64,000 nucleotides of DNA. Source: Nitrospirillum viridazoti CBAmc (GTDB lineage: Bacteria; Pseudomonadota; Alphaproteobacteria; Azospirillales; Azospirillaceae). The notes under the pieces were generated by a model. That model searched no databases, was not told the DNA's origin, and saw only the letters and a list, made by a program, of their open reading frames with translations. The stretch's first letter is position 1, and each line of letters opens with the position of its first letter. Shown here piece after piece: positions 1 through 64,000 of this stretch. The DNA lies in assembly GCF_000730165.1 (NCBI RefSeq), contig NZ_CP022111.1, positions 496,001-560,000 on the forward strand, given 5' to 3'. The position numbers and the translations under genes were made by a program.

Positions 1-1
1 T

Positions 2-1390
2 CAGAATTATCTGGTCGCTCCCAGCCTGCGCTATAAGGATGAGAAGACGGACGCGATCCTGAGCGCCCAGTTCTACGAGCAAGATACCGGCGTAAACCCC
101 TATACCTACATGTATAAGGGGCAGATCGCCCCGGTGAGGACACAGCCCATCGGCCCCGCCGACACCGGCTTCAACGCGAATGACAAGGAAGTCACTTATT
201 CGGTTGAGCACAAGGCCACCGACTGGCTTACGGTCGTCAGCCGCGGGCAATACCAGAACCAGGATCTCAGCTTCGGATTCTATGCGCCTTATGTCGTGCT
301 GGCGCCCACGACCCTGCTGATAAACAATTCGCAGAATGAACAGCGCAACAGCACCTGGTCTCTGGACGATTATGCCAGGCTGAAATTCGACACGTTTGCC
401 ATCAATCACAACATCAACATTGGTTATAGCTTCGTTCAGACGCACGATGACGCGCTTGACTCATCGAAGTCGAGTTTCTTTCCCTTCAGTCTGACGACGG
501 GTGTCGTCAAAGCCATTCCGCCAATCGATGAGATGTCCTACGGCCTGGACTATAATGAACAGGCATTTTACTTCCAGGATATCATGACATGGGGGCCGGC
601 ACACTTCATTGGCGGGGTGCGTCAGAATTGGTTTGACAGCACCAGTCATATTCCAGGGCGCCCAGCCGCCGAGTACTCCGCCTCAGCGTCGGTACCAAGC
701 TTTGGCGCGGTGTACGACATAACCGATAATTTGTCGTTGTTCGGTAACTATGCGCTTGGCTTCATCCCGAATTTTTCCCTGGATTATACCAAGAACAGGC
801 TGCCCGACATCTCCTCCAAGAACCTTGAGGGCGGCGTGAAGCTGTCCATGATGGATCAGAAGCTGGAGTTGGTGGCATCGGTCTTCCGCCTGCAGCAAAG
901 CAACGTGGTGGTTTCCGACCCGGCTCACCCCGGCTATTACATCTCCACCCAAGGCCAGGAAAGCAAAGGCGTCGATCTCGATTTGCGCGGCACGATCCTG
1001 CCCGGCTGGACGGTCGTTTCCACCTTCACCTACAGCAAGTTTGACCAATTGACCCGCAAGCTGGGCGCTTATGTGGCGGGCCAGCCGCGCGTCAAGTACA
1101 GCCTCTATACGTCCTATACTCACCCGGTAGACGAGGACTTGAATCTGACCGTGTCGGGCGGGCTGTACGGAAACTCCAGTTCCTATGTCAATACCAGCGG
1201 GACGGAAAAAGTCCCGGACGCCAAGCAATTCGATGTCAACGTCATTGGCGCCTATAAATCTTGGCAGCTCAATGTGGGTGTCAAAAATCTGTTCGACCGC
1301 CGCAACTACGGTGTGTCGGTTGCCGACAGCTACATTCCTGTTCTGGAACCGCGCACCTGGCACGCCACCTTGTCCTACAAATTCTTCTAA
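2..1390 (+). CDS. TonB-dependent (siderophore-type) outer-membrane receptor, 5'-truncated by window edge
   Basis: The frame is open from base 2 with no start in the window, so this is the C-terminal ~462 residues of a beta-barrel receptor; the plug domain and TonB box lie upstream. Alternating aromatic/polar strands, a late block resembling the FDRRNYG-type end of TonB receptors (V-K-N-L-F-D-R-R-N-Y-G) and a C-terminal ...SYKFF ending in Phe (BamA signal) identify the family. Such receptors import ferric siderophores, cobalamin or peptides across the outer membrane using TonB/ExbBD energy. It lies 25 bp upstream of an SbmA/BacA-like ABC gene and the TldE/TldD pair, so the ligand may be a peptide or peptide metallophore; that substrate is inference. 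Local base composition is clearly more AT-rich than the rest of the window. Confidence 0.9.
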   Translation, partial: QNYLVAPSLRYKDEKTDAILSAQFYEQDTGVNPYTYMYKGQIAPVRTQPIGPADTGFNANDKEVTYSVEHKATDWLTVVSRGQYQNQDLSFGFYAPYVVLAPTTLLINNSQNEQRNSTWSLDDYARLKFDTFAINHNINIGYSFVQTHDDALDSSKSSFFPFSLTTGVVKAIPPIDEMSYGLDYNEQAFYFQDIMTWGPAHFIGGVRQNWFDSTSHIPGRPAAEYSASASVPSFGAVYDITDNLSLFGNYALGFIPNFSLDYTKNRLPDISSKNLEGGVKLSMMDQKLELVASVFRLQQSNVVVSDPAHPGYYISTQGQESKGVDLDLRGTILPGWTVVSTFTYSKFDQLTRKLGAYVAGQPRVKYSLYTSYTHPVDEDLNLTVSGGLYGNSSSYVNTSGTEKVPDAKQFDVNVIGAYKSWQLNVGVKNLFDRRNYGVSVADSYIPVLEPRTWHATLSYKFF

Positions 1391-1415
1391 TGTGCTGAGA
1401 TCGAGTGTCGCCTGA

Positions 1416-3191
1416 ATGAGCACGTCGAACCATACAGTGAAGGAAGCCCGGCCACAGGCCGGGCTTCCCAGCGTCAGCACCGAGGTACGGATACGTCACT
1501 TTCTCAAGCTGCTGACATCATACTGGTTATCCTCGGACTGGATGTTTGCCTGGTTTGGCACCGCTTTCCTTTTGGGGAGCAAGTACATTGTCATTTATAT
1601 GTCAGTACAGGCAAACAGTTGGCAACACTCTTTCTATGATGTCGTCCAAAATAAACAGGTTGATCTTTTCATACCCGAGATCATCAAGTTTTTTCTGATC
1701 AACGGCTGCTCGGCCGTGGTCCTCGTACTTGATGTATACTTCTACGGCATGTTCTCCATGAGATGGCGGACCTTCCTGACCACGGAATATGTGGCGCGCT
1801 GGATGAAGAACAATGGGTTCTATTCCATGGAAAGGGCCGCGTTGATTGATAACCCGGATCAGAGAATAGCCGAAGATATCAAAGATTTCACAAATAGTGT
1901 AATGGCCATAGTAGTAGGACTCTTTGGTTCCATAACAGCCGGCATCAGTTTTGGTTCTGTGCTTTGGAGCGCAGCGGCGCCGATACGGTTCCTGATCGCT
2001 GGGTATCACATCTCCATACCCGGCGACATGCTGTGGTATTCCCTACTGTATACGGTGCTGACCACCGGGGCCATCATCTGGGTCGGCCGGCCCCTGATTT
2101 CCCGCACCATGCGCCAGCAACAGGTGGAGGCCGATTTCCGCTTCGGCTTGATCTACATTCGCCGCAATGCCGAACAAATCGCCTTCCTGGATGCCGCGCC
2201 GACAGAGGTACAGTCCCTACGGGAGGCATTCGACCGTATCAAAAAGAATTATCACCGACTGATTCTGGCCCAGATGGGCATCAACGCGACGGGACACATA
2301 TTCGATAGCGTTGGGAAATTACTTCCCGTGTTTCTGACCATCCCAAAATACTTTGCCGGTACCTTGACCTTTGGCGGTGTCATGGCGGCCCAGGACGCGT
2401 TCCGTCAAATGACCTCTTCTCTTTCATTTTTCTATCAAGCCTTCCAGTCATTCGCCCAGCAAATCGCCAACGTCAACCGTATCTGGGCTTTCGATCAAGT
2501 GCTGGAGCGGGGAGGGGCCTCAGGTATCCAAGTAATAAAGGAAGATAGCAGAGAAATCGCTGCACGCGATCTCCGGCTCGATTTCTACCACAACGCGTCC
2601 CTGACCATCGGCGATTGGACAATCCTGCCGGGCCAGCGCTGGGTGGTGGTGGGGCCGTCGGGAATTGGCAAGAGTTCCACCATGAGGGCCATCGCCGGCT
2701 TGTGGCCGGATGGCGCCGGGGTGGTTCAGGTGCCGTCCCAGGGCCTGACCATGTTCGTGCCACAGCGCCTCTATCTGCCCATCGGAACCCTGAAGAACGC
2801 CATCTGCTTTCCCGGTTCGCCGGATGCGTACGACGACGACCAGGTCATCTCCCTGCTCAGTGTCGTCGGGCTGCAGAAGCATGCCCAGCGGTTGCATGAA
2901 TCCCGCTCCTGGGCCGACCAGCTCTCCCCGGGAGAGCAGCAAAGGTTGGCCCTGGTCCGCATTCTGCTGTACCGGCCGGACCGCCTGGTCCTTGACGAAG
3001 CCACCAGCGCGCTGGACATGGCGAACGCGCTGCATTTTTACGCCACCCTGCTTGAGCGCCTGCCGTCCGTCACCCTGATCAGCGTGGTTCATGATGAGCG
3101 CCTGACGCCGTTCCATACCCACTGCCTGCGGTTGGCGGCGGAGGGGGTGACGCAGTCCGCGCTGGACCCCGAAGAGGAAACCGTATGTTAA
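1416..3191 (+). CDS. ABC transporter, fused permease/ATPase, SbmA/BacA-YddA-like
   Basis: The 591-residue protein has an N-terminal membrane half (about residues 1-350, several hydrophobic helices, ABC_membrane_2/SbmA_BacA type) and a C-terminal nucleotide-binding domain. The NBD shows a Walker A (GPSGIGKSST), a signature-like LSPGEQQRLALVR and a Walker B/D-loop (RLVLDEATSALD). Fused half-transporters of this kind (YddA, mycobacterial BacA) act as dimers in the inner membrane; relatives move peptides such as microcins, bleomycin and other hydrophilic peptides, or vitamin B12. The ATG of the next gene overlaps its stop (ATGTTAA), so the genes are probably translationally coupled. Codon use is AT-richer than the window: bases 1861-1920 contain only 22 G/C of 60. 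The direction of transport cannot be read from sequence. Confidence 0.88.
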   Translation: MSTSNHTVKEARPQAGLPSVSTEVRIRHFLKLLTSYWLSSDWMFAWFGTAFLLGSKYIVIYMSVQANSWQHSFYDVVQNKQVDLFIPEIIKFFLINGCSAVVLVLDVYFYGMFSMRWRTFLTTEYVARWMKNNGFYSMERAALIDNPDQRIAEDIKDFTNSVMAIVVGLFGSITAGISFGSVLWSAAAPIRFLIAGYHISIPGDMLWYSLLYTVLTTGAIIWVGRPLISRTMRQQQVEADFRFGLIYIRRNAEQIAFLDAAPTEVQSLREAFDRIKKNYHRLILAQMGINATGHIFDSVGKLLPVFLTIPKYFAGTLTFGGVMAAQDAFRQMTSSLSFFYQAFQSFAQQIANVNRIWAFDQVLERGGASGIQVIKEDSREIAARDLRLDFYHNASLTIGDWTILPGQRWVVVGPSGIGKSSTMRAIAGLWPDGAGVVQVPSQGLTMFVPQRLYLPIGTLKNAICFPGSPDAYDDDQVISLLSVVGLQKHAQRLHESRSWADQLSPGEQQRLALVRILLYRPDRLVLDEATSALDMANALHFYATLLERLPSVTLISVVHDERLTPFHTHCLRLAAEGVTQSALDPEEETVC

Positions 3192-4543
3192 GCGCCTATA
3201 TCAGCGACAGCGAGGCGGACCTGCGCGCGGCCAGCCAGCAGGCCGTGGAATTGGCCCTGCGCGCGGGCGCCAAGGATGCCAGTGCCAGCGCCTTTTCCGG
3301 TGGCGGGCTTCAGATCGGCTTGCGGGATGGGCGGCTGGAGACGGCCATGCGCAGCGGCCATCGCTCCCTCAACCTGACGGTCTTCCAGGAAGGCAGGGTG
3401 GGTGCCGCGTCCACGACCACCCTCGATCCCGAGGCCATCCAGCGCCTGGTGCAGGAGGCAGTCAGCATCATGCGTTGGGCGCAGCCGGACGCCGACAACG
3501 GCTTGGCGGATGCCATGGATCTGGCCCATGACGTTCCCCACCCCCCGCAGTATGAGCCGGTCAGCGACGATGCCGCGGCCATGGCCGAGGAGGCGCAGAA
3601 CATGCAGCGCGCGCTGCACGCCGTCGAAAAGCCGGCCGGGACGGAGCTGCGAACGTCGGAAGTGGGGCTCAGTTGCTCCGAGACCTTGTCGGTGATGCTC
3701 ACCTCGTCCGGCTTCTGCCGTGCCAGCCTCGGCTCCAGCCAGGCGCGCTGGTGTTCGGTGACGGCGATGCGGGACGGTGCCATGGCACGGGACTATGCGC
3801 AGTCCATGGCCCGCAGGCGAAGCGACCTTCGCGGGACGGATTGGCTGGTGGACCGCGCGGTGCAGGGGGCTGCCGGGCAGTTGGGGGCCCGCACCGTGCC
3901 ATCCGTCACCGGGCTGGTCCTGTTCAGTCCACGGACCGCGCAAGCGCTGATCGAGGATGTGGTCGGTGCGCTGATGGGCGCCGCCCAGTACCGGCGTGCC
4001 AGCTTCCTGGCCGGTGCGCTGGGGGACTTGGTCGCGGCGGACCACATCGACCTGATCGAGGATCCGTTCGAGCCCTGGGGGCTGGCCAGCGGCGCCTACG
4101 ACGGTGAGGGCGTCGCCGGCAGCCGCCGTCCGATCCTGGATGCCGGTGTGGTCAAGGGCTACTTCCTGAACAGCCTGAACGCCCGGCGTCTGGGGATGCG
4201 GACGACGGGCAACGCCAGCGGCCCGTACAACCTGACGCTTTCCAGCCGCCGTCCCGGCGGCGACGGCTTGGCGATGCGGCGGCATCTCGGCACTGGTCTG
4301 CTGGTCACTGCGATCACCGGCGGACGGACCGACCCGGCGACGGGGCATTGGAGCCGGGCGGTCGAGGGATATTGGATCGAGGATGGCGTCCAGCAATTCC
4401 CGGTCGCCGGCATCACCTTGAGCGGGGATATGCGCACGATGCTGCGGGAAATCATCCATGTCGGCGACGACGTCGAGCGATTCGGTGCCTTTCGCACGGG
4501 ATCCGTTCTGGTGGACGCGATGCATATCGGAGGACGGGCATGA
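3185..4543 (+). CDS. tldE: TldE/PmbA-like subunit of TldD/E metalloprotease
   Basis: This 452-residue protein is of PmbA/TldE type. It has the C-terminal core seen in the family (FxGxG-like segment around SFLAGALGDLVAADHI, then DGEGV, a YFLNSLNARRLGM block, TGNASG, and the late VEGYWIEDG-Q-FPVAGITLSGDM block). It lacks the HExxxH zinc motif, as expected for TldE, which lines the cavity of the TldD/TldE heterodimer. E. coli TldD/E removes leader peptides from microcin B17 and degrades unfolded peptides, and homologues serve several RiPP pathways. The start overlaps the end of the ABC gene and its stop overlaps the tldD start (ATGA), so the two subunits should be made in step. Whether this is the organism's only TldE or a cluster-specific copy cannot be decided here. 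Confidence 0.9.
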   Translation: MLSAYISDSEADLRAASQQAVELALRAGAKDASASAFSGGGLQIGLRDGRLETAMRSGHRSLNLTVFQEGRVGAASTTTLDPEAIQRLVQEAVSIMRWAQPDADNGLADAMDLAHDVPHPPQYEPVSDDAAAMAEEAQNMQRALHAVEKPAGTELRTSEVGLSCSETLSVMLTSSGFCRASLGSSQARWCSVTAMRDGAMARDYAQSMARRRSDLRGTDWLVDRAVQGAAGQLGARTVPSVTGLVLFSPRTAQALIEDVVGALMGAAQYRRASFLAGALGDLVAADHIDLIEDPFEPWGLASGAYDGEGVAGSRRPILDAGVVKGYFLNSLNARRLGMRTTGNASGPYNLTLSSRRPGGDGLAMRRHLGTGLLVTAITGGRTDPATGHWSRAVEGYWIEDGVQQFPVAGITLSGDMRTMLREIIHVGDDVERFGAFRTGSVLVDAMHIGGRA

Positions 4544-5991
4544 ACAATCCGCCAAGCATGGATTGGGCCCGGCGTCTGATCCTCCATCCCAATCAGTTGG
4601 ATGAGGTCGAGCTGTCGCGCGCGCTGGAGCAATTGGCGGCCGGTGCCGACTTCGCCGACATGTTCTTCGAAAGCACCAAGTCGCGCGAGTGGCGGCTGGA
4701 CAACGGCAAGGTTTCGGCGGGCAGATTTTCCATCGGCCAGGGGCTCGGCTCCCGCGCGGTGCGTGGCGATCAGGTTTCCTTCGCGCATACCGGTGACTTC
4801 CGCCCGGAGGCCATAAGATCCGCGCATCGGACGGTGCAGGCTCTGACCCGGTTGGGCGGCGGGGTGGCGGCCGCTCCCTCGGTGTCGCTCGTCCCACAGT
4901 TGACGGACCACGGGCTGTACCCCCGGAAGGACCCCTTGGCGTCCGCCGACCTGCTGCCCTGGGTCCAGCTGCTGGAGAAGGTGGACATGCTGGCCCGGGC
5001 GGCGCATCCCGGCGTTCGCCAGGTCAACGCGTCCTTGTCATCGTCGCATCGGGTGGTGTTGATCGCCAATACCGATGGGCAGTTGGTTGCCGACGTGCGT
5101 CCCGTGACGCGGCTGTTCATCCATATCGTGCTGGAGCGTGCCGGGACCCGCGCGCAAGGAAGCGCGGGCGTTGGTGGGCGGTACGGCCTGGAGGGCCTGG
5201 AGGATGAGGCGGTGGCCTCCACCATATCCCAGGCCGTGCGTGTCGCCACCGTCAACCTGGATGCGCGGCCGGCCCCGGGCGGGGTGATGCCGGTGGTGCT
5301 GGGGCCGGGCTATGCCGGCGTCCTGTTCCACGAGGCGGTCGGCCACGGGCTGGAGGGGGATCATCACCGCAAGGGCCTTTCCGCCTTCGCCGGCCGCATG
5401 GGGGAGCGTATCGCGCCCGAGACGGTGACCGTTCTGGATGACGGGTCCCTGCCAGGCCGGCTGGGCAGCCTCGGCGTCGATGACGAAGGAACGCCTGGGC
5501 AAAGGAACGCCCTTATCGAGAACGGCGTGCTGACCGGGCTGATGCAGGACCGCCTGAACGCCCGCCTCATGAACATGAGGCCGACGGGAAATGCGCGGCG
5601 CCAGTCCTATGCGCATCTTCCCATGCCGCGGATGACGAACACCTTCCTCCTGGCCGGCCAGGAGGATCCGAACGACATCGTCGCGTCGGTGGCGCGCGGC
5701 ATCTACGCCCCCCGCATGGGGGGCGGTCAGGTGGATATCACCAGCGGCCGTTTCAATTTCACGGCCGTCGAGGCCTATCTCATCGAGGACGGCAAGATCA
5801 CCGCCCCGGTGAACGGGGTGACGCTGGTGGGGGTGGGGCATGAGGCGCTGCGCCACATCCGTGCTGTCGGCCATGACTGGGCGCTGGATGAGGGAATCGC
5901 GACCTGCGGCAAAGCGGGCCAGACGGTTAGCGTCAGCGTGGGACAGCCGACCCTGCGGATCGATGAAATGGTTGTAAGTGGCAGTGTGTGA
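4540..5991 (+). CDS. tldD: TldD-like zinc metalloprotease
   Basis: From ATG 4540 the protein is 483 residues. The start is chosen because it overlaps the previous stop in ATGA and has an AGGA-type ribosome site at about 4529-4535; a longer in-frame reading begins inside tldE. The TldD zinc motif HEAVGH is at residues 264-269, and a late T-C-G-K-A-G-Q supplies the Cys expected as the third zinc ligand (E. coli TldD uses two His and one Cys). With the TldE-like neighbour it should form a closed-chamber protease cutting unfolded peptides. Co-location with a peptide-type ABC exporter and a TonB receptor suggests leader removal or turnover of a modified peptide (inference). Confidence 0.92.
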   Translation: MNNPPSMDWARRLILHPNQLDEVELSRALEQLAAGADFADMFFESTKSREWRLDNGKVSAGRFSIGQGLGSRAVRGDQVSFAHTGDFRPEAIRSAHRTVQALTRLGGGVAAAPSVSLVPQLTDHGLYPRKDPLASADLLPWVQLLEKVDMLARAAHPGVRQVNASLSSSHRVVLIANTDGQLVADVRPVTRLFIHIVLERAGTRAQGSAGVGGRYGLEGLEDEAVASTISQAVRVATVNLDARPAPGGVMPVVLGPGYAGVLFHEAVGHGLEGDHHRKGLSAFAGRMGERIAPETVTVLDDGSLPGRLGSLGVDDEGTPGQRNALIENGVLTGLMQDRLNARLMNMRPTGNARRQSYAHLPMPRMTNTFLLAGQEDPNDIVASVARGIYAPRMGGGQVDITSGRFNFTAVEAYLIEDGKITAPVNGVTLVGVGHEALRHIRAVGHDWALDEGIATCGKAGQTVSVSVGQPTLRIDEMVVSGSV

Positions 5992-6006
5992 CCTGGAGGA
6001 ATCAAA

Positions 6007-6330
6007 ATGAAAAAAGCGACCAATGTGAATTCTGTGGAATTCAATTCGAAAGTTCTTGATGCTGGAAGCCCTGTCCTGGTGGATTTCTGGGCGCCGTGGT
6101 GTGGGCCTTGCCGCGCACTGGCCCCGATACTTGACGAGGTGGCCGCCGATTTTGACGGCGCCATGGATGTCTATAAAGTCGATATCGAGGCAGAGCCGGA
6201 CGTGGCCGCCCGCTTCGGTGTGCAGACCGTGCCCGTGCTGATCCTGTTCAAGGGCGGTGAGGAGATCCATCGCCGGGTCGGCACCCTCTCGCGCACGCAG
6301 CTCACGGCCATCATCGAGCAGAAATTATGA
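6007..6330 (+). CDS. trxA: Thioredoxin
   Basis: This 107-residue protein is the usual length of bacterial thioredoxin 1. The redox motif W-C-G-P-C sits at residues 31-35 with Cys32 and Cys35 at the standard positions, after V-D-F-W-A-P. The cis-proline loop (Q-T-V-P-V-L) and a C-terminal amphipathic helix are present. A good ribosome site (TGGAGGAA) precedes ATG 6007. There is no signal peptide, so it is cytoplasmic. It lies 15 bp after tldD and overlaps the next gene in ATGA, so it belongs to the same operon. It is probably a dedicated reductant for this cassette rather than the housekeeping thioredoxin, but that is inference from context. Confidence 0.93.
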   Translation: MKKATNVNSVEFNSKVLDAGSPVLVDFWAPWCGPCRALAPILDEVAADFDGAMDVYKVDIEAEPDVAARFGVQTVPVLILFKGGEEIHRRVGTLSRTQLTAIIEQKL

Positions 6331-7175
6331 CGGTCAGCATGTCCGCGTTTCACGGCCGTCCGGAATTGAAGCAGAGGCTGCTCGATAGCATCGACGCGCT
6401 GATCAACCAGGGGCATATCACGGGCAAACGGAATGCCAAGTCCCTGACGGGCCTGTTGTCGATCGACTCTGAAGAGTTCTCAGATGTCTATGGCCTGCCC
6501 CCGTCCCTGGTGCTGTTGCTGGACGTCATGCCGGCCTATGCGGGTAGTGCAGCCGCGATCGCGGCCTGGCGGGATTTGGTGGTGGCCATAGAGCCGGGGG
6601 CGGACCTAACCCTCCCATTGTATGGCTTCCTGCTGATGATGCTGGTCCCGCCACGGGATGACATCGATCCGTCGGACATCACGGGACGTTTGTCGAAACT
6701 TCACCAGAGGCTTTCGGCCGGCGAGGTGGTGGCGCGTGCCGAATGGGCCAGCCTCCGGAACGAGCTGGTCGCCCTGTCGGAAGAGAAGTTTGCGCCGGGC
6801 GATCGGCGTAAACTGCAATATTCCGTTTGGGAAGCGGCCGCGTGGCCGCTGAGCAGTTCCCCCAGCATATTGGTTCAGATGTTCAGAAGCTGGGGGATCC
6901 TGAGCGAGCTGGTGCCGGATCCGGAATGGTCCGACGCCGACGAGGCCCGCAAGGACCAGGTTCTCAACGAGATTTGGCAGGAACAGGCCCCGGCGCGCAC
7001 CGCAGGGGAACGGCCGAACTACCCGGCCCTGTTCAGCGCGCGTGAGCCTGACCTGGCCGGCCGGTTTGAGGCCCATCTGTTCCGGGCGAACGCGGGCGCC
7101 ACCGCGCGGTGGATCGAGGCGGTCAACTATCTGGCGATGCTGTTCACGCGCCAAGGCGTCACGGATCAGGTTTGA
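6327..7175 (+). CDS. Unknown cytoplasmic protein, last gene of TldDE cassette
   Basis: I do not recognise a function for this 282-residue protein. The ATG overlaps the thioredoxin stop (ATGA). It has no signal peptide or membrane helix, no clustered Cys and no obvious catalytic motif. It looks alpha-helical, with Trp-rich segments such as A-A-I-A-A-W-R-D-L and Y-S-V-W-E-A-A-A-W-P-L. Its N-terminus (A-F-H-G-R-P-E-L-K, then a helix and an I-x-P-G-A-D-L segment) reminds me, from memory only, of a family of uncharacterised alanine-rich proteins that begin with an H-G-D-P-x-x-K motif. Tight coupling to trx and tldDE suggests a role in the same pathway, possibly as a partner or immunity protein; this is speculation. 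Confidence 0.8.
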   Translation: MTVSMSAFHGRPELKQRLLDSIDALINQGHITGKRNAKSLTGLLSIDSEEFSDVYGLPPSLVLLLDVMPAYAGSAAAIAAWRDLVVAIEPGADLTLPLYGFLLMMLVPPRDDIDPSDITGRLSKLHQRLSAGEVVARAEWASLRNELVALSEEKFAPGDRRKLQYSVWEAAAWPLSSSPSILVQMFRSWGILSELVPDPEWSDADEARKDQVLNEIWQEQAPARTAGERPNYPALFSAREPDLAGRFEAHLFRANAGATARWIEAVNYLAMLFTRQGVTDQV

Positions 7176-7188
7176 CGGAACGCCTGAT

Positions 7189-7259
7189 GGCGTGGTGACG
7201 CCAGGATCGAAGAAGGCGTCACCACGCCGTGGCCCGAACGAAAGCCGGCCGCTTTCGTT
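7189..7259 (+). terminator. Two tandem hairpins closing the TldDE cassette
   Basis: The first hairpin has perfect 14-bp arms, GGCGTGGTGACGCC (7189-7202) and its complement (7215-7228), with a 12-nt loop. The second has perfect 9-bp arms AACGAAAGC (7237-7245) and GCTTTCGTT (7251-7259) with a 5-nt loop. They start 13 bp after the stop of the unknown gene and lie before a gene on the opposite strand. There is no clear T-run, so termination is likely but not proven; mRNA stabilisation is an alternative. Confidence 0.6.
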
Positions 7260-7359
7260 AAGTCCATGATTTCCAAGAGGCGGTGCTCAGGATAATGGGA
7301 GCCGGCGATCGGTTAGCCAATGCGACTGCCGCCTCCAGCAAGCGCATGGCGGGCGGCGG

Positions 7360-8214
7360 TCATCCCGCCGCTTGCAGCATGGGGTAGGTGAACAGGAAGA
7401 AGTGGGTGGCGTTCAGGCCCACGTGGGCCAGGATGGCCGCCGGCAACCCGCCCCGGCGGTAGGCCAGGCCATAGCCGACGCCGGCGATGGTGCCCAGGAT
7501 CATCCAGCGCGGGCCGCCGCCCAGGTGGGCCAGCCCGAACAGGGCCGAGGCCGCCAGCAGGGCGGCCGCCCGTCCCCAGCGCCGGCGCTCCAGCAGGCGC
7601 GTCAGTCCGCCCTGGATGTAGCCGCGGAACAGCGCCTCCTCCGCCACGGTCACGAAGGCCAGGTTGTCGGCCAGCCAGAGGCCGGCGCCGGCCGGGTATT
7701 TCGGTGCCCAGGCGACGGCGCCCAGCGCCAGGGCCGCCATCAGGCAGGCGACCGAGGCGCCCAGCCAGCCTGCGGCCGCCGCGGTCAGCGTGGCACGCGG
7801 CGGCCGCAGATCGCGGATCGCCGGCATCACCATCAGCAGCCACAGGCCCGCTAGCGGCTTGTCCAGGTTCAGGTAAAGGCTGAAGGGCACGGCATCCGGC
7901 GTGATGCGCGCCGGCCCCATGGCGCGGGGGTTGTGGAAGCCCGGCCACAGATGGGCGGACAAGGCGACGGCCAGCGCCAGGAACAGGCCATGGCCCAGGG
8001 ACCGGACCAGGGGTGGGTGGCGCGCCCCCACCGCCCAGGCCGCGACCCCCAACAAGGCCAAGGCCCCGCCCGCCGGCCAGCCCAGCTGTCCATTCACGGT
8101 CGCCACCGCGTAGCCCACGGCCAGGAAGCCCAAGGCCCAGAGACGGAAACGATCCGTCCAGGCGGTGGCCGTGGCCAGCGCCAGGGCGATCCAGGGAAGG
8201 GAGGACGTCAGCAT
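7360..8214 (-). CDS. CPBP (CAAX protease/bacteriocin-processing) family intramembrane metalloprotease
   Basis: The 284-residue protein is very hydrophobic with about eight membrane segments. It carries the CPBP motif 1 E-E-A-L-F-R (Glu192, Glu193, Arg197), motif 2 F-G-L-A-H-L, and a late H-V-G-L-N-A-T-H that supplies the further conserved His/Asn. Members are glutamic-type intramembrane proteases; some process prenylated proteins or bacteriocins or give self-immunity, and most have unknown substrates. It stands alone, convergent with the TldDE cassette and 33 bp downstream of the uvrA-like gene on the same strand. Proximity to the peptide cassette is suggestive but could be chance. The ATG at 8214 has only a weak ribosome site. 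Confidence 0.88.
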   Translation of the reverse strand: MLTSSLPWIALALATATAWTDRFRLWALGFLAVGYAVATVNGQLGWPAGGALALLGVAAWAVGARHPPLVRSLGHGLFLALAVALSAHLWPGFHNPRAMGPARITPDAVPFSLYLNLDKPLAGLWLLMVMPAIRDLRPPRATLTAAAAGWLGASVACLMAALALGAVAWAPKYPAGAGLWLADNLAFVTVAEEALFRGYIQGGLTRLLERRRWGRAAALLAASALFGLAHLGGGPRWMILGTIAGVGYGLAYRRGGLPAAILAHVGLNATHFFLFTYPMLQAAG

Positions 8215-8247
8215 CGGATCTCGGGTGGCCGGGCGGTTCGCCCATGC

Positions 8248-10824
8248 CTAACCCAAGCGCAGGAAGGGCCGCAAGTGGGGGGCCGTGCGGCTGTCGGGCG
8301 ATGCCGCCACCACCGCCGGCACCCCGGCCGCCACCACACGCCCGCCCTCGTCGCCGGCGCCGGGGCCGATGTCGATCACCCAGTCGCTGGCCGCCGCCAC
8401 GCCCATGTCGTGGTCCACCACCACCACCGTGTTGCCGGCCGCGACCAGGGCGTCCAGTTGGGCCACCAGCCGCTCCACATCCGTGGGGTGCAGGCCCGTG
8501 GTGGGCTCATCCAGCACGTAAAGGGCGCCGCCCCGCTGGGCCCGCTGCAGTTCCGTCGCCAGCTTGATGCGCTGCGCCTCCCCCCCGGAGAACTCGGTGG
8601 CCGGCTGCCCCAGGCGCAGATAGTCGAGGCCCACCTGGCGCAGCACGTCCAGCGACCGGCGCACGGCCGGCACGTCATGGAAGAAGTCGGATGCCGCCGC
8701 CACCGTCAGGCCCAGGACGTCGGCGATGGTCTTGCCGCGATAGGTGATCTCCAGCGTCTGGGCGTTATAGCGGGTGCCATGGCAGACGGGGCAGGGGGCG
8801 TAGACGCTGGGCAGGAACAGCAGTTCCACCATGACGAAGCCCTCGCCCTCGCAGCGGGGGCAGCGCCCCTTGGCCACGTTGAAGGAGAAGCGGCCGGCAT
8901 CGTAACGCCGCCGCTTGGCCTCGGGCGTCTCCGCGAACAGGGTGCGAACATGGTCCAGCAGGCCGGTGTATGTCGCCAGGTTGGACCGGGGCGTGCGGCC
9001 GATGGGTTTCTGGTCCACCCGGATCAGGCGCTTGATGCCGCCCAGCGCGTCCTTGGGCCCGCCTTCGATGCGGCCCTCGGTCTCGGCCACCGGTTCCTGT
9101 TCCAGCATGGCCTCGGCGCCGGCCGGCGGCTCCTCCACCGCCACCGGCGCGCCCAGGGCCTTGCCCACCAGGTCGACCAGCGCCTGGCTGACCAGACTGG
9201 ACTTGCCGGAGCCGGAGATGCCGGTGACGGCGGTCATGACGCCCAGCGGGAAGGCGCAGTCCAGGTTGGTCAGGTTGTTGCGGGTGACGCCGGCCAGGCG
9301 CAGCCAGCCCTGGGGGGCGCGTGGCGTCCGCCGCTGTCCCTCCTCCGCAGCGAACAGGTGGCGGGCGGTCTCTGAGGCCGCCACGCGGCGCAGCCCCTGG
9401 GGCGGCCCGCTGTACAGGATGCGCCCGCCGCCCTCGCCGGCCGCGGGGCCGACATCGACGATCCAGTCGGCATGGCGCACCACGTCCAGGTCGTGCTCGA
9501 CCACGAACAGGGAATTGCCCACGGCCTTCAGCCCATCCAGCGCGCGCAGCAGCGCCTGGGTGTCGGCCGGGTGCAGGCCCGCCGACGGCTCGTCCATCAC
9601 ATAGACCACGCCGAACAGGTTCGAGACGACCTGGGTCGCCAGACGCAGGCGCTGCAATTCCCCGGGTGACAGGGTAGGCGTGCTGCGCTCCAGCGTCAGA
9701 TAGCCCAGGCCCAGGTCCAACAGCACGGCCAGGCGCCGGCACAGGTCGGCGGCGATGCGGGCGATGACGATGGCCGTTTCCGGCCGCGTCCGGCGCAATT
9801 CCTCCAGCCGCTCCGAGCCATCGTCGGCATAGGCGGCGAACAGGGACGCTATGCGCTTCAGCGGCAGCTGGCCCATGGCCGCGATATCGAGGCCTTCGAA
9901 GGTCACCGACAGCGATTCCGGCCGCAGGCGGCGGCCGGCGCAGGTGGGGCAGGCGCTGCTGACCATGAAACTTGCCGCGCGCTTTTTCATCATGGCGCTG
10001 TGGGTGGTGGCGAAGCTGTGCATGACATGGCGGCGCGCGCTGGAGAAGGTGCCCATGTAGTTGGGCGGCAGCTTGCGGCGAACGGCCTCCCGCACTTCCG
10101 CCACGCTGAAGCCGGGATAGACCGGCACCTCGGGCTGTTCCTCGGTGAACAGGATCCAGTCGCGCGTCTCGCGCGGCAGGTCGCGCCAGGGTGTGTCGAC
10201 GTCGATGCCTAGGGTGATCAGGATGTCGCGCAGGTTCTGCCCGCCCCAGGCGGTGGGCCAGGCCGCCACCGCCCGCTCGCGTATGGTCAGCGACGGGTCG
10301 GGCACCATGCTGGCCTCCGTCACCTCATGCACCCGGCCCAGGCCATGGCAGGTGGGGCAGGCCCCCTCCGGCGTGTTGGCGGAAAAGGCCTCCGCCTCCA
10401 GCAGGGGCTGGCCCGGCGGATAGTCGCCGGCGCGGGAGTACAGCATGCGCAAGAGGTTCGACAGGGTGGTGACGCTGCCGACGGAGGAGCGCGCGGTGGG
10501 CGACCCGCGCTGCTGCTGCAGGGCCACGGCCGGCGGCAACCCCTCGATGGCGTCCACGTCCGGCACGCTCATCTGGTGGAACAGTCGGCGGGCGTAAGGC
10601 GATACCGATTCCAGGTAACGGCGCTGCGCCTCGGCATAGAGGGTGCTGAAGGCCAGGGAGGATTTACCGGAACCGGAGACGCCGGTGAACACCACCAAGG
10701 CATCGCGCGGAATGTCCACGTCGACATTCTTCAGATTATGCTCCCGCGCGCCCCGCACCCGGACGAAGCCGGCTTTGGCCGTGTCCGTGTCGGCGGCGTC
10801 TTCGGGATCATGACGGTCGTGCAT
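8248..10824 (-). CDS. UvrA-like ABC ATPase lacking the UvrB-binding domain
   Basis: From ATG 10824 (GAGGAGG ribosome site just upstream) the protein is 858 residues. It has both UvrA ATPase modules: Walker A ([20 protein letters not shown]) and signature [15 protein letters not shown] in the first, [10 protein letters not shown] and [15 protein letters not shown] in the second. Zinc-knuckle CxxC pairs are present ([28 protein letters not shown]). After the L-R-M-L-Y segment there are only about 20 residues before the first knuckle, where canonical UvrA has the long UvrB-binding region. It therefore belongs to the UvrA2/DrrC-like class linked to drug tolerance rather than standard nucleotide excision repair. 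Function beyond DNA-binding ATPase is inferred. Confidence 0.9.
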
Positions 10825-10894
10825 CCATGCCTCCTCGCGCCGGGCAAGGCCCCGGGCAGGCGCCAAGGTGCCACAACCGGCCGGCCCGTGGCAT

Positions 10895-11170
10895 TCAACC
10901 TTGGTCGGGCCCACCCTGTTGGGGCCGCCCTTGGCCGGGCGCCGCCGTTCGTGCCCGCTCGATGGCGGCCAGCACCAGGGGCACGTCACCCACGGCGTTG
11001 GCCAGCAGCAGAACCAGGCTGGCGTTCAGGGCGGCGCTGGCCTCGAACGCCAGCCCCTCATGCGCGGCCAGCAGGGCGGCGTAGATGTCGTCGCCCCGGC
11101 CCCCTAAACGGTCTTCGCCTAAACGATCTCGGGCCGGGCGGTCCGCGGCCAGGGGATTGATGTCAGTCAT
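10895..11170 (-). CDS. DUF2783 family small protein
   Basis: The start ATG at 11170 overlaps the end of the upstream FAD hydroxylase by 8 bp, indicating translational coupling. The 91-residue protein has the core D-D-I-Y-A-A-L-L-A-A-H-E-G-L followed by A-L-N-A-S-L-V-L-L-L-A-N-A-V-G-D, typical of DUF2783 proteins, which are usually encoded next to aromatic-ring flavin hydroxylases. It has no signal peptide and no catalytic motif. The biochemical role of the family is unknown; a structural or accessory partner of the hydroxylase is plausible. The N-terminal ~25 residues are rich in Asp/Arg and probably disordered. Confidence 0.8.
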   Translation of the reverse strand: MTDINPLAADRPARDRLGEDRLGGRGDDIYAALLAAHEGLAFEASAALNASLVLLLANAVGDVPLVLAAIERARTAAPGQGRPQQGGPDQG

Positions 11171-12686
11171 GGGCGGGTTCTCCCAGGGCGCGCCGGTGGG
11201 CGCGGCGGATGGCGGTGGCGTCGACCCCGGCGGGGAAACGGGCGGCGACATGCTGGTCGGGCCTGATGAGGTAAAGGGCGCCGGCGCCGTAGCGCCGGGC
11301 AGCCAGGCCGCCGGCCGGCAGCCGCAGCAAGGGCAGGCCCGTTTCCGCCGGGACCACCGTGTCGCCCACCGCCAGCAGGATGAACCCCCGCCCCAGACGG
11401 TCCAGCACGAAACCGTCATCCAGCGGCGCGTCGGGGCAGGGCGTGCCGGGGGCCAGCAGACCGGGGGCGCCGGGCTCGGCTGGGGTCTGCAGCGACAGGC
11501 CGGCCAGGGAACAGGGCAGGGACAGGCGGCCGGAATTGACCAGGCGGCGGGCGAAGGTATGGTCGGCCGCCAGGTCCAGCACCGCCTGGCGGAACAGGCG
11601 TTCCATGGCGCTCTTGGGTGTCATGAAGGTGGTGGCACGGGCGGAGTTCAGGATGTTCTCGTCCGCGCCCCGGCCGCGCTCCTCATCGTAACTGTCCAGC
11701 AGGGCGGCCGGCGCCCGGCCCTGGACCACCAGGGCCAGCTTCCAGGCCAGGTTGTCCGCGTCCTGGATGCCGCCATTGCCGCCCCGGGCACCAAAGGGGG
11801 AGACGACATGGGCGCTATCGCCGGCGAAGATCACCCGCCCGTGCCTGAAGCGCGCCAGCCGCCGGCACTGGAAGGTGTAGACGGAGGTCCAGGCCAGGCG
11901 GAAGGGCCGATCACCCACCATGGCGCGAATGCGGGGGATGATGCGCTCCGGCCGCATTTCCTCCGCCGGATCGGCATCGGGGCCCAGTTGCAGGTCGATG
12001 CGGTAGATGTCGTCGGGCTGCTTGTGCAGCAGGGCGGACGGGCCGTTGTGGAAGGGCGGTTCGAACCAGAACCAGCGCTCCGCCGGGAAATCGGCTTTCA
12101 TCTCCACATCGGCGATGAGGAAGCGCTCTTCAAAGGCCTGGCCGGCGAAATCCAGCCCCAGCAGGCCGCGCACCGGCGACCTGCCGCCGTCGCAGGCAAC
12201 CAAATAGTCCGCCGCCAGGTCATAGGCGCCGTCGGGCGCCTCCACCCGCACGGCCACACCCGCGTCCTCCGGCGTGACGCCCACCACCCGGTGGCGCCAG
12301 CGCAGGTCGATCAGGTCGGGAAAGTCGGCGCAGCGCGCCACCAGCAGGCGCTCCACCTCATGCTGGGGCAGGTTGATGAAGGCCGGCATGCGGTGCCCGT
12401 CCTCCGGCAGCAGGTCGAAGGCGTAGACCTGGCGGGGACCATGGAACAGGCGCCCCACCTTCCAGGTGACGCCCCGATCCACCATGGGCCTGGCGACGCC
12501 GAGCCGATCGAAAATCTCCAACGTGCGCTTGGCCCAGCAGATGGCGCGGGAGCCCACGGGCAACCGGTCATTGTCGTCCAGCACCACGGTCGCCACGCCG
12601 CGCAGCGCCAGGTCGATGGCGGCCGCCAAGCCCACCGGTCCCGCGCCGCCGACGACGACCGGCGGGCGCCTCTCGTTCCGATCCAT
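11163..12686 (-). CDS. FAD-dependent aromatic hydroxylase (PHBH/MhpA-like)
   Basis: The 507-residue flavoprotein monooxygenase has the N-terminal FAD-binding GxGxxG variant (V-V-G-G-A-G-P-V-G-L-A-A-A-I) and the second FAD/NAD(P)H motif with Asp in D-G-G-R-S-P-V-R. The third, G-D-S-A-H-V-V-S-P-F, is followed by G-A-R-G-G-N-G-G-I-Q-D-A-D-N-L-A-W-K. The length and C-terminal thioredoxin-like extension match MhpA/phenol-hydroxylase-type enzymes, which hydroxylate phenolic acids with NAD(P)H and O2. It is translationally coupled to a DUF2783 protein and lies 54 bp downstream of poxB on the same strand. The exact aromatic substrate cannot be told. Confidence 0.88.
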   Translation of the reverse strand: MDRNERRPPVVVGGAGPVGLAAAIDLALRGVATVVLDDNDRLPVGSRAICWAKRTLEIFDRLGVARPMVDRGVTWKVGRLFHGPRQVYAFDLLPEDGHRMPAFINLPQHEVERLLVARCADFPDLIDLRWRHRVVGVTPEDAGVAVRVEAPDGAYDLAADYLVACDGGRSPVRGLLGLDFAGQAFEERFLIADVEMKADFPAERWFWFEPPFHNGPSALLHKQPDDIYRIDLQLGPDADPAEEMRPERIIPRIRAMVGDRPFRLAWTSVYTFQCRRLARFRHGRVIFAGDSAHVVSPFGARGGNGGIQDADNLAWKLALVVQGRAPAALLDSYDEERGRGADENILNSARATTFMTPKSAMERLFRQAVLDLAADHTFARRLVNSGRLSLPCSLAGLSLQTPAEPGAPGLLAPGTPCPDAPLDDGFVLDRLGRGFILLAVGDTVVPAETGLPLLRLPAGGLAARRYGAGALYLIRPDQHVAARFPAGVDATAIRRAHRRALGEPAHD

Positions 12687-12740
12687 TCCCCGATCCCCCT
12701 GGGCGCACTGTAGACGCCCGGGGGAAAGCGGGCAAAGGCC

Positions 12741-14477
12741 TTACCGCCAGAGGTTGGTCTTGGCCAGGTCCACCAACTCGTCGCCCCGGCCGCTCATCAC
12801 CGCCTTCAGCATGTACAGGGTGAAGCCCTTGGCCATTTCGGCGTTGATGGCCGGCGGAATGGGCAGCTCGGTGCGCGCCACCACCGCGTCCACCAGGACG
12901 GGACCATCATGGGCGAAGGCCTCGCGCAGGCCCGGTTCCACCTCATAGGGGCGTTCCAGGCGGATGCCCTTGATGCCCACCGCCTCCGCCAGCGCGGCGA
13001 AGTTGGGGTTGTCCAGGTCGGTGCCGAAGGGCAGGAAGCCGGTGGACTTCTGCTCCACCTCGATGAAGCCCAGGGCGCCGTTATTGAAGACGATGATCTT
13101 GGCCGGCAGCCCCCGCTGCTTGAAGGTCAGCAAATCCCCCATCAGCATGGTGAAGCCGCCGTCGCCGGACAGGGACACCACCTGCCGGCCAGGGAAAGCC
13201 GCCTGGGCGCCCAGCGCCATGGGCATGGCGTTGGCCATGGACCCATGCCAGAGGGAACCGATCAGGCGCCGCCGGCCGTTCATGGCCAGGTAGCGCGCGG
13301 CCCACACCGTGGGCAGGCCGACGTCGAAGGTGAAGACGGCGTCCTCGGCCGCCAGGTCGCTGACGGCCTTGGCCACCTGCTGCGGATGGATGACGCCGTG
13401 GCCGGCGCCAGGGGTGGCCAGGGCGTCCAGGTCCGCCCGTGCGCGCCGGTAGTGCTTTACCGCCTTTTCCAGATGGGCCGCGTCCGTCTTCGGTGCCAGG
13501 CGGGGCAGCAGGGCGCGCACGGTGGCGCCGACATCGCCCACCAAGCCCAGGTCCAGCGATGCCCTGCGGCCCAGTTGGCCGGGGCGGATGTCGACCTGTG
13601 CCACCGCGACACCCGCGCCCTTGGGATAAAACTGGCGATAGGGGAAGTCCGTGCCCAGCATCAGCAGCATGTCGGTATCCAGCATGGCATAATAGCCGGA
13701 GGAAAAGCCGATCAGGCCGGTCATGCCCACGTCATAGGGATTGTCGTACTCCACATGCTCCTTGCCTTTCAGGGCGTGGACGATCGGGGCCTTCAGCGCC
13801 TCCGCCAGCGCCACCACCGCGTCATGGGCGCCGGCGCAGCCCGAGCCGCACAACAGGGTGACGCGGCCGCTGCGGTTCAGCAGGTCGGCCAGGGCGTCCA
13901 GCTCCGCGTCCTCGGGCACCACCACGGGCGGCTTGGGCACCAGGCCGGCGGGCTTGGGTCGCACCTCCGTCACCGCTTCCTTCAAGGCGACGTCGCCGGG
14001 GATGACGACGACGGAAACGCCCCGCTCGCCGATGGCTGTGCGGATAGCAATCTCCAGGCTGCGCGGCATCTGCGCCGGGTCGGACACCAGTTCGCAATAA
14101 TGGCTGCATTCCCGAAACAGGTCCTGGGGATGGGTTTCCTGGAAATAGCCGGATCCGATCTCGGGCGAGGGGATGTGGGCGGCGATGGCCAGTACGGGCA
14201 CGCGGGACCGGTGGCAGTCGAACAGCCCATTGATCAGGTGCAGGTTGCCCGGCCCGCAGCTGCCGGCGCAGACGGCGATGGTGCCCGTCAGGTGGGCGTC
14301 GGCGCTGGCGGCGAAGGCCGCCACCTCCTCATGCCGCACGGGGATCCATGTGATGTCGCCCCGCCGGCGCAGGGCGTCGGTCAGGCCGTTCAGGCTGTCG
14401 CCCACGACCCCATAGATGCGTTTGACACCGGCGGCGGCCAGCGTGGCGGCGAATTGGTCGGCAACGGTCATGGACAT
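12741..14477 (-). CDS. poxB: Pyruvate dehydrogenase (quinone), ThDP-dependent
   Basis: The protein (578 residues from ATG 14477) aligns by eye along its whole length with E. coli PoxB. It shares the catalytic Glu segment [38 protein letters not shown], the ThDP-binding [11 protein letters not shown]...N-N, and the C-terminal [14 protein letters not shown] amphipathic lipid-binding end. PoxB oxidises pyruvate to acetate and CO2, passing electrons to ubiquinone at the membrane. Start 14477 is chosen over the upstream in-frame ATG 14495 because a GGAG ribosome site overlaps the latter. A GC-rich hairpin lies between it and the upstream gene. Confidence 0.95.
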
Positions 14478-14519
14478 GGGCGGCGGTCTCCTCATGAGGG
14501 CGGGTCAGGGGCAAACGGA

Positions 14520-14545
14520 CCCCGGGGGCAGGGGTTCCCCCGGGG
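14520..14545 (-). other. Intercistronic GC hairpin upstream of poxB
   Basis: Perfect 9-bp arms (CCCCGGGGG at 14520-14528 and CCCCCGGGG at 14537-14545) flank an 8-nt loop between the dehydrogenase stop (14557) and poxB start (14477). There is no T-run after it on the minus strand, so it is more likely a weak terminator, attenuator or mRNA-stabilising element than a strong terminator. Confidence 0.45.
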
Positions 14546-14556
14546 GCGTCGGTTCG

Positions 14557-15543
14557 TCACAGGTCGGCGCGCGACCGGCCCAGGACCTTGCGGTTCACGA
14601 CGTGCAAGGGCATCTCGCCCCGCAGCACCCGGGCGACCTCGCCCGGCGCGCCGCTCTGCAGCTCGGCGAAGGCCTCGACCGAGTACCAGGCGGCGTGCGG
14701 GTTGAGGATGACGGTGTCGCGGCCGCGCAAGGGGTGCTCCGCCGGCAGCGGTTCCGGCACCGTGGTGTCCAGCGCCGCGCCCGCCAGGCGTCCGGCGTCC
14801 AGCGCGCGGACCAAGGCGTCCTGGTCCACCACCGCGCCCCGGGCGCAATTCACCAGGATGGCGCCGGGGCGCATCTTGGCGAACGCGGCGTCGTTGAACA
14901 GGCCGCGCGTTTCCGGCAGCAGCGGGCTATGGATGGAGACGAAGTCGGCGCGCGCCAGCAGCGTGTCGAAATCCACCTTTTCGCCCGGCGCGTCGAACTG
15001 CCCGGCCTGGACGAAGGGGTCATACCACAGCACGGCCATGCCAAAGGCGGCCAGGCGGGCGGCCACCCGGCGGGCAATGTTGCCGAAGCCCACCAGGCCC
15101 AGCGTCTGGGTGGACAGCCGGCGCATCGGCGCGGCCGCCATCACGTCCCAGCGGCCGCCGCGCACGCTGCGGTCCAGCAGCGCCGTTTTGCGCGCGGCGC
15201 TTAGCAGCAGGGCCACGGTGTGGTCCGCCACCTCCTCCACGCAATAAGTCGGGTTGTTGGTGACGATGATGCCGGCGTCGGTGGCGGCGTCCAGGTCTAT
15301 GGTGTCCACGCCGATGCCGTAGCGGGCGATGATCTTGCAGCGGTCCATACGGGCCATGGCCTTGGCGGTGATGGGCCCGGCATAGGTGTTCAGCAGGGCG
15401 TCGCAGTCGGCTGCCGCCTCCAGGAATTCATCCTCCGTCTTGGTGCGCAGGGCCACCACATCGACGTCGGGCCCCAGGATGCGACGCTCCACGTCCACGC
15501 TGTCCCAGACATAATCGGATATCACGACGTTCAATCGGCTCAT
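14557..15543 (-). CDS. D-isomer-specific 2-hydroxyacid dehydrogenase (CtBP-like)
   Basis: The 328-residue NAD-dependent dehydrogenase has the catalytic Arg segment I-I-A-R-Y-G-I-G-V-D-T-I-D. Its Rossmann motif is G-L-V-G-F-G-N-I-A-R-R-V, followed by an acidic/neutral ribose site near W-Y-D-P-F. The second catalytic region is N-C-A-R-G-A-V-V-D, and the His-containing N-P-H-A-A-W-Y-S follows with the conserved E upstream in V-P-E-P-L. It reduces a 2-keto acid to a D-2-hydroxy acid or the reverse. It is 17 bp from the FAH-family gene upstream and should be co-transcribed. The C-terminal-binding-protein subfamily resemblance does not fix the substrate. Confidence 0.88.
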   Translation of the reverse strand: MSRLNVVISDYVWDSVDVERRILGPDVDVVALRTKTEDEFLEAAADCDALLNTYAGPITAKAMARMDRCKIIARYGIGVDTIDLDAATDAGIIVTNNPTYCVEEVADHTVALLLSAARKTALLDRSVRGGRWDVMAAAPMRRLSTQTLGLVGFGNIARRVAARLAAFGMAVLWYDPFVQAGQFDAPGEKVDFDTLLARADFVSIHSPLLPETRGLFNDAAFAKMRPGAILVNCARGAVVDQDALVRALDAGRLAGAALDTTVPEPLPAEHPLRGRDTVILNPHAAWYSVEAFAELQSGAPGEVARVLRGEMPLHVVNRKVLGRSRADL

Positions 15544-15560
15544 GATGTCGTCCTCTTGGA

Positions 15561-16421
15561 TCAGGTGGGTCGGTCGGCCGGCCAGGCGCGGATTTCCTGG
15601 CGCTGGGTGCCCAGGCCCTGCAGGCCCAGGGTCACCACGTCGCCGGGTTTCAGGAACACGGGCGGCTTCTGCCCCAGGCCCACCCCGGCGGGCGTGCCGG
15701 TGGCGATGAGATCGCCCGGCTCCAGCCGGAAGAAGCGCGAGACGTAGCTGACGATGGCCGGCACGCCGAACACAAGGTTGCGGGTGTTGCCGTGTTGGTA
15801 ACGGTGGCCGTTGACCTCCAGCCAGAGCGGCGCCTCGGCATACCCGGGCAGGTCATCCGGGGTCACCAGCCAGGGCCCCATGGGGGCGAAGCCGGGAAAG
15901 CTTTTGCCCTTGGTCCACTGCCCACCGCGTTCCATCTGGTAGGACCGTTCCGACAGGTCGTTGACCAGGCAGAATCCGGCGACGTGATCCAGGGCCCGAG
16001 CCTCGTTGATGTACAGGCCGCCTTGGCTGATGACGATGCCCAGCTCAACCTCCCAGTCGCCCTTCTCGGCGCCCTGGGGCAGGGTCACGGGATCGTTGGC
16101 GCCGGTGGGGTGGCAGCCCTTCATGAAGATGGTGGGTTCCACCGGCAGGGGCAGGCCCACCTCCGCGGCGTGGTCAGTGTAGTTCAGGCCGATGCAGATG
16201 ATCTTGCCGACGCCGGCCACGGGGGGACCAAGGCGCGCGTCCTGGTCGGCAGCCAGGGGCAGGCTGTCGGGATCCAGCGCCTTCAGCCGCGCCAGTTCTG
16301 CCGGCGCCAGGAGGGCGGGGGTGATGTCGCTGACGTGGGCGCCGAGGTCGCGCAGGCGGCCGGCGGGATCCACCAGGGCCGGCCGCTCCCGGCCCGGCGC
16401 GCCGATACGTGCCAGTTTCAT
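15561..16421 (-). CDS. Fumarylacetoacetate hydrolase (FAH) family protein
   Basis: The 286-residue FAH-fold protein shows the family core. G-L-N-Y-T-D-H-A-A-E leads to F-M-K-G. The metal-binding Glu/Asp set is in D-W-E-V-E-L-G-I-V-I and N-D-L-S-E-R-S-Y-Q. These are followed by K-S-F-P-G-F-A-P-M-G-P-W, and G-D-L-I-A-T-G-T-P-A-G-V-G at the C-terminus. Members are Mg2+ or Mn2+ dependent C-C bond hydrolases or lyases acting on acylpyruvates and 2,4-diketo acids, for example 2,4-diketo-3-deoxy-fuconate hydrolase. Next to a 2-hydroxyacid dehydrogenase, an aromatic hydroxylase and an alpha/beta hydrolase it fits sugar-acid or aromatic catabolism; the choice between these is open. Confidence 0.88.
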   Translation of the reverse strand: MKLARIGAPGRERPALVDPAGRLRDLGAHVSDITPALLAPAELARLKALDPDSLPLAADQDARLGPPVAGVGKIICIGLNYTDHAAEVGLPLPVEPTIFMKGCHPTGANDPVTLPQGAEKGDWEVELGIVISQGGLYINEARALDHVAGFCLVNDLSERSYQMERGGQWTKGKSFPGFAPMGPWLVTPDDLPGYAEAPLWLEVNGHRYQHGNTRNLVFGVPAIVSYVSRFFRLEPGDLIATGTPAGVGLGQKPPVFLKPGDVVTLGLQGLGTQRQEIRAWPADRPT

Positions 16422-16460
16422 GGGATGTGGTTCCTTATCGCGTTGGGGATTGGACGGGCG

Positions 16461-17321
16461 TCAGCCCTTCCAGGGGGCCAGGAAGTCCAGCAGCAAGGTG
16501 TTCACCACCGCCGGCCGTTCCTCCTGGGGCAGGTGGCCACAGTCGGGGATGGGGACGGTCACCAGGTCGTCGGCCATCTCGGCCCAGACCTTGGCCATGT
16601 CGAACAGCTTGCCCACGGCATGGAAATCGTTGCCCCACAGGGACAGGACGGGGCAGGCGATCTTGACGTCGGCGTCGGTCCGGTCCTGGGCCAAATCCTC
16701 CGCGTTGGCGCGGTAGTCGGCCATGGCGCCGCGCACGGCGCCGGGCGCCTGGTAGGCCCGGACATAGGTGTCGAACGCCTCGCCCGAGATGGCGCTGGGG
16801 TCGAAAGTCCAGTCCGAGAAAAAGTGGCGCAGCCAGATATGCTCCCGCCCCGCAATCAGCGCCTCCGGCAGGTCCGGTACCAGGTGGAACAGGAAGAACC
16901 AGTAGGATTTGGCGATGGCGGCGTTCAGGTCCCGCGCCACGATGCGGGTGGGCACGTTATCCATCACCACCAGCCGGTCCACCAGATGCGGGTGGTCCTT
17001 GGCGAAACGGGTGGCGACGCGGGCCCCGCGGTCGTGGCCCACCAGGGCGACCTTGGGAATGTCCAGTGCCCGCATCAGCTCGACGATGTCGCGGGCCATG
17101 GTGCGCTTGTCGTAGCCGGCGGCCGGCTTGTCCGTCTCACCGTATCCCCGCAGGTCAGGGGCGATGACGCGGTAGCGTTCCGCCAGGACGGGAATCTGGA
17201 ACCGCCAGGCGTAATTGGTTTCGGGGAAGCCGTGCAGCAGGATGACAGGCGGGCCGTCACCCGCCTCCACCACGAACTGGCGGATGCCGTTGGCCTGCAG
17301 GGTATAGCGTTTCGGGATCAT
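16461..17321 (-). CDS. Alpha/beta hydrolase with Asp nucleophile, haloacetate dehalogenase-like
   Basis: The 286-residue alpha/beta hydrolase has the oxyanion segment H-G-F-P-E-T, then D-L-R-G-Y-G-E-T-D. The nucleophile elbow is G-H-D-R-G-A-R, so the nucleophile is Asp97, not Ser. The late catalytic His is in D-C-G-H-L-P-Q-E-E. Asp-nucleophile members are haloalkane/haloacetate dehalogenases or epoxide hydrolases; H-D-R-G-x-R is the fluoroacetate dehalogenase pattern. By eye, the fluoride-binding His-Trp pair of characterised fluoroacetate dehalogenases appears as Trp-Phe here, so defluorination is doubtful. It is probably the first gene of the minus-strand group running down to the DUF2783 gene; AraC lies upstream on the same strand. 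Confidence 0.85.
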   Translation of the reverse strand: MIPKRYTLQANGIRQFVVEAGDGPPVILLHGFPETNYAWRFQIPVLAERYRVIAPDLRGYGETDKPAAGYDKRTMARDIVELMRALDIPKVALVGHDRGARVATRFAKDHPHLVDRLVVMDNVPTRIVARDLNAAIAKSYWFFLFHLVPDLPEALIAGREHIWLRHFFSDWTFDPSAISGEAFDTYVRAYQAPGAVRGAMADYRANAEDLAQDRTDADVKIACPVLSLWGNDFHAVGKLFDMAKVWAEMADDLVTVPIPDCGHLPQEERPAVVNTLLLDFLAPWKG

Positions 17322-17489
17322 GGGTCGGGGTGCGCTCCATCGCCGTCAGTGGTGTGGATGACCCCGATCTTTCCCTCGCGGACGGGTGCCGGTCTTGTTG
17401 GAGGTGGCGGTACTTTGAAGGTTAGGCTGGCAAGGGCGGGCCGTTGCCCGGAACGCTGCGACCGACGCCGGAAACCGGAACGGACGCCT

Positions 17490-18107
17490 TCAATTGTCCC
17501 GGCTGTGCGTGGGCCGCCGCCAGGTGCGCCGCCAGCGCAACGGGGTTTCCCCCACGAACTGGCGGAACAGCCGGGTCAGGTGCGCCTGGTCGGCCATGCC
17601 GCAGCCATAGGCGATCTCGCTCAACGGCTGGTCGGTGGTCAGCATCAGGATCTGGGCCTGGCGCACGCGGCGCTTCACCACGTAGGTGTGGGGCGTTTCC
17701 CCGACGCTGGCGCGGAAGGCGCGGGTGAAGTGGTTGGTGCTGAGGTTGGCCAGGGCGGCCAGCTGATCCACCGGCAGGGGCTGGGCCAGGTTGGCCTGGA
17801 TATGGCCCATGACGCAGCGCAACTGCCAAGGGGCCAGGCCGCCCTTGTTGGCCCCGGTCTCGGTCGCGCGCGCCGTCGGCAGCAGGATGGCCTCATCCAC
17901 CGGGGGCTTTTCCGTGCCGTCCAGCAGCGCGGCCAGTTGGTCCAGGCAGCCGCGCGCCCGTTCCAGGTCGTGGTCCAGCGCCGCCTGGGCGGCGCTGACC
18001 AGCGTGACGATCCGGCGGTCGTCCCACGGGGCCACGTGAGGCAGGGGAGCCGGCGGGGGCGGGAGGAAGGAAACGGGCCGCGTCGGGGTCTGGAGGGGCG
18101 CTTGCAT
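17490..18107 (-). CDS. AraC-family regulator, short form (copy 1)
   Basis: The 205-residue protein has a short N-terminal helix-rich region (no recognisable cupin sensor) and a C-terminal AraC double helix-turn-helix of about 100 residues, with L-S-T-N-H-F-T-R-A-F-R and I-A-Y-G-C-G-M-A-D-Q-A-H-L-T-R-L-F-R-Q. ATG 18107 has a CAGGAG ribosome site. It is strikingly similar in arrangement and sequence to the second regulator at 20334-20894, including a shared G-G-L-A-P-W-Q before the first helix. It sits just downstream of the haloperoxidase-type hydrolase and upstream of the catabolic group, so either could be the target. Confidence 0.88.
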   Translation of the reverse strand: MQAPLQTPTRPVSFLPPPPAPLPHVAPWDDRRIVTLVSAAQAALDHDLERARGCLDQLAALLDGTEKPPVDEAILLPTARATETGANKGGLAPWQLRCVMGHIQANLAQPLPVDQLAALANLSTNHFTRAFRASVGETPHTYVVKRRVRQAQILMLTTDQPLSEIAYGCGMADQAHLTRLFRQFVGETPLRWRRTWRRPTHSRDN

Positions 18108-18215
18108 GGGACAGGCTCCTGGGCAGGGCGTTTTGATGTGGCTACGGTGCCCCTTCGCCCGTCCCGGAACATCCCATACCTAGGTTTGCTCCCCCCCCCA
18201 GCGTCCGTTTGGGCC

Positions 18216-19037
18216 TCAGTTTCTCAGGAAGGCCAGCAGGTCGGCGTTCACCTGGTCCTTGTGGGTGGTGCAGGTGGCATGGGGCGCGCCGGGATAGATC
18301 TTTAGCTGGGCCCCGGGGACCAGGCGCGCGGTGGCCAGCGCGGTCGGCCCCATCGGCGCCGTCTGGTCGTCATCGCCATGGATGATCAGGGTGGGCAGGC
18401 GGATGTCCGCCATCTCCCGCCGGAAGTCGGTTTCGGAGAAGGCGGTGACGCAGTCGATGGTGGCCTTGATGGACGCCTGTGCCGCCATTTGCAGCGTCTG
18501 GTCCAGGATCCCCTTGGACACCGCGGCCCCCGGCCGGTTGGTGCCGAAATAGAGGGCGCTGAAATCCGCGACGAACTGGGGCCGGTCCTGGGTGATGGCG
18601 GCGCGGATGCCCGCGAAGCCTTCGGCCGGCATGCCCTCGGGGTTGTCGTCGGTCTTCAGGAAGAAGGGCGTGACCGCGCTGACCAGCGCCAGCTTGGCGA
18701 CGCGGCCGGCGCCGTGGCGGGTGAGATAGCGCACCATGTCGCCCCCGCCCATGGAAAAGCCCACCAGCACCACGTCCCTCAGGTCCAGATGCTCGATCAA
18801 CTGCGCGACGTCGTCGGCCAGGGTGTCGTAGTCATAGCCGTCCCACGGCTGGCTGGACCGGCCGAAACCCCGGCGGTCGAAGGCCACGGCGCGGTAGCCG
18901 TTTCGCGCCAGGTGCAGCATCTGATATTCCCACATGTCGGCGCTCAGCGGCCAGCCGTGGCTGAACAGGACGGGCTGGCCGTGGCCCCAGTCCTTGTAAT
19001 AGAGCTCGGTGCCGTCGCGCAGGGTCAGGGTGCTCAT
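18216..19037 (-). CDS. Alpha/beta hydrolase, cofactor-free haloperoxidase/arylesterase type
   Basis: The 273-residue protein has the full catalytic set of non-haem chloroperoxidase-type hydrolases. These are the oxyanion region F-S-H-G-W-P, the nucleophile Ser95 in V-G-F-S-M-G-G-G-D, an acid in I-I-H-G-D-D-D-Q, and His in P-G-A-P-H-A-T-C-T-T-H-K-D-Q-V-N-A-D-L-L. These enzymes hydrolyse esters or lactones and can form peracids. There is no signal peptide. ATG 19037 follows a GAGGAA ribosome site. It is flanked on the same strand by an AraC regulator downstream and a small ORF and HSL-like protein upstream. The residue after the catalytic His (A-T-C instead of the usual G-L-x-N) is unusual. Confidence 0.9.
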   Translation of the reverse strand: MSTLTLRDGTELYYKDWGHGQPVLFSHGWPLSADMWEYQMLHLARNGYRAVAFDRRGFGRSSQPWDGYDYDTLADDVAQLIEHLDLRDVVLVGFSMGGGDMVRYLTRHGAGRVAKLALVSAVTPFFLKTDDNPEGMPAEGFAGIRAAITQDRPQFVADFSALYFGTNRPGAAVSKGILDQTLQMAAQASIKATIDCVTAFSETDFRREMADIRLPTLIIHGDDDQTAPMGPTALATARLVPGAQLKIYPGAPHATCTTHKDQVNADLLAFLRN

Positions 19038-19082
19038 GGGACTTCCTCGAGTTGGTGGGGAGAGGGCGGACGGTACCGACCA

Positions 19083-19313
19083 TCAGCGGGGAGGGCTTGA
19101 AGGAAAGGCGGGCGTCTGTCCGTATTCTCCGCTCGTCATCAGCGGCGTCCCGTCTTTCTTCCGGCCCCGGTGTCCATGGCCCGACGCCCAAGTCCGCAAA
19201 CGGGGCATCAGCCAATCGACCTGGGCCAGTAGCAGGGCACCGCCGCCGGGACCGGTGCAGCAGGTGCCGGCCAGGGCCAGCAGAACACGCAGGGCGGGGG
19301 CGTTGGGTGCCAT
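19083..19313 (-). CDS. Small ORF, hypothetical (76 residues)
   Basis: This is the only open frame filling the 312-bp gap between two hydrolase genes on the same strand. An AGGGAGC ribosome-site-like sequence precedes ATG 19313. The first half (residues 1-45) reads like a short hydrophobic helix with two adjacent Cys and a G-P-G-G-G turn; the second half is Arg/Gly/Pro-rich and looks non-coding in quality. I do not recognise it. It may be a genuine small membrane-associated protein, a decayed gene end, or chance. Confidence 0.3.
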   Translation of the reverse strand: MAPNAPALRVLLALAGTCCTGPGGGALLLAQVDWLMPRLRTWASGHGHRGRKKDGTPLMTSGEYGQTPAFPSSPPR

Positions 19314-19349
19314 GGGGCGCTCCCTGAAAGAGAGTCGGAAGAAGGGGAG

Positions 19350-20312
19350 TCAGCGGCCAAAGGCGTCGGTCAGCGCGCGTTGCGCCACGGCCAGGGCCGA
19401 CAGGGTGGGGGTGGTGTCCGCCAGCCCATCCAGCCAGAAGAAGTCGTGGATGGTGCCCATCAGGCGCAGGGCGCTGGCATCCACCTCCGCCCGCATCAGG
19501 CGGCGGGCCAGCGCCTCGCCGCCTTCCCGGGCCAGGTCCGCCTCCGCCGTCAGGATCAGCGTGGACGGAAGGCGACGCAGGCGATCGGAAGACAGGTCCA
19601 AGGGCGACAGGCCCGTCCAGGACGGCTGGCCGGGAAAGGCCTGGGCCATCAGCGACGGCAGGTCGCAATGGTCCAGCCAGGGGGAGGATGGGGTGTCCGG
19701 CGCCGCCGGCCCCACCAGGGGATGGAACAGCAGCAACAGGCGAAAGCCCTCGCTGGGCGGCAGGGTTGCGGCCAGCAAGGCCGCCATGGCCCCGCCGCTG
19801 CCGTCGCCGGCCACGGCCATCCGCGCGGTGTCCAGCCCGTGGTCCCGTCCTTGAGCGCGCGTCCAGTCCAGGGCGGCGCGCGCCTGCCTCAGGGCCTGGG
19901 CGGCCGGCAACCCGCCATGGTCGACGAAGACCAGGGCGGCGCCGCAGGACCGGGCCAGCGCGGCGGCCGCGCCGCCATGGGTATCCCAGCCGCCTAGCGC
20001 CCACAGGCCGCCGTGCAGGTAGAACACCACCGGTACGGGGCGCGCCATCCCACGCATGGGACGGCAAAGGCGCAGCGATATCGCCTCCGCGCCCGGCACG
20101 GTGAGGTGGACGATGGGTTCCTCTACCGGTGGCGCGTCCGCCTGCAAGCGCGTGGCGATGGCTCGCCGCGCGGCCGGGTCCAGGCCGGGCGCGTAGGGCA
20201 GCAATTCCGCCTCCAGCACGCGGTCAAGGAAGCTTTGCACGCCCGCATCCAGGGTCAGGCAGTGCGCGGCGGGGTCCAGCCGGGGCCCCTTGGCGGTCAG
20301 GTCGTGGATCAT
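19350..20312 (-). CDS. HSL-like alpha/beta hydrolase with altered nucleophile elbow
   Basis: The 320-residue protein (from ATG 20312; a TTG at 20330 is possible) is built like bacterial hormone-sensitive-lipase-type esterases. It has Y-L-H-G-G-L-W near residue 100, then the elbow region and L-I-L-T-A-E-A-D-L-A-R-E-G-G-E-A-L and a late I-H-D-F-F with the usual Asp and His. The elbow reads A-G-D-G-S-G-G where the family has A-G-D-S-A-G-G, so the aligned catalytic Ser is Gly171 and a Ser sits one residue later. The Y-R-L-A-P-E block is also missing, replaced by D-H-G-G-L-P. It may be inactive, or use the shifted Ser. It starts 22 bp after an AraC gene. Confidence 0.8.
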   Translation of the reverse strand: MIHDLTAKGPRLDPAAHCLTLDAGVQSFLDRVLEAELLPYAPGLDPAARRAIATRLQADAPPVEEPIVHLTVPGAEAISLRLCRPMRGMARPVPVVFYLHGGLWALGGWDTHGGAAAALARSCGAALVFVDHGGLPAAQALRQARAALDWTRAQGRDHGLDTARMAVAGDGSGGAMAALLAATLPPSEGFRLLLLFHPLVGPAAPDTPSSPWLDHCDLPSLMAQAFPGQPSWTGLSPLDLSSDRLRRLPSTLILTAEADLAREGGEALARRLMRAEVDASALRLMGTIHDFFWLDGLADTTPTLSALAVAQRALTDAFGR

Positions 20313-20333
20313 GGGGCTGCGGTCCGGCAAGGG

Positions 20334-20894
20334 TCAGGCGATCAGGGAGACGTCGACGGCGTTGGCGCGGCGCCAGCTGGCGGGGCTGCTGCCCGTGGCC
20401 TGGCGGAACAGGCGGCTCAGGTGCGCCTGGTCGGCGAAGCCGCAGGCGTCGGCGATCTCCGCCAGGGCGTCATCGGTGTCCAGCATCAGGGCCTTGGCCC
20501 GTTCCACCCGCCGGCTGATGACGAAGGCGTGCGGCGACATGCCGAAGGTCTGGCGGAAGGCGGCGCAGAAATGGCTGGTGCTGAGCTTGGCCTCGGCGGC
20601 CAGGTCCTCGTTGCACAGGGTGCCGTCCAGCCGCCGCTCCACCAGGGCCGCCACGCGGCGGGCCTGCCAGGGCGCCAGGCCGCCGCGCGCCGCCTCTTCC
20701 TGCGGGCGGTGCAGCAGCAGGTCGCGCACCTTGACGATGCGGTCGCGCGCCTGGGCCACGTCATGCTCCACGGCGTGCATGGCCTCTTCCAGCAGGCGGG
20801 TGACGGTGGCCAGGTGGCCGGCGGCCGGGAAGCCGGCGGGGGGCAGGCCGGCTAGGGTGTGAAAGGCGTCCAGGGCGGCGGCAGGGGCGGTCAT
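20334..20894 (-). CDS. AraC-family regulator, short form (copy 2)
   Basis: From ATG 20894, chosen because GGAGG ends 5 nt upstream (the in-frame ATG at 20906 overlaps that site), the protein is 186 residues. The N-terminal part is short and Ala-rich; the C-terminal ~100 residues are an AraC DNA-binding domain with L-S-T-S-H-F-C-A-A-F-R and I-A-D-A-C-G-F-A-D-Q-A-H-L-S-R-L-F-R-Q. It is a close relative of the regulator at 17490-18107. The HSL-like gene follows directly and is probably co-transcribed. Confidence 0.88.
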   Translation of the reverse strand: MTAPAAALDAFHTLAGLPPAGFPAAGHLATVTRLLEEAMHAVEHDVAQARDRIVKVRDLLLHRPQEEAARGGLAPWQARRVAALVERRLDGTLCNEDLAAEAKLSTSHFCAAFRQTFGMSPHAFVISRRVERAKALMLDTDDALAEIADACGFADQAHLSRLFRQATGSSPASWRRANAVDVSLIA

Positions 20895-21041
20895 GTCTTC
20901 CTCCATCCGGTGGGCGTCCCCTTCCGCGGCGTGTCGGGCGGGGGACCGTGATGAAGGCAGTGTCGGTCAGGCGACCGTCAGGCTGGGAGTTAAGCGATGT
21001 GAAGCGTTGTGTACCGTCCCCACACCGTTAAGCCAGGGGTG

Positions 21042-23537
21042 TTAAAGCAGGGGGCCGTGCCACCCGGCGCGGGGCTCCGGTCGGGCCAGGATCATGGCCC
21101 GCGCCTCGGCGTTGCCGGCCACGGCGAACATCTCAACCTGCATGGCGCTGGCGGCGGCGATCGTGTGGCCCCCCAATCGGCCCAGGGCGGCGCCATAGCC
21201 ATGGACGAAGATGTTCCAGTGGTCCAGGGCGTGGCGGGTGGTGCGCTGGGCCAGCAGATCGATCCACGCGCCGGCCAGTGTCCCTTCGCCTGCGGCAATG
21301 GCCACCGGGATGGCGCCGATGGCCAGGCAGTAGCACAATGACAGGGCGTGATCGATGGATGTGGCGTCCTCCGCCGCCGCCTGCGCCAAGTCCAGGGCGC
21401 CGCGCACATCCCCCATGGCCCAGCGCAGGCGCATCAGCAGGGTCAAGGCGGCCAGCTTGGCATCCACCTGGGCATGGTTGGCCAGGTTGACGCGCACCGG
21501 ATCGGCATCGGCCGCCATGACCGTTTCCAGCAATGCCAGGCCTGCCGCGTGTTCTCCCCGGAAATGGTGGGACATGGCGCGCATGCGCATGCCTGTCAGC
21601 CGCTCCGTCAGGCCACCCTCGGGCCCCACGCGGGTGGCGAAGGCTTCCGCCGCCGCCAGACTGTCCGCATAGGCGCCGGCCAGGGTGTGGTAGGCCCAGA
21701 CGCCCCATTGGGCACGGCGGGCCAGGCCTTCGTCGCCGATGCCCTCGGCAATCTCCAGGGCCTGGCGGAAGGCCTGGCCCATTTCCGGCACGGGGCCGCG
21801 GGTGTGCCACAGGGCATGGCCGTAGGCGGCGAGCAATTCCACCCGCCGCGCGGGATCGGCGGCACCCTGTTCATCCAGGATGGCCAGGATACGCTCCGCC
21901 CAGCCCAGGAACTCGTGCGGCAGCGACAGGTGGAACCACAGCGAGGCGCTGGCGACGATCAGCGTCAGGCCCAGGCCGATGTCGCCGCCCTCGCCCACCG
22001 CCCAGTCCAGGGCGCCGCGCACGTCATCGATACGGCGGCTGTGGGTGGCCAGCCAGTCACGCGGCGCCTTGCCTTCCCACGAGGCCTGGGCGTCGCTGAA
22101 CAGCGAGATCATGTGGCGGGCGTGGGCGGCGCGGACGCGGCCGTCCAGGCCGGTGTCGGCCAGGCGCTCATGTCCGTAATAGCGCGTGGTGTCCAGCAGG
22201 CGGTAGCGGGCGGCACCGCCCTCACGGCTGCTGACCACCAGGGACTTGGCAACCAGGTCGGCCAGGCCGTCCAGCACCTCCATTTCCCCGCCGCCGGTCA
22301 GCCCCCGGGCGTCCGCCGCGTCGAAGCCGGCGCGGAAGACCGACAGGCTGATCAGCAGTACCTTTTCCTCCGGCGCCAGCAGCTCGTAACTCCAGTCCAG
22401 GGCAGCGCGCAGGGTGCGGTGGCGGGGCAGGGCGGTGCGCCGGCCGCGCGTCAGCAGGTTCAGCCGGTCGTGCAGGCGGCTGGCCAGTTCCGGCAGTTCC
22501 ATCAGGTCGACGCGGGCGGCGGCCAGCTCGATGGCCAGGGGGATGCCGTCCAGGCGGCGGCAGATCTCGGCCAGCGCGGGCGCGGTCGCGTTGTCCACGG
22601 TGAAGTCGGATCGCACGGCCCGCGCCCGCTCGAAGAACAGAGCGGCGGCGGGATAAGACAGCACGGTGGCCGCGTCCTGGGCCTGGCCGTCGGGGATGGG
22701 CAGGGCCGGCAGGCGGTGCACCCATTCGCCGGCGGCGCGTAGCGGCTCCCGGCTGGTGGCCAGAATCAGCAGGCCGGGCACGGCGAGCAGCAGCCGTTCG
22801 GCCAGGTCGGCCACGGCGTCCACCAGATGCTCGCAATTATCCAGCAGCAGCAGGCTGGGGCTGGCGGACAGGACGGCCACGATGGCGGCGAAACAATCCG
22901 TGCCGGAGGCGGGCAGGCCCAGCGCGGTGGCCAGCGTGCCCTCCACCCATGCCGCGTCGGACACGGGCGCCAAGTCGACGAAGCGCGCGGTGGCCGTCGG
23001 GGCCAGCGCCGCTGCCGTGGCCAGGGCGACGGAGGTCTTGCCGATGCCGCCCGGGCCGGCCAAAGTCAGGAAGCGCCGCTCCGGCAGCTCCGCCGCCAGC
23101 GTGGCCACCACCTCCGACCGTCCCAGCAGGCGCACCAGGGGGCGGGGCGCCGGCGGTTCAACGGTTGATCGGGCGGGGGTCTGGCGGGTGGGGACCTCCG
23201 CCGCTGGTGTCTGGGTCTGGGCGTTGCGGGTGACCGGCAGGGTGAGGCGATAGCCGCGCCCCGCCTCGTTCACCACCAGGCCGTCGTCGCCCAGGGCCTT
23301 GCGCAGGCCGGACAGGTGCACGCGCACGGCGCTCTCGTCGATGGCCTGGCCGGGCCAGACCTCGGCCAGCAGGCGGTCGCGGGTCACCAGCCCGCCCCCG
23401 GCGGCGGCCAGCATGGCCAGCAGGTTGGCGGCACGGCCGCCCAGCTTCACCGGCTGCCCGGCCTTGGCCAGCGTCATCTGCGGCACATCGAAGGTGAAGC
23501 TGCCGAAGGTGTAGCGTACGCCCTGCTCGTTCATCAT
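21042..23537 (-). CDS. Large transcriptional regulator: winged-helix DNA-binding domain fused to NTPase and helical repeats
   Basis: From ATG 23537 (or 23534) the protein is about 831 residues. Residues ~5-95 form an OmpR-type winged helix (F-G-S-F-T-F-D..., V-R-V-H-L-S-G-L-R-K-A-L-G-D-D-G, G-R-G-Y-R-L). A linker follows, then an AAA/NB-ARC-like ATPase with Walker A G-P-G-G-I-G-K-T-S and Walker B S-L-L-L-L-D-N-C-E-H-L-V-D, typical of AfsR-like regulators. The C-terminal ~400 residues are TPR-like helices, the likely ligand-sensing part. It is downstream of the EmrAB-type efflux genes on the same strand (77 bp gap) and may control them; no direct evidence of target exists. Confidence 0.88.
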   Translation of the reverse strand: MMNEQGVRYTFGSFTFDVPQMTLAKAGQPVKLGGRAANLLAMLAAAGGGLVTRDRLLAEVWPGQAIDESAVRVHLSGLRKALGDDGLVVNEAGRGYRLTLPVTRNAQTQTPAAEVPTRQTPARSTVEPPAPRPLVRLLGRSEVVATLAAELPERRFLTLAGPGGIGKTSVALATAAALAPTATARFVDLAPVSDAAWVEGTLATALGLPASGTDCFAAIVAVLSASPSLLLLDNCEHLVDAVADLAERLLLAVPGLLILATSREPLRAAGEWVHRLPALPIPDGQAQDAATVLSYPAAALFFERARAVRSDFTVDNATAPALAEICRRLDGIPLAIELAAARVDLMELPELASRLHDRLNLLTRGRRTALPRHRTLRAALDWSYELLAPEEKVLLISLSVFRAGFDAADARGLTGGGEMEVLDGLADLVAKSLVVSSREGGAARYRLLDTTRYYGHERLADTGLDGRVRAAHARHMISLFSDAQASWEGKAPRDWLATHSRRIDDVRGALDWAVGEGGDIGLGLTLIVASASLWFHLSLPHEFLGWAERILAILDEQGAADPARRVELLAAYGHALWHTRGPVPEMGQAFRQALEIAEGIGDEGLARRAQWGVWAYHTLAGAYADSLAAAEAFATRVGPEGGLTERLTGMRMRAMSHHFRGEHAAGLALLETVMAADADPVRVNLANHAQVDAKLAALTLLMRLRWAMGDVRGALDLAQAAAEDATSIDHALSLCYCLAIGAIPVAIAAGEGTLAGAWIDLLAQRTTRHALDHWNIFVHGYGAALGRLGGHTIAAASAMQVEMFAVAGNAEARAMILARPEPRAGWHGPLL

Positions 23538-23614
23538 CCGAACCGCCAAACCCCAAACCGCATGCCGCAATCATCCTTTTATTTCCGCGTTTTACGCGCG
23601 AGCCCGCCTTGCCT

Positions 23615-25177
23615 TCAAGCCTTGGCCGGCGGTGGGCGCAGCCAGGCGGCCAGCGCGATGCAGGCAAAGGCGCCGGCCGCTGCCGCCGCGAAGCCGTCGA
23701 TATAGGCCAGGACCGAGGCCTGCTGCGCCACCGCGTTGGCCAGCAGCCGGGTGGCCCCGGAAACGGGGTCGACGCCATGGGCGGACAGCACGGCCTGGGA
23801 CCGGACCAGGCGGTCGGCGGTGGCGCCGGCCAAGGGATCGATGTGCAGGCCCAGCAGGTTGGAATGCAGCTGTTCGCGCATGCGCACGAAGGTCTGCATG
23901 AAGGCGACGCCGATCTCACCGCCGAACAGGCGGGCGGCCTGCAGCAGAGCGCCGATGGAGATGGCGTCGGCCGGCGTGATGTTCCGCACCACCAGCACCA
24001 CCAGGGCCGTCAGTGCCAGGCACTGCCCCACCGCCTGCAAGGCCTGGGACGGCAGGAAGTCCAGGGTGGCCCACTGGCTGGTCAGGTTGGTGGCCTGCAG
24101 GCAGGCGATGGCGATCAGCAGGGCGCCGATGGCCAGCACCCAGCGACCATCCACCCGCGCCAGCAGCCAGCCGAGCGGCAGGATCAGGGCGAACTGGGGC
24201 AATGCTATGAACAGCAGCACCGGGCCCACCTGCAGCTCGCGGAAGTTCTGCACCACCTGCAGGTAGACGGGGATGATGTAGGCGGTGGACAGGATGATGA
24301 AGCGGAAACCGGCCAGCAGCAGCATCAGCAGGAACAGGTTGCCCCGCAGCATCAGGCGCAGGTCCAGGAAGGGGCGGCGGCTGATGATCAGCTCGCGTAT
24401 CGCGAACAGGGCGGTGACCAGGCCGCCCGCCACCAGCAGTCCGACCACCAGGCCGTTGCCCGTCCAGTCCAGCCGGTTGCCTTGGTCCAGTCCTGCGTAC
24501 AGCAGGCCGAAGCCCACGGCGGCGTAGGCGACACCGGGCCAGTCGTGCTGCTTCAGCAGGTCGGTATTCAGCGGTTCCCGCGGGACGCCGATCCACACGC
24601 ACAGGAACATGAGGGGCAGGACCAGGCAGTACTGCCAGTTCAGCCAGGCGATGGACCAGTTCTCGGCGTACCAGCCCTCCAGCGCCGCGCCGATGTTCTG
24701 GGAGAATTCCGAATTCATGGCATAGGCGGCCAGGCCGTACAGCGTCAGCCGGGCCGGCAGGTTCAGGACGATGAAGCGGATGGTCAGGGGGATGAAGGTG
24801 CCGGCCCCCAGGCCCGACAGGAACTGCATGGCCAGGTAGGCCGTCAGGTTGGGCGACAGCGGCGCCAGCAGGCTGGCCATGAAGAACAGGCCGATGCCGG
24901 CGAACAGCACCCGACGGGCGCCGAAGACGATGCCCAGGTAAGGGCAGGCCACCCCCACCACCATTTGCCCCACGCCATAGGCGGTGGTGATCCAGGCACC
25001 CTCGTCGAAACCGGCGTGCAGGCCGCCCCGCAGGTCGGTCAGGCCGAAGGTGGTGACGCGGGAACCCAGGGTGGAGAGCAGCGCGCCCAGCAGCACCCCC
25101 AAGATGCCGATATAGGCCCGCGCGCCGTCCAGCGTCGGCCAGGGGTGCGGTGTGGCGGGCGCGGTGGCGGCGGTCAT
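23615..25177 (-). CDS. DHA2-family MFS drug exporter (EmrB-like)
   Basis: The 520-residue inner-membrane protein has 14 predicted hydrophobic segments, as in the DHA2 (14-TMS) drug:H+ antiporters. Recognisable parts include the segment after TM1 with L-R-G-G-L-H-A-G-F-D-E-G-A-W-I-T-T-A-Y and F-L-S-G-L-G-A-G-T-F-I-P-L-T in TM4-5. Its start overlaps the stop of the EmrA-like gene in ATGA, so the two subunits are coupled. With an outer-membrane protein encoded elsewhere they should form a tripartite pump. The preceding flavin monooxygenase suggests the exported compound is modified or detoxified first (inference). Confidence 0.92.
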   Translation of the reverse strand: MTAATAPATPHPWPTLDGARAYIGILGVLLGALLSTLGSRVTTFGLTDLRGGLHAGFDEGAWITTAYGVGQMVVGVACPYLGIVFGARRVLFAGIGLFFMASLLAPLSPNLTAYLAMQFLSGLGAGTFIPLTIRFIVLNLPARLTLYGLAAYAMNSEFSQNIGAALEGWYAENWSIAWLNWQYCLVLPLMFLCVWIGVPREPLNTDLLKQHDWPGVAYAAVGFGLLYAGLDQGNRLDWTGNGLVVGLLVAGGLVTALFAIRELIISRRPFLDLRLMLRGNLFLLMLLLAGFRFIILSTAYIIPVYLQVVQNFRELQVGPVLLFIALPQFALILPLGWLLARVDGRWVLAIGALLIAIACLQATNLTSQWATLDFLPSQALQAVGQCLALTALVVLVVRNITPADAISIGALLQAARLFGGEIGVAFMQTFVRMREQLHSNLLGLHIDPLAGATADRLVRSQAVLSAHGVDPVSGATRLLANAVAQQASVLAYIDGFAAAAAGAFACIALAAWLRPPPAKA

Positions 25178-26262
25178 TTACGGTCGTCCACATCGATGGT
25201 GGAGACGACGGACATGCCGGGCCGCACCAGGGTGCCCAGGGCCGGCACCGGGTCGAGGACAATCTTCACCGGCACGCGCTGCACCACCTTGGTGAAGTTG
25301 CCGGTGGCGTTGTCCGGTGGCAGCAGGGTGAAGACGCTGCCGGTGCCGGGGGACCAGCTGTCGACGTGGCCGTGCAGCTTCAGGTCGGGGAAGGCGTCCA
25401 CCGTCACCGTGGCCGGGTCGCCCACCCGCACGTGGGTCATCTGGGTTTCCTTGTAGTTGGCCACCACCCACACCTTGGGCAGGGCCATGACCCCGATGAT
25501 CTGCGTGCCGACGTTGACGAACTGCCCCGGGCGCACCTGGCGCTGGCCCACCATGCCGTCGGCGGGGGCGATGATGCGGGTGTAGGCCAGGTTGTTGCGC
25601 GCCAGGGCCAGCTGCGCCTCGCCCTCCCGCACCTGTGCCGTCAGCTGCTGTTCCTGCACGTCCAGGCTGGCCAGCTGGGCCTTCTGCTGGGCCAGCTGGG
25701 CGGTGGCCAGTTGCGACTGGGCCACGGCCTTGGCCGCGTCGGCATCGGCCTGTTCCACCTTCTGCTCCGTCCCGGCGATCTTGGTGCGCAGCAGGTCACG
25801 CTGGCGTTCCGCTTCCAACCGGGTGCGGGTCATGTCGGCGGCGGCGCTGGCGATGCCGGCTTCCGCCTGATGGACCAGGGCGCGTTGCACGTCCTTCTGG
25901 TTGGCCAGGTTGGCCAGCGCCGCTTGGGCCGCGGCCAGGCTGGCCTGCGCCAGATCCAGCTGGGCCTGGTAGTCCGACGGCTCGATCTGGGCGATCAGGT
26001 CCCCCTTGCGCACCGCCTGGAAGTCGTCCACCGCGACCGTCTGGACATAGCCGGCGACCTTGGCCGACAGGGGCGTCAGGTCGCCGGTGACGTAGGCGTC
26101 GGATGAGGACTGGTGGCGGGCGGCGCCCAGCCAGCGATCCCAGTGCCCGGCCACCACCCACACCAGCACGGCAGCGCCGGCCAGGACCAGGGTGCGCAAC
26201 ACGGAAGGCAGCCAGCGGCGGCCGGCCGGGGCGTCTCCAGGGGTCGTCGCGGTGGTATCCAT
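25174..26262 (-). CDS. HlyD/EmrA-family membrane fusion protein
   Basis: From ATG 26262 the protein is 362 residues; a GTG at 26271 overlapping the upstream stop (GTGA) is possible, but TTGGAG is better spaced for the ATG. One N-terminal membrane helix (about residues 20-42) is followed by a biotinyl-lipoyl half-motif (S-A-K-V-A-G-Y-V...V-D-D-F-Q-A-V-R-K-G-D-L-I), a long Ala/Gln-rich coiled coil (~80-190), then the second half (N-L-A-Y-T-R-I-I-A-P-A-D-G-M-V-G) and beta domains. It links the MFS exporter to an outer-membrane channel across the periplasm. It is in an operon with the flavin monooxygenase and MFS gene. Confidence 0.92.
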   Translation of the reverse strand: MDTTATTPGDAPAGRRWLPSVLRTLVLAGAAVLVWVVAGHWDRWLGAARHQSSSDAYVTGDLTPLSAKVAGYVQTVAVDDFQAVRKGDLIAQIEPSDYQAQLDLAQASLAAAQAALANLANQKDVQRALVHQAEAGIASAAADMTRTRLEAERQRDLLRTKIAGTEQKVEQADADAAKAVAQSQLATAQLAQQKAQLASLDVQEQQLTAQVREGEAQLALARNNLAYTRIIAPADGMVGQRQVRPGQFVNVGTQIIGVMALPKVWVVANYKETQMTHVRVGDPATVTVDAFPDLKLHGHVDSWSPGTGSVFTLLPPDNATGNFTKVVQRVPVKIVLDPVPALGTLVRPGMSVVSTIDVDDRK

Positions 26263-26267
26263 AGCGG

Positions 26268-27383
26268 TCACTCCAATGCCGCGCCCAGGCGGCGACCATA
26301 GGCGGTGATGGCGGAGCCGGCGGCGCAGCGCTCATGACTGTACAGCGCCAAAGCGTCGGTGACGCTGGGCGCCTCGGCCAGATGGCGGCGCAGCGCCATG
26401 GCGTCGCCGGCGGCCTTGGCCACGCCCATGGCGGTGTGCGGACGCGCCACGAAGGCGGCGTCCCCCAATAGGGCGACATGGCCCGCGGCCATCACCGGCG
26501 CCTCGTAATCGAAGATGGCCTGGATGAAGGGTTGCGGCTCCGCCACCACCACGGCGGCGAAGGGGGGCGGCAACAGCCGCGCGGCGTCCGCCCGCAAAGC
26601 CGCCGCCGCCTGCGCCCGCACCTGGCCGGGGGCCAGGGAATGGGGATGGGGCCGGCCCTCCGCATCGGTCAGCGTCGCCTCCAGGGCCGCCGCCGGCACC
26701 GGCCGGTACCAGACCCAGTTGTACCGCCGCTGGCCCGGCGTCGTCTCGCCGCCCGGTCCCGGCACCAGGTACCCCAGGGCGTGGGACCGGGGCATCGTGT
26801 AGAAGGCGAACCGGTCGCGCAGCAGGGCGGCCTCCGCCGGCAGCCGGTCCTCCGGGTACAGGCCGCGCCAGGCGACATAGCCGGCGTAGCTGTTGGGCGC
26901 GGGGCCGCCGGTCACGACCGGGCGCACGACCGACCCCAGGCCGTCGGCACCGATGACCAGGTCGGCCTCTTCCTCCCCGCCATCGCCGAACAGCAGGCGG
27001 GCGCCCTGAGGGCCTTGCGTCACGGCGCGCACGGCCCGGTCCAGGACGTAGCCGTCGTCGGGCACCTTGGCCCGCAGGGTACGGTACAGATGGTCCCAGG
27101 AGATCTGGGTTTGCGGGGTGGCGTGGCGCTCGGCGATGCCGCCGTCGCGGTCGAAGTAGATGCGTTCGAACGCGACCACGCCGATGCGGGCCACATGCTC
27201 GCATCCCACGGCGCGCAGCAGGGCGAACAGCTCTCGCTGGCTGACCAGGCCGGCGCCCCGCCCGGCCAGGCCGGCGGCCGACCGCTCGTAAATGCGGACG
27301 TCGTGCCCGTCCTGCCGCAACAGGGCGGCTGCCGACAGCCCGCCGATGGAGCCGCCGACGATGCGGATGCGCAAGGAAGCCAT
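26268..27383 (-). CDS. FAD-dependent monooxygenase, dihydroxypyridine hydroxylase-like
   Basis: The 371-residue class A flavin monooxygenase has the N-terminal I-V-G-G-S-I-G-G-L-S-A-A, the middle D-L-V-I-G-A-D-G-L-G-S-V-V-R and the C-terminal L-L-G-D-A-A-F-V-A-R-P-H-T-A-M-G-V-A-K-A-A. The R-P-H-T in place of the common P-H-x-G-Q-G, and the short length, resemble 2,6-dihydroxypyridine 3-monooxygenase and related drug- or alkaloid-hydroxylating enzymes. It starts 3 nt after a 46-codon ORF and its stop overlaps the start region of the EmrA-like gene. A role in modifying the compound pumped by EmrAB is inferred from the operon. Confidence 0.88.
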   Translation of the reverse strand: MASLRIRIVGGSIGGLSAAALLRQDGHDVRIYERSAAGLAGRGAGLVSQRELFALLRAVGCEHVARIGVVAFERIYFDRDGGIAERHATPQTQISWDHLYRTLRAKVPDDGYVLDRAVRAVTQGPQGARLLFGDGGEEEADLVIGADGLGSVVRPVVTGGPAPNSYAGYVAWRGLYPEDRLPAEAALLRDRFAFYTMPRSHALGYLVPGPGGETTPGQRRYNWVWYRPVPAAALEATLTDAEGRPHPHSLAPGQVRAQAAAALRADAARLLPPPFAAVVVAEPQPFIQAIFDYEAPVMAAGHVALLGDAAFVARPHTAMGVAKAAGDAMALRRHLAEAPSVTDALALYSHERCAAGSAITAYGRRLGAALE

Positions 27384-27386
27384 GGC

Positions 27387-27527
27387 CTAGGCCCCCTTGC
27401 GGCCGCCGTGGCGGCGCAGGGTCAGCATGGCCTGGATGGTGAAGGCCGGCGCGCCGCCCAAGGCGGTTGCCGCGGCGACCGGCGGCGGGGACGCCGTCGA
27501 CAGGTCCGGGGTGGGGGCTTGGGTCAT
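27387..27527 (-). CDS. 46-residue small ORF leading the monooxygenase/efflux operon
   Basis: The ORF runs from ATG 27527 to TAG 27387-27389, leaving 3 nt before the monooxygenase ATG, whose AAGGGGG ribosome site lies inside the last codons. Nearly all codons end in G or C, like the neighbouring genes. The peptide begins M-T-Q-A-P-T-P-D, has a Pro/Ala-rich middle and ends with a basic tail (L-R-R-H-G-G-R-K-G-A). It has no Cys and no signal peptide. I do not recognise it. It could be a translated leader that couples or controls the operon, a small partner of the monooxygenase, or a peptide product. Confidence 0.5.
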   Translation of the reverse strand: MTQAPTPDLSTASPPPVAAATALGGAPAFTIQAMLTLRRHGGRKGA

Positions 27528-27665
27528 GGGGTGCTCTTGAACGGAAGGGACGGATGGCCGAACGATGCCTGAACCACGCTCAGGCGGCTTGGACGTCCCA
27601 CGCCGGATTTGAACATGCCTCGGATGGCGATGAAGGTGCGTCGGCGCGGCCGCCGCCGTCGCCGG

Positions 27666-28661
27666 TCAGCGCGCCTGCGTCAATCCTACGGCCGTATAAT
27701 TGGCCGGCAGCCAGCGATAGGCGCCGTCCTGCCGGGTGATGTGGCCCAGGCCGGGGAAGGCGATATGGGCGGCGGCGACCCAGCTGCCGTCCCGCGCCGC
27801 CTGCGCCATCAGCCGGTCGCGGGCTTGTGCTGCGGCCGCCTGGTCGCTGTCATATTTCACGGTGGCGGCGGGGTCGGCGACCTGCACGGCGGCGACATGG
27901 ACGATGTCGCCCCACGCTAATAGCGTCTGGCCGTCCCGGCTGCGCACGCGATAGGCGGTATGGCCTGGTGTATGGCCGGGACTGGGCAGGGCCTGGACGG
28001 CGGGGTCCAGCTGGGCCTCGCCGTCGAAGGGCCGCACCCGGCCGGCATCGACATAAGCCCGCAGGCTGTCGATGGCGCCGTCGAACATGGGGCCCAGGAA
28101 AGGGGGCGCCTTGGCCTTGTTGGCCGGGTTCAGCCAAAAGTCGGCGTCGCGCCGGTTGACCCGCACGATGGCGTTGGGGAAGGCCATGCGCCCGCCCTGG
28201 TCCATCCCGCCGACATGATCGCGGTGCAGGTGGGTCAGATAGATCTCGTCCACCTCGTCGGGCGTGTAGCCCGAGGCGCGCAGGTTGGCCATCAGGTGGC
28301 CGCCGTCGGCGCCGTACAGCACGCCGGCGCCGGCGTCGATCAGGATCAGCCTGACTCCGGTGTTGATCAGGAAGGCGTTGATCGACCCTTCCACCGGCGC
28401 CGCCAGGTCGGCGGCCGCCAGCAATTTGTCGGTCTCGGCCGTGGTGATGCCGGTCATGACTTCATGCACCGGGAAGGGGTGGGTGCCGTCCAACAGGGCC
28501 GTCACCTCGATATCGCCCAGCATCATGCGGTAGAAGCCCGGTGCCTGGGTGCGGGCCTGGGGCGCTGCCGCCCGGGCTGGGGTTGGAACCGTCAGCGCCA
28601 GGACGACGGTGAACGCCAGGGAAAGCAGGAGCGCCAGCGGGTGCGCGGGATGGCCGGCCAT
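27666..28661 (-). CDS. Secreted metallo-beta-lactamase-fold hydrolase
   Basis: The 331-residue protein has an N-terminal signal peptide (hydrophobic core about residues 8-25, A-R-A-A cleavage region), so it is periplasmic. The zinc motif T-H-L-H-R-D-H-V-G-G gives HxHxDH, followed by P-S-P-G-H-T-P-G-H, A-W-G-D-I-V-H and a late A-A-H-I-A-F-P-G-L-G-H. This arrangement matches MBL-fold hydrolases of the lactonase/methyl-parathion-hydrolase type rather than true beta-lactamases. Substrate could be a lactone or organophosphate-like ester. It is upstream of the monooxygenase/efflux group on the same strand with a 138-bp gap. Confidence 0.9.
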   Translation of the reverse strand: MAGHPAHPLALLLSLAFTVVLALTVPTPARAAAPQARTQAPGFYRMMLGDIEVTALLDGTHPFPVHEVMTGITTAETDKLLAAADLAAPVEGSINAFLINTGVRLILIDAGAGVLYGADGGHLMANLRASGYTPDEVDEIYLTHLHRDHVGGMDQGGRMAFPNAIVRVNRRDADFWLNPANKAKAPPFLGPMFDGAIDSLRAYVDAGRVRPFDGEAQLDPAVQALPSPGHTPGHTAYRVRSRDGQTLLAWGDIVHVAAVQVADPAATVKYDSDQAAAAQARDRLMAQAARDGSWVAAAHIAFPGLGHITRQDGAYRWLPANYTAVGLTQAR

Positions 28662-28904
28662 GATCTGAACTCATCGGACTGGAGGGGTCGGCCGAAGATG
28701 ACGGGAGGCGCGCCGTCCCGTCTTGGCGCTTTCGTCGCCCTTTTGTCTCTCAGTGGGGTATCGAGGGCCCGTCCACAATTCGCTGCGGCAACAATATGTC
28801 GCCCACCCGAACCGTGAACTGACGGAGCTAAATGGCGCTGCCGTCGTGGCGGCCGTGGCCGCCTGCGTGATCCATTTGCGCTCCGGTCGGAAAAGCCGCG
28901 CCCT

Positions 28905-29912
28905 CTAACGCCGCGCCGGCCCGGTGCTGCCGCGCACGGCCAGGTGATGGGGCAGGGTGACGGAGCGGGGGGTGGTCTGCCGGCCGGCCAGGATGTCCAG
29001 CAGCAGGGCCACCGCCGTCCGGCCCAAATCCTCCATGGGCTGGCTGACGGTGGTCAGCGGCGGGTCCAGGTAGCGGGCGAAGCGGATGTCGTCGAAGCCG
29101 ACCAGCGACAGGTCGTCGGGGCAGCGACGTCCCGCCCGGCGCGCGGCGGCCAGGGCGCCCATGGCCATCTCGTCGCTGAAGCAGAACAGGGCGGTCGGCG
29201 TGTCGGCGCCCGCCAGCAGACCCTGCGCCTCCCGCTCCCCCGATTCCACGGAGAAGTCGCCGGTGGCGATACGCAGGGCCGTCTCGGCGCCATGGCGGGC
29301 GGCGGATGCCCGCACGCCGTCCAGGCGGTCGCGGCTGATGGGGCTGGCCAGGGGGCCGGTGATGACGCCGATGGCGCGATGGCCCAGGCCGTACAGCAGA
29401 TCCATAGCCTCCGCCGCGGCGGCCGCGTTGTCGATATGGGCGCTGGACACGCCCAGGTCGGGGCTGAACTCGCAGCCGTTGACCACCGGTGCCCTGGCGC
29501 CCTGGCGGCCGATCAGTTCGGCCAAGGTGTCGGGCAGGCGGTGGCCCAGGAAGATCACGCCGTCCGCCTCTTTCCGGCGCAGCATGCCGGCGTACTGCTC
29601 CTCCCGCTCCGTGCTGTGGCGGGTGTCGCCCAGCAGCACGGAATAGCCGGCGGCCTGCGCCGCCTCTTCCGCGCCGCGGATGACGCTGGAGAAGAAGGGG
29701 TTGGAGATGTCGGGCACCGTCACGACGATCTTGGCCGTGCGCAGGGTGCGCAGGCTTTTGGCGGCGTGGTTGGGCTCATAGCCCAGGGCGTCGACGGCGG
29801 CCATGACCCGTTCGCGCGTCGCCTCGCTGACCACCCCGGGGGTGCTCAGGACACGGGAAACGGTGGCGGTGGAAACCCGGGCCCGGCGGGCCACGTCTTG
29901 GATGGTCGGCAT
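28905..29912 (-). CDS. LacI-family transcriptional regulator
   Basis: The 335-residue repressor has the N-terminal LacI helix-turn-helix (T-I-Q-D-V-A-R-R-A-R-V-S-T-A-T-V-S-R-V-L-S), the hinge helix (A-A-K-S-L-R-T) and a periplasmic-binding-protein-like sensor domain (P-N-P-F-F type N-P-F-F-S-S-V, late V-G-F-D-D-I-R-F-A and P-L-T-T-V-S-Q-P). It is transcribed divergently from the Gfo/Idh/MocA dehydrogenase, with a LacI-type palindrome in the shared 126-bp intergenic space. It most likely represses the sugar operon at 30039-33249 and perhaps itself. The inducer is presumably a sugar or keto-sugar (inference). Confidence 0.93.
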   Translation of the reverse strand: MPTIQDVARRARVSTATVSRVLSTPGVVSEATRERVMAAVDALGYEPNHAAKSLRTLRTAKIVVTVPDISNPFFSSVIRGAEEAAQAAGYSVLLGDTRHSTEREEQYAGMLRRKEADGVIFLGHRLPDTLAELIGRQGARAPVVNGCEFSPDLGVSSAHIDNAAAAAEAMDLLYGLGHRAIGVITGPLASPISRDRLDGVRASAARHGAETALRIATGDFSVESGEREAQGLLAGADTPTALFCFSDEMAMGALAAARRAGRRCPDDLSLVGFDDIRFARYLDPPLTTVSQPMEDLGRTAVALLLDILAGRQTTPRSVTLPHHLAVRGSTGPARR

Positions 29913-29980
29913 GAGGGGAGGGTGCTTTCGATCCGCCTTGCCTGCAAGAGTTGCGAGGGCATGGCTTCACTGCTAGGATC

Positions 29981-29996
29981 ATGTAATCGATTTCAT
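29981..29996. promoter_or_regulatory. LacI-type operator in divergent promoter region
   Basis: The sequence ATGTAATCGATTTCAT is a near-perfect palindrome centred on a CpG (14 of 16 positions symmetric), matching the general LacI/GalR operator form. It lies between the LacI gene start (29912) and the dehydrogenase start (30039), 43-58 bp upstream of the latter, where it would overlap promoter elements. Confidence 0.75.
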
Positions 29997-30038
29997 CATT
30001 TGCGCCACGCTTGAGGGGGACGGTCAGGGGAATGGGTG

Positions 30039-31166
30039 ATGTCTGACGCGGTGATCCGCATGGCGATGGTGGGCGGCGGCCCCGGTTCCTTCATCGGGCC
30101 GGTGCACCGCATGGCGGCCGAACTGGACGGCCGCGTCCGCCTGGTGGCCGGCGCCTTCAGCCGGGATGAGGCCAAGTCCAAGGCTGCCGCCAGGGGCTAT
30201 GGCATAGACCCGGCCCGCGCCCATGGCGACTATCGCCAGATGCTGGCGGCGGAGGCGGCACGATCCGACGGCGCGCAATTCGTGGCCATCGTCACCCCCA
30301 ACCATGTGCATTTCCCGGTGGCCAAGGCGGCGCTGGAGGCGGGCTTTTCCGTGCTGAGCGACAAGCCGGCGACCGCGACCTTGGAAGAGGCGGAGGAGTT
30401 GGCCCGGGTGGTGGCTGATACCGGCCACCTCTATGGCCTGACCTACACCTACACCGGTTATCCCCTGATGCGCGAGGCGCGGGCCATCGTACGACGGGGC
30501 GACCTGGGCGCCGTCCGCAAGGTGGTGGTGGAATATTCCCAAGGCTGGCTGGCGCAGGCGGTGGAGAAGACGGAAAACGCCCAGGCCGCCTGGCGGGCGG
30601 ACCCGGCGCAGTCTGGCCTGGGCGGCTGCATCGGCGACATTGGCGTGCACGCCTTCAACGCGGCGGAATTCGTCAGCGGATTGGCCGTGACGCGCATCAA
30701 CGCCGACCTCAACAGCGTGGTGCCCGGCCGCCGGCTGGACGACGACTGCAACATCCTTCTGCGGTTCGGCGAAGACGTGCCGGGTGTGCTGGTGGCCAGC
30801 CAGGTGGCGGCGGGGGACCGCAACGGCTTGCGCCTGCGCGTCTATGGCGCCCAGGGCGGGCTGGACTGGTGCCATGAACGGCCGGACGTGCTGACCCTCA
30901 ACTGGCTGGACCGGCCCACCCAGACGTTGCACGCGGCAGCGCCCTATCTGGGTCCGGCGGGGCGGGGACCGGCCCGTCTGCCCACCGGCCATCCCGAAGG
31001 TTTCATCGAGGCCTTCGCCAACATCTATCGCGACTTCGCCACCGCCATCGCCTCGGGCGGCGGCCTTGGCGGCACGCCGGTGCCCACCATCCAGGACGGC
31101 CTGCGCGGCATGGCCTTCGTCGCCCGCGCCGTGGCCGCCAACGGCGCCGGCTGGGTTCAGCTGTAA
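30039..31166 (+). CDS. Gfo/Idh/MocA-family sugar dehydrogenase
   Basis: From ATG 30039 (a GTG sits one codon earlier) the protein is 375 residues. It has an N-terminal Rossmann motif (M-V-G-G-G-P-G-S-F-I-G), the family catalytic-type Lys in S-D-K-P-A-T-A (the E-K-P equivalent) and a C-terminal Gfo/Idh domain with G-D-I-G-V-H-A-F-N-A-A-E. Such enzymes oxidise or reduce sugar hydroxyls with NAD(P). The following two TIM-barrel isomerases and divergent LacI gene suggest oxidation of a glycoside or sugar, for example at C3, followed by isomerisation or cleavage; this is inference from known operons of this make-up. Confidence 0.9.
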   Translation: MSDAVIRMAMVGGGPGSFIGPVHRMAAELDGRVRLVAGAFSRDEAKSKAAARGYGIDPARAHGDYRQMLAAEAARSDGAQFVAIVTPNHVHFPVAKAALEAGFSVLSDKPATATLEEAEELARVVADTGHLYGLTYTYTGYPLMREARAIVRRGDLGAVRKVVVEYSQGWLAQAVEKTENAQAAWRADPAQSGLGGCIGDIGVHAFNAAEFVSGLAVTRINADLNSVVPGRRLDDDCNILLRFGEDVPGVLVASQVAAGDRNGLRLRVYGAQGGLDWCHERPDVLTLNWLDRPTQTLHAAAPYLGPAGRGPARLPTGHPEGFIEAFANIYRDFATAIASGGGLGGTPVPTIQDGLRGMAFVARAVAANGAGWVQL

Positions 31167-31193
31167 CTCGGGTCCAAGCGGGGGATACCCACC

Positions 31194-32246
31194 ATGAGAA
31201 CGATCAAAGGCCCGGGCATATTCCTGGCGCAGTTCGCGGGCGACACCCCGCCCTTCGACACCTTGGCCGGCCTAGCCGGCTGGGCAGCCGCCCTGGGATA
31301 TCAGGGCGTGCAGGTGCCCACCGGGCCGGCCAGCCTGCTGGATTTGGAGAAGGCGGCGGACAGCGTCGACTACGCCCAGGAATTCGCCGGCACGCTGGCG
31401 GAAAACGGCGTGGCGGTGACGGAACTCTCGACCCACCTGCAGGGGCAGCTGGTGGCGGTGCACCCGGCCTATGACGCCCTGTTCGACGGCTTCGCCCCGC
31501 CGCATGCGCGGGGGAATCCGAAGGCCAGGCAAGAGTGGGCGGTGAACCAGCTGATGCTGGCGGCCCGCGTCAGCCGCAACCTGGGCCTGAGCGCCCACGC
31601 CACCTTCTCCGGCGCCTTGGCCTGGCCCTACATGTACCCCTGGCCGCAGCGTCCCGCCGGATTGGTGGAAGAGGCGTTCGCCGAGTTGGGCCGCCGCTGG
31701 CGCCCCATCCTGGACGCCTTCGACGCCGCCGGCGTCGACCTCTGTTTCGAACTGCATCCGGGCGAGGATCTGTTCGACGGCGCTACCTTTGAACGCTTCC
31801 TGGAGGAGGTGGACCACCATCCCCGCGCCACCATCCTTTACGATCCTAGCCATTTCGTCCTGCAGCAGCTGGACTACCTGGCTTTCATCGATCGCTACCA
31901 TTCCCGCATCCGCGCCTTCCATGTGAAGGACGCGGAATTCCGGCCCGATGGCCGCGCCGGCGTCTATGGCGGCTACCTGCCCTGGGTGGAACGGCCGGGC
32001 CGCTTCCGCTCCCTGGGTGACGGGCAGGTGGATTTCAGCGCCATCTTCGCCAAGCTGGCGCAGTACGACTACCCCGGCTGGGCCGTGCTGGAATGGGAAT
32101 GCGCGCTAAAGCATCCCGAGGATGGGGCCCGGGAAGGGGCGCCCTTCATCCGCGACCACATCATCCGGGTGACGGAACGCGCCTTCGACGACTTCGCCGC
32201 CAGCGGCGTGGACACGGCCCGCAACCGCGCCCTGCTGGGCCTATAA
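31194..32246 (+). CDS. Sugar phosphate isomerase/epimerase (xylose-isomerase-like TIM barrel)
   Basis: The 350-residue AP-endonuclease-2/xylose-isomerase-like barrel has metal ligand segments C-F-E-L-H-P-G-E-D, Y-D-P-S-H-F, F-H-V-K-D-A-E and a late L-E-W-E-C. There is no signal peptide. It starts 27 bp after the dehydrogenase with a GGGGG-rich ribosome site. The length and the motifs resemble isomerases in 3-keto-sugar and inositol-like catabolic operons. It probably acts on the keto-sugar made by the dehydrogenase (inference). Confidence 0.88.
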   Translation: MRTIKGPGIFLAQFAGDTPPFDTLAGLAGWAAALGYQGVQVPTGPASLLDLEKAADSVDYAQEFAGTLAENGVAVTELSTHLQGQLVAVHPAYDALFDGFAPPHARGNPKARQEWAVNQLMLAARVSRNLGLSAHATFSGALAWPYMYPWPQRPAGLVEEAFAELGRRWRPILDAFDAAGVDLCFELHPGEDLFDGATFERFLEEVDHHPRATILYDPSHFVLQQLDYLAFIDRYHSRIRAFHVKDAEFRPDGRAGVYGGYLPWVERPGRFRSLGDGQVDFSAIFAKLAQYDYPGWAVLEWECALKHPEDGAREGAPFIRDHIIRVTERAFDDFAASGVDTARNRALLGL

Positions 32247-32268
32247 TAAACAAGCTGAGGAAACACCC

Positions 32269-33249
32269 ATGATCACGATGCGAACCAGCCGCCGCGCCTT
32301 CATCGGCGGTGCCGCCGCCTTGGCCGGCCTGGGCCTGGCGCGGCTGTCCACCGCCGCCCCCACACCCTTCTTCAAGGGCAACGGCCTGCCCATCGGCCTG
32401 CAGCTCTATACCCTGGGCGACCTGGCGCAGAAGGACTTGGCCGGCACGCTGACGGCGGTGGCGGACATGGGCTACCGCGCGGTGGAACTGCCGGGCTTCT
32501 ACGGCCATACCGCGGGCGACTTGGCGGCGGCGCTGAAGGCCGCCGGCCTGGTATGTGAAAGCGCCCATATCAATGCGCAGGGCAGGGGCCCGGCGCCCAG
32601 CCTATCCGGCGACCTGGACGCGCTGGTGCGCGATGCCCACACCATCGGGCTGAAGTTCATCGTCATGCCCATGTTCACCGTTCCGGCACGCCTGGGCGGG
32701 CTGCAGGCGGGCGAGGGCTTCGGTGATTTCCTGGCCCGGGTCGCGTCGCAGTTCACCGCCGACGATTGGAAGGCCCAGGCCGCCTTCCTCAACGAGAAGG
32801 GGGCGGCCCTGAAGAAAGCCGGGCTGCAGCTGGCCTACCACAACCACAATCCGGAATTCGCGGTTGCGGGCGGCCAGGGGGCCGGCGGCACGGTCACCGG
32901 CTACGACATCCTGCTGGCCGAGACCGATCCGGACCTGGTGAAGATGGAGATGGATGCCGGCTGGGTGGCCGCCGCCGGGTTGGATCCCGTGGCGCTGTTG
33001 CAGGCCCATCCCGGCCGCTTCCGCCTGATGCATGTGAAGGACTTGAAGGCCGGCACGGCCCCCAACACCCGGCTGAAGATGGATCCAACGGAGGTCGGCG
33101 GCGGGACCCTGGACTGGCGCCGCATCCTGCCCGTCGCCCACGCCGCCGGAATCAACCATTTCTATGTCGAGCAGGAACCGCCCTTCGCCCGCCCCCGGCT
33201 GGAGGCGGCGCGGCTCAGCGCCGACTACCTGGGCAAGCTGGCGGTGTGA
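32269..33249 (+). CDS. Tat-exported TIM-barrel sugar isomerase/epimerase-like protein
   Basis: The 326-residue protein starts at ATG 32269 with a GAGG site. It has a twin-arginine signal (S-R-R-A-F-I-G-G, then a hydrophobic stretch A-A-A-L-A-G-L-G-L-A), so it should be exported folded to the periplasm. The barrel has L-Q-L-Y-T-L-G-D, Y-H-N-H-N-P-E-F, K-M-E-M-D-A-G-W, M-H-V-K-D-L and Y-V-E-Q-E, the metal-binding pattern of the sugar isomerase/epimerase family. Periplasmic members may isomerise or cleave keto-glycosides before uptake. It is the third gene of the LacI-controlled operon. Confidence 0.9.
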   Translation: MITMRTSRRAFIGGAAALAGLGLARLSTAAPTPFFKGNGLPIGLQLYTLGDLAQKDLAGTLTAVADMGYRAVELPGFYGHTAGDLAAALKAAGLVCESAHINAQGRGPAPSLSGDLDALVRDAHTIGLKFIVMPMFTVPARLGGLQAGEGFGDFLARVASQFTADDWKAQAAFLNEKGAALKKAGLQLAYHNHNPEFAVAGGQGAGGTVTGYDILLAETDPDLVKMEMDAGWVAAAGLDPVALLQAHPGRFRLMHVKDLKAGTAPNTRLKMDPTEVGGGTLDWRRILPVAHAAGINHFYVEQEPPFARPRLEAARLSADYLGKLAV

Positions 33250-33259
33250 TCCCTGGGCA

Positions 33260-33949
33260 TCAAACCGTCCTGACGGTCAGTTCGTTGCCGCGCCAGGAGT
33301 CCAGGGGCAAAGGCAGGGAAAGATAGCCGTTTCGGGGATCCCGCACGTGATCGATGTAGCCGGAGGCCTGGCGGAATGCGTTCTCCCCGATGATGAACGC
33401 GCCGGGCCTCAGGTGCGGCTCCAGCAGCTTCAGGATGGGCAGGTAGAGAGTGAAGGCCCCGTCCAGCATCACGAGGTCGATGTCGCCGCCGATATCGTCC
33501 TTCAGGGTGTCGCGGGCGTCGCCCACCCGGAACTCGACCAGGTCGGCCAGGCCGGCGGCGGCGACGTTGGCGCGGGCCCGCGCGACCTTGCCGGCTTCCA
33601 GGTCGGTGCCGATCAGGTGGCCGCCGCCGTTATCGCGCAGCGCCGCCGCCAGATAGATGGCGGAGATGCCCATGGAAGAGCCGAACTCGACGATGCGCCG
33701 GGCCTTGCAGGCGCGGGCGCACATGTAGAGCAGGCGGCCGAACTGGGGCGAGACGCTGAGGAAATTGTCCGCCAGCCCGCGATAGACGCCGTGCAGATCC
33801 TGGTTCTCGGCGTCGATGAATTGGTTGATCAGGTTTTCAGCACCACCGGCTTCCTCCAGAGTTGGCGCCATTGGACCGTCGGCCGCTTCGGCTTCCTGGT
33901 GCAGGCGTGCGAGAACATCGGCGACCACGCCGTTGCTGAGTGAGTCCAC
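33260..33949 (-). CDS. SAM-dependent O-methyltransferase (class I)
   Basis: The 229-residue protein starts at GTG 33949 with an AAGGA site 9 nt upstream. It has the SAM motif I V-E-F-G-S-S-M-G-I-S-A, the acidic ribose ligand in G-T-D-L-E-A, V-G-D-A-R-D-T-L and a metal/catalytic-type Asp in V-M-L-D-G-A. These are characteristic of catechol/caffeoyl-CoA-like O-methyltransferases. It converges with the sugar operon (10 bp gap). An AT-rich upstream region (34030-34065) contains a 10-bp palindrome. The substrate is unknown. Confidence 0.88.
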   Translation of the reverse strand: MDSLSNGVVADVLARLHQEAEAADGPMAPTLEEAGGAENLINQFIDAENQDLHGVYRGLADNFLSVSPQFGRLLYMCARACKARRIVEFGSSMGISAIYLAAALRDNGGGHLIGTDLEAGKVARARANVAAAGLADLVEFRVGDARDTLKDDIGGDIDLVMLDGAFTLYLPILKLLEPHLRPGAFIIGENAFRQASGYIDHVRDPRNGYLSLPLPLDSWRGNELTVRTV

Positions 33950-34071
33950 GATCTGGTTCCTTTGAAAGTCCGCCGGCGCAGGGGCCGGCGTCGGGACTCA
34001 GGATAGGGAAGGGGTGGCTTGGCCGCATTCCGCAAATTAGACAATATATTGCTATATTTGGCCAACCGGGA

Positions 34072-34950
34072 TCATGCGCTGGTGCGGCGTTCCGCCAGAT
34101 AGCGGGCCGGGGGCTTGCCCAGGGCCTTGCGGAACATGGTGACGAAGGCGCTGGCGCCCTCATAGCCAAGGTCCAGGGCCACGTTCTGCACCGACACCCC
34201 CTGGTCCAGGCGCTGCAGCGCGATCAGGATGTGCAACTGCTGGCGCCAACGGCCGAAGCTCATGCCCGTTTCCCGCTTCAGGGTGCGGGTCAGGGTGCGG
34301 GGGGCCACGGCCATGCGCCGGCCCCAGTCCTCTATCGTCGCGCGATCGGACGGATCGGCCATCATCGCGGTGGCGATCCCGCGCAGCTTGGCGTCGGCCG
34401 GCATGGGGAAATGCAGCTTCTCCATGGGCGCCAGGGATAGCTGGTCCAGCAGTACCGTGGCGATTCGGCCGTCCGGCCCGTCGGCGTCGTAGAGGGCCGG
34501 CATCTGGCTGGCGTGGAGGATCAGCCGTTCCAGCAAGGGCGATACCGACAGGGCGCAGCAATGCTGGGGCAGCCCTGGCGCTGCGTCCGGTTCCACGAAC
34601 AGGCAATAGACCTCGACATTGCCGGCCATGGTCACGCTGTGCGGAATGTCGCCCGGGATCCACACGGCGCAGCGCGGCGGAACGATCCAGACGCTCTGTT
34701 CGGCTTCGCACCGCACGATGCCGCGCAAGGTCAGGACCAGTTGGCCCTTGCGGTGCACGTGCACGGGCATCTCCAAACCGCTGGTGACCATGGTGCCGCC
34801 AAAGGCAGCGACAGCGCGCGGCAGGGCTTCCGGTTCCAAGTCTCCGGACTTTTGGAGATCGGGGTCGTCTTCGGTGTAGAAGGGCACGGGGATGGTGATC
34901 CGCAGGGTTGGCCGGATTGGACAATACCTGCCCGCAATTGCGTCTTTCAA
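34072..34950 (-). CDS. AraC-family regulator with N-terminal cupin sensor
   Basis: The protein is up to 292 residues from TTG 34950; a GTG at 34887 would give a shorter form starting at P-F-Y-T-E-D-D and is equally possible. The N-terminal half is a cupin (H-V-H-R-K-G-Q-L-V-L, P-P-R-C-A-V-W-I-P-G-D-I-P-H-S-V). The C-terminal half is the AraC HTH (W-G-R-R-M-A-V-A-P-R-T-L-T-R-T-L-K-R-E-T-G-M-S, V-A-L-D-L-G-Y-E-G-A-S-A-F-V-T-M-F-R-K). This is the NimR-type subgroup, often controlling a neighbouring transporter. It is divergent from the GST gene, which is the likely target. Confidence 0.85.
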   Translation of the reverse strand: MKDAIAGRYCPIRPTLRITIPVPFYTEDDPDLQKSGDLEPEALPRAVAAFGGTMVTSGLEMPVHVHRKGQLVLTLRGIVRCEAEQSVWIVPPRCAVWIPGDIPHSVTMAGNVEVYCLFVEPDAAPGLPQHCCALSVSPLLERLILHASQMPALYDADGPDGRIATVLLDQLSLAPMEKLHFPMPADAKLRGIATAMMADPSDRATIEDWGRRMAVAPRTLTRTLKRETGMSFGRWRQQLHILIALQRLDQGVSVQNVALDLGYEGASAFVTMFRKALGKPPARYLAERRTSA

Positions 34951-35088
34951 CAGCGGTTCGTGGGGCAGCGGAGGGTGACTGGACGGTGCTGAAGGGTGAC
35001 CTCAGCCGGATGGCCCTATGCTTCCTGAAGTCTCGACCGGCGCCCTGACGGCCGGCTGGCGTTGACCATTGCGGGATGAGGGCTTTTA

Positions 35089-35103
35089 TTGTCCGGGGGA
35101 CAA
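35089..35103. promoter_or_regulatory. Inverted repeat in AraC/GST intergenic region
   Basis: TTGTCC-GGG-GGACAA is a perfect 6-3-6 inverted repeat, 72-86 bp upstream of the GST start and about 140 bp from the AraC start. Its position in a divergent promoter region suggests an operator, possibly for the neighbouring AraC regulator, though the symmetry is more typical of dimeric HTH repressors. Confidence 0.45.
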
Positions 35104-35174
35104 CATAGGCCGTGCAGGACGCGGGTTTCCGCGGAAGACTGGGCGGCCTGCCCGCTTCCCCCGGAGACCGCCCC

Positions 35175-35825
35175 ATGTCCGATAAGCCCATGTCCGGCAA
35201 GCCCACGATCATCGGCCGCGCCACGTCCATCAACGTGCGCAAGGTGCTGTGGACCTGCGCCGAGATCGGCCTGGACCACACCTTCGACGGCGATTGGGTG
35301 GGGGAGGCCGCCGTGCGCCGGCGGGATGAGCTGCTGGCCCTCAACCCCAACGGCCAATTCCCGGTGCTGGTGGACCAGGCCGGACCGCTCTGGCAGTCCA
35401 ACGCCATCTGCCGCTACCTGGCCGTGATGGCGGGCCGCGACGATCTGCTGCCCACGGCGCCGCGTCCCCGGGCACTGGTGGAGCAGTGGATGGACTGGCA
35501 GCTGGGGGACCTCAACCCCGCCTGGCGCTATGTCTTCATGGCCCGGGTGAGGCGGGCGCCGGGCTACACCAATGCCGATGAGATCGCAGCCGGCGTGGCT
35601 GCCTGGAACCAGGCCATGGGCTTGCTGGACCGGCAGCTGCAACGCACCGGCACCCATGTCACCGGCCCCACCTTCACCCTGGCGGACATCGTGCTGGCGC
35701 TGTCCGCCAACCGCTGGCGCCTGACCCCCATGGAGCATGCGGATTGCCCGGCGGTGGATGCCTGGCTGGACAGGCTGGCGGCGCGGCCGGGCTTCACCGT
35801 CCACGTGGGGCCTGGCGTGCCGTGA
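35175..35825 (+). CDS. Glutathione S-transferase family protein
   Basis: From ATG 35175 (GGAG 8-11 nt upstream; a second in-frame ATG is at 35190) the protein is 216 residues. The N-terminal thioredoxin-like domain has S-I-N-V-R-K-V-L-W, N-P-N-G-Q-F-P-V-L and Q-S-N-A-I-C-R-Y-L, where the glutathione gamma-Glu site usually reads E-S-x-A-I. Here Gln replaces Glu, as in some other GSTs. The C-terminal helical domain has F-T-L-A-D-I-V-L-A. It is cytoplasmic and likely conjugates or reduces electrophiles. It is divergent from an AraC regulator. Confidence 0.9.
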   Translation: MSDKPMSGKPTIIGRATSINVRKVLWTCAEIGLDHTFDGDWVGEAAVRRRDELLALNPNGQFPVLVDQAGPLWQSNAICRYLAVMAGRDDLLPTAPRPRALVEQWMDWQLGDLNPAWRYVFMARVRRAPGYTNADEIAAGVAAWNQAMGLLDRQLQRTGTHVTGPTFTLADIVLALSANRWRLTPMEHADCPAVDAWLDRLAARPGFTVHVGPGVP

Positions 35826-35884
35826 GGCTTGCGCGCCACGCCGCTGCCACCCATCATTCTCCGCAATGAAGGCAGGGGGTGGGA

Positions 35885-36817
35885 ATGCGGTCCTGGCGAT
35901 TGGCGTTGGTGGGGCTGTTCGCCCTGGGTGGCACGGCGTCGGCGGCCGCACCTGAAATCCGCATTCAGGACGTCATCGACTTCTACCGCGTATATGACGC
36001 CGGCCAGGGCGCGCCCACGGCGGCGGCCTTGCAGGGCTATCTCGACCATGGCAGCGACGGGCTGCGGCAGTTTACCGGCCTGCGTCACCTGACCGGCGAA
36101 TCCATGGCGGCGGCCATGGAAAAGCACCCCAAGATGTTCGCCGACGCCAAGACCTGCCTGGACGTGCTGCCGGCGGTGAAGCGGCGCCTGGCGCAGGCCT
36201 TGCCCCGCCTGGGCCAGATCTATCCCCAGGCCAAGTTCCCGCCCATCACCATCCTGGTGGGCCAGGGCAACACCGGCGGTACCACCAGCGCGTCCGGCGT
36301 ACTGGTGGGGCTGGAGGCGCTGTGCGGCGCCAGCTGGATGGACCCGAATGCCGAGGATCGCTTCGTCCATCTGGTGGCGCATGAATACATCCATGTGCAG
36401 CAGCCGGCGGCCCAGACGGAACCGGAGAATCCCGTGCTCTTGTTTCCCGCCCTGATCGAGGGCGGGGCGGAATTCCTGGCGGAACTGATCTCCGGCGACG
36501 TCGGCTATGTCCGCCTCAAGGCCTGGACCAAGGGCCGGGAGAAGGAGGTGGAGACGCAGTTCGCCGCCGACATGGACACGGCCAACATGAAGCCGTGGCT
36601 GTACAACGGCGTCGGCACAGAGGAACGGCCGGGTGATCTCGCCTACTGGGTCGGCTACCGCATCACCAAGGCCTACTACGTCCACGCCAAGGACAAGCGG
36701 GCGGCCATCGCCCGCATCCTGACCATCGACGCCGACATGGCTAAGGCCTTCCTGGCCGACAGCGGCTGGACGCCGGGCATGGCCCTGCCGGATAAGGTGG
36801 CGCTGCCCAGCCCCTGA
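35885..36817 (+). CDS. Secreted putative zinc metalloprotease (DUF2268-like)
   Basis: From ATG 35885 (AGGGGG upstream; a GTG two codons earlier is also possible) the protein is 310 residues. It has a Sec signal peptide (hydrophobic core, G-T-A-S-A-A-A cleavage). A zinc motif H-E-Y-I-H is at residues 166-170, with E-G-G-A-E starting at residue 192 supplying the likely third ligand, as in gluzincin-like DUF2268 proteins. These are the only recognisable catalytic features; the substrate is unknown. It stands alone between the GST gene and the RND operon. Confidence 0.75.
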   Translation: MRSWRLALVGLFALGGTASAAAPEIRIQDVIDFYRVYDAGQGAPTAAALQGYLDHGSDGLRQFTGLRHLTGESMAAAMEKHPKMFADAKTCLDVLPAVKRRLAQALPRLGQIYPQAKFPPITILVGQGNTGGTTSASGVLVGLEALCGASWMDPNAEDRFVHLVAHEYIHVQQPAAQTEPENPVLLFPALIEGGAEFLAELISGDVGYVRLKAWTKGREKEVETQFAADMDTANMKPWLYNGVGTEERPGDLAYWVGYRITKAYYVHAKDKRAAIARILTIDADMAKAFLADSGWTPGMALPDKVALPSP

Positions 36818-37047
36818 CGCCTCATCCGCCGGCTCCCGCCTCTTGTCATGGCGGTGGGTGCACCCCTCGGTTGGGGGACGGGCAAACCTAAGTAGGGGAT
36901 GAGTCGGGGCCAGATTAAGCGGAGTTAATAAATCGCCCACGCTGGCTAAACCCCGCTGGCGTTAGCGTCCCGCCCAAGGTGCACCAACCCTTGGCCTTGC
37001 GCCCCGTGGCCTTCCGCGACATGCCCCCGACCTGGACGATGCTGCCG

Positions 37048-38472
37048 ATGTCTTCCCCCCTCTCTCATCGCGCCCCCCGGTTCCGCGCCCTCAAGCGGTG
37101 CTGGCTGGCGGGCGCGGCCGCGCTGGCGTTGGCCGGCTGTTCCGTGGGGCCGGATTACCAGCGCCCCGACACCCCGCCGCCGGCGGCCTGGAAGGAGGAT
37201 GCGCCCAAGGTAGGCGCCCCCGCCTGGCCGGCGGCTGACTGGTGGAAGGGCTTCGGCTCCGCCCAGCTGGACGCCTATATCGCCCAGGCGCAGACGGCCA
37301 ACGACGACCTGGCCGCCGCCATGGCGCGGGTGCGTGAGGCCGACGCCCAGGCCCAGGTGGCGGGCGCCGCCCTGCTGCCGTCGGTGGGCGCCAGCGCCGA
37401 TGTCGATCACCAGCGGGCCAAAAGCGCGGGCGCGGCCCAGACCGCCACCGCCCACAGCGTGGGCCTGAACGCCAGTTACGAGCTGGACTTCTGGGGCAAG
37501 AACCGGGCGACGGCCAACGCCGCCCTGGCCACGGCGGACGCCAGCCGTTACGACCTGGAAACGGTGCGCCTGTCGGTGCTGAGCAGCGTGGCCACCAGCT
37601 ATTTCCAATCCCTGGAACTGCGAGAGCAGGTGCGGGTGGCGGAGGACAACCTGGCCAACGGCCAGGCCACGCTGGACGGTCTGCGCCGCCAGGCCGACGC
37701 GGGCATCGCCACGGCGCTGGACGTGGCGCAGCAGGAAACCACCGTCTCCACCCTGAGCGCCAAGCTGCCACCCCTGCGTCAGCAATACCGCCAGTCGGTG
37801 CACGCCCTGGCCATCCTGCTGGGCCGGATGCCGGAGGCGGTGGAGCTGTCGGAAGACGATACCCTGGCCCGGCTGTCGTTGCCCCAGGTGACGCCGGGCC
37901 TGCCCTCCGAACTGCTGGCCCGCCGGCCCGACGTGGCCCAGGCGGAGGCGCTGCTGAAGGCGGCCAACGCCAACATCACCGTGGCCCGCGCCGCCTTCTT
38001 CCCCAGCATCGACCTGACGGCCTCCGGCGGCTATGCCAGCAACGCCCTGTCACACCTGTTCGATCCGGGCAGCGCCCTGTTCTCGCTGGCCGCCGGGCTG
38101 ACCCAGCCCATCTTCGAGGGTGGCGCGCTGGAAGGGCAGTACGCCAACGCCCAGGCCCGCTACGACGAGCTGCTGGCGACATACCGCAAGTCCGTCCGCG
38201 CCGCGTTCGGGAATGTGGAGGACGCGCTGACCGCCGTGCGCGAGACGACGGAGCAACTGGCGCGGCAGGAGCAGGCGACCGCCACGGCGCGCCACGCCTA
38301 TGAACTGGCGCAGGCCCAGATGGCGGCCGGAACCATCACCGTCCTGACGGTGCTCAACACCGAAACCGCCTTGTTCACCGCCAACGATGCCTTGGTCCAG
38401 GCCCGCTTCGCCCGCCTGCAGGCCTTGGTCAGTTTGTACAACGCCCTGGGCGGCGGCTGGAAGCAGAGCTGA
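37048..38472 (+). CDS. Outer-membrane factor lipoprotein of RND efflux system (NodT family)
   Basis: The chosen start, ATG 37048, gives 474 residues and a classical lipoprotein signal (R-A-L-K-R, hydrophobic core, lipobox L-A-G-C); in-frame starts at 37021, 37039 and GTG 36979 exist. The mature protein has two repeated OMF halves with long Ala/Gln-rich helices and [28 protein letters not shown] motifs. It forms the TolC-like trimeric channel through outer membrane and periplasm. It is the first of three pump genes in order OMF, adaptor, permease. Confidence 0.93.
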
Positions 38473-38476
38473 CATC

Positions 38477-39685
38477 ATGAGCGAGAACCCCATCTTGAAG
38501 CCTATCCGCATCAGCCGCACCCGCGCCGTCATGGCCGGCCTGGGCGGCGTCTTCATCCTCGCCGCCGCCGGTGCCGAGCTGCTGCCCAGCACCGCCGGCA
38601 AGGCCGCCCCACCGACAGCCAAGGGCGGCGGCGCCGTCGCCGTGGACACGGCCGTGGCCACCCCGGCCGACGCGCCCGTCTATCTGGCGGGCCTGGGCTC
38701 CGTCCAGTCGCTGAACACGGTGACGGTCACCACCCGCGTGGATGGCGCCTTGGACAAGGTCGCCTTCACCGAGGGGCAGACGGTGAAACCGGGCGACCTG
38801 CTGGCGCAGATCGACCCGCGCCTGTACCAGGCGGCGTACGACCAGGCGTTGGCCACCAAGGCCAAGGATGAGGCGCAGCTGGCCAACGCCCGCGCCGATT
38901 TGGAGCGCTACACCCGCCTGGCGCCGCAGAACCTGGCCAGCAAGCAGACGGTGGACACGGCCAAGGCCCAGGTCGACCAGTTGCAGGCCCAGATCAAAAG
39001 CGACCAGGCCGCCATCGACAACGCCAGGACCCAGCTGGACTACACCCGCATCACCTCCCCCATCCAGGGGCGGACGGGCATCCGTCAGGTCGACCCCGGC
39101 AACAACCTGCACGCGGCCAGCGGCACCGGCATTGTGGTGGTGACGCAGATGCAGCCCATCTCCGTCATCTTCACCCTGCCGGAAGAGGACCGCCTGGCCG
39201 TCAGCCAGGCCATGGCCCAGGGGCCCCTGACCGTCACCGCCGTGTCGCGCGACGGCAAGACGGATCTCGCCACCGGCACCGTCATGCTGGTGGACAACCA
39301 GATCGACCCCACCACCGGCACCGTGCGGCTGAAGGCCCAGTTCCCCAACACGGACGAGCATCTATGGCCGGGCCAGTTCGTGAACGTGAAGCTGCTGAAG
39401 CAGACGCGCCGCGGGGCCCTGACCATCCCCAGCGCCGCTTTGCAGCGCGGGCCCAACGGCCTGTACGCCTATGTCGTGAAGCCGGACTCCACGGTGGAGA
39501 TGCGGCCCATCGAGACGGCGGAGACCACCGGCGACACGGTCGTCGTGGCCAAGGGCCTGCAGGCCGGTGAGCGCGTCACCACCAGCAACGCCTATCGCCT
39601 GCAACCGGGCGTCAAGGTGACGGTGGCCGGCGAGGCCAAGACGGCCGACGCCACCCCCACCAATATGGAAGGCAAGCAGCCATGA
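38477..39685 (+). CDS. RND efflux periplasmic adaptor (MdtA-like)
   Basis: From ATG 38477, 4 bp after the OMF stop, the protein is 402 residues. One N-terminal hydrophobic helix anchors it. The lipoyl half-motifs ([10 protein letters not shown]...[14 protein letters not shown] and [16 protein letters not shown]) flank a helical hairpin, followed by beta-barrel and membrane-proximal domains. It resembles MdtA, which works with MdtBC-type pumps. Its stop overlaps the permease start in ATGA. Confidence 0.94.
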
Positions 39686-42600
39686 GCCTCTCCAGCCCCT
39701 TCATCACCCGGCCCATCGCCACCTCGCTGCTGATGCTGGGCGTGCTGCTGGTGGGCATGGTGGCCTATCCGCTGCTGCCGGTGGCGCCGCTGCCGCAGGT
39801 GGACTTCCCCACCATCCAGGTCTCGGCCAACCTGCCGGGCGCCAGTCCGGAAACCATGGCGTCCAGCGTGGCGCAGCCGCTGGAAACCCAGTTCGCCGCC
39901 ATCCCCGGCGTCAGCCAGATGACGTCGACCAGCACGCTGGGCAGTACCCAGGTGACCCTTCAGTTCGACCTGAACCGCAACATCGACGCGGCGGCGCAGG
40001 ATGTGCAGACCGCCATCGACGCTGCCGGCGGCCAGTTGCCCAAGAACCTGCCGTCGCCGCCGACCTACCGCAAGATCAACCCGGCCGACAGCTCCATCCT
40101 GGTGTACTCGGTCCACTCCGACAACCTGCCCCTGACCACGGTGGACGATTTCGCCGAGAACGTCATCGCCCAGCGCCTGTCCCAGATTCCGGGCGTGGGC
40201 CAGGTCTCCATCGGCGGCCAGCAGAAGCCCGCCGTGCGCGTGCAGGTGGATCCGGCCAAGATCGCGGCCCTGGGCATCCAGCTTGAGGACATAGCCGCCG
40301 TCATCCCCACGGCCACGGTCAACGCGCCCAAGGGTTCCATCAACGGCATCGCCCACAACTTCGTCATCTACAACAACGACCAGCTGTTGAAGGCGGAGCC
40401 GTGGAACGACGTCATCGTCGCCTACAAGAACGGGGCGCCCGTGCGCATCCGCGACATCGGCGTGGCGGTGGACGGGCCGGAGAACAACCAGCTGCTGGCC
40501 TGGCAGAACAACGGCCCCGGCATCATCCTGCAGGTGTTCAAGCAGCCCGGCGCCAACATCATCGACATCGTGTCGAAGGTGGAGGACATGCTGCCCCAGG
40601 TCATGGCGGCGGTGCCCCCGGGCGTGAAGATGGACAAGGTCATCGACCGCACCACCACCATCAAGGCTTCGGTGGAGGATGTCCAGTTCACCCTGCTGCT
40701 GACCATCTTCCTGGTGGTCATGGTCATCTTCCTGTTCCTGCGCAACCTGTGGGCCACGCTGATCCCCGGCGTGACCGTGCCGCTGGCCCTGTTCGGCACC
40801 GCGGCGCTGATGTACCTGCTGGGCTTCAGCCTGGACAACCTGTCGCTGATGGGCCTGACCATCGCCGTGGGCTTCGTCGTCGACGACGCCATCGTGATGG
40901 TGGAGAACATCTACCGTCACATCGAGGAGGGCATGTCGCCCAAGGAGGCGGCGCTGAAGGGCGCCGGGGAGATCGGCTTCACCATCATGTCCATTAGCGT
41001 GTCGCTGGTGGCCGTGTTCATCCCGCTGCTGCTGATGGGCGGCATCGTCGGCCGGCTGATGCGCGAATTCGCCATCACCGTCACCATGACCATCGCCGTC
41101 TCCGCCTTCGTCTCGCTGACCCTGTCGCCGATGATGAGCGCCCTGTTCCTGAAGGATGAAAAGCACGCCCGCCACGGCAGGGCCTACCTGTTCATCGAGG
41201 GCTGCTTCGACTGGCTGGTGGCCAAGTACGGCCGGGGCCTGGACTTCGTGCTGCGGCACCAGCGCCTGACCCTGATGGTGTTCTTCGCCACGGTGGCGGC
41301 CACCGGCGTGCTGTACGTCGCCATCCCCAAGGGCTTCTTCCCCCAGCAGGACACCGGCATCATCGCTGGCCTGGCCGACGCCTCGCAGGACGTGTCCTTC
41401 AACGAGATGGTGCGGCTGCAGCACCAGCTGACCGATGTCGTGGCGCAGGATCCGGACGTGGCCGCCTGGGCGACATCCGTCGGTGGCGGTGGGCGGCCCA
41501 TCAACAACGGCTTCATCGTCATCAGCCTGAAGCCACGCAACCAGCGCACCGCCACCGCCGACCAGATCATCGCCCGGCTGCGGCCCAAGCTGGCCAAGGT
41601 CAAGGGGGCGACCCTGTTCCTGCAGGCCAGCCAGGATCTGAACGTGGGCGGCCGTCTGGCCCGCACCCAGTACCAGTACACCCTGCAGGACGCCGACCTG
41701 GGTGAGCTGAACGACTGGGCGCCCAAGCTGCTGGACAAGCTCAAGGGCCTGCCCCAGCTGCGCGACGTCGCCACCGACCAGCAGACCAACGGCACCACCC
41801 TGAACCTGGTGATCGACCGCGACCAGGCCGCCCGCTTCGGCATCCAACCTTCGTTGATCGACAGCACCCTCTATGACGCCTTCGGCCAGCGCCAGGTGAC
41901 CCAGTATTTCACCCAGCTGAACAGCTATCACGTGGTGCTGGAGATCACGCCGGAGCTGCAGTCCAACCCGGACACCCTGAACAAGCTGTACATCAAGTCA
42001 CCCGTGACCGGTCAGCAGGTGCCGCTGTCCACCTTCGTGAAGTACGACACCAACCATGTGAACTTCCTGTCCATCAACCATCTGGGCCAGTTCCCGGCGG
42101 TGACCCTGTCGTTCAACCTGGCGCCCGGCGTATCCCTAGGCGAGGCGGTGCAGGTCATCCAGCAGGCCCAGGCGGAGATGGGCATGCCCTCTTCGGTCAA
42201 CGGCACCTTCCAGGGTACGGCCCAGGCCTTCCAGGCCTCGCTGGCGACCCAACCCTACCTGATCGCCGCGGCGCTGGTGGCCGTCTACATCATCCTGGGC
42301 ATGCTGTATGAAAGCTACATCCACCCGCTGACCATCTTGTCCACCCTGCCGTCGGCGGGCGTGGGGGCCCTGCTGATGCTCATGATCTTCCACTACGACC
42401 TGTCGGTCATCGCGCTCATCGGCATCATCCTGCTTATCGGCATCGTGAAGAAGAACGGCATCATGATGGTGGACTTCGCCATCCAGGCGGAACGGGAACA
42501 GCACATGGCCCCCATCGAGTCCATCCGCCAGGCCTGCCTGCTGCGCTTCCGCCCCATCATGATGACCACCATGGCGGCCCTGCTGGGCGCCCTGCCGCTG

Positions 42601-42816
42601 ATGCTGGAGAACGGCACGGGCTCCGAACTGCGCAAGCCGCTGGGCATCACCATGGTGGGCGGCCTGATCCTGAGCCAGATCCTGACCCTGTTCACCACGC
42701 CGGTGGTCTACCTCTACCTGGACCGGGTGAACGACTGGCTGAGCCGCCGGGGCAAGGCCAAGACGGCGCATGAAGGTCACGTCCGGCCGCACGCGGCCCT
42801 GGGCACCGGCGATTGA
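39682..42816 (+). CDS. RND multidrug efflux permease (MdtB/MdtC-like)
   Basis: The 1044-residue protein has the 12-helix RND plan with two large periplasmic loops. The proton-relay Asp pair is present in [12 protein letters not shown], with the Lys partner in [14 protein letters not shown]. It begins [15 protein letters not shown], as MdtB/MdtC-type pumps do. As a single permease it should be a homotrimer. It is encoded directly after its adaptor and directly before a two-component system, which probably regulates it. Confidence 0.95.
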
Positions 42817-42829
42817 GGGGGACGCTGTC

Positions 42830-43513
42830 ATGAAGGTGCTGCTGGTCGAGGATAACGAACGGGTGTCGCGCTTCGTCGTGAAGGGATTGCGCGAGGCGGG
42901 ACACACCGTGGAGCACGTCGACAACGGGCGGGACGGCATGTTCCTGGCGACGGGCGAACCCTTCGACGTCATCGTCATGGACCGCATGCTGCCGGGCGAC
43001 ATCGATGGCCTGACCATCATCGAGACCCTGCGCAAGATGGGCACGCAGACGCCGGTCCTGATCCTCAGCGCGCTCAGCAGCGTGGATGAGCGCATCAAGG
43101 GCCTGCGCAGCGGCGGCGACGATTACCTGACCAAGCCCTTCGCCTTCGGCGAGCTGCTGGCGCGCCTGGATGCGCTGATGCGCCGGTCACCCACCGGCGC
43201 CGTGCCGGAAACCAGCCTGGCGGTGGGGGACCTGCGCATGAACCTGCTGTCGCGCAAGGTGACCCGGGGCGAGCGGGTCATCACCCTGCAGAACCAGGAG
43301 TTCAAGCTGCTGGAGTACCTGATGCGCCACGTCGACCAGGTGGTGACCCGCACCATGCTGCTCGAAGGCGTCTGGGGGTATCACTTCGACCCCCAGACCA
43401 ACGTGGTCGATGTGCACATCAGCAAGCTGCGCCAGAAGATCGAGGGGGAGGGGGAGCCGCCGCTGCTGCGCACGGTGCGCAACGCCGGCTACATGATGAC
43501 GGCGGGCGGCTGA
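42830..43513 (+). CDS. OmpR-family response regulator
   Basis: From ATG 42830 (GAGGGGG site; an upstream in-frame start inside the pump gene is rejected) the protein is 227 residues. The receiver domain has the acidic pocket E-D-N, phospho-acceptor Asp51 in V-M-D-R-M-L-P and Lys in L-T-K-P-F. The C-terminal winged helix ends with V-D-V-H-I-S-K-L-R-Q-K-I and R-N-A-G-Y-M. It is one nucleotide away from the kinase gene and 14 bp after the pump gene, so pump control or autoregulation by this pair is likely. Confidence 0.95.
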   Translation: MKVLLVEDNERVSRFVVKGLREAGHTVEHVDNGRDGMFLATGEPFDVIVMDRMLPGDIDGLTIIETLRKMGTQTPVLILSALSSVDERIKGLRSGGDDYLTKPFAFGELLARLDALMRRSPTGAVPETSLAVGDLRMNLLSRKVTRGERVITLQNQEFKLLEYLMRHVDQVVTRTMLLEGVWGYHFDPQTNVVDVHISKLRQKIEGEGEPPLLRTVRNAGYMMTAGG

Positions 43514-43514
43514 C

Positions 43515-44882
43515 ATGGCGCCGGCCCCCGCGTCACCCCTGCGCTCCTCCGCCTACACCCTGGCGTTCAGCTATGTGCTGCTGGGGCTGGTGACCCTGGT
43601 GCTGTTCGCCGCCCCCCTGGGCTATGCCTGGCGGGTCACCATCGACGACGGCCGCACCGAGATCCTGCAGGAGGACGCGCAGCGCTTCACCGAGGTGTTC
43701 CGCCAGCGTGGGCCCGATGGGTTGGTGGCCTTCCTCAATGAGCGCATGAGCATGCAGATCGCGGCGGAGCGCCTGCTGCTGCTGACGGACGCGGCGCACA
43801 CCGTGCTGGCGGGCAACCTCCCGGCCTGGCCCGGCGACTTCCCCGAACGGCAGGGCGTCTACAACGCCCCCATCAAGCTGAGCGGCCGGACGGTGCAGGC
43901 GCGTCTGGTGCATGTGGTGCTGCCCGGCGGCTATCACCTGGTGGTGGCGCGCGACATGGCCCACTTCCGCCCCCTGGAGCAGCGCTTCTGGTACAGCCTG
44001 CTGGCGGCCATGGGCGTCCTGCTGCTGCTGGGCATGCTGGGCGGCTTCCTCATCCGCCGGGCGGTGCTGCGCCGCATCGACGATCTCAGCCGCACCGCCA
44101 CCGGCATCGTCCTGGGCGACCTGTCGCGCCGCCTGCCCACCACCCGGGGGCAGGACGAGTTCAACACCCTGTCGCGCACCATCAACGGTATGCTGGACCA
44201 GATCGAGCAGCTGGTGCACGGCGTGCGCAACGTCTCCAACGCCATCGCCCACGATCTGCGCACGCCCCTGGCGGAGCTGCGGTCGCGGCTGGAGGAGGTG
44301 AGCGTCACCCGTCCGCCCCTGGCCGAGACCTATGCCGAGGTGGACGGGGCGGTGGCCGACGTCGACCGTGTCATCGGCATCTTCAACGCCCTGCTGCGCC
44401 TGGCGGAGATCGACACCGGCGCCCGCCGCTCCGGCTTTGCCGAGGTCAATGTGGCGGAGGTCGCGGCCGGGGCCGTGGAATTCTACCTGCCGGCGGCGGA
44501 ACTGAGGGGCGTTTCCCTGACCTTCCGGGGCGACCAGGGCATGATGACCATCCTGGGGGACCCGGTCCTGCTGGCCCAGGCCGTGGGCAACCTGATCGAT
44601 AACGCCCTGAAGTTCACGCCCGAGGGCGGCGCCATCATGGTGGAAGTGACCAGCGGTGCCGATGGCAAGGTCGAGATGTCGGTGAGCGACAACGGCCCCG
44701 GCATCCCGGACGAGGAAAAGCCAAGGGTGACGGAGCGCTTCTATCGTGGCGACATGGGCCGCGGCACCCCCGGCGTGGGCCTGGGCCTCAGCCTGGTCAG
44801 CGCCGTCGCGAAGCTGCACGGCGGCGCCTTCGACCTGGCGGACAATCACCCGGGGCTTAAGGCGCGGATGCGGTTGGCTTAG
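43515..44882 (+). CDS. Sensor histidine kinase
   Basis: The 455-residue kinase has two membrane helices (about residues 17-40 and 165-185) enclosing a periplasmic sensor, a HAMP linker (L-R-R-I-D-D-L-S-R-T), and the H-box with His246 in A-I-A-H-D-L-R-T-P-L. The ATPase domain follows, with N-box N-L-I-D-N-A-L-K-F-T, G1 D-N-G-P-G-I-P and G2 G-V-G-L-G-L-S-L-V. It is the partner of the adjacent response regulator. Its stop overlaps the convergent PfpI-family gene by 4 bp. The sensed signal may be an envelope stress or pump substrate (inference). Confidence 0.94.
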   Translation: MAPAPASPLRSSAYTLAFSYVLLGLVTLVLFAAPLGYAWRVTIDDGRTEILQEDAQRFTEVFRQRGPDGLVAFLNERMSMQIAAERLLLLTDAAHTVLAGNLPAWPGDFPERQGVYNAPIKLSGRTVQARLVHVVLPGGYHLVVARDMAHFRPLEQRFWYSLLAAMGVLLLLGMLGGFLIRRAVLRRIDDLSRTATGIVLGDLSRRLPTTRGQDEFNTLSRTINGMLDQIEQLVHGVRNVSNAIAHDLRTPLAELRSRLEEVSVTRPPLAETYAEVDGAVADVDRVIGIFNALLRLAEIDTGARRSGFAEVNVAEVAAGAVEFYLPAAELRGVSLTFRGDQGMMTILGDPVLLAQAVGNLIDNALKFTPEGGAIMVEVTSGADGKVEMSVSDNGPGIPDEEKPRVTERFYRGDMGRGTPGVGLGLSLVSAVAKLHGGAFDLADNHPGLKARMRLA

Positions 44883-45571
44883 GGCGACATGCGGCGGGCG
44901 TACTCCTCCACCTCCGCCATGCGCTTGGGCAGGATGGCGCCGTATAACTCATCCACCCGCTGCCTCACCTCCGGCCGCGCCAGTTCCGGGCGGCCGCCGG
45001 CGAAGGGCGGCTCGGGCGCGTATTCCAGCATCAGCAGCAGGGCCTCCGCCGCGTCGGGCCCCACGATCTCGGCGGCCACGGTGAAGGCGAAGTCCAGGCC
45101 GGCGGTGACGCCGCCGCCGGTGATGATGTCGCCGTCGCGCACCACACGGCCGGAATCGGGAATGGCGCCGAACCGGGCCAGCTGGCCGCGCCAGGCCCAA
45201 TGGCAGGCCGCCCGCTTGCCCTTCAGCAAGCCGGCCCCGGCCAGGACCAGCGACCCCGTGCAGACCGAGGTCAGGTAGCGGGCGCCCTCGGCCAGGCGGC
45301 GCACCTGGGCCATGGTTTCGATGTCGTTCAGCACGGCGGCGATGCCCATGCCGCCGGGGATGAACAGCAGGTCGCAGGCCGCAATGTCGGCCAGCCGCTC
45401 CGTCCCTTCGAACCGCAGGCCCTCGTGCGAGGCGATGGTGCCGCCGGTGGCGGACGCCACGCGGGTGGTGATGCCGGGCAGGCGGCTGAACACCTGGTGC
45501 GGGGCGGTGAAGTCCAATTGGGTCATGAGGGGGAAGACGACTTCCACGACGGTGAAGGCGGGCTGGCTCAT
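44879..45571 (-). CDS. DJ-1/PfpI family protein, isonitrile hydratase-like
   Basis: From ATG 45571 (GGAG 8 nt upstream) the protein is 230 residues. The nucleophile-elbow Cys104 lies in S-V-C-T-G-S-L-V-L-A-G-A-G-L-L-K-G-K-R-A, followed by C-H-W, and Asp20 is in L-D-F-T-A-P. The Asp/Cys pair and H-W segment match cyclohexyl-isocyanide hydratases, which turn isonitriles into N-formamides. A general glyoxalase or chaperone role in the DJ-1 superfamily is the alternative. It is divergent from a GlxA-type regulator, the usual pairing for such enzymes. Confidence 0.85.
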   Translation of the reverse strand: MSQPAFTVVEVVFPLMTQLDFTAPHQVFSRLPGITTRVASATGGTIASHEGLRFEGTERLADIAACDLLFIPGGMGIAAVLNDIETMAQVRRLAEGARYLTSVCTGSLVLAGAGLLKGKRAACHWAWRGQLARFGAIPDSGRVVRDGDIITGGGVTAGLDFAFTVAAEIVGPDAAEALLLMLEYAPEPPFAGGRPELARPEVRQRVDELYGAILPKRMAEVEEYARRMSP

Positions 45572-45678
45572 GGGAAAGCTCCAAGCTGACGGCACGGGAT
45601 GGCCCAACGGTGCTCTCGACAAGCCCTGGCAGCAATGCCATAAATCCCACCTTTTCTGCCAATGACGGTACAACGCCC

Positions 45679-46617
45679 ATGGCCCGCACCATCGCCTTCC
45701 TGGCTTATCCCGGGTTCCAGATCCTGGACGTCACCGGACCCTTGGCGGCGTTCGAGATCGCGGGCCGCTACGCCCGCCAACCCTATGACATCCGCGTCAT
45801 GGCGCTGGCGGCGGGGCCGGTCGCCAGCTCCTCCGGCGCCTTGCTCATGGCGGGGCCGCTGGCGGACCCGGCGCAGGTGGACACGCTGGTGGTGGCGGGG
45901 GGCGAGGGGGTGAACGCCGCCAGCGCCGTGCCCGCCTTGCTGGACTACGCCCGTGCCGTGGCGGGGCACGCCCGGCGGGTCACCAGCGTCTGTTCCGGCA
46001 CCTTCCTGCTGGCGGCCGCCGGCCTGTTGGACGGGCGGCGGGTCACCACCCACTGGTACCGCACCAGCTCTTTCGCCCGGCGCTTCCCCCAGGTGCGGCT
46101 GGAGGCCGATCGCATCTTCGTCCGTGATGGCGCTTATTGGACGTCGGCCGGCATCACCGCCGGCATCGACCTGGCGTTGGCCTTGGTGGCGGAGGACCAG
46201 GGCGAGGCCATCGCCCGGCGCACCGCCCGCCAGCTGGTCGTGCCCTACCGCCGCCAGGGCGGACAGTCGCAATTCTCCACCCTGCTGGAGATGCAGGGGA
46301 CCAGCAGCCGCTTCGGCGATCTGCTGGCTTGGGTGCGCGACAATCTGGCGCGGCCCCTGACGGTGGAGGAACTGGCGGCGCAGGCGGCCATGAGCCCGCG
46401 CAACTTCGCCCGCGCCTTCGCCGCCGAGCAAGGCCTGACCCCGGCCAAGGCTGTGGAGCAGTTGCGGCTGGAGGCGGCGCGGGACTTGGTGGAGGAAAGT
46501 CCAGCTTCGCTGGATCGCATCGCTATCGAAACGGGATTCGGTGATACCGAGCGTATGCGGCGGGCCTTCATCCGCACCTTTGGCGCGCCGCCACAGTCCA
46601 TCCGCCGATCGGCCTAG
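45679..46617 (+). CDS. GlxA-family transcriptional regulator (DJ-1/PfpI domain + AraC HTH)
   Basis: From ATG 45679 the protein is 312 residues. The N-terminal ~180 residues are a DJ-1/PfpI-like domain (S-V-C-S-G-T-F-L-L-A-A-A-G-L-L-D-G, T-T-H-W) and the C-terminal ~100 residues an AraC HTH (L-A-A-Q-A-A-M-S-P-R-N-F-A-R-A-F, I-A-I-E-T-G-F-G-D-T-E-R-M-R-R-A-F). In GlxA/FtrA-type regulators the PfpI part is thought to be a ligand sensor. It shares a 107-bp divergent promoter region with the isonitrile-hydratase-like gene and probably controls it. Confidence 0.92.
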   Translation: MARTIAFLAYPGFQILDVTGPLAAFEIAGRYARQPYDIRVMALAAGPVASSSGALLMAGPLADPAQVDTLVVAGGEGVNAASAVPALLDYARAVAGHARRVTSVCSGTFLLAAAGLLDGRRVTTHWYRTSSFARRFPQVRLEADRIFVRDGAYWTSAGITAGIDLALALVAEDQGEAIARRTARQLVVPYRRQGGQSQFSTLLEMQGTSSRFGDLLAWVRDNLARPLTVEELAAQAAMSPRNFARAFAAEQGLTPAKAVEQLRLEAARDLVEESPASLDRIAIETGFGDTERMRRAFIRTFGAPPQSIRRSA

Positions 46618-46779
46618 TGCCGCCTGGGAGACGGACAAGCACGGAGTTCCGGGGACGTGCCCGGCAGCAAGGTTCGCGGCAATGGCGAATTTTATGGGCG
46701 TCCGCTGCCTTGGTCGAAGGCGGTTGCCCTTTAAAGGTGCAGATGCGGAAAACTTCTCGCACATGCAAAAATTTGGCGT

Positions 46780-46807
46780 TTGACCTCTTTGAAATCTGAT
46801 CTAGTCT
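46780..46807 (+). promoter_or_regulatory. Candidate sigma-70 promoter of chemoreceptor gene
   Basis: TTGACC (46780-46785) and TAGTCT (46802-46807) are separated by 16 bp, in an AT-rich stretch about 60 bp upstream of the chemoreceptor ATG. The 250-bp region 46618-46868 contains no convincing gene. The match is moderate; chemotaxis genes may instead use other sigma factors. Confidence 0.4.
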
Positions 46808-46868
46808 GTTCCTTAACGGGGCTGGCCTTGACCGTCCCTATAAACAGACATGACAGTGCGAGGGGGCA

Positions 46869-48842
46869 ATGAACTCCAGACCGTATGCTGGCATGCGCTC
46901 GATTGAGCAGACGGGCAAACGAACGAAATTCGTCTACAGGATTGTCGCTTTCACCGCGGTATTCGTGGCGCTCGCTTTCAGCGTCCTAGGATATGTGATT
47001 TATTCTGTCTCAAGTGATACTCTGACCACCCAGATCAATACTCAGATCAAATCGACCGGCGAGTCGGCCGCCGATGGCATCCAGAAGTGGCTGATGGGCC
47101 GGGTTTCGCTGGTGCGGAACCTGGCCGATGACGTGGCGGCCGGCGACGGCGCCCATGTCATGGGCCTGCTGCAGGGACCGACGCTGAGCGGCACCTTCAG
47201 CCCCGTCTATTACGGCGACACCGCCGGCGTCTTCACCATGGTCCCGGCCTTGGATTTGCCACCGGGCTACGACCCGCGCCAGCGCGGATGGTACAAGGCG
47301 GCCGATGGCGCGCGGCAAACCATCATGACGCAGCCGTATGTCAGCGCGTCGGGCGGCAACCTGGTGCTGACCATCGCCAGCCCCGTCATGAAGAATGGCG
47401 CGCTGGCGGGCGTGGCGGCCGGCGACCTGGACCTGGAGATGGTCAAGACCTTCCTCAAGTCCTTCGACCTGGGCGGCAACGGCCAGGTGTTCCTGATCGA
47501 CGGCGACGGCACGGTGCTGGTCCATGCCGACAAGGACCGGGTGATGAAGAAGCTGGCCGAGGGCTTCGACATCCAGCAGCATCTGGGCCGCACGCCGGAG
47601 CAGCAGGGCGACACCCTGACCTCCTTCTACCCCATCAAGGACCTGCCCTCGGCCCGCTGGTACGTGGGCGTGACCATGGACGCGACCAAGGCCTTCGGGC
47701 CCCTGCGCTCCCTGGGCATGCTGATCATGGTGGCCACGGGCGTCACGGTGGCGGTGCTGGTGCTGCTGCTGGGGGCGGTGACTTATCGCCTGGTGGCGCG
47801 GCCCATCGATGAGATCACCGGCACCATGATCGCGCTCAGCGAGGGCGCCGTTGACGTGCCCACGCCGGCGCTGGGCCGGCGGGACGAGATCGGCGCCATG
47901 GCCCGTGCGCTGGAGGTGTTCAAGCGCAACGCGGCCGAGGTGGGCAAGCTGCACCAGGAACGCACCCAGCTGCAGGAGGCGGCGGAGCGGGAACGCCGCG
48001 CCACGGCGGAACGGTTGGCCAACGACTTCGAGGCCAACGTCTCCTCCGTCCTGAGGCTGGTGGCCCAGGCCAGCGGCCAGGTGGACGCGCAGAGCAACCA
48101 TCTGGCGGCCGGCCTGGCCGACGCGCGGCGCAGCAGCGACGCCGTGCGCGCGGCGACGGATGAGACGTCCAGCAGCGTGGAGACGGTGGCGGTGGCGGCG
48201 GAACAGCTGTCCGCCTCCATCGGCGAGATCGCGACCCGGGTGACCGAGAGCGCCGAGATCGCCACCGACACCGCGTCGCGCGCGGAGACGGCGCGCCAGA
48301 CCATCGAGCACCTGGCCGGCCAGATGGAAAAGATCACGGAGATCGTGAACCTGATCACCCAGATCGCCAGCCAGACCAACCTGCTGGCCCTTAACGCCAC
48401 CATCGAGGCGGCGCGCGCGGGGGAGGCGGGCAAGGGCTTCGCCGTCGTGGCGTCGGAGGTGAAGAACTTGGCCAACCAGACGGCCAAGGCGACGGACGAG
48501 ATCACGGCACAAATCGAGGCGACGCAGCAGGCCAGCGGCCGGGCGGTGGCCGAGGTGCGCACCATCGCCCAGGTCTCTGCCAAGGCGCAGGAGGTGGCGG
48601 CCGGCATCGCCTCGGCCGTGGAACAGCAGGGGGCGGCGACGCGGGAAATCTCGCAGAACGCCAGCATCGTCGCCCGCGGCACCCGCGCCGTCACCACCAA
48701 CATCCACGCCGTCAGCGACGTGGTGGTGGACAGCGCCGACCGCGCCAGCCACGTACTGGGCACGGCCGGGGAGCTGGCGCAGCAGCTGAGAACCCTGGAC
48801 GAACAAGTCAGCCGCTTCGTCACGGCGGTGCGCGCGGCGTGA
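46869..48842 (+). CDS. Methyl-accepting chemotaxis protein with Cache sensor
   Basis: The 657-residue receptor has a first membrane helix (about residues 22-48) and a periplasmic dCache-type domain with the ligand-region motif [13 protein letters not shown] second helix (about 282-305), a HAMP domain and a cytoplasmic signalling coiled coil follow. The hairpin tip contains [21 protein letters not shown], the CheA/CheW-contact sequence. No C-terminal pentapeptide is evident (ends V-R-A-A). dCache receptors of this type commonly bind amino acids or organic acids. GGGGG precedes ATG 46869. No chemotaxis genes are adjacent. Confidence 0.95.
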
Positions 48843-48915
48843 CGAAACGCATCCAATCCGCCGGTCGGGGGTTGTGGTCCGGACACGACCCAACCCCCAC
48901 CGGACAGAGGATGCC

Positions 48916-49119
48916 ATGGCAGCAGAACCCAAGGACCAGCCCACGCACGGGCGCCCCGACGCCAACCCCACGCCCAACCCCGAAGCCGTGCGCCCCGGCA
49001 CGCCCGGCGCCGGCGAGAACACCTGCCGGCGCTGTGGCGGCACCGGCACGGTGGAGGGCGCGCCCTGTCCGGAGTGTGGCGGCACGGGCAAGGTGGTGAC
49101 GCCGGTGGGCGGCGGTTAA
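48916..49119 (+). CDS. Small zinc-knuckle protein (DnaJ-like CxxCxGxG pair)
   Basis: From ATG 48916 (AGAGGA 6-11 nt upstream) the protein is 67 residues. The first ~45 residues are Pro/Gly/Asp-rich and probably disordered. The C-terminal part carries two C-x-x-C-x-G-x-G knuckles (C-R-R-C-G-G-T-G and C-P-E-C-G-G-T-G), which together can bind one zinc ion like a half DnaJ cysteine-rich domain. It is 73 bp downstream of the chemoreceptor on the same strand. No function is known; protein-folding or metal-handling accessory roles are guesses. Confidence 0.8.
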   Translation: MAAEPKDQPTHGRPDANPTPNPEAVRPGTPGAGENTCRRCGGTGTVEGAPCPECGGTGKVVTPVGGG

Positions 49120-49256
49120 TACCCGGCCATCAGTCCCGTATGGCAGGTCCCGTATGGCAGGTCCATCTGGCGGCGGCCCCGCAAACGTGACAGGCTGTGC
49201 GCCTGTTCCGGGAGCGGGGCCCGGGCCGACAGAAGAACAATGCAGATGGGACCCAC

Positions 49257-51347
49257 ATGACCATACGTTTGCACCGGGCGGCGTTCGCGCTGGCCCTTAC
49301 GCTGGGCGTCGCACCCTGCGCGCTGGCGGCGCCCGTAACCACGCCAGAGGCGGTCACCCCCGCCCACACCCTGACGCCGCGCGACGCCTTCGCGCTGGCG
49401 CAGGCCAAAGACGTGCAGATTAGCCCGGACGGCAAGCGCATCGCCTATACCCGCTCGTCCGAAGACATCATGACCGACAACGCCCGCAGCGAGGTCTGGC
49501 TGGTGGACGTCGCCAGCGGCCAGCAGACCCCGCTGGGCGTCCCGGGCAGCAGCCGGGCGCGCTGGTCGCCGGACGGCACCCGGCTGGCCTATGTGGCCAA
49601 GGGCCCCGGCGACAAGCCGCAGATCTGGGTGCGCTGGCTGAGTGGCCCCGGCAGCGGGAACAGCGCCGCCATCACTGCCCTGCCGGAAGGCCCGTCCGAC
49701 ATCGCCTGGTCGCCGGACGGCAAGCAGATCGGCTTCACCATGTTCGTGCCGGAGGAGGGCAGCAGCCTGGGTTCCCCCCTGGCGGCGCCGGAGGGGGCGA
49801 AGTGGGCCGATCCCATCAAGGTCATCACCTCGATCAACTATCGCGAGGATGGCGAGGGCTATGTCCGTCCCGGTTTCAACCACATCTTCGTGGTGCCCGC
49901 CGATGGTGGCGCGCCGCGTCAGCTGACCAACGGTCAGTATGACGATGGCGGCGCCCTGTCGTGGATGCCAGATGGCCGCCACATCGTGTTCAGCACCAAC
50001 CACGGCAAGGACTGGGAACGCGATCCCCTGAACTCCGACGTCTTCTCCGTCGACACCACCACCGGCGGCCTGACCCAGCTGACCACCCGCCACGGTCCCG
50101 ACCAGGAACCGGTGGCGTCGCCGGATGGCAAGCACATCGCCTTCGTCGGTTTCGACGACAAGGAACTGGGCTACCAAAACAGCGTGCTGTCGATCATGAA
50201 CGCCGACGGCAGCGAGGTGCGGGCCCTGACCGCCGGCTTCGACCGCGACCTGGGCAGCCCGCGCTGGGCGGCGGATAGCCGGTCCATCTACGCCACCTAC
50301 ACCGATCACGGCGTCACCAAGGTCGCCCGCGTCACCCTGGACGGCAAGATCACCACGGTGGCCGAGGGCCTGGCCGGCAGTGAGCTGGACCGCCCCTATT
50401 CCGGCGGCGGCTTCAGCGTGTCCAAGGATGGCGCGGTGGCCTTTCCCTGGGGCGATCCCACCCACCCGGCCGACGTCGGTCTCAGCACCGGCCCGGGAGA
50501 GCAGAAGCGCCTGACCACCCTCAACGCCAGCCTCTTCGCGGGCAAGACGCTGGCTAAGGTGCAGCCGCTTCCCACCACCTCCAGCGCCGGCGGTCTGCCC
50601 ATCGACGCCTGGATGGTGACGCCGCCGGACTTCAACCCGGCCAAGAAGTACCCGCTGGTGCTGGAAATCCATGGCGGGCCCTTCGCCAGCTACGGCCCCG
50701 TGTGGTCGACGCAGGACCAGCTGTACGCCGCCGCCGGCTACATCGTGGTGTACGCCAACCCGCGCGGGTCGACGTCCTACGGCGAAAGCTTCGCCAACCA
50801 GATCCACCACAACTACCCCAGCCAGGATTTCGACGACTTGATGAGCGTGGTGGAAGCCGCCATCGCCAAGGGCTCGGTCGACCCCAACAACCTGTTCGTC
50901 ACCGGCGGGTCCGGCGGCGGCGTGCTGACGGCCTGGATCGTGGGCAAGACCGACCGCTTCAAGGCGGCGGTGACGCAGAAGCCGGTCATCAACTGGACCA
51001 GCGAGGTGTTGACCGTCGACGGCTACACCTTCATGGCCAAGTACTGGTTCGGCAAGATGCCGTGGGAGGATCAGGAGCAGTACTGGCGCCGCTCGCCGCT
51101 GAGCCTGGTGGGCAACGTCAAGACCCCCACCGCCGTCATGGTGGGCGAGGAAGACCACCGCACGCCCCCCAGCGAGGCGGAGCAGTACTACGCCGCCCTG
51201 CAGCTGTGCAGCATCCCCACGGTCCTCATCCGCGTGCCCGGTGCCAGCCACGGCGGCCTGGCCGAACGCCCGTCGCAGCTGGTGGGCGAGACCAATGCCA
51301 TCCTGGCCTGGTTCAAGAAGTACCGCACGGATACCGAGGCCAAGTAA
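49257..51347 (+). CDS. Secreted S9-family peptidase (acylaminoacyl/dipeptidyl-peptidase-like)
   Basis: From ATG 49257 the protein is 696 residues with a Sec signal peptide (hydrophobic core L-A-L-T-L-G-V-A, cleavage near A-L-A-A). An N-terminal beta-propeller of WD40-like PD40 repeats (I-S-P-D-G-K, W-S-P-D-G-T, W-S-P-D-G-K) is followed by a prolyl-oligopeptidase-type hydrolase domain. Its catalytic residues are Ser552 in G-G-S-G-G-G, the acid in V-G-E-E-D-H-R-T-P, and His in G-A-S-H-G-G. It cleaves short peptides in the periplasm. A strong terminator follows. Confidence 0.93.
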   Translation: MTIRLHRAAFALALTLGVAPCALAAPVTTPEAVTPAHTLTPRDAFALAQAKDVQISPDGKRIAYTRSSEDIMTDNARSEVWLVDVASGQQTPLGVPGSSRARWSPDGTRLAYVAKGPGDKPQIWVRWLSGPGSGNSAAITALPEGPSDIAWSPDGKQIGFTMFVPEEGSSLGSPLAAPEGAKWADPIKVITSINYREDGEGYVRPGFNHIFVVPADGGAPRQLTNGQYDDGGALSWMPDGRHIVFSTNHGKDWERDPLNSDVFSVDTTTGGLTQLTTRHGPDQEPVASPDGKHIAFVGFDDKELGYQNSVLSIMNADGSEVRALTAGFDRDLGSPRWAADSRSIYATYTDHGVTKVARVTLDGKITTVAEGLAGSELDRPYSGGGFSVSKDGAVAFPWGDPTHPADVGLSTGPGEQKRLTTLNASLFAGKTLAKVQPLPTTSSAGGLPIDAWMVTPPDFNPAKKYPLVLEIHGGPFASYGPVWSTQDQLYAAAGYIVVYANPRGSTSYGESFANQIHHNYPSQDFDDLMSVVEAAIAKGSVDPNNLFVTGGSGGGVLTAWIVGKTDRFKAAVTQKPVINWTSEVLTVDGYTFMAKYWFGKMPWEDQEQYWRRSPLSLVGNVKTPTAVMVGEEDHRTPPSEAEQYYAALQLCSIPTVLIRVPGASHGGLAERPSQLVGETNAILAWFKKYRTDTEAK

Positions 51348-51370
51348 GCGGTCTCTGTGCCAAGGAAAAG

Positions 51371-51402
51371 CCCCGGCCGGGTTGCCCTGGCCGGGGTTTT
51401 TT
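51371..51402. terminator. Rho-independent terminator between convergent genes
   Basis: Arms CCCCGGCC (51371-51378) and GGCCGGGG (51389-51396) form a perfect 8-bp stem with a 10-nt loop, followed by TTTTTT (51397-51402). On the minus strand the stem is followed by CTTTTCC, so it can serve both the S9 peptidase and the convergent hydrolase. Confidence 0.92.
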
Positions 51403-51403
51403 G

Positions 51404-52171
51404 TCAGCCAGCCTGGCTGTCGAGGAAGTTTTCGATCATCTGGGCGAACCGGGGTGGGCACTCCTGCATGGGGTAATGGCCGCAGTTGGGCATCACCATC
51501 AGGGTCGCGTTGGGATGCCAGGCGAGGAAGGTGCGTTCCATCATCGCGGCGTCAAGGCCGGGGTCCCTGTCCCCGACGACGACTAGAAAGGGTGTGGACA
51601 GCCCGCGCACTTCATCCACGAAATGGGTCGTCCGCATCATGCGCAGATAGTGCGGACGGCACTGAGGCGCCACGCGGTCCCGGTTCTGGCGCAGCTTCAC
51701 CTCCGCCCACTGGTCCGACAGGCCCGTCACGTATTTGACCAGGCGGCGGAAGGCGTCGTCGTCCTCGCAGGTGCGGGCGAAGAAGGCTGCGGCCTCGTCC
51801 GGTAAGGGGCTGCCGGCAGCGGAGAGCGGGCAGACCGCGATGGCGCTTTTGACGCGGGATGGGGCGTCGGCCGCCAGCCGCTGGGTCGCCATCCCGGTCA
51901 TGGAATGACCCATGATGTGAAAGTGTTGCCAGCCGAGATGGTCGGCCAGGGCCAGGCAGTCGGCGGCGACTTCATCAATGGTGCAGGCGCCTCTCAGGTG
52001 CAGGGACCGGCCGTAGCCGCGCAAATCGGCGAAGGCGTAGGTGTAACGCTTTTCGTCCAGATAGGGCCGCATGGGCGCGTAGCTGCTGGCGTCGCCCAGC
52101 CAGTCATGCAGGACCAGCACGGGTTCCGGCCCCGTGCCGTGCAGCGTGACGCCCAGGATGTCTGTGGTCAT
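51404..52171 (-). CDS. Alpha/beta hydrolase, Ser nucleophile
   Basis: The 255-residue protein has the fold's landmarks: V-L-V-L-H-D-W-L-G-D in the oxyanion region, D-L-R-G-Y-G-R-S, nucleophile Ser90 in M-G-H-S-M-T-G-M, acid in V-V-V-G-D-R-D-P, and His in N-C-G-H-Y-P-M-Q-E. There is no signal peptide. ATG 52171 has an AAGGA site. It resembles 3-oxoadipate-enol-lactonase-like or esterase-type hydrolases, but the substrate is unknown. A terminator for the upstream RND operon separates it from that operon, so it likely has its own promoter. Confidence 0.88.
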   Translation of the reverse strand: MTTDILGVTLHGTGPEPVLVLHDWLGDASSYAPMRPYLDEKRYTYAFADLRGYGRSLHLRGACTIDEVAADCLALADHLGWQHFHIMGHSMTGMATQRLAADAPSRVKSAIAVCPLSAAGSPLPDEAAAFFARTCEDDDAFRRLVKYVTGLSDQWAEVKLRQNRDRVAPQCRPHYLRMMRTTHFVDEVRGLSTPFLVVVGDRDPGLDAAMMERTFLAWHPNATLMVMPNCGHYPMQECPPRFAQMIENFLDSQAG

Positions 52172-52203
52172 TTCGAATTCCTTTTCAAGGCTGCGGGAAA
52201 GCC

Positions 52204-52241
52204 AAAAAGGAAACGCCCTCCCGGCGGACCGGAAGGGCGTT
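52204..52241 (-). terminator. Rho-independent terminator after second RND operon
   Basis: On the minus strand, arms AACGCCCT and AGGGCGTT (plus-strand 52234-52241 and 52212-52219) form a perfect 8-bp stem with a 14-nt GC-rich loop, followed by TTTCCTTTTT. It lies about 190 bp downstream of the pump stop and before the hydrolase start. Confidence 0.75.
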
Positions 52242-52431
52242 CGAAACTAGGGCAAGTCCTATCACATGCCGGCGGGAAGTCAATTCACACCAGTGGCATT
52301 TGATCGGGGCCACCCAAATGCCGTTCCCAATCGCCGGTCGCCAGCATCCGCTGGCTTGGGCTTCCTGGAAACCTGCGGCGGACACGGTCGCGTCCTACAA
52401 CGGCCCGAGTCCTTGTCTCATGCCGTTGAAA

Positions 52432-55400
52432 TCACTCCGCCGGCACCGCCCTGGGATAGTGCGGCACTTCCTGGGCCGCCGCCGCCCCGTCCGCCTTCAC
52501 ACGGAACCACAGGGCGTAGAGGGCGGGCAGGAAGATCAGGATCAGCACCGTCCCCACGGCCGTGCCGCCGATCAGCACATAGGCCATGGACCCCCAGAAC
52601 ACCGACTGGGTGAGCGGGATGAAGGCCAGCACGGCGGCCAGGGCCGTCAGGATGACGGGCCGCGCCCGCTGCACCGTGGCCTCGATCACCGCGTGGTAGG
52701 GCGACAGCCCTTCCTCCTGGTTGGTGTGGATCTGGCCGATCAGGATCAGGGTGTTGCGCATCAGGATGCCCGACAGGCCGATCAAGCCTAAGATGGCGTT
52801 GAAGCCGAAGGGCTGGTGGAAGATCAGCAGGACGGGCACCGCCCCCACCAGGCCCAGGGGGCCCGTCAGGAACACCATGGCCATGGCCGACAGCGACCGG
52901 GTCTGCAGCACCAGCACCAGCAGGATCAGGGCCGCCATGATGGGGAACATGGGCGCCAGCGCGGCATTGGCCTTGCCCGCTTCTTCCACATTGCCGCCCA
53001 TCTCGATGTGATAGCCGGCCGGCAGCTTGGCGATGACGGGGGCCAGAGCCTTCTCGATGGCCATGGACACCTGGGGCGGCTGCAGGGCTTCGTCGATGTC
53101 GGCCTGCACGGTGATGGTCGGCACGCGATCGCGGCGGCGCAGGATGGGCTCCTCCGCCCGCACTTCCACATGGCCGATCTGGCTCAAGGGCACCAGGCGC
53201 CCGTCGGCGCTGGTCAGGGTCATGTCGCCCAGGCGGGCGGGGTCCAGGCGGTCGGGGCCGGCGCTGCGCGCCGTCACCTGCACCACGCGGATATCCTCGC
53301 GCACCTGGGTTACCGGGGCGCCGGTCAGCAGGAACTGCAGCTGCTGGGCGGCGTCGTTGGGGTTCAGGCCGATCAGGCGCAGGCGGTCCTGGTCCAGCAC
53401 GAAGTGCAGGGTGGGCGCCCGCTCGCCCCAATCCTGGTTCACCAGGCGGGTGTCGGGATTGGCCCGCATGATGGCCTGCACCTCGTCCGCGATGCCGCGC
53501 AGTACCGCCACATCGGGCCCGCTGACGCGGAACATGACGGGGAAGCGCGAGGGCGGGCCGAACACCAGCTGTGAGACGCGCACCCGGGCCTCCGGTGCCA
53601 ATCCGTCGGCGATGGCCTGGCGCAGGTTGTCCTTCAGCCGGTCGCGCGCCTTGTCGTCCGGGGTCAGGACGATCATCTTGGCGAAGGACGGATCGGGCAG
53701 TTCGGGGTTGTAGGACAGGAAGAAGCGGGGCGCCCCCTGGCCGACATAGGTGGAGACGATCTTCGCCTCCGGCTGCCGGCGCAGCCAGTCCTCCACCTTC
53801 TTGGCGGCGGCGCTGGTGGCCTCGATGCTGGTGCCCTCGGGCATCTGCACCTCCGCCATGATCTCCGGCCGGTCGGAGGTGGGGAAGAACTGCTGCTTGA
53901 CGAAGCCCATGCCGAAGCCGGCCAGCAGGAAGGTGCCGACCACGGCCAGGGCCACCCGGCCACGGTGGTCCACCGCCCAGGTGATCAGACGGCGCAGGCG
54001 CTGATAGCGCGGGGTGGCGTAAATCGCGGCGTGCCCGCCGGGGATGGGCCGGATGTTGGGCAGCAGCTGTACGCCCAGGTAGGGCGTGAACACCACCGCC
54101 ACCACCCATGAGGTGATCAGGGCGAAGCCCACGATCCAGAAGATGTTGCCGGCATACTCGCCCGCTGTGGACTTGGCGAAGCCCACGGGCGTGAAGCCGA
54201 TGATGGTGACCAGGGTGCCGGACAGCATGGGGGCGGCCGTGTGGCTCCAGGCGTAGGCGGCGGCCTTGATACGGTCGTAGCCTTCCTCCAGCTTCACCAC
54301 CATGATCTCGATGGCGATGATGGCGTCGTCCACCAGCAGGCCCAGCGAGATGATCAGGGCGCCTAGCGTGATGCGGTCGAAGGCGCGGCCGGTGATCTGC
54401 ATGATGACGAAGACGGCGGCCAGGGTCAGCGGCACGGCGGCGGCCACGACGATGCCGACGCGCCAGCCCAGGCTGGCCAGGCTGACGAACATCACCACGG
54501 CCAGGGCCACGAAGAACTTCAGCATGAACTCACCCACCGCCTCGTGGATGTTCACCGCCTGGTCGCTGACCTTACTCAGCGTCAGGCCCACCGGCAGTTC
54601 GGCGGCGATCTTCTTTTCTTCAGCATCCAGGGCCTTGCCCAGTTCCAGACCGTTCCAGCCGTCCTGCATGACCACGCCCAGGGCCAGGGCCGGGTCGCCG
54701 TCGTGGCGGATCAGGTAGGTGGGCGGGTCTTCATAGCCGCGCTTGACCTCGGCCACGTCCGACAGCTTGAAGGTGCGGCCGCCGGCGACGATGGGGGTGT
54801 TGCGGATCTTCTCCAGGTCATCGTAGGCGCCATCCAGGCGGATGAAGACCTGGGGGCCGTCGGTGTCGATGGACCCGGCCGGCGTCACCGTGTTCTGACG
54901 GGCCAGGGCGTCGAAGATGTCACGGGCGCCGATGCCCAGGGTGGCCAGGCGGGCGTAGGTGAAATCGACGAAGATGCGCTCGGGCCGTTCGCCCAGGATG
55001 TCGATCTTCTTCACGCCGGGCACGTGCAGCAGGCGCTGGCGCAGGGTTTCCGCCTCGCGCGTCAGCTGGCGGGCGGGCATGCCCGGCGCCTTGACCGCAT
55101 AGACGGCGAAGTCGGTGTCGGAGTACTCGTCGTTCACGAAGGGGCCCAGGGCGCCGGCCGGTAGAATGCGGGCCTCGTCCCCCAGTTTCTTGCGCGCCTG
55201 GTAGAATTGTTCCGGCACGGCCGATGGTGGTGTCTTGTCCTGCAAGGACAGGGTCATCAGCACCATGCCCGGCCGGGTGAAGGTCTCCACCTTGTCGTAC
55301 CAGCGCAGTTCCTGCAGGCGCTTCTCCAGGGGCTCCGCCACCAGGTCCTGCATCTCCTGCGCCGTGGCGCCGGGCCAGACGGCGCTGACGGTCAGCACCT

Positions 55401-55536
55401 TGATGGTGAAGGCGGGGTCCTCGGCGCGGCCCAGCTTGAGGAAGGCGAGGACGCCGGACAGAGTGATGGCGATCAGCAGGAACAGGGTGATGGCGCGTTC
55501 GCGGACCGCCAGGGCCGACAGGTTGAAGCCGCTCAT
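52432..55536 (-). CDS. RND efflux permease, second system
   Basis: The 1034-residue RND protein has 12 predicted helices and two periplasmic loops. The relay Asp pair is in G-L-L-V-D-D-A-I-I-A-I-E. In the TM10 segment the family Lys position reads I-L-M-R-N-T-L-I-L, an Arg, as seen in one AcrB-like subgroup. The start M-S-G-F-N-L-S-A-L-A-V-R-E-R-A-I-T differs from the MdtB-like pump at 39682, so the two are distant paralogues. It overlaps its adaptor gene in ATGA. No outer-membrane factor gene accompanies it, so it must borrow one. Confidence 0.94.
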   Translation of the reverse strand: MSGFNLSALAVRERAITLFLLIAITLSGVLAFLKLGRAEDPAFTIKVLTVSAVWPGATAQEMQDLVAEPLEKRLQELRWYDKVETFTRPGMVLMTLSLQDKTPPSAVPEQFYQARKKLGDEARILPAGALGPFVNDEYSDTDFAVYAVKAPGMPARQLTREAETLRQRLLHVPGVKKIDILGERPERIFVDFTYARLATLGIGARDIFDALARQNTVTPAGSIDTDGPQVFIRLDGAYDDLEKIRNTPIVAGGRTFKLSDVAEVKRGYEDPPTYLIRHDGDPALALGVVMQDGWNGLELGKALDAEEKKIAAELPVGLTLSKVSDQAVNIHEAVGEFMLKFFVALAVVMFVSLASLGWRVGIVVAAAVPLTLAAVFVIMQITGRAFDRITLGALIISLGLLVDDAIIAIEIMVVKLEEGYDRIKAAAYAWSHTAAPMLSGTLVTIIGFTPVGFAKSTAGEYAGNIFWIVGFALITSWVVAVVFTPYLGVQLLPNIRPIPGGHAAIYATPRYQRLRRLITWAVDHRGRVALAVVGTFLLAGFGMGFVKQQFFPTSDRPEIMAEVQMPEGTSIEATSAAAKKVEDWLRRQPEAKIVSTYVGQGAPRFFLSYNPELPDPSFAKMIVLTPDDKARDRLKDNLRQAIADGLAPEARVRVSQLVFGPPSRFPVMFRVSGPDVAVLRGIADEVQAIMRANPDTRLVNQDWGERAPTLHFVLDQDRLRLIGLNPNDAAQQLQFLLTGAPVTQVREDIRVVQVTARSAGPDRLDPARLGDMTLTSADGRLVPLSQIGHVEVRAEEPILRRRDRVPTITVQADIDEALQPPQVSMAIEKALAPVIAKLPAGYHIEMGGNVEEAGKANAALAPMFPIMAALILLVLVLQTRSLSAMAMVFLTGPLGLVGAVPVLLIFHQPFGFNAILGLIGLSGILMRNTLILIGQIHTNQEEGLSPYHAVIEATVQRARPVILTALAAVLAFIPLTQSVFWGSMAYVLIGGTAVGTVLILIFLPALYALWFRVKADGAAAAQEVPHYPRAVPAE

Positions 55537-56654
55537 TTCAGCACCGCCTGGGCGGGGGCCGCGTTCTGCGCCACACGCACCTTTTCGCCTTCGTGCAGGA
55601 AGTGGCCGCCCAAGGCCACCACCCGCTCACCCGCCTTCACGCCGCCCAGCAGGGTGGCCTCCTCGGCGCCCAGCTGGCCCACCGTCACCGGGCGGAAGGC
55701 GATGGTCGCCTTATCGCCACTCGCTTCGGGCGTCAGCACCCAGACGCCGGGGCCCTTGCCCTCGTCGTTCAGGGCGCCCAGGGGAACGGAGACGGGTGGG
55801 GTGTCGTCGCCGGTCTGGGACAGGCGCACCGTCACCGTGGCGCCCAGGGGGGCCTGGGCGGCGGCGCCATCCAGGACGTAGCGCGCCTCATAGGTGCGGG
55901 TCTGGGTGTCGGCGGCATCCGACAGCTGGCGCAAGGTGGCGGGGGCGCGTACGGCGCTGCCGTACAGGGTGGCGGTGGCGTGGGACCCCACGGCCGGCCG
56001 CACCGTTTCCGGCAGGTTCACCGCCGCCTCGCGCGGCCCGGCATGGGCCAGGCGCACCACGATCTGGCCGGCGGCGACCACCTGGCCCGGTTCGGCCAAC
56101 GTGTCCATGACGGTGCCGTCGGCGTCCGCCACCAGGGTGGTGTAGGCGCTGTCGTCCTGCGCCACCCGCAGCTGGGCCAGCGCCGCGTCCAGCTGAGCCT
56201 GTGCGCCGTCGGCCGCGGCCTTCTTCTGGTCGTAGGCGGAGGGGGAGACGGCGCCGTTGCCCACCAGGGCGCGATAGCGCGCCTCATCCGCCCGGGCCTG
56301 GGTCAGCGTGGCCTTGATCATGGCCACCTGGCCCTGCTGGGTTGTGATGGCGTGGGCGTAGTCGGTGTTGTCCATGCGCATCAGCGGCTGGCCGGCCTTC
56401 ACGGTCTGGCCGGGGTCCACCAGGCGCTGGGTGACCTTGCCGGCCACGCGGAAGCCCAGGCCGCTCTGCACCTTGGCGGTGACGACGCCGACATAGGCGC
56501 GCTCGTCGCGCGCCGCCGGCTGGGCCGTGGCCACGCGCACCAGGCGTTCGGCCGTGCGCGGGTCGGGGGCAGGCTTGTCACAGGCGGAAAGCGAGGTGCC
56601 GGCCAGGGCCAGAACGGCCAGGGTCAGCAGGCGGGAAGATACGGGGTGCCGCAT
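55533..56654 (-). CDS. RND efflux adaptor lipoprotein, second system
   Basis: The 373-residue adaptor has a lipoprotein signal (hydrophobic core, then S-L-S-A-C at the lipobox). The lipoyl half-motif G-K-V-T-Q-R-L-V-D-P-G-Q-T-V-K-A-G-Q and the matching A-D-A-D-G-T-V-M-D-T-L-A-E-P-G-Q flank a helical hairpin; beta domains follow. It anchors to the inner membrane by lipid and links pump and outer-membrane channel. Its promoter region contains a palindrome shared with the TetR promoter, and the TetR gene lies immediately upstream on the same strand. Confidence 0.93.
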   Translation of the reverse strand: MRHPVSSRLLTLAVLALAGTSLSACDKPAPDPRTAERLVRVATAQPAARDERAYVGVVTAKVQSGLGFRVAGKVTQRLVDPGQTVKAGQPLMRMDNTDYAHAITTQQGQVAMIKATLTQARADEARYRALVGNGAVSPSAYDQKKAAADGAQAQLDAALAQLRVAQDDSAYTTLVADADGTVMDTLAEPGQVVAAGQIVVRLAHAGPREAAVNLPETVRPAVGSHATATLYGSAVRAPATLRQLSDAADTQTRTYEARYVLDGAAAQAPLGATVTVRLSQTGDDTPPVSVPLGALNDEGKGPGVWVLTPEASGDKATIAFRPVTVGQLGAEEATLLGGVKAGERVVALGGHFLHEGEKVRVAQNAAPAQAVLK

Positions 56655-56683
56655 GGCGAAGCTCCATCCCTGAAGGAGCCCCG

Positions 56684-56712
56684 ACCATACAGACAGGTGA
56701 CGATCTCGTCAA
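56684..56712 (-). promoter_or_regulatory. Promoter of adaptor/pump operon with embedded TetR-type operator
   Basis: On the minus strand, TTGACG (56707-56712) and TATGGT (56684-56689) are 17 bp apart. The perfect palindrome TGACGA-TC-TCGTCA (plus strand 56698-56711) overlaps the -35 element and spacer. Its position, 44-57 bp upstream of the adaptor ATG, would let a bound repressor block RNA polymerase. Confidence 0.7.
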
Positions 56713-56751
56713 TCCGTCACTCATAATGCTTTATACGTTACTTATCACATG

Positions 56752-57387
56752 TCAGGGACGTAAGCTGCGCAGCACCAGTCCACCGACCGCCGCCGTGGCG
56801 GCATCCAGCATGTCCAGCTTCTCTTCCAGCATCAGGGGATGGGCGAAGGGCCATAGCGTCTCCTCGATCGCCAGGCACACCTCGTCCAGCGGGGTCTCGC
56901 GCTCGAACTCCCCCGCCTCGCGCCCGGCGACGACCAGCGCGCGCACCATGTCCCGCAGCTCTTCCTCGTACGTCGTGCCGGCGTGCCAGTTCTCGGTGAC
57001 GGCGGTGACGACGATGTCGTGGAGCCGGCGTTCCTCGAAAAACAGGTCGGCACCGGCCCGTGCCAGGGTGGGATAGACGCGGCGCAGGCGTTCCCCCGCC
57101 GAGAGCGGCTCCGCCATGATGGCGCGCAGCTGGGTGGTGATCTCGCCCAGGCAGCGGGCGCAGATGGCCTCACCGATGGCCTGCTTGCTGCTGAAGAACT
57201 TGTAGATGTAGGCGGTGGACAGGCCGATGGCCTTGGCCAGATCCGCCACCGTGGTCTTGTGATAACCGTAATGGCGGAAATGCTGGTCGGCGGCCTCGAC
57301 GATCTGGGCGCGGCGTTCGTGGTCGAGAGGGCCGCGCTGTCCGGCGGAGGCCGGGCTCGCAGGGGTGGGACGCGCTGCGGTGGTCAT
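56752..57387 (-). CDS. TetR-family regulator of the RND operon
   Basis: The 211-residue regulator has an N-terminal TetR HTH (about residues 25-70: I-V-E-A-A-D-Q-H-F-R-H-Y-G-Y-H-K-T-T-V-A-D-L-A, S-T-A-Y-I-Y-K-F-F-S-S-K). A helical ligand domain includes the C-terminal TetR_C-like E-E-T-L-W-P-F-A-H-P segment. It lies 97 bp upstream of the adaptor gene on the same strand. Near-identical palindromes precede both itself and the pump operon, which points to autoregulation and pump repression. An effector would be a pump substrate. Confidence 0.93.
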   Translation of the reverse strand: MTTAARPTPASPASAGQRGPLDHERRAQIVEAADQHFRHYGYHKTTVADLAKAIGLSTAYIYKFFSSKQAIGEAICARCLGEITTQLRAIMAEPLSAGERLRRVYPTLARAGADLFFEERRLHDIVVTAVTENWHAGTTYEEELRDMVRALVVAGREAGEFERETPLDEVCLAIEETLWPFAHPLMLEEKLDMLDAATAAVGGLVLRSLRP

Positions 57388-57462
57388 GGGCGTGCGACCT
57401 TCAAATGATGAGATCCGGGCGGATCGGTCCGTCGCCCCTTATGTATGTGATAAATGACACAT

Positions 57463-57476
57463 TGACAATATCGTCA
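57463..57476. promoter_or_regulatory. TetR-type operator upstream of tetR
   Basis: TGACAA-TA-TCGTCA matches the palindrome at 56698-56711 in 12 of 14 positions and is followed by CGTCACTCATA (57472-57482), which is also found at 56715-56725. On the minus strand the site contains TTGTCA, a good -35 element for tetR. It is 76-89 bp upstream of the tetR start. Confidence 0.7.
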
Positions 57477-57520
57477 CTCATAGAGTGCGCTGAATAGCCA
57501 CGCGCATCCGGTCGAAACGG

Positions 57521-58429
57521 TCAGGCGAAGAAGTCCAGGAAGGCGGCCAGCACCTCGTCCGGCCGTTCCTCCTGCAGGGTGTGGCCGCAGTCCAGCGCCC
57601 GGCCGCGCACATCGTCGGCTTTCTCCCGCCAGGTGCCCAGCACGTCGTACAGCTGGCCCACCGTGCCATGCGCCCCCCACAGGGCCAGCAGCGGCGCCGT
57701 CACCCGCCGGTGGGCATCGGCCGCGTCGTGCGCCAGGTCGATGGTGGCGGCGGCGCGATAGTCCTCGCAGATGGCGTGGCGGGTGGCGGGGTCCTGATAG
57801 CAGCGCAGATACTCGGCGAAGGCCGCCGGCTCGGTGGCGCCGGCGATCTTGTTCTGCCGGTCGATGTGGCTGCGCAGGAAGAATTCCGGGTCTGCGGCGA
57901 TCAGCCGTTCCGGCAAGGGCGCCGGCTGGATCAGGAAGAACCACCAGAAATACCGGGTGGCGAATTCCTGGTTGGTCAGGGCGTACATGGTGGCGGTGGG
58001 CGCCACGTCCAGAAGGGCCAGGCGGCTGACGGCGTCCGCATGGTCCAGCGCCATGCGGTGCGCCACCCGTCCGCCCCGGTCATGGCCGGCCACGGCGAAG
58101 CGGCCATGCCCCAGCGCCTGCATCAGCAGCACCAGGTCCAAGGCCATGGCGCGCTTTGAATAGGAGCTGTGGTCTGCGTCGCTTTCCGGCTTTGCGCTGT
58201 CGCCATAGCCGCGCAGGTCGGCCGCCACCACGGTGAAACGCCGGGCCAGGGCCGGGGCGATCTTGCGCCAGGTGACATGGGTTTGCGGATGGCCGTGCAG
58301 CAGCAGCAGGGGCGGGCCGTCACCGCCGATAGCCGCCCGCAGGGTGACGCCGGTGCCGACGGTGACATCGGCCAGGCGGAAGCCGGCCAGGAAGGGGCTG
58401 GGGCCCCGCTCAAGGAGGGTCGCGTTCAT
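57521..58429 (-). CDS. Haloacetate dehalogenase-like alpha/beta hydrolase
   Basis: From ATG 58429 the protein is 302 residues; an upstream in-frame start at 58486 is less likely. It has H-G-H-P-Q-T, D-L-R-G-Y-G-D-S, the Asp nucleophile (Asp117) in A-G-H-D-R-G-G-R, F-L-I-Q-P-A-P-L-P-E-R-L, C-E-D-Y-R-A and a late D-C-G-H-T-L-Q-E-E. This is very close in pattern to fluoroacetate dehalogenases, including the Q-P-A-P-L-P loop and C-E-D-Y-R-A block. The pair before that loop reads W-W where fluoroacetate dehalogenases have H-W, so chloroacetate or another ester/halo acid is more likely than fluoroacetate. It is more similar to the true family than the paralogue at 16461. Confidence 0.87.
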   Translation of the reverse strand: MNATLLERGPSPFLAGFRLADVTVGTGVTLRAAIGGDGPPLLLLHGHPQTHVTWRKIAPALARRFTVVAADLRGYGDSAKPESDADHSSYSKRAMALDLVLLMQALGHGRFAVAGHDRGGRVAHRMALDHADAVSRLALLDVAPTATMYALTNQEFATRYFWWFFLIQPAPLPERLIAADPEFFLRSHIDRQNKIAGATEPAAFAEYLRCYQDPATRHAICEDYRAAATIDLAHDAADAHRRVTAPLLALWGAHGTVGQLYDVLGTWREKADDVRGRALDCGHTLQEERPDEVLAAFLDFFA

Positions 58430-58489
58430 GCCGCCAGCATGCCCCCAGCCGGTTGCCGGCGGTGATGCAAGCTTTGCATAAGCCAATGC

Positions 58490-60028
58490 TCAGCTCTCGG
58501 CCAGCTCCAGCTCATCAGGCAAGGCCGCCGCCAGCTCGGCCCAGTCCAGTTCCTGCTCCAGGGTGTGGAATACATCGTCGTCGATCCGCCCGCCGCGGCG
58601 CAGGTCGGCCAGGGCGCGGCGCTTGGCGGCGATGGTCTCGCGGCGCAGCTGGGCGGTTTCGCTGGCTTCGCGCGGGTGCCGGCCGCTGGATATGGCGGCG
58701 CGGTCGCGCTCATAGATTTCGCGCATCAGGCGCGCGCCGTCGCCGTCCTTGTCCTCCAGGCTGGCCAGGGCGGCGTCCAGCAGGGCGCCGCGGGCGAACG
58801 TCAGATCCTGGCTCAGGCTGTCGTCCGTCGGAAAGCGCAGCAGGCGGATCAGCGGCCCCAGGGTCAGGCCCTGCGCCACCAGGGTGCCCAGCACCACGGC
58901 CAGGGCGCACAGCACGATCAGGTCGCGCTCGGGGAATCCCTCCGGCAGGGCCAGCGCCGTCGCCAGCGTCACCAGCCCGCGCATGCCGCACCAGGACACG
59001 ACCAGCCCCTGGGCCAGGCTGGGCGGTTGGTCGTACCAGCCCCAGCGGGCGATCAGGTTGACCAGGCGGTTGTACAGCATGACCCAGGCCAGCCGCACGC
59101 CCACCACCACCGCCAGCACCGTGCCTGCGAATTCCAGGGCGCGGTCCAACTGCCCGTCGCCCAGGTGGCTCAGGATGCTGCGCGCCTGCAGGCCGGTCAG
59201 TAGGAAGGCCAGGACGTTCAGCAGGAAAACCACCGTGCCCCACACGGCGTAGGTGTTGACGCGGTCGCGGGCCCGCTGGCGATAGGGCACGTGGTGGGCC
59301 AGGGTCATGGCGTTGGCCACCACGGCCAGGATGGCGGACAGGTGCAGCCGGTCGGCGATGACCCAGACGGTGAAGGTGCCGGCGAAGCTGGCGATGGTCC
59401 CGCCCAGCGTGCCTTCCAGCGGCCGCGACAGCACGATGTAGGCGCGCGCCGTCAGGTACCCCAGCAGCAGGCCGCCGGGCACGGCCAGCGCCACCTCCGG
59501 CGCCAGCTTCTCCAGGCTGCCGTCCTGCGCCCAACCCACCGCCGTGGCGAAGATCAGCAGGGCCACGGCGTCGTTCAGCAGGCTTTCGCCCTTCAGCACC
59601 GTGACGGTGCGACGGGGCAGGCTGAAGCGGCCCAGCATGGTGCTGGCCGCCGCCGCGTCCGGCGGGGCGACGATGGCGCCCAGGGCCACGGCCGCCACCA
59701 GGGGCATGCCCGCCAGGGCCACGCCGGCCCAGGCGACGGCGGCTGTGGTCATCACCACGGCCAGGCCGGCCAGCGCCACCAGTGGAATCCACAAGGGCCG
59801 CAGGGATCGCGGCGGCAGATCATAGGCGGCGTCCAGCAGGGTGGGGGCGATGAACAGGGTCAACGCCAGGCGCGGGTCCATGCTGATCTGGGGCGACCAG
59901 GGCAGGGCCGCCACCAGCCCGCCGGCCAGGGCCAGCAGGGCGGGGTAGGGCACGGCCAGGCGACGCGACACCTGCAACAGCAGAATGGCGACCACCACCA
60001 GCGTCAACATGCTTTCAAACAGCGCCAC
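58490..60028 (-). CDS. CPA1-family Na+(K+)/H+ antiporter
   Basis: The chosen start is GTG 60028 with an AGGGA site; an in-frame ATG at 60010 and an upstream start at 60067 are alternatives. The 512-residue protein has 12-13 membrane segments with the CPA1 motifs A-P-P-D-A-A-A-A, K-G-E-S-L-L-N-D-A-V-A-L-L (the N-D ion site) and W-C-G-M-R-G-L-V-T-L-A-T-A, plus a cytoplasmic charged C-terminal ~120 residues. It exchanges Na+ or K+ for H+ at the inner membrane. It is on the same strand as the XRE and oxidase genes, 61 bp downstream, but probably independent in function. Confidence 0.92.
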   Translation of the reverse strand: MALFESMLTLVVVAILLLQVSRRLAVPYPALLALAGGLVAALPWSPQISMDPRLALTLFIAPTLLDAAYDLPPRSLRPLWIPLVALAGLAVVMTTAAVAWAGVALAGMPLVAAVALGAIVAPPDAAAASTMLGRFSLPRRTVTVLKGESLLNDAVALLIFATAVGWAQDGSLEKLAPEVALAVPGGLLLGYLTARAYIVLSRPLEGTLGGTIASFAGTFTVWVIADRLHLSAILAVVANAMTLAHHVPYRQRARDRVNTYAVWGTVVFLLNVLAFLLTGLQARSILSHLGDGQLDRALEFAGTVLAVVVGVRLAWVMLYNRLVNLIARWGWYDQPPSLAQGLVVSWCGMRGLVTLATALALPEGFPERDLIVLCALAVVLGTLVAQGLTLGPLIRLLRFPTDDSLSQDLTFARGALLDAALASLEDKDGDGARLMREIYERDRAAISSGRHPREASETAQLRRETIAAKRRALADLRRGGRIDDDVFHTLEQELDWAELAAALPDELELAES

Positions 60029-60089
60029 GTTGGTCCCTGCCTTCCCCAAGCCGGGGCAACCTAGCATTTCGCCGGCGTAAGGGCAGCCG

Positions 60090-60752
60090 TCAGGCGGGGC
60101 GTTCGGCGGATTCTTCCGCCAGGGTGATCAGGTCACCCTGCAGATTGCCGTCGTCGCTGGAACAGACGCCCAGCACCAGGGCGCGCTCGCAATCCTTGGC
60201 CAGGTAGGCATGGCCCATCATGCTGTCGATATAGATGCCCTGGCCCTGGCGCAGGGTGACGGGGGCGTAGAATTCCAGGTGCACCTCGATGGTGCCCTCG
60301 ACCACATAGATGAACTCCTCCCCCTGGTGGCGGACGAGGTCGCCAAACTCCGCCAGGGTGTGGGCCAGCACCTGGGTCAGGATGGGCACCATGCGTTTCC
60401 GCCGCAGGTCGGTGCAGAGGTATTCATAGTCGTAGGCGCCGGTGTGGATGCGCACGGAGTTGCTGTCGCCGGTCAGGCTGCGCCGGCCGGTGACGACGGG
60501 CGGGCTATCCTTGGCGGTGGCGCCGGGGCCTCGGTCCTGGGCCAGGAATTCGGCCATGCTCAGGCCCAGCCGGCCGGTGAATTGCTCCAGCTTGTCGTAG
60601 CTCAGCGACAGCTTGTCGCCTTCCACCTTGGCCAAGGTGGACAAGGGGATGCCCACCTTGTCGCTCATCTGCTTCAGGGTCCAGCCGTTGCGTTGGCGCA
60701 GCGCGCCGATCAACTGGCCCAAGGTGGCGTTCTTCTTCATCCTGTTGCCCAT
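60090..60752 (-). CDS. XRE-family regulator with C-terminal cupin
   Basis: The 220-residue regulator has an N-terminal XRE helix-turn-helix (about residues 10-65: L-K-Q-M-S-D-K-V-G-I-P-L-S-T-L-A-K-V-E-G) and a C-terminal cupin (H-Q-G-E-E-F-I-Y-V-V-E-G-T-I-E-V-H, D-S-M-M-G-H-A-Y). This architecture is common in regulators of amino-acid and amine catabolism. The start may be ATG 60752 or 60740. It follows the FAD oxidase by 19 bp and is probably in the same operon, so it may control both that operon and the divergent MlrB-like gene. Confidence 0.92.
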   Translation of the reverse strand: MGNRMKKNATLGQLIGALRQRNGWTLKQMSDKVGIPLSTLAKVEGDKLSLSYDKLEQFTGRLGLSMAEFLAQDRGPGATAKDSPPVVTGRRSLTGDSNSVRIHTGAYDYEYLCTDLRRKRMVPILTQVLAHTLAEFGDLVRHQGEEFIYVVEGTIEVHLEFYAPVTLRQGQGIYIDSMMGHAYLAKDCERALVLGVCSSDDGNLQGDLITLAEESAERPA

Positions 60753-60771
60753 GGGGGACGTGATCCGCCCT

Positions 60772-61932
60772 TTATTCCAGCGGTTTGTCCGGCGCGCAAG
60801 CGGCGCCGGTCAGGCGGTGGGGCAACACGTTGGCCAGCACCAGCCCTTCGGCCAGGATGTCGTCCGGCACCGCCCGATCCAGCACCAGGCTGGCGGCCAG
60901 GCGCGCCAGGGCGGGCGCCATCTGGATGCCGTAACCGCCCTGGCCGGCGCACCAATAGAGGCCGGGCACGGCGGCATCCGGGCCTACCACCGGTTGGCGG
61001 TCGGGCGCGAAGGTGCGCAAGCCCGCCCAGCTGTGGGTGACGCGGCGCACCGGCAGGTCCAGCGCCTGCTGCACCCGGTCGACGGCGATGGCCACGTCCA
61101 TCTCATCCGGCTGGGCGTCGCAGGGCTCGCTGGGGCTTTCGTCCGCCGGGGACAGCAGCAGCTTGCCGGCGTCGGGCTTCACGTAGAACTGCTCATCGGT
61201 GTCGAACACGCCGGGCCAGCGGTCGGTGTCGTGGCCCGGCGGCGGGTCGACCAACAGGGCGGTGCGCTTCAGCGGCGTCAGGCCCAGGGGGGCGGCGCCG
61301 AAGGCCCGGCCCACCCGTTCCGCCCAGGCACCGGCGGCGTTCACCACCTTGGGGGCCGCCACCTCGCGCCCACCCACGCGCAGCACCCACAGGTCGTCCT
61401 CCCGGCGGGGATGGTCGGCCGGTGCGTCGGTCAGCAGGGTGGCGCCCCGGCGTTTGGCCAGGCGCAGATAGCCCTGGTGCAGGGCGTCGACATCGATGTC
61501 CATGGCGCTGCCCGTTTGCGCCAGGGCGGCCATGGCCACGTACTCCGGCCGCAGCAGCGGCACCTGGGCGATGGCATCGGCCACGGGTATCGTCCGCACG
61601 CTGTCGCCAATCTCCGCCAGGAAGTCGGCCAGGCGGGGCGCCTGCGCCGCCGTGGCGACGTACACCAGGCCGCGCGGCGACAGCAACGGATGGTCGGCGA
61701 AGCCCTCGGGCGGCGTATCGAAAAAGGCCCGGCTGGCCCGGGTCAGGGCCCGCACGTCCGGCCCGCCATAAGCGGCGGCGTAGAGGGCGGCCGACCGCCC
61801 GGTGGCATGCACGCCCGGCCGCGCCTCCGCCTCCAGCACCAGCACCCGCGCATGGGGGCTCAGCTCCGCCGCCAGGGCGGCCCCGCCCATGCCGGCACCG
61901 ATGACGATGACGTCATACCTCTCCAATTCCAT
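60772..61932 (-). CDS. FAD-dependent D-amino acid/glycine oxidase-like protein (DAO family)
   Basis: The 386-residue protein has the N-terminal FAD motif V-I-V-I-G-A-G-M-G-G-A-A-L-A and glutamate of the second strand (L-E-A-E). G-R-S-A-A-L-Y follows, then V-V-N-A-A-G-A-W-A, and the C-terminal G-L-R-T-F-A-P-D-R-Q-P-V-V-G-P and G-Q-G-G-Y-G-I-Q-M-A-P-A. This is DadA/glycine-oxidase-like: oxidation of a D- or secondary amine to a keto acid. The divergent MlrB-like/M81 genes suggest it consumes D-amino acids released from peptides. A palindrome (61949-61964) sits 17-32 bp upstream of its ATG. Confidence 0.9.
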   Translation of the reverse strand: MELERYDVIVIGAGMGGAALAAELSPHARVLVLEAEARPGVHATGRSAALYAAAYGGPDVRALTRASRAFFDTPPEGFADHPLLSPRGLVYVATAAQAPRLADFLAEIGDSVRTIPVADAIAQVPLLRPEYVAMAALAQTGSAMDIDVDALHQGYLRLAKRRGATLLTDAPADHPRREDDLWVLRVGGREVAAPKVVNAAGAWAERVGRAFGAAPLGLTPLKRTALLVDPPPGHDTDRWPGVFDTDEQFYVKPDAGKLLLSPADESPSEPCDAQPDEMDVAIAVDRVQQALDLPVRRVTHSWAGLRTFAPDRQPVVGPDAAVPGLYWCAGQGGYGIQMAPALARLAASLVLDRAVPDDILAEGLVLANVLPHRLTGAACAPDKPLE

Positions 61933-61948
61933 CTCCCAGCCGGCGATA

Positions 61949-61964
61949 TTCTCTGATTAGAGAA
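61949..61964. promoter_or_regulatory. Palindrome in oxidase promoter
   Basis: TTCTCT-GATT-AGAGAA is a perfect 6-4-6 inverted repeat just upstream of the oxidase start. Its location suits an operator for the neighbouring XRE-cupin regulator; no second copy was found nearby. Confidence 0.5.
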
Positions 61965-62060
61965 AAGATTTGGCACGTGGGCATTCGGCTGTCCAGCCGC
62001 AATCTCGCGACCGGACGGCGATGTTTCAAGCCAGGCCCATAAATGAAACACCATAAATAC

Positions 62061-62085
62061 ATTATATAACAATGTGTTATATAAT
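62061..62085. promoter_or_regulatory. Perfect 25-bp AT-rich palindrome in divergent promoter region
   Basis: Arms ATTATATAAC (62061-62070) and GTTATATAAT (62076-62085) flank AATGT. It lies in an AT-rich island between the oxidase gene (start 61932) and the MlrB-like gene (start 62190), in a window otherwise very GC-rich. The palindrome contains TATAAT- and TATATAA-like elements, so it may be both promoter and operator for the XRE-cupin regulator or another dimeric factor. Confidence 0.75.
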
Positions 62086-62189
62086 AACATCCACTCCCTG
62101 CTCACAAGAGGTTCTCAATATGGAGAAACAATCTCTTGACAGGAAACACGACCGTCGCGAACTATCCCGTCAACGGCGGGAGGGTGGTG

Positions 62190-63836
62190 ATGGGCAAGGA
62201 AACGGGCGACGGCGCGGGCTGGGCCCCGGCCGTGACGAAAGGGTCGAAGGCGGCGGTGGATGGGGCCGCCCTGGACGCGGTCTTCGCGGCCCTGGACACG
62301 ACCCATCTGCCGGGTGTGGCGGTGGGGGTGGCGCTGGATGGCGTGCCGCTTTATCGCAAGGGCTTCGGCCTGGCCAGCCTGGAGCTGCCGGTCACCCTGT
62401 CGCCCACCATCCGCATGCGCATCGGCTCCACCACCAAGCATTTCGGCGCCCTGGCCTACATGCTGCTGGTCGAGGCGGGGTTGGCCGGGCTGGACGACCC
62501 CGTGGCCAGGCATGTGCCAGAGATGGCGCGGGCGGCGGCCGGTGTCACCATGCGCCAGCTTATGACCCACGTCAGCGGCCTGCGCTGCAGCCTGGAACTG
62601 GCACTGCAACTCAGCGGCCCCGGCCACCCTCTGTCCACTGCCGACTGCATGCGGCTGATGGCCGATGATGACGACGTGAATTTCCCGGCGGGGGAGGAGT
62701 GGTGCTACAACAACGGCGGCTACGTCCTGCTGTCCCTGGCGATCGAGCGGCTGTCGGGGATGAGGCTGGGCGACTTCTTCCGCGACCGCCTGTTCCGCCC
62801 CCTGGGCATGAACGACACCCTGCTGCGCCTGGTCGACACCGACTATGTGCCCAACAGCGCGTCCCTGCACATGGTGGACGGCAAGGGCGGCTATTACCGC
62901 CAGCCCATCGGGGCGGAGATCGCGGCCGAGGGCGGCATCGTCTCCACCGTCGATGACATGCTGCGCTGGCTGGCTCACCTGCGCGCCGCCCTGGCTGGCC
63001 GGCCGACGGTGGGCAGCGCCGAGACCTGGCGCCGCATGGTGGAGCCGGCGGTGCTGGCCAACGGCTATGTCACCGGCTATGGGCTGGGCCTGATGGACAC
63101 GCCCTATCGCGGGGTGCGCACGGTGCATCACGCCGGCGGGGTCATGGGCGGGTCCAGTCAGATGATCACCCTGCCCGACCATGGGCTGGACATCATCGTC
63201 ATGGCCAACCGCGCCGGTCTGGACCCCATCGATCTGGCCGCCCGCGTTATCGACGCCTGCGTGCCGACCCTGGGCCCGAAGCTGGAGCCCCATGAGGGGG
63301 TCATCCCCACCGGCACCTATTACTGCCCGCACAACGGCGGCACCTTCGGCCTGGCGCGGCACGAGGGCAAGGCCATCATCAGCATGGGCGGCATGGGCCT
63401 TTCCTTGGTGCGGACGCCGGATGGCCTGCTGCGCCCCAACGTCGTCGTCTTCCACATGGGCCTGGATGTGCCGGAAACGGCAGCGCCGCCCAAAACCTTG
63501 CGCGGTGTGGAGTTCGGGGTGGAGCGGGAACTGGTGCTGCTGGAACCGGACCCCGCGGCCGATCTGCGCTCCCTGGCCGGCCGCTACGTCGCCGCCGCCT
63601 CCGGCACGACGGCGGTGGTGGAGCCTGATGGCGATGGCCGGACGGGACGCCTGGTCCTCACCGGCCGCCATGGCACCCTGCGCCACCGCCTGGCGAACCT
63701 GGCGCCCGGCCTGTGGGACGCCAAGCCCCTGGATCTGCCCGTGCCCATCGTCGGCGGCCTGATCGCCTTCGACAGCCAGGGCTTTACCTTCAACAGCGGC
63801 CGCACCCGCCGACTGCGCTTCCGCAAGGTGTCCTGA
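62190..63836 (+). CDS. Serine hydrolase, class C beta-lactamase-like (MlrB/D-aminopeptidase type)
   Basis: From ATG 62190 (GGAGG 6 nt upstream) the protein is 548 residues; an in-frame TTG start at 62136 would add 18. The N-terminal domain has the S-x-x-K pair S-T-T-K (Ser80, Lys83), Y-x-N as Y-N-N at Tyr173, and a late H-H-A-G-G in place of K-T-G. Two C-terminal beta domains follow (about 360-548). Length and arrangement match D-aminopeptidase DAP and the linearised-microcystin peptidase MlrB. There is no signal peptide, so it is cytoplasmic. Its TGA overlaps the ATG of an MlrC-like gene, the same pairing as in mlr clusters. Confidence 0.87.
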   Translation: MGKETGDGAGWAPAVTKGSKAAVDGAALDAVFAALDTTHLPGVAVGVALDGVPLYRKGFGLASLELPVTLSPTIRMRIGSTTKHFGALAYMLLVEAGLAGLDDPVARHVPEMARAAAGVTMRQLMTHVSGLRCSLELALQLSGPGHPLSTADCMRLMADDDDVNFPAGEEWCYNNGGYVLLSLAIERLSGMRLGDFFRDRLFRPLGMNDTLLRLVDTDYVPNSASLHMVDGKGGYYRQPIGAEIAAEGGIVSTVDDMLRWLAHLRAALAGRPTVGSAETWRRMVEPAVLANGYVTGYGLGLMDTPYRGVRTVHHAGGVMGGSSQMITLPDHGLDIIVMANRAGLDPIDLAARVIDACVPTLGPKLEPHEGVIPTGTYYCPHNGGTFGLARHEGKAIISMGGMGLSLVRTPDGLLRPNVVVFHMGLDVPETAAPPKTLRGVEFGVERELVLLEPDPAADLRSLAGRYVAAASGTTAVVEPDGDGRTGRLVLTGRHGTLRHRLANLAPGLWDAKPLDLPVPIVGGLIAFDSQGFTFNSGRTRRLRFRKVS

Positions 63837-64000
63837 TGCGTACCGATCCTCTCACGGTTTTCGTCGCCGGCCTGGTGCATGAGACCAACAGCTTCTCCCC
63901 CCTACCCACGTCCATGCGGTCCTTCACCAACGACCTGCGGCACCTGGGGGGCGATCCCGCCACCCTGGCGCGGGCGCGGGTGCTGCCGGCCTATGGCGAC
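63836..64000 (+). CDS. M81 metallopeptidase (MlrC-like), 3'-truncated by window end
   Basis: The ATG at 63836 overlaps the serine hydrolase stop (TGATG), so the two are translationally coupled. Only the first 55 residues are in the window. They include V-F-V-A-G-L-V-H-E-T-N-S-F-S-P, the N-terminal signature of M81/MlrC peptidases, whose His-Glu/Asn region binds zinc. MlrC degrades tetra- and linear peptides from microcystin; many homologues act on unknown peptides. The rest of the gene lies beyond the window. Confidence 0.9.
   Translation, partial: MRTDPLTVFVAGLVHETNSFSPLPTSMRSFTNDLRHLGGDPATLARARVLPAYGD

Follow-up and report, generated by a model that had tools for sequence, protein, structure and literature searches.

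The first genes of the 64,000-nucleotide stretch of Nitrospirillum viridazoti CBAmc DNA analysed here (the window) belong to a seven-gene operon encoding a LysR regulator, a TonB-dependent receptor, an SbmA/YddA-type ABC transporter, TldE, TldD, a thioredoxin, and a 282-aa protein that we call U. We give an even chance to the reading that this block imports and digests peptides, with a peptide from outside the cell, probably disulfide-bonded, being reduced and digested in the cytosol. The receptor would carry the extracellular peptide across the outer membrane, the ABC transporter would pass it on into the cytosol, the dedicated thioredoxin together with U would reduce its disulfides and so open it, and TldD/E would degrade the unfolded chain; in some relatives, extra peptidases, a thioredoxin reductase, and a cysteine desulfhydrase may complete the breakdown. 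TldD/E is reported to take unfolded peptides only (PMC10885120), a requirement that would explain the presence of a thioredoxin.

The operon starts one gene before the window with LysR (positions 11929-12861 of locus L005), followed after 261 bp by the receptor gene, all other gaps in the block being 25 bp or less. The receptor start codon lies at L005 13123, approximately 0.9 kb upstream of the window, whose edge cuts the gene, so that the window holds the C-terminal 462 of 755 aa (2..1390; this and all the following features are on the + strand). Next come the ABC transporter (591 aa, 1416..3191, after a 25-bp gap), TldE (452 aa, 3185..4543, a 7-bp overlap), TldD (483 aa, 4540..5991, a 4-bp overlap), the thioredoxin (107 aa, 6007..6330, after 15 bp), and U (6327..7175, a 4-bp overlap), which ends at 7175 and not at 7259. 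ORFs and domain searches confirm the gene content and order given in a preliminary description of this DNA, and the tight packing that it noted after the receptor is borne out by overlaps of 4-7 bp and gaps of 15-25 bp. It was also right in seeing an operon that handles peptides and combines a peptide protease with transport at the outer and the inner membrane, and its remark that this is not a standard named system is upheld. No description of a cassette of such composition was found in the titles and abstract openings of the open-access literature.

The receptor carries the Pfam TonB barrel and plug and scores 228.3 bits against the NCBIfam siderophore-receptor subfamily TIGR01783, just above the cut-off of 223.5, and by this narrow pass it is predicted to be a siderophore-type TonB receptor. 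The closest solved structures are FpvA, the enantio-pyochelin receptor, FhuE, the pyochelin receptor, and FhuA. The ABC transporter has a fused ATPase and matches Pfam ABC_membrane_2, SbmA_BacA (126.3 bits, cut-off 24), and ABC_tran (63.2 bits, cut-off 25), with Walker A, signature, and Walker B motifs present; its top solved structure is 6tqe, an ABC transporter ATP-binding protein/permease. The direction of transport cannot be read from the sequence of such a protein, and import is what we infer.

In a tree of ABC proteins, a branch with support of 99/98 parts 24 system ABCs from YddA (28.5% identity to the window protein over 554 aa) and 13 other SbmA-like ABCs; the ABC gene of one Nitrospirillum genome (G003) reads as two fragments, each in a frame of its own, and was omitted from the alignment and tree. 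A contig profile search with the ABC alignment returned at least 80 loci. In the 15 of these that were annotated, neither a thioredoxin nor U nor such a receptor was found; therefore, the ABC superfamily is broad.

TldE and TldD form a second TldD/E set in this genome. TldE matches Pfam PmbA_TldD domains 1 and 3, falls under the NCBIfam PmbA cut-off (261.8 bits against 438), and aligns over residues 7-450 to Escherichia coli PmbA (5nj5_B). TldD passes the NCBIfam TldD cut-off (520.1 bits against 513), aligns over residues 3-482 to E. coli TldD (5nj5_A), and carries the motif HEAVGH, the HExxxH pattern being kept in all 34 TldDs compared. With this motif and a TldE partner, as in family M103, it is a putative protease. 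In a tree, the 19 TldDs of the system and 15 housekeeping ones separate without interleaving, but support for the branch between them is only 40/36, and the tree therefore gives no proof of one origin for the system TldDs. When the class was searched with TldE at E 1e-60, a limit that was too strict, one of 240 genomes was returned, the window's own.

The thioredoxin is of the cytosolic type (TIGR01068, 112.4 bits, cut-off 96.8), with a WCGPC motif and an N terminus that, judged by eye, shows nothing signal-like; CxxC is present in 32/32 and WCxxC in 31/32 of the thioredoxins looked at. Protein U belongs to no known family: neither Pfam nor NCBIfam gives a match at E 0.001, and there is no PHROG and no PDB sequence match of note; one or two members give weak Pfam matches (E 0.01-0.1). 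An AlphaFold2 model (pLDDT 88.3, pTM 0.81) is essentially all helical, and a Foldseek search of it against the PDB gave a best E of 0.24 and nothing at E 0.001 or better. A model of a Trx-U fusion was weaker (pLDDT 78.0, pTM 0.65) and gave poor resolution in the linker and in a portion of U; therefore, we make no claim on how the domains are placed relative to each other. The role of U is guessed from the company it keeps.

The block is inherited as one unit. In three genomes of the same genus (G003, G004, and G006), the seven genes are all present in the same order, so the gene order is not due to chance. In two of these three carriers the block is common and the flanks differ: blastn comparison of the loci (matches over 150 bases) shows that homology in G004 and G006 begins at LysR or shortly before it and stops where U ends. 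In G003, the block sits at the same site as in the window genome. Of the other members, G001 is represented by a contig of just 5.7 kb that covers the block in part, and G002 and G005 have no U match; in G002, a chemotaxis gene is the sole match to the window locus within the 16 kb taken.

Searches with U gave 32 loci, and in 26 of them a thioredoxin is fused to U or lies within 400 bp of it. The receptor is present at 23, the ABC transporter at 22, TldD at 17, TldE at 16, and LysR at 8 of these loci; many of the 32 are close relatives of one another, and such linkage counts are therefore not independent. Among the six loci with no nearby thioredoxin (L028, L131-L134, and L139), L134 and L139 are weak U matches, and the other four match well and all come from a single distant family. 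Trx-U fusions occur at L022, L118, L029, L030, and L124-L129, and also as standalone genes (L026, L035, and L036). Outside the genus, the same gene order is found at L018, L031, L032, L033, and on a Sphingomonas plasmid (L020); plasmids were searched with ABC, TldE, U, and Trx-U, with results taken from among the matches listed.

The protease on this core varies. Relatives with receptor, ABC transporter, thioredoxin, and U that lack TldD/E carry an M16 protease (L023; 25.5% identity to PqqL over 247 aa) or an S8 protease (L025), and no protease was seen at L024 and L118. At L027, U is fused to an S9 peptidase, with M17 and M24 peptidases alongside.

Genes for cysteine and sulfur handling also gather near the system. 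In 29 system loci, we counted thioredoxin reductase (TrxB) six times, an M3 oligopeptidase five times, and a Cds1-like cysteine desulfhydrase four times; each was found in 0/80 control loci, which were taken from the ABC-search matches listed, with queries drawn from system loci and many controls from distant phyla. The same controls gave one thioredoxin and one TldD. Three of the four Cds1-like cases fall in related clusters (L018, L020, and L031); the L018 gene lies 9.4 kb off on the other strand, and the L031 protein scores 547.3 bits, under the cut-off of 600. The window block itself has neither thioredoxin reductase nor cysteine desulfhydrase. L122 has a gene combining aminotransferase V, metallohydrolase, and rhodanese, and sfnG and msuE come after the L118 cluster.

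Several known systems resemble parts of the block. In Fus of Pectobacterium and PqqL-YddB-YddA of E. coli, too, a protease goes with a TonB-dependent receptor; receptor, protease, and ABC transporter are grouped together here just as yddB, pqqL, and yddA (the ABC gene) are in E. coli K-12, and protease-associated import systems share the sporadic distribution of the present block. Some FusA homologues have other proteases nearby (PMC6793856). Unlike the Fus type, the window block has no FusC/PqqL-type M16 protease, its protease being the cytosolic-type TldD/E; unlike the E. coli system, its ABC transporter lies in a clade separate from YddA; and thioredoxin and U are additions relative to both. 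The main text of the Fus-type paper (PMC6793856) mentions neither TldD nor SbmA, nor does it use the term "ABC transporter". By synteny, receptor and protease are putative partners in import here. A YddB-family identity for the receptor was rejected, as YddB gave no significant BLAST match to seven system receptors (the window's included).

Uptake of microcin J25 uses FhuA plus SbmA (PMC8183687), and BacA/BclA are hypothesised importers of cysteine-rich NCR peptides; the rhizobial combination of BacA/BclA and HrrP shares with our block an SbmA/BacA-type importer, thioredoxin, a peptidase, and, on the proposed reading, cysteine-rich peptides (PMC7230169). Microcin uptake by FhuA/SbmA and microcin B17 maturation by TldD/E draw on the receptor class and the importer and protease families seen here, but microcins use scattered housekeeping proteins, whereas here there is one dedicated block with its own TldD/E. 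The rhizobial proteins are not known to form one operon or to have a dedicated receptor or U.

The block joins four singly known parts (siderophore-class receptor, SbmA/YddA-type transporter, TldD/E, and thioredoxin) in one inherited unit. It thereby suggests a native role for families of transporters and proteases that are familiar chiefly from antibiotic peptides (PMC8183687 states that the native function of SbmA is unknown), and it provides a function-linked handle on the uncharacterised family U and a possible entry route for disulfide-stapled peptides into Gram-negative cells. More tentatively, the block may represent an undescribed class of nutrient system that takes up disulfide-bonded peptides or miniproteins whole, which a dedicated cytosolic thioredoxin and its new helical partner U would open up to the peptidase present in each operon. 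On this view, U would act as a peptide-presenting thioredoxin adaptor with a new fold, and the Trx-U pair, not the protease, would define the system.

Metal uptake is the strongest alternative, though we think it rather unlikely. The cargo would be either a siderophore or metallophore of peptidic nature or, as in Fus, a small metalloprotein, from which thioredoxin and TldD/E would free the metal in the cytosol. The TIGR01783 membership and nearest structures of the receptor speak for it, as do FecI (10/32 U loci), FecR (9/32), TonB (7/32), and ExbB (8/32), and the pairing of receptor and protease is known from Fus-type systems (PMC6793856). The siderophore-subfamily receptor and the FecI loci fit iron uptake as well as peptide import, and to that extent count against the latter. 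On the other side, ferric reductase, periplasmic binding protein, and siderophore esterase were absent among the neighbours scanned with profiles (a part of the whole), and metal release has no need of cysteine desulfhydrase or oligopeptidases. In 15 promoter regions scanned for a Fur consensus, every best match was equalled by at least 30 of 200 shuffles; this is a weak test, and it leaves room for iron control by other means.

Detoxification is an unlikely reading, in which an antimicrobial peptide (host defensin-like or bacterial) would be drawn into the cytosol to be destroyed there, a role that has been hypothesised for BacA/BclA with NCR peptides. The SbmA/BacA domain of the ABC protein fits, rhizobia use BacA/BclA and the M16 peptidase HrrP against NCR peptides (PMC7230169), and four named carriers are plant-derived (L020 cabbage, L023 mango, L025 tomato, and L118 rice), an origin that may, however, reflect database bias. 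A dedicated energised outer-membrane receptor would let in more poison, and surface signalling by FecI/FecR and the sulfur genes suit feeding better.

The preliminary description had itself proposed a natural-product system with export and an upstream precursor, naming as counter-evidence the lack of a precursor or modifying enzyme, or a scattering of the five genes in relatives. Within 14 kb upstream of window base 1 lie genes for HypF, an MFS carrier, a 237-aa protein (no Pfam match), an NtrC-type regulator, a histidine kinase, an OprB porin, a chemotaxis receptor, and then LysR, with no YcaO, radical SAM, lanthipeptide, or ATP-grasp enzyme; the Pfam-scanned genes from there to window position 14495 include no RiPP modifying enzyme, nor does the subset of neighbours profile-scanned in other clusters. 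The genes are kept together in G003, G004, and G006 and at L018, L020, L031, L032, and L033. RiPP biosynthesis, with TldD/E cutting a leader and the ABC protein exporting the product, is thus very improbable, even though TldD/E, in many cases encoded outside the cluster concerned, serves in the maturation of microcin B17 and others (PMC10885120). Precursor and modifying enzyme are absent, as far as tested, from the block and the 14 kb upstream, so the reading fails; the common limits of the block are LysR and U; and relatives carry another protease or none that was seen. A small precursor in the 261-bp LysR-receptor gap was rejected, as no ORF there is conserved across the four genus members compared. 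An inverted repeat (GGAATC-N6/7-GATTCC) precedes the receptor at L005 13068-13086 and is kept in four genus members.

The window occupies bases 496001-560000 of contig C2 in a genome of 7.38 Mb, and the block can be followed in L005, a stretch that begins upstream of the window. The operon opens with LysR (L005 11929-12861) and a TonB-dependent receptor of 755 aa (L005 13123-15390, ending at window 1390), followed by an SbmA/YddA-type ABC transporter with fused ATPase, TldE, TldD, thioredoxin, and U, a 282-aa protein of no known family. From the receptor to U, neighbouring genes overlap by 4-7 bp or are separated by 15 or 25 bp. The preliminary description proposed a peptide natural-product system with its precursor upstream of the window; within the block there is no precursor or tailoring gene. 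Two further PmbA/TldD-domain genes are present in this genome (C1:2323502 and C1:2339218), so the block's TldD/E pair is a second set, and a TldD away from U occurs in all 15 U-bearing genomes tested. Immediately after the block (window 7360-10989, minus strand) come an Rce1-like CAAX protease and, beside it, a UvrA-like protein of 913 aa; HypF (hydrogenase maturation; L005 54-2891) lies upstream, some 11 kb from the window.

The block looks to have been inherited as one piece and was probably acquired. When 18 kb from each of two same-genus genomes, G004 and G006, was compared with the window locus by blastn, counting only matches of more than 150 bases, homology covered L005 11745-21146 and 11922-21184, respectively. 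It thus begins at the start of LysR or slightly ahead of it and stops at the end of U, with no match outside this span in the fetched sequence. A third genome (G003) matches on both sides of the block too, placing it at the same site there; its ABC gene falls in two frames and may be damaged or mis-sequenced. In G002, which lacks a U match, a chemotaxis gene is the only match to the window locus within 16 kb. LysR, receptor, ABC, and thioredoxin have a GC content of 0.53-0.58 and U one of 0.63; TldE (0.69) and TldD (0.67) resemble six neighbouring genes, which range over 0.66-0.74.

Searching genomes with U profiles alone provides a less biased sample. Profile A1 matched 5/398 genomes of a phylum sample and 9/82 of the own family, and profile A3 matched 4/150, 7/149, and 5/116 genomes in three other families (centre genomes recur across samples); with so few matches, U is rare and patchy. 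These matches and an earlier U search gave 32 U loci, which include close relatives and are therefore not independent; a contig fragment (L015) and extra U copies on L019 and L034 fall outside this count. Thioredoxin is fused to U or lies within 400 bp of it in 26 of the 32, and the other genes present are receptor (23), ABC (22), TldD (17), TldE (16), FecI (10), and LysR (8). Six loci have no thioredoxin (L028, L131, L132, L133, L134, and L139), with weak U matches at L134 (E 2.6e-8) and L139 (E 7.8e-4). In one distant family, such thioredoxin-less U-like genes sit beside a TonB receptor (L028 9606-10535), a TIG-repeat protein with a weak M66 peptidase match (L131 5516-6589 and L132 9744-10772), or an autotransporter (L133 9391-10686).

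Seven other carriers came from searching plasmids with ABC, TldE, U, or Trx-U (the fused thioredoxin and U gene), and one should bear in mind that their linkage is thus partly due to selection. Sphingomonas parapaucimobilis (L020) has the window block order plus thioredoxin reductase (TrxB; absent from the annotation, detected by tblastn), M3 peptidase, and a cysteine-synthase-family gene, and Novosphingobium (L021) has TldE-TldD-Trx-U-TrxB-M3, the record ending inside the ABC gene. Burkholderia cenocepacia (L022) carries receptor, ABC, Trx-U, TldE, and TldD, with FecR-, FecI-, TonB-, ExbB-, and ExbD-like genes recognized by eye in translations. Sphingomonas NY01 (L023) combines an M16 protease with receptor, ABC, Trx, and U, without TldD/E; in Paraburkholderia (L024), receptor, ABC, Trx, and U come with TonB-ExbB-ExbD, a sigma factor, and FecR; in Methylobacterium (L025), receptor, U, ABC, and Trx come with an S8 protease and FecR/sigma-type genes; and B. 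glumae (L118) has receptor, TonB-ExbB-ExbD, ABC, and Trx-U, then sfnG and msuE. Two more ABC matches lie on Azospirillum plasmids, one in an unrelated neighbourhood and one in an unannotated record. Among the loci found with U profiles, five of one family (L125-L129) are arranged alike, as receptor-ABC-[Trx-U]-TldE-TldD with FecI-FecR-TonB-ExbB-ExbD running divergently; this family is probably Enterobacterales-like, judging from its 0.5-Mb genomes and its very high scores against the E. coli-type TldD model. The L019 and L034 regions look like two systems stacked on each other, with ABC, receptor, TldD, TrxB, and multiple thioredoxins and U-family genes, and an array of short repeated ORFs (88 and 95 aa) lies near a relative's copy of the block (L032 1-4000).

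Of 29 system loci, 20 have TldD and 19 have TldE; other loci have M16, S8, or S9 with M17 and M24 as proteases, and none was seen in L024 and L118. Since the protease changes beside a constant receptor-ABC-thioredoxin-U core, digestion fits better than maturation. The 29 loci also include thioredoxin reductase (6), M3 oligopeptidase (5), and Cds1-like cysteine desulfhydrase (4; that of L031 scores 547.3 bits, the cut-off being 600), whereas in the 80 control loci listed around other ABC genes these three are absent, and thioredoxin and TldD occur once each. Sulfur chemistry recurs in L122, where an aminotransferase V-metallohydrolase-rhodanese gene accompanies TrxB and M3. TldD/E is described as accepting unfolded peptides only, independently of sequence (PMC10885120). 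Taken together, the varying proteases, these neighbours, and the need for an unfolded peptide suggest that a peptide would be brought into the cell, its disulfides reduced, and the product digested; from the neighbouring genes we infer a disulfide-bearing substrate.

Metal uptake stays alive as an alternative, since FecI is found at about a third of loci. The receptor is of the siderophore class, and its N-terminal extension aligns with FpvA from residue 20; the Pfam STN model is not reported for it at E 0.001, and of nine receptors scanned, four show this model at scores under its cut-off. Peptide precedents exist for both transport steps, as microcin J25 is described as entering via FhuA and SbmA (PMC8183687) and import by BacA/BclA has been hypothesised for cysteine-rich NCR peptides (PMC7230169).

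For peptide import and digestion, the closest described kind is the protease-associated Fus/PqqL-YddB import, where other proteases are reported near some FusA homologues (PMC6793856). However, BLAST does not assign the block's receptor to the YddB type, and the terms TldD, SbmA, and 'ABC transporter' are absent from the main text of that paper. Given this likeness and the differing receptor and parts, we file the block as a variant of receptor-protease import, and there is a fair chance that its thioredoxin-U core sets it apart as a separate class. In the ABC tree, a branch supported at 99/98 divides 24 system proteins from YddA of E. coli and 13 further SbmA-like fused transporters, and membership of the system side was not selected for in loci found through U alone. 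In the TldD tree, 19 system and 15 housekeeping rows do not interleave, though the dividing branch is weak (40/36); HExxxH is retained in all 34.

U has no match in Pfam or NCBIfam at E 0.001, none in PHROGs, and none of note among PDB sequences (best E 0.18); Pfam matches at E 0.01-0.1, confined to one or two members, appear fortuitous. Across 32 members one tryptophan (W140 in the U of the window) is invariant and G56, P58, and G91 nearly so. The AlphaFold2 model is essentially all-helical (pLDDT 88.3, pTM 0.81), and the best Foldseek match in PDB has E 0.24, none reaching E 0.001. In fusions, U precedes an S9 prolyl oligopeptidase in L027 and follows thioredoxin both at ten system loci (L022, L118, L029, L030, and L124-L129) and in three standalone Trx-U genes (L026, L035, and L036). 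The first of these standalone genes is a second U copy in the window genome (contig C1, match 1477874-1478353; 412 aa, L026 9487-10725), adjoining a MacA-type efflux gene with no receptor or TldD/E seen in 20 kb; the genes of L035 and L036 resemble it.
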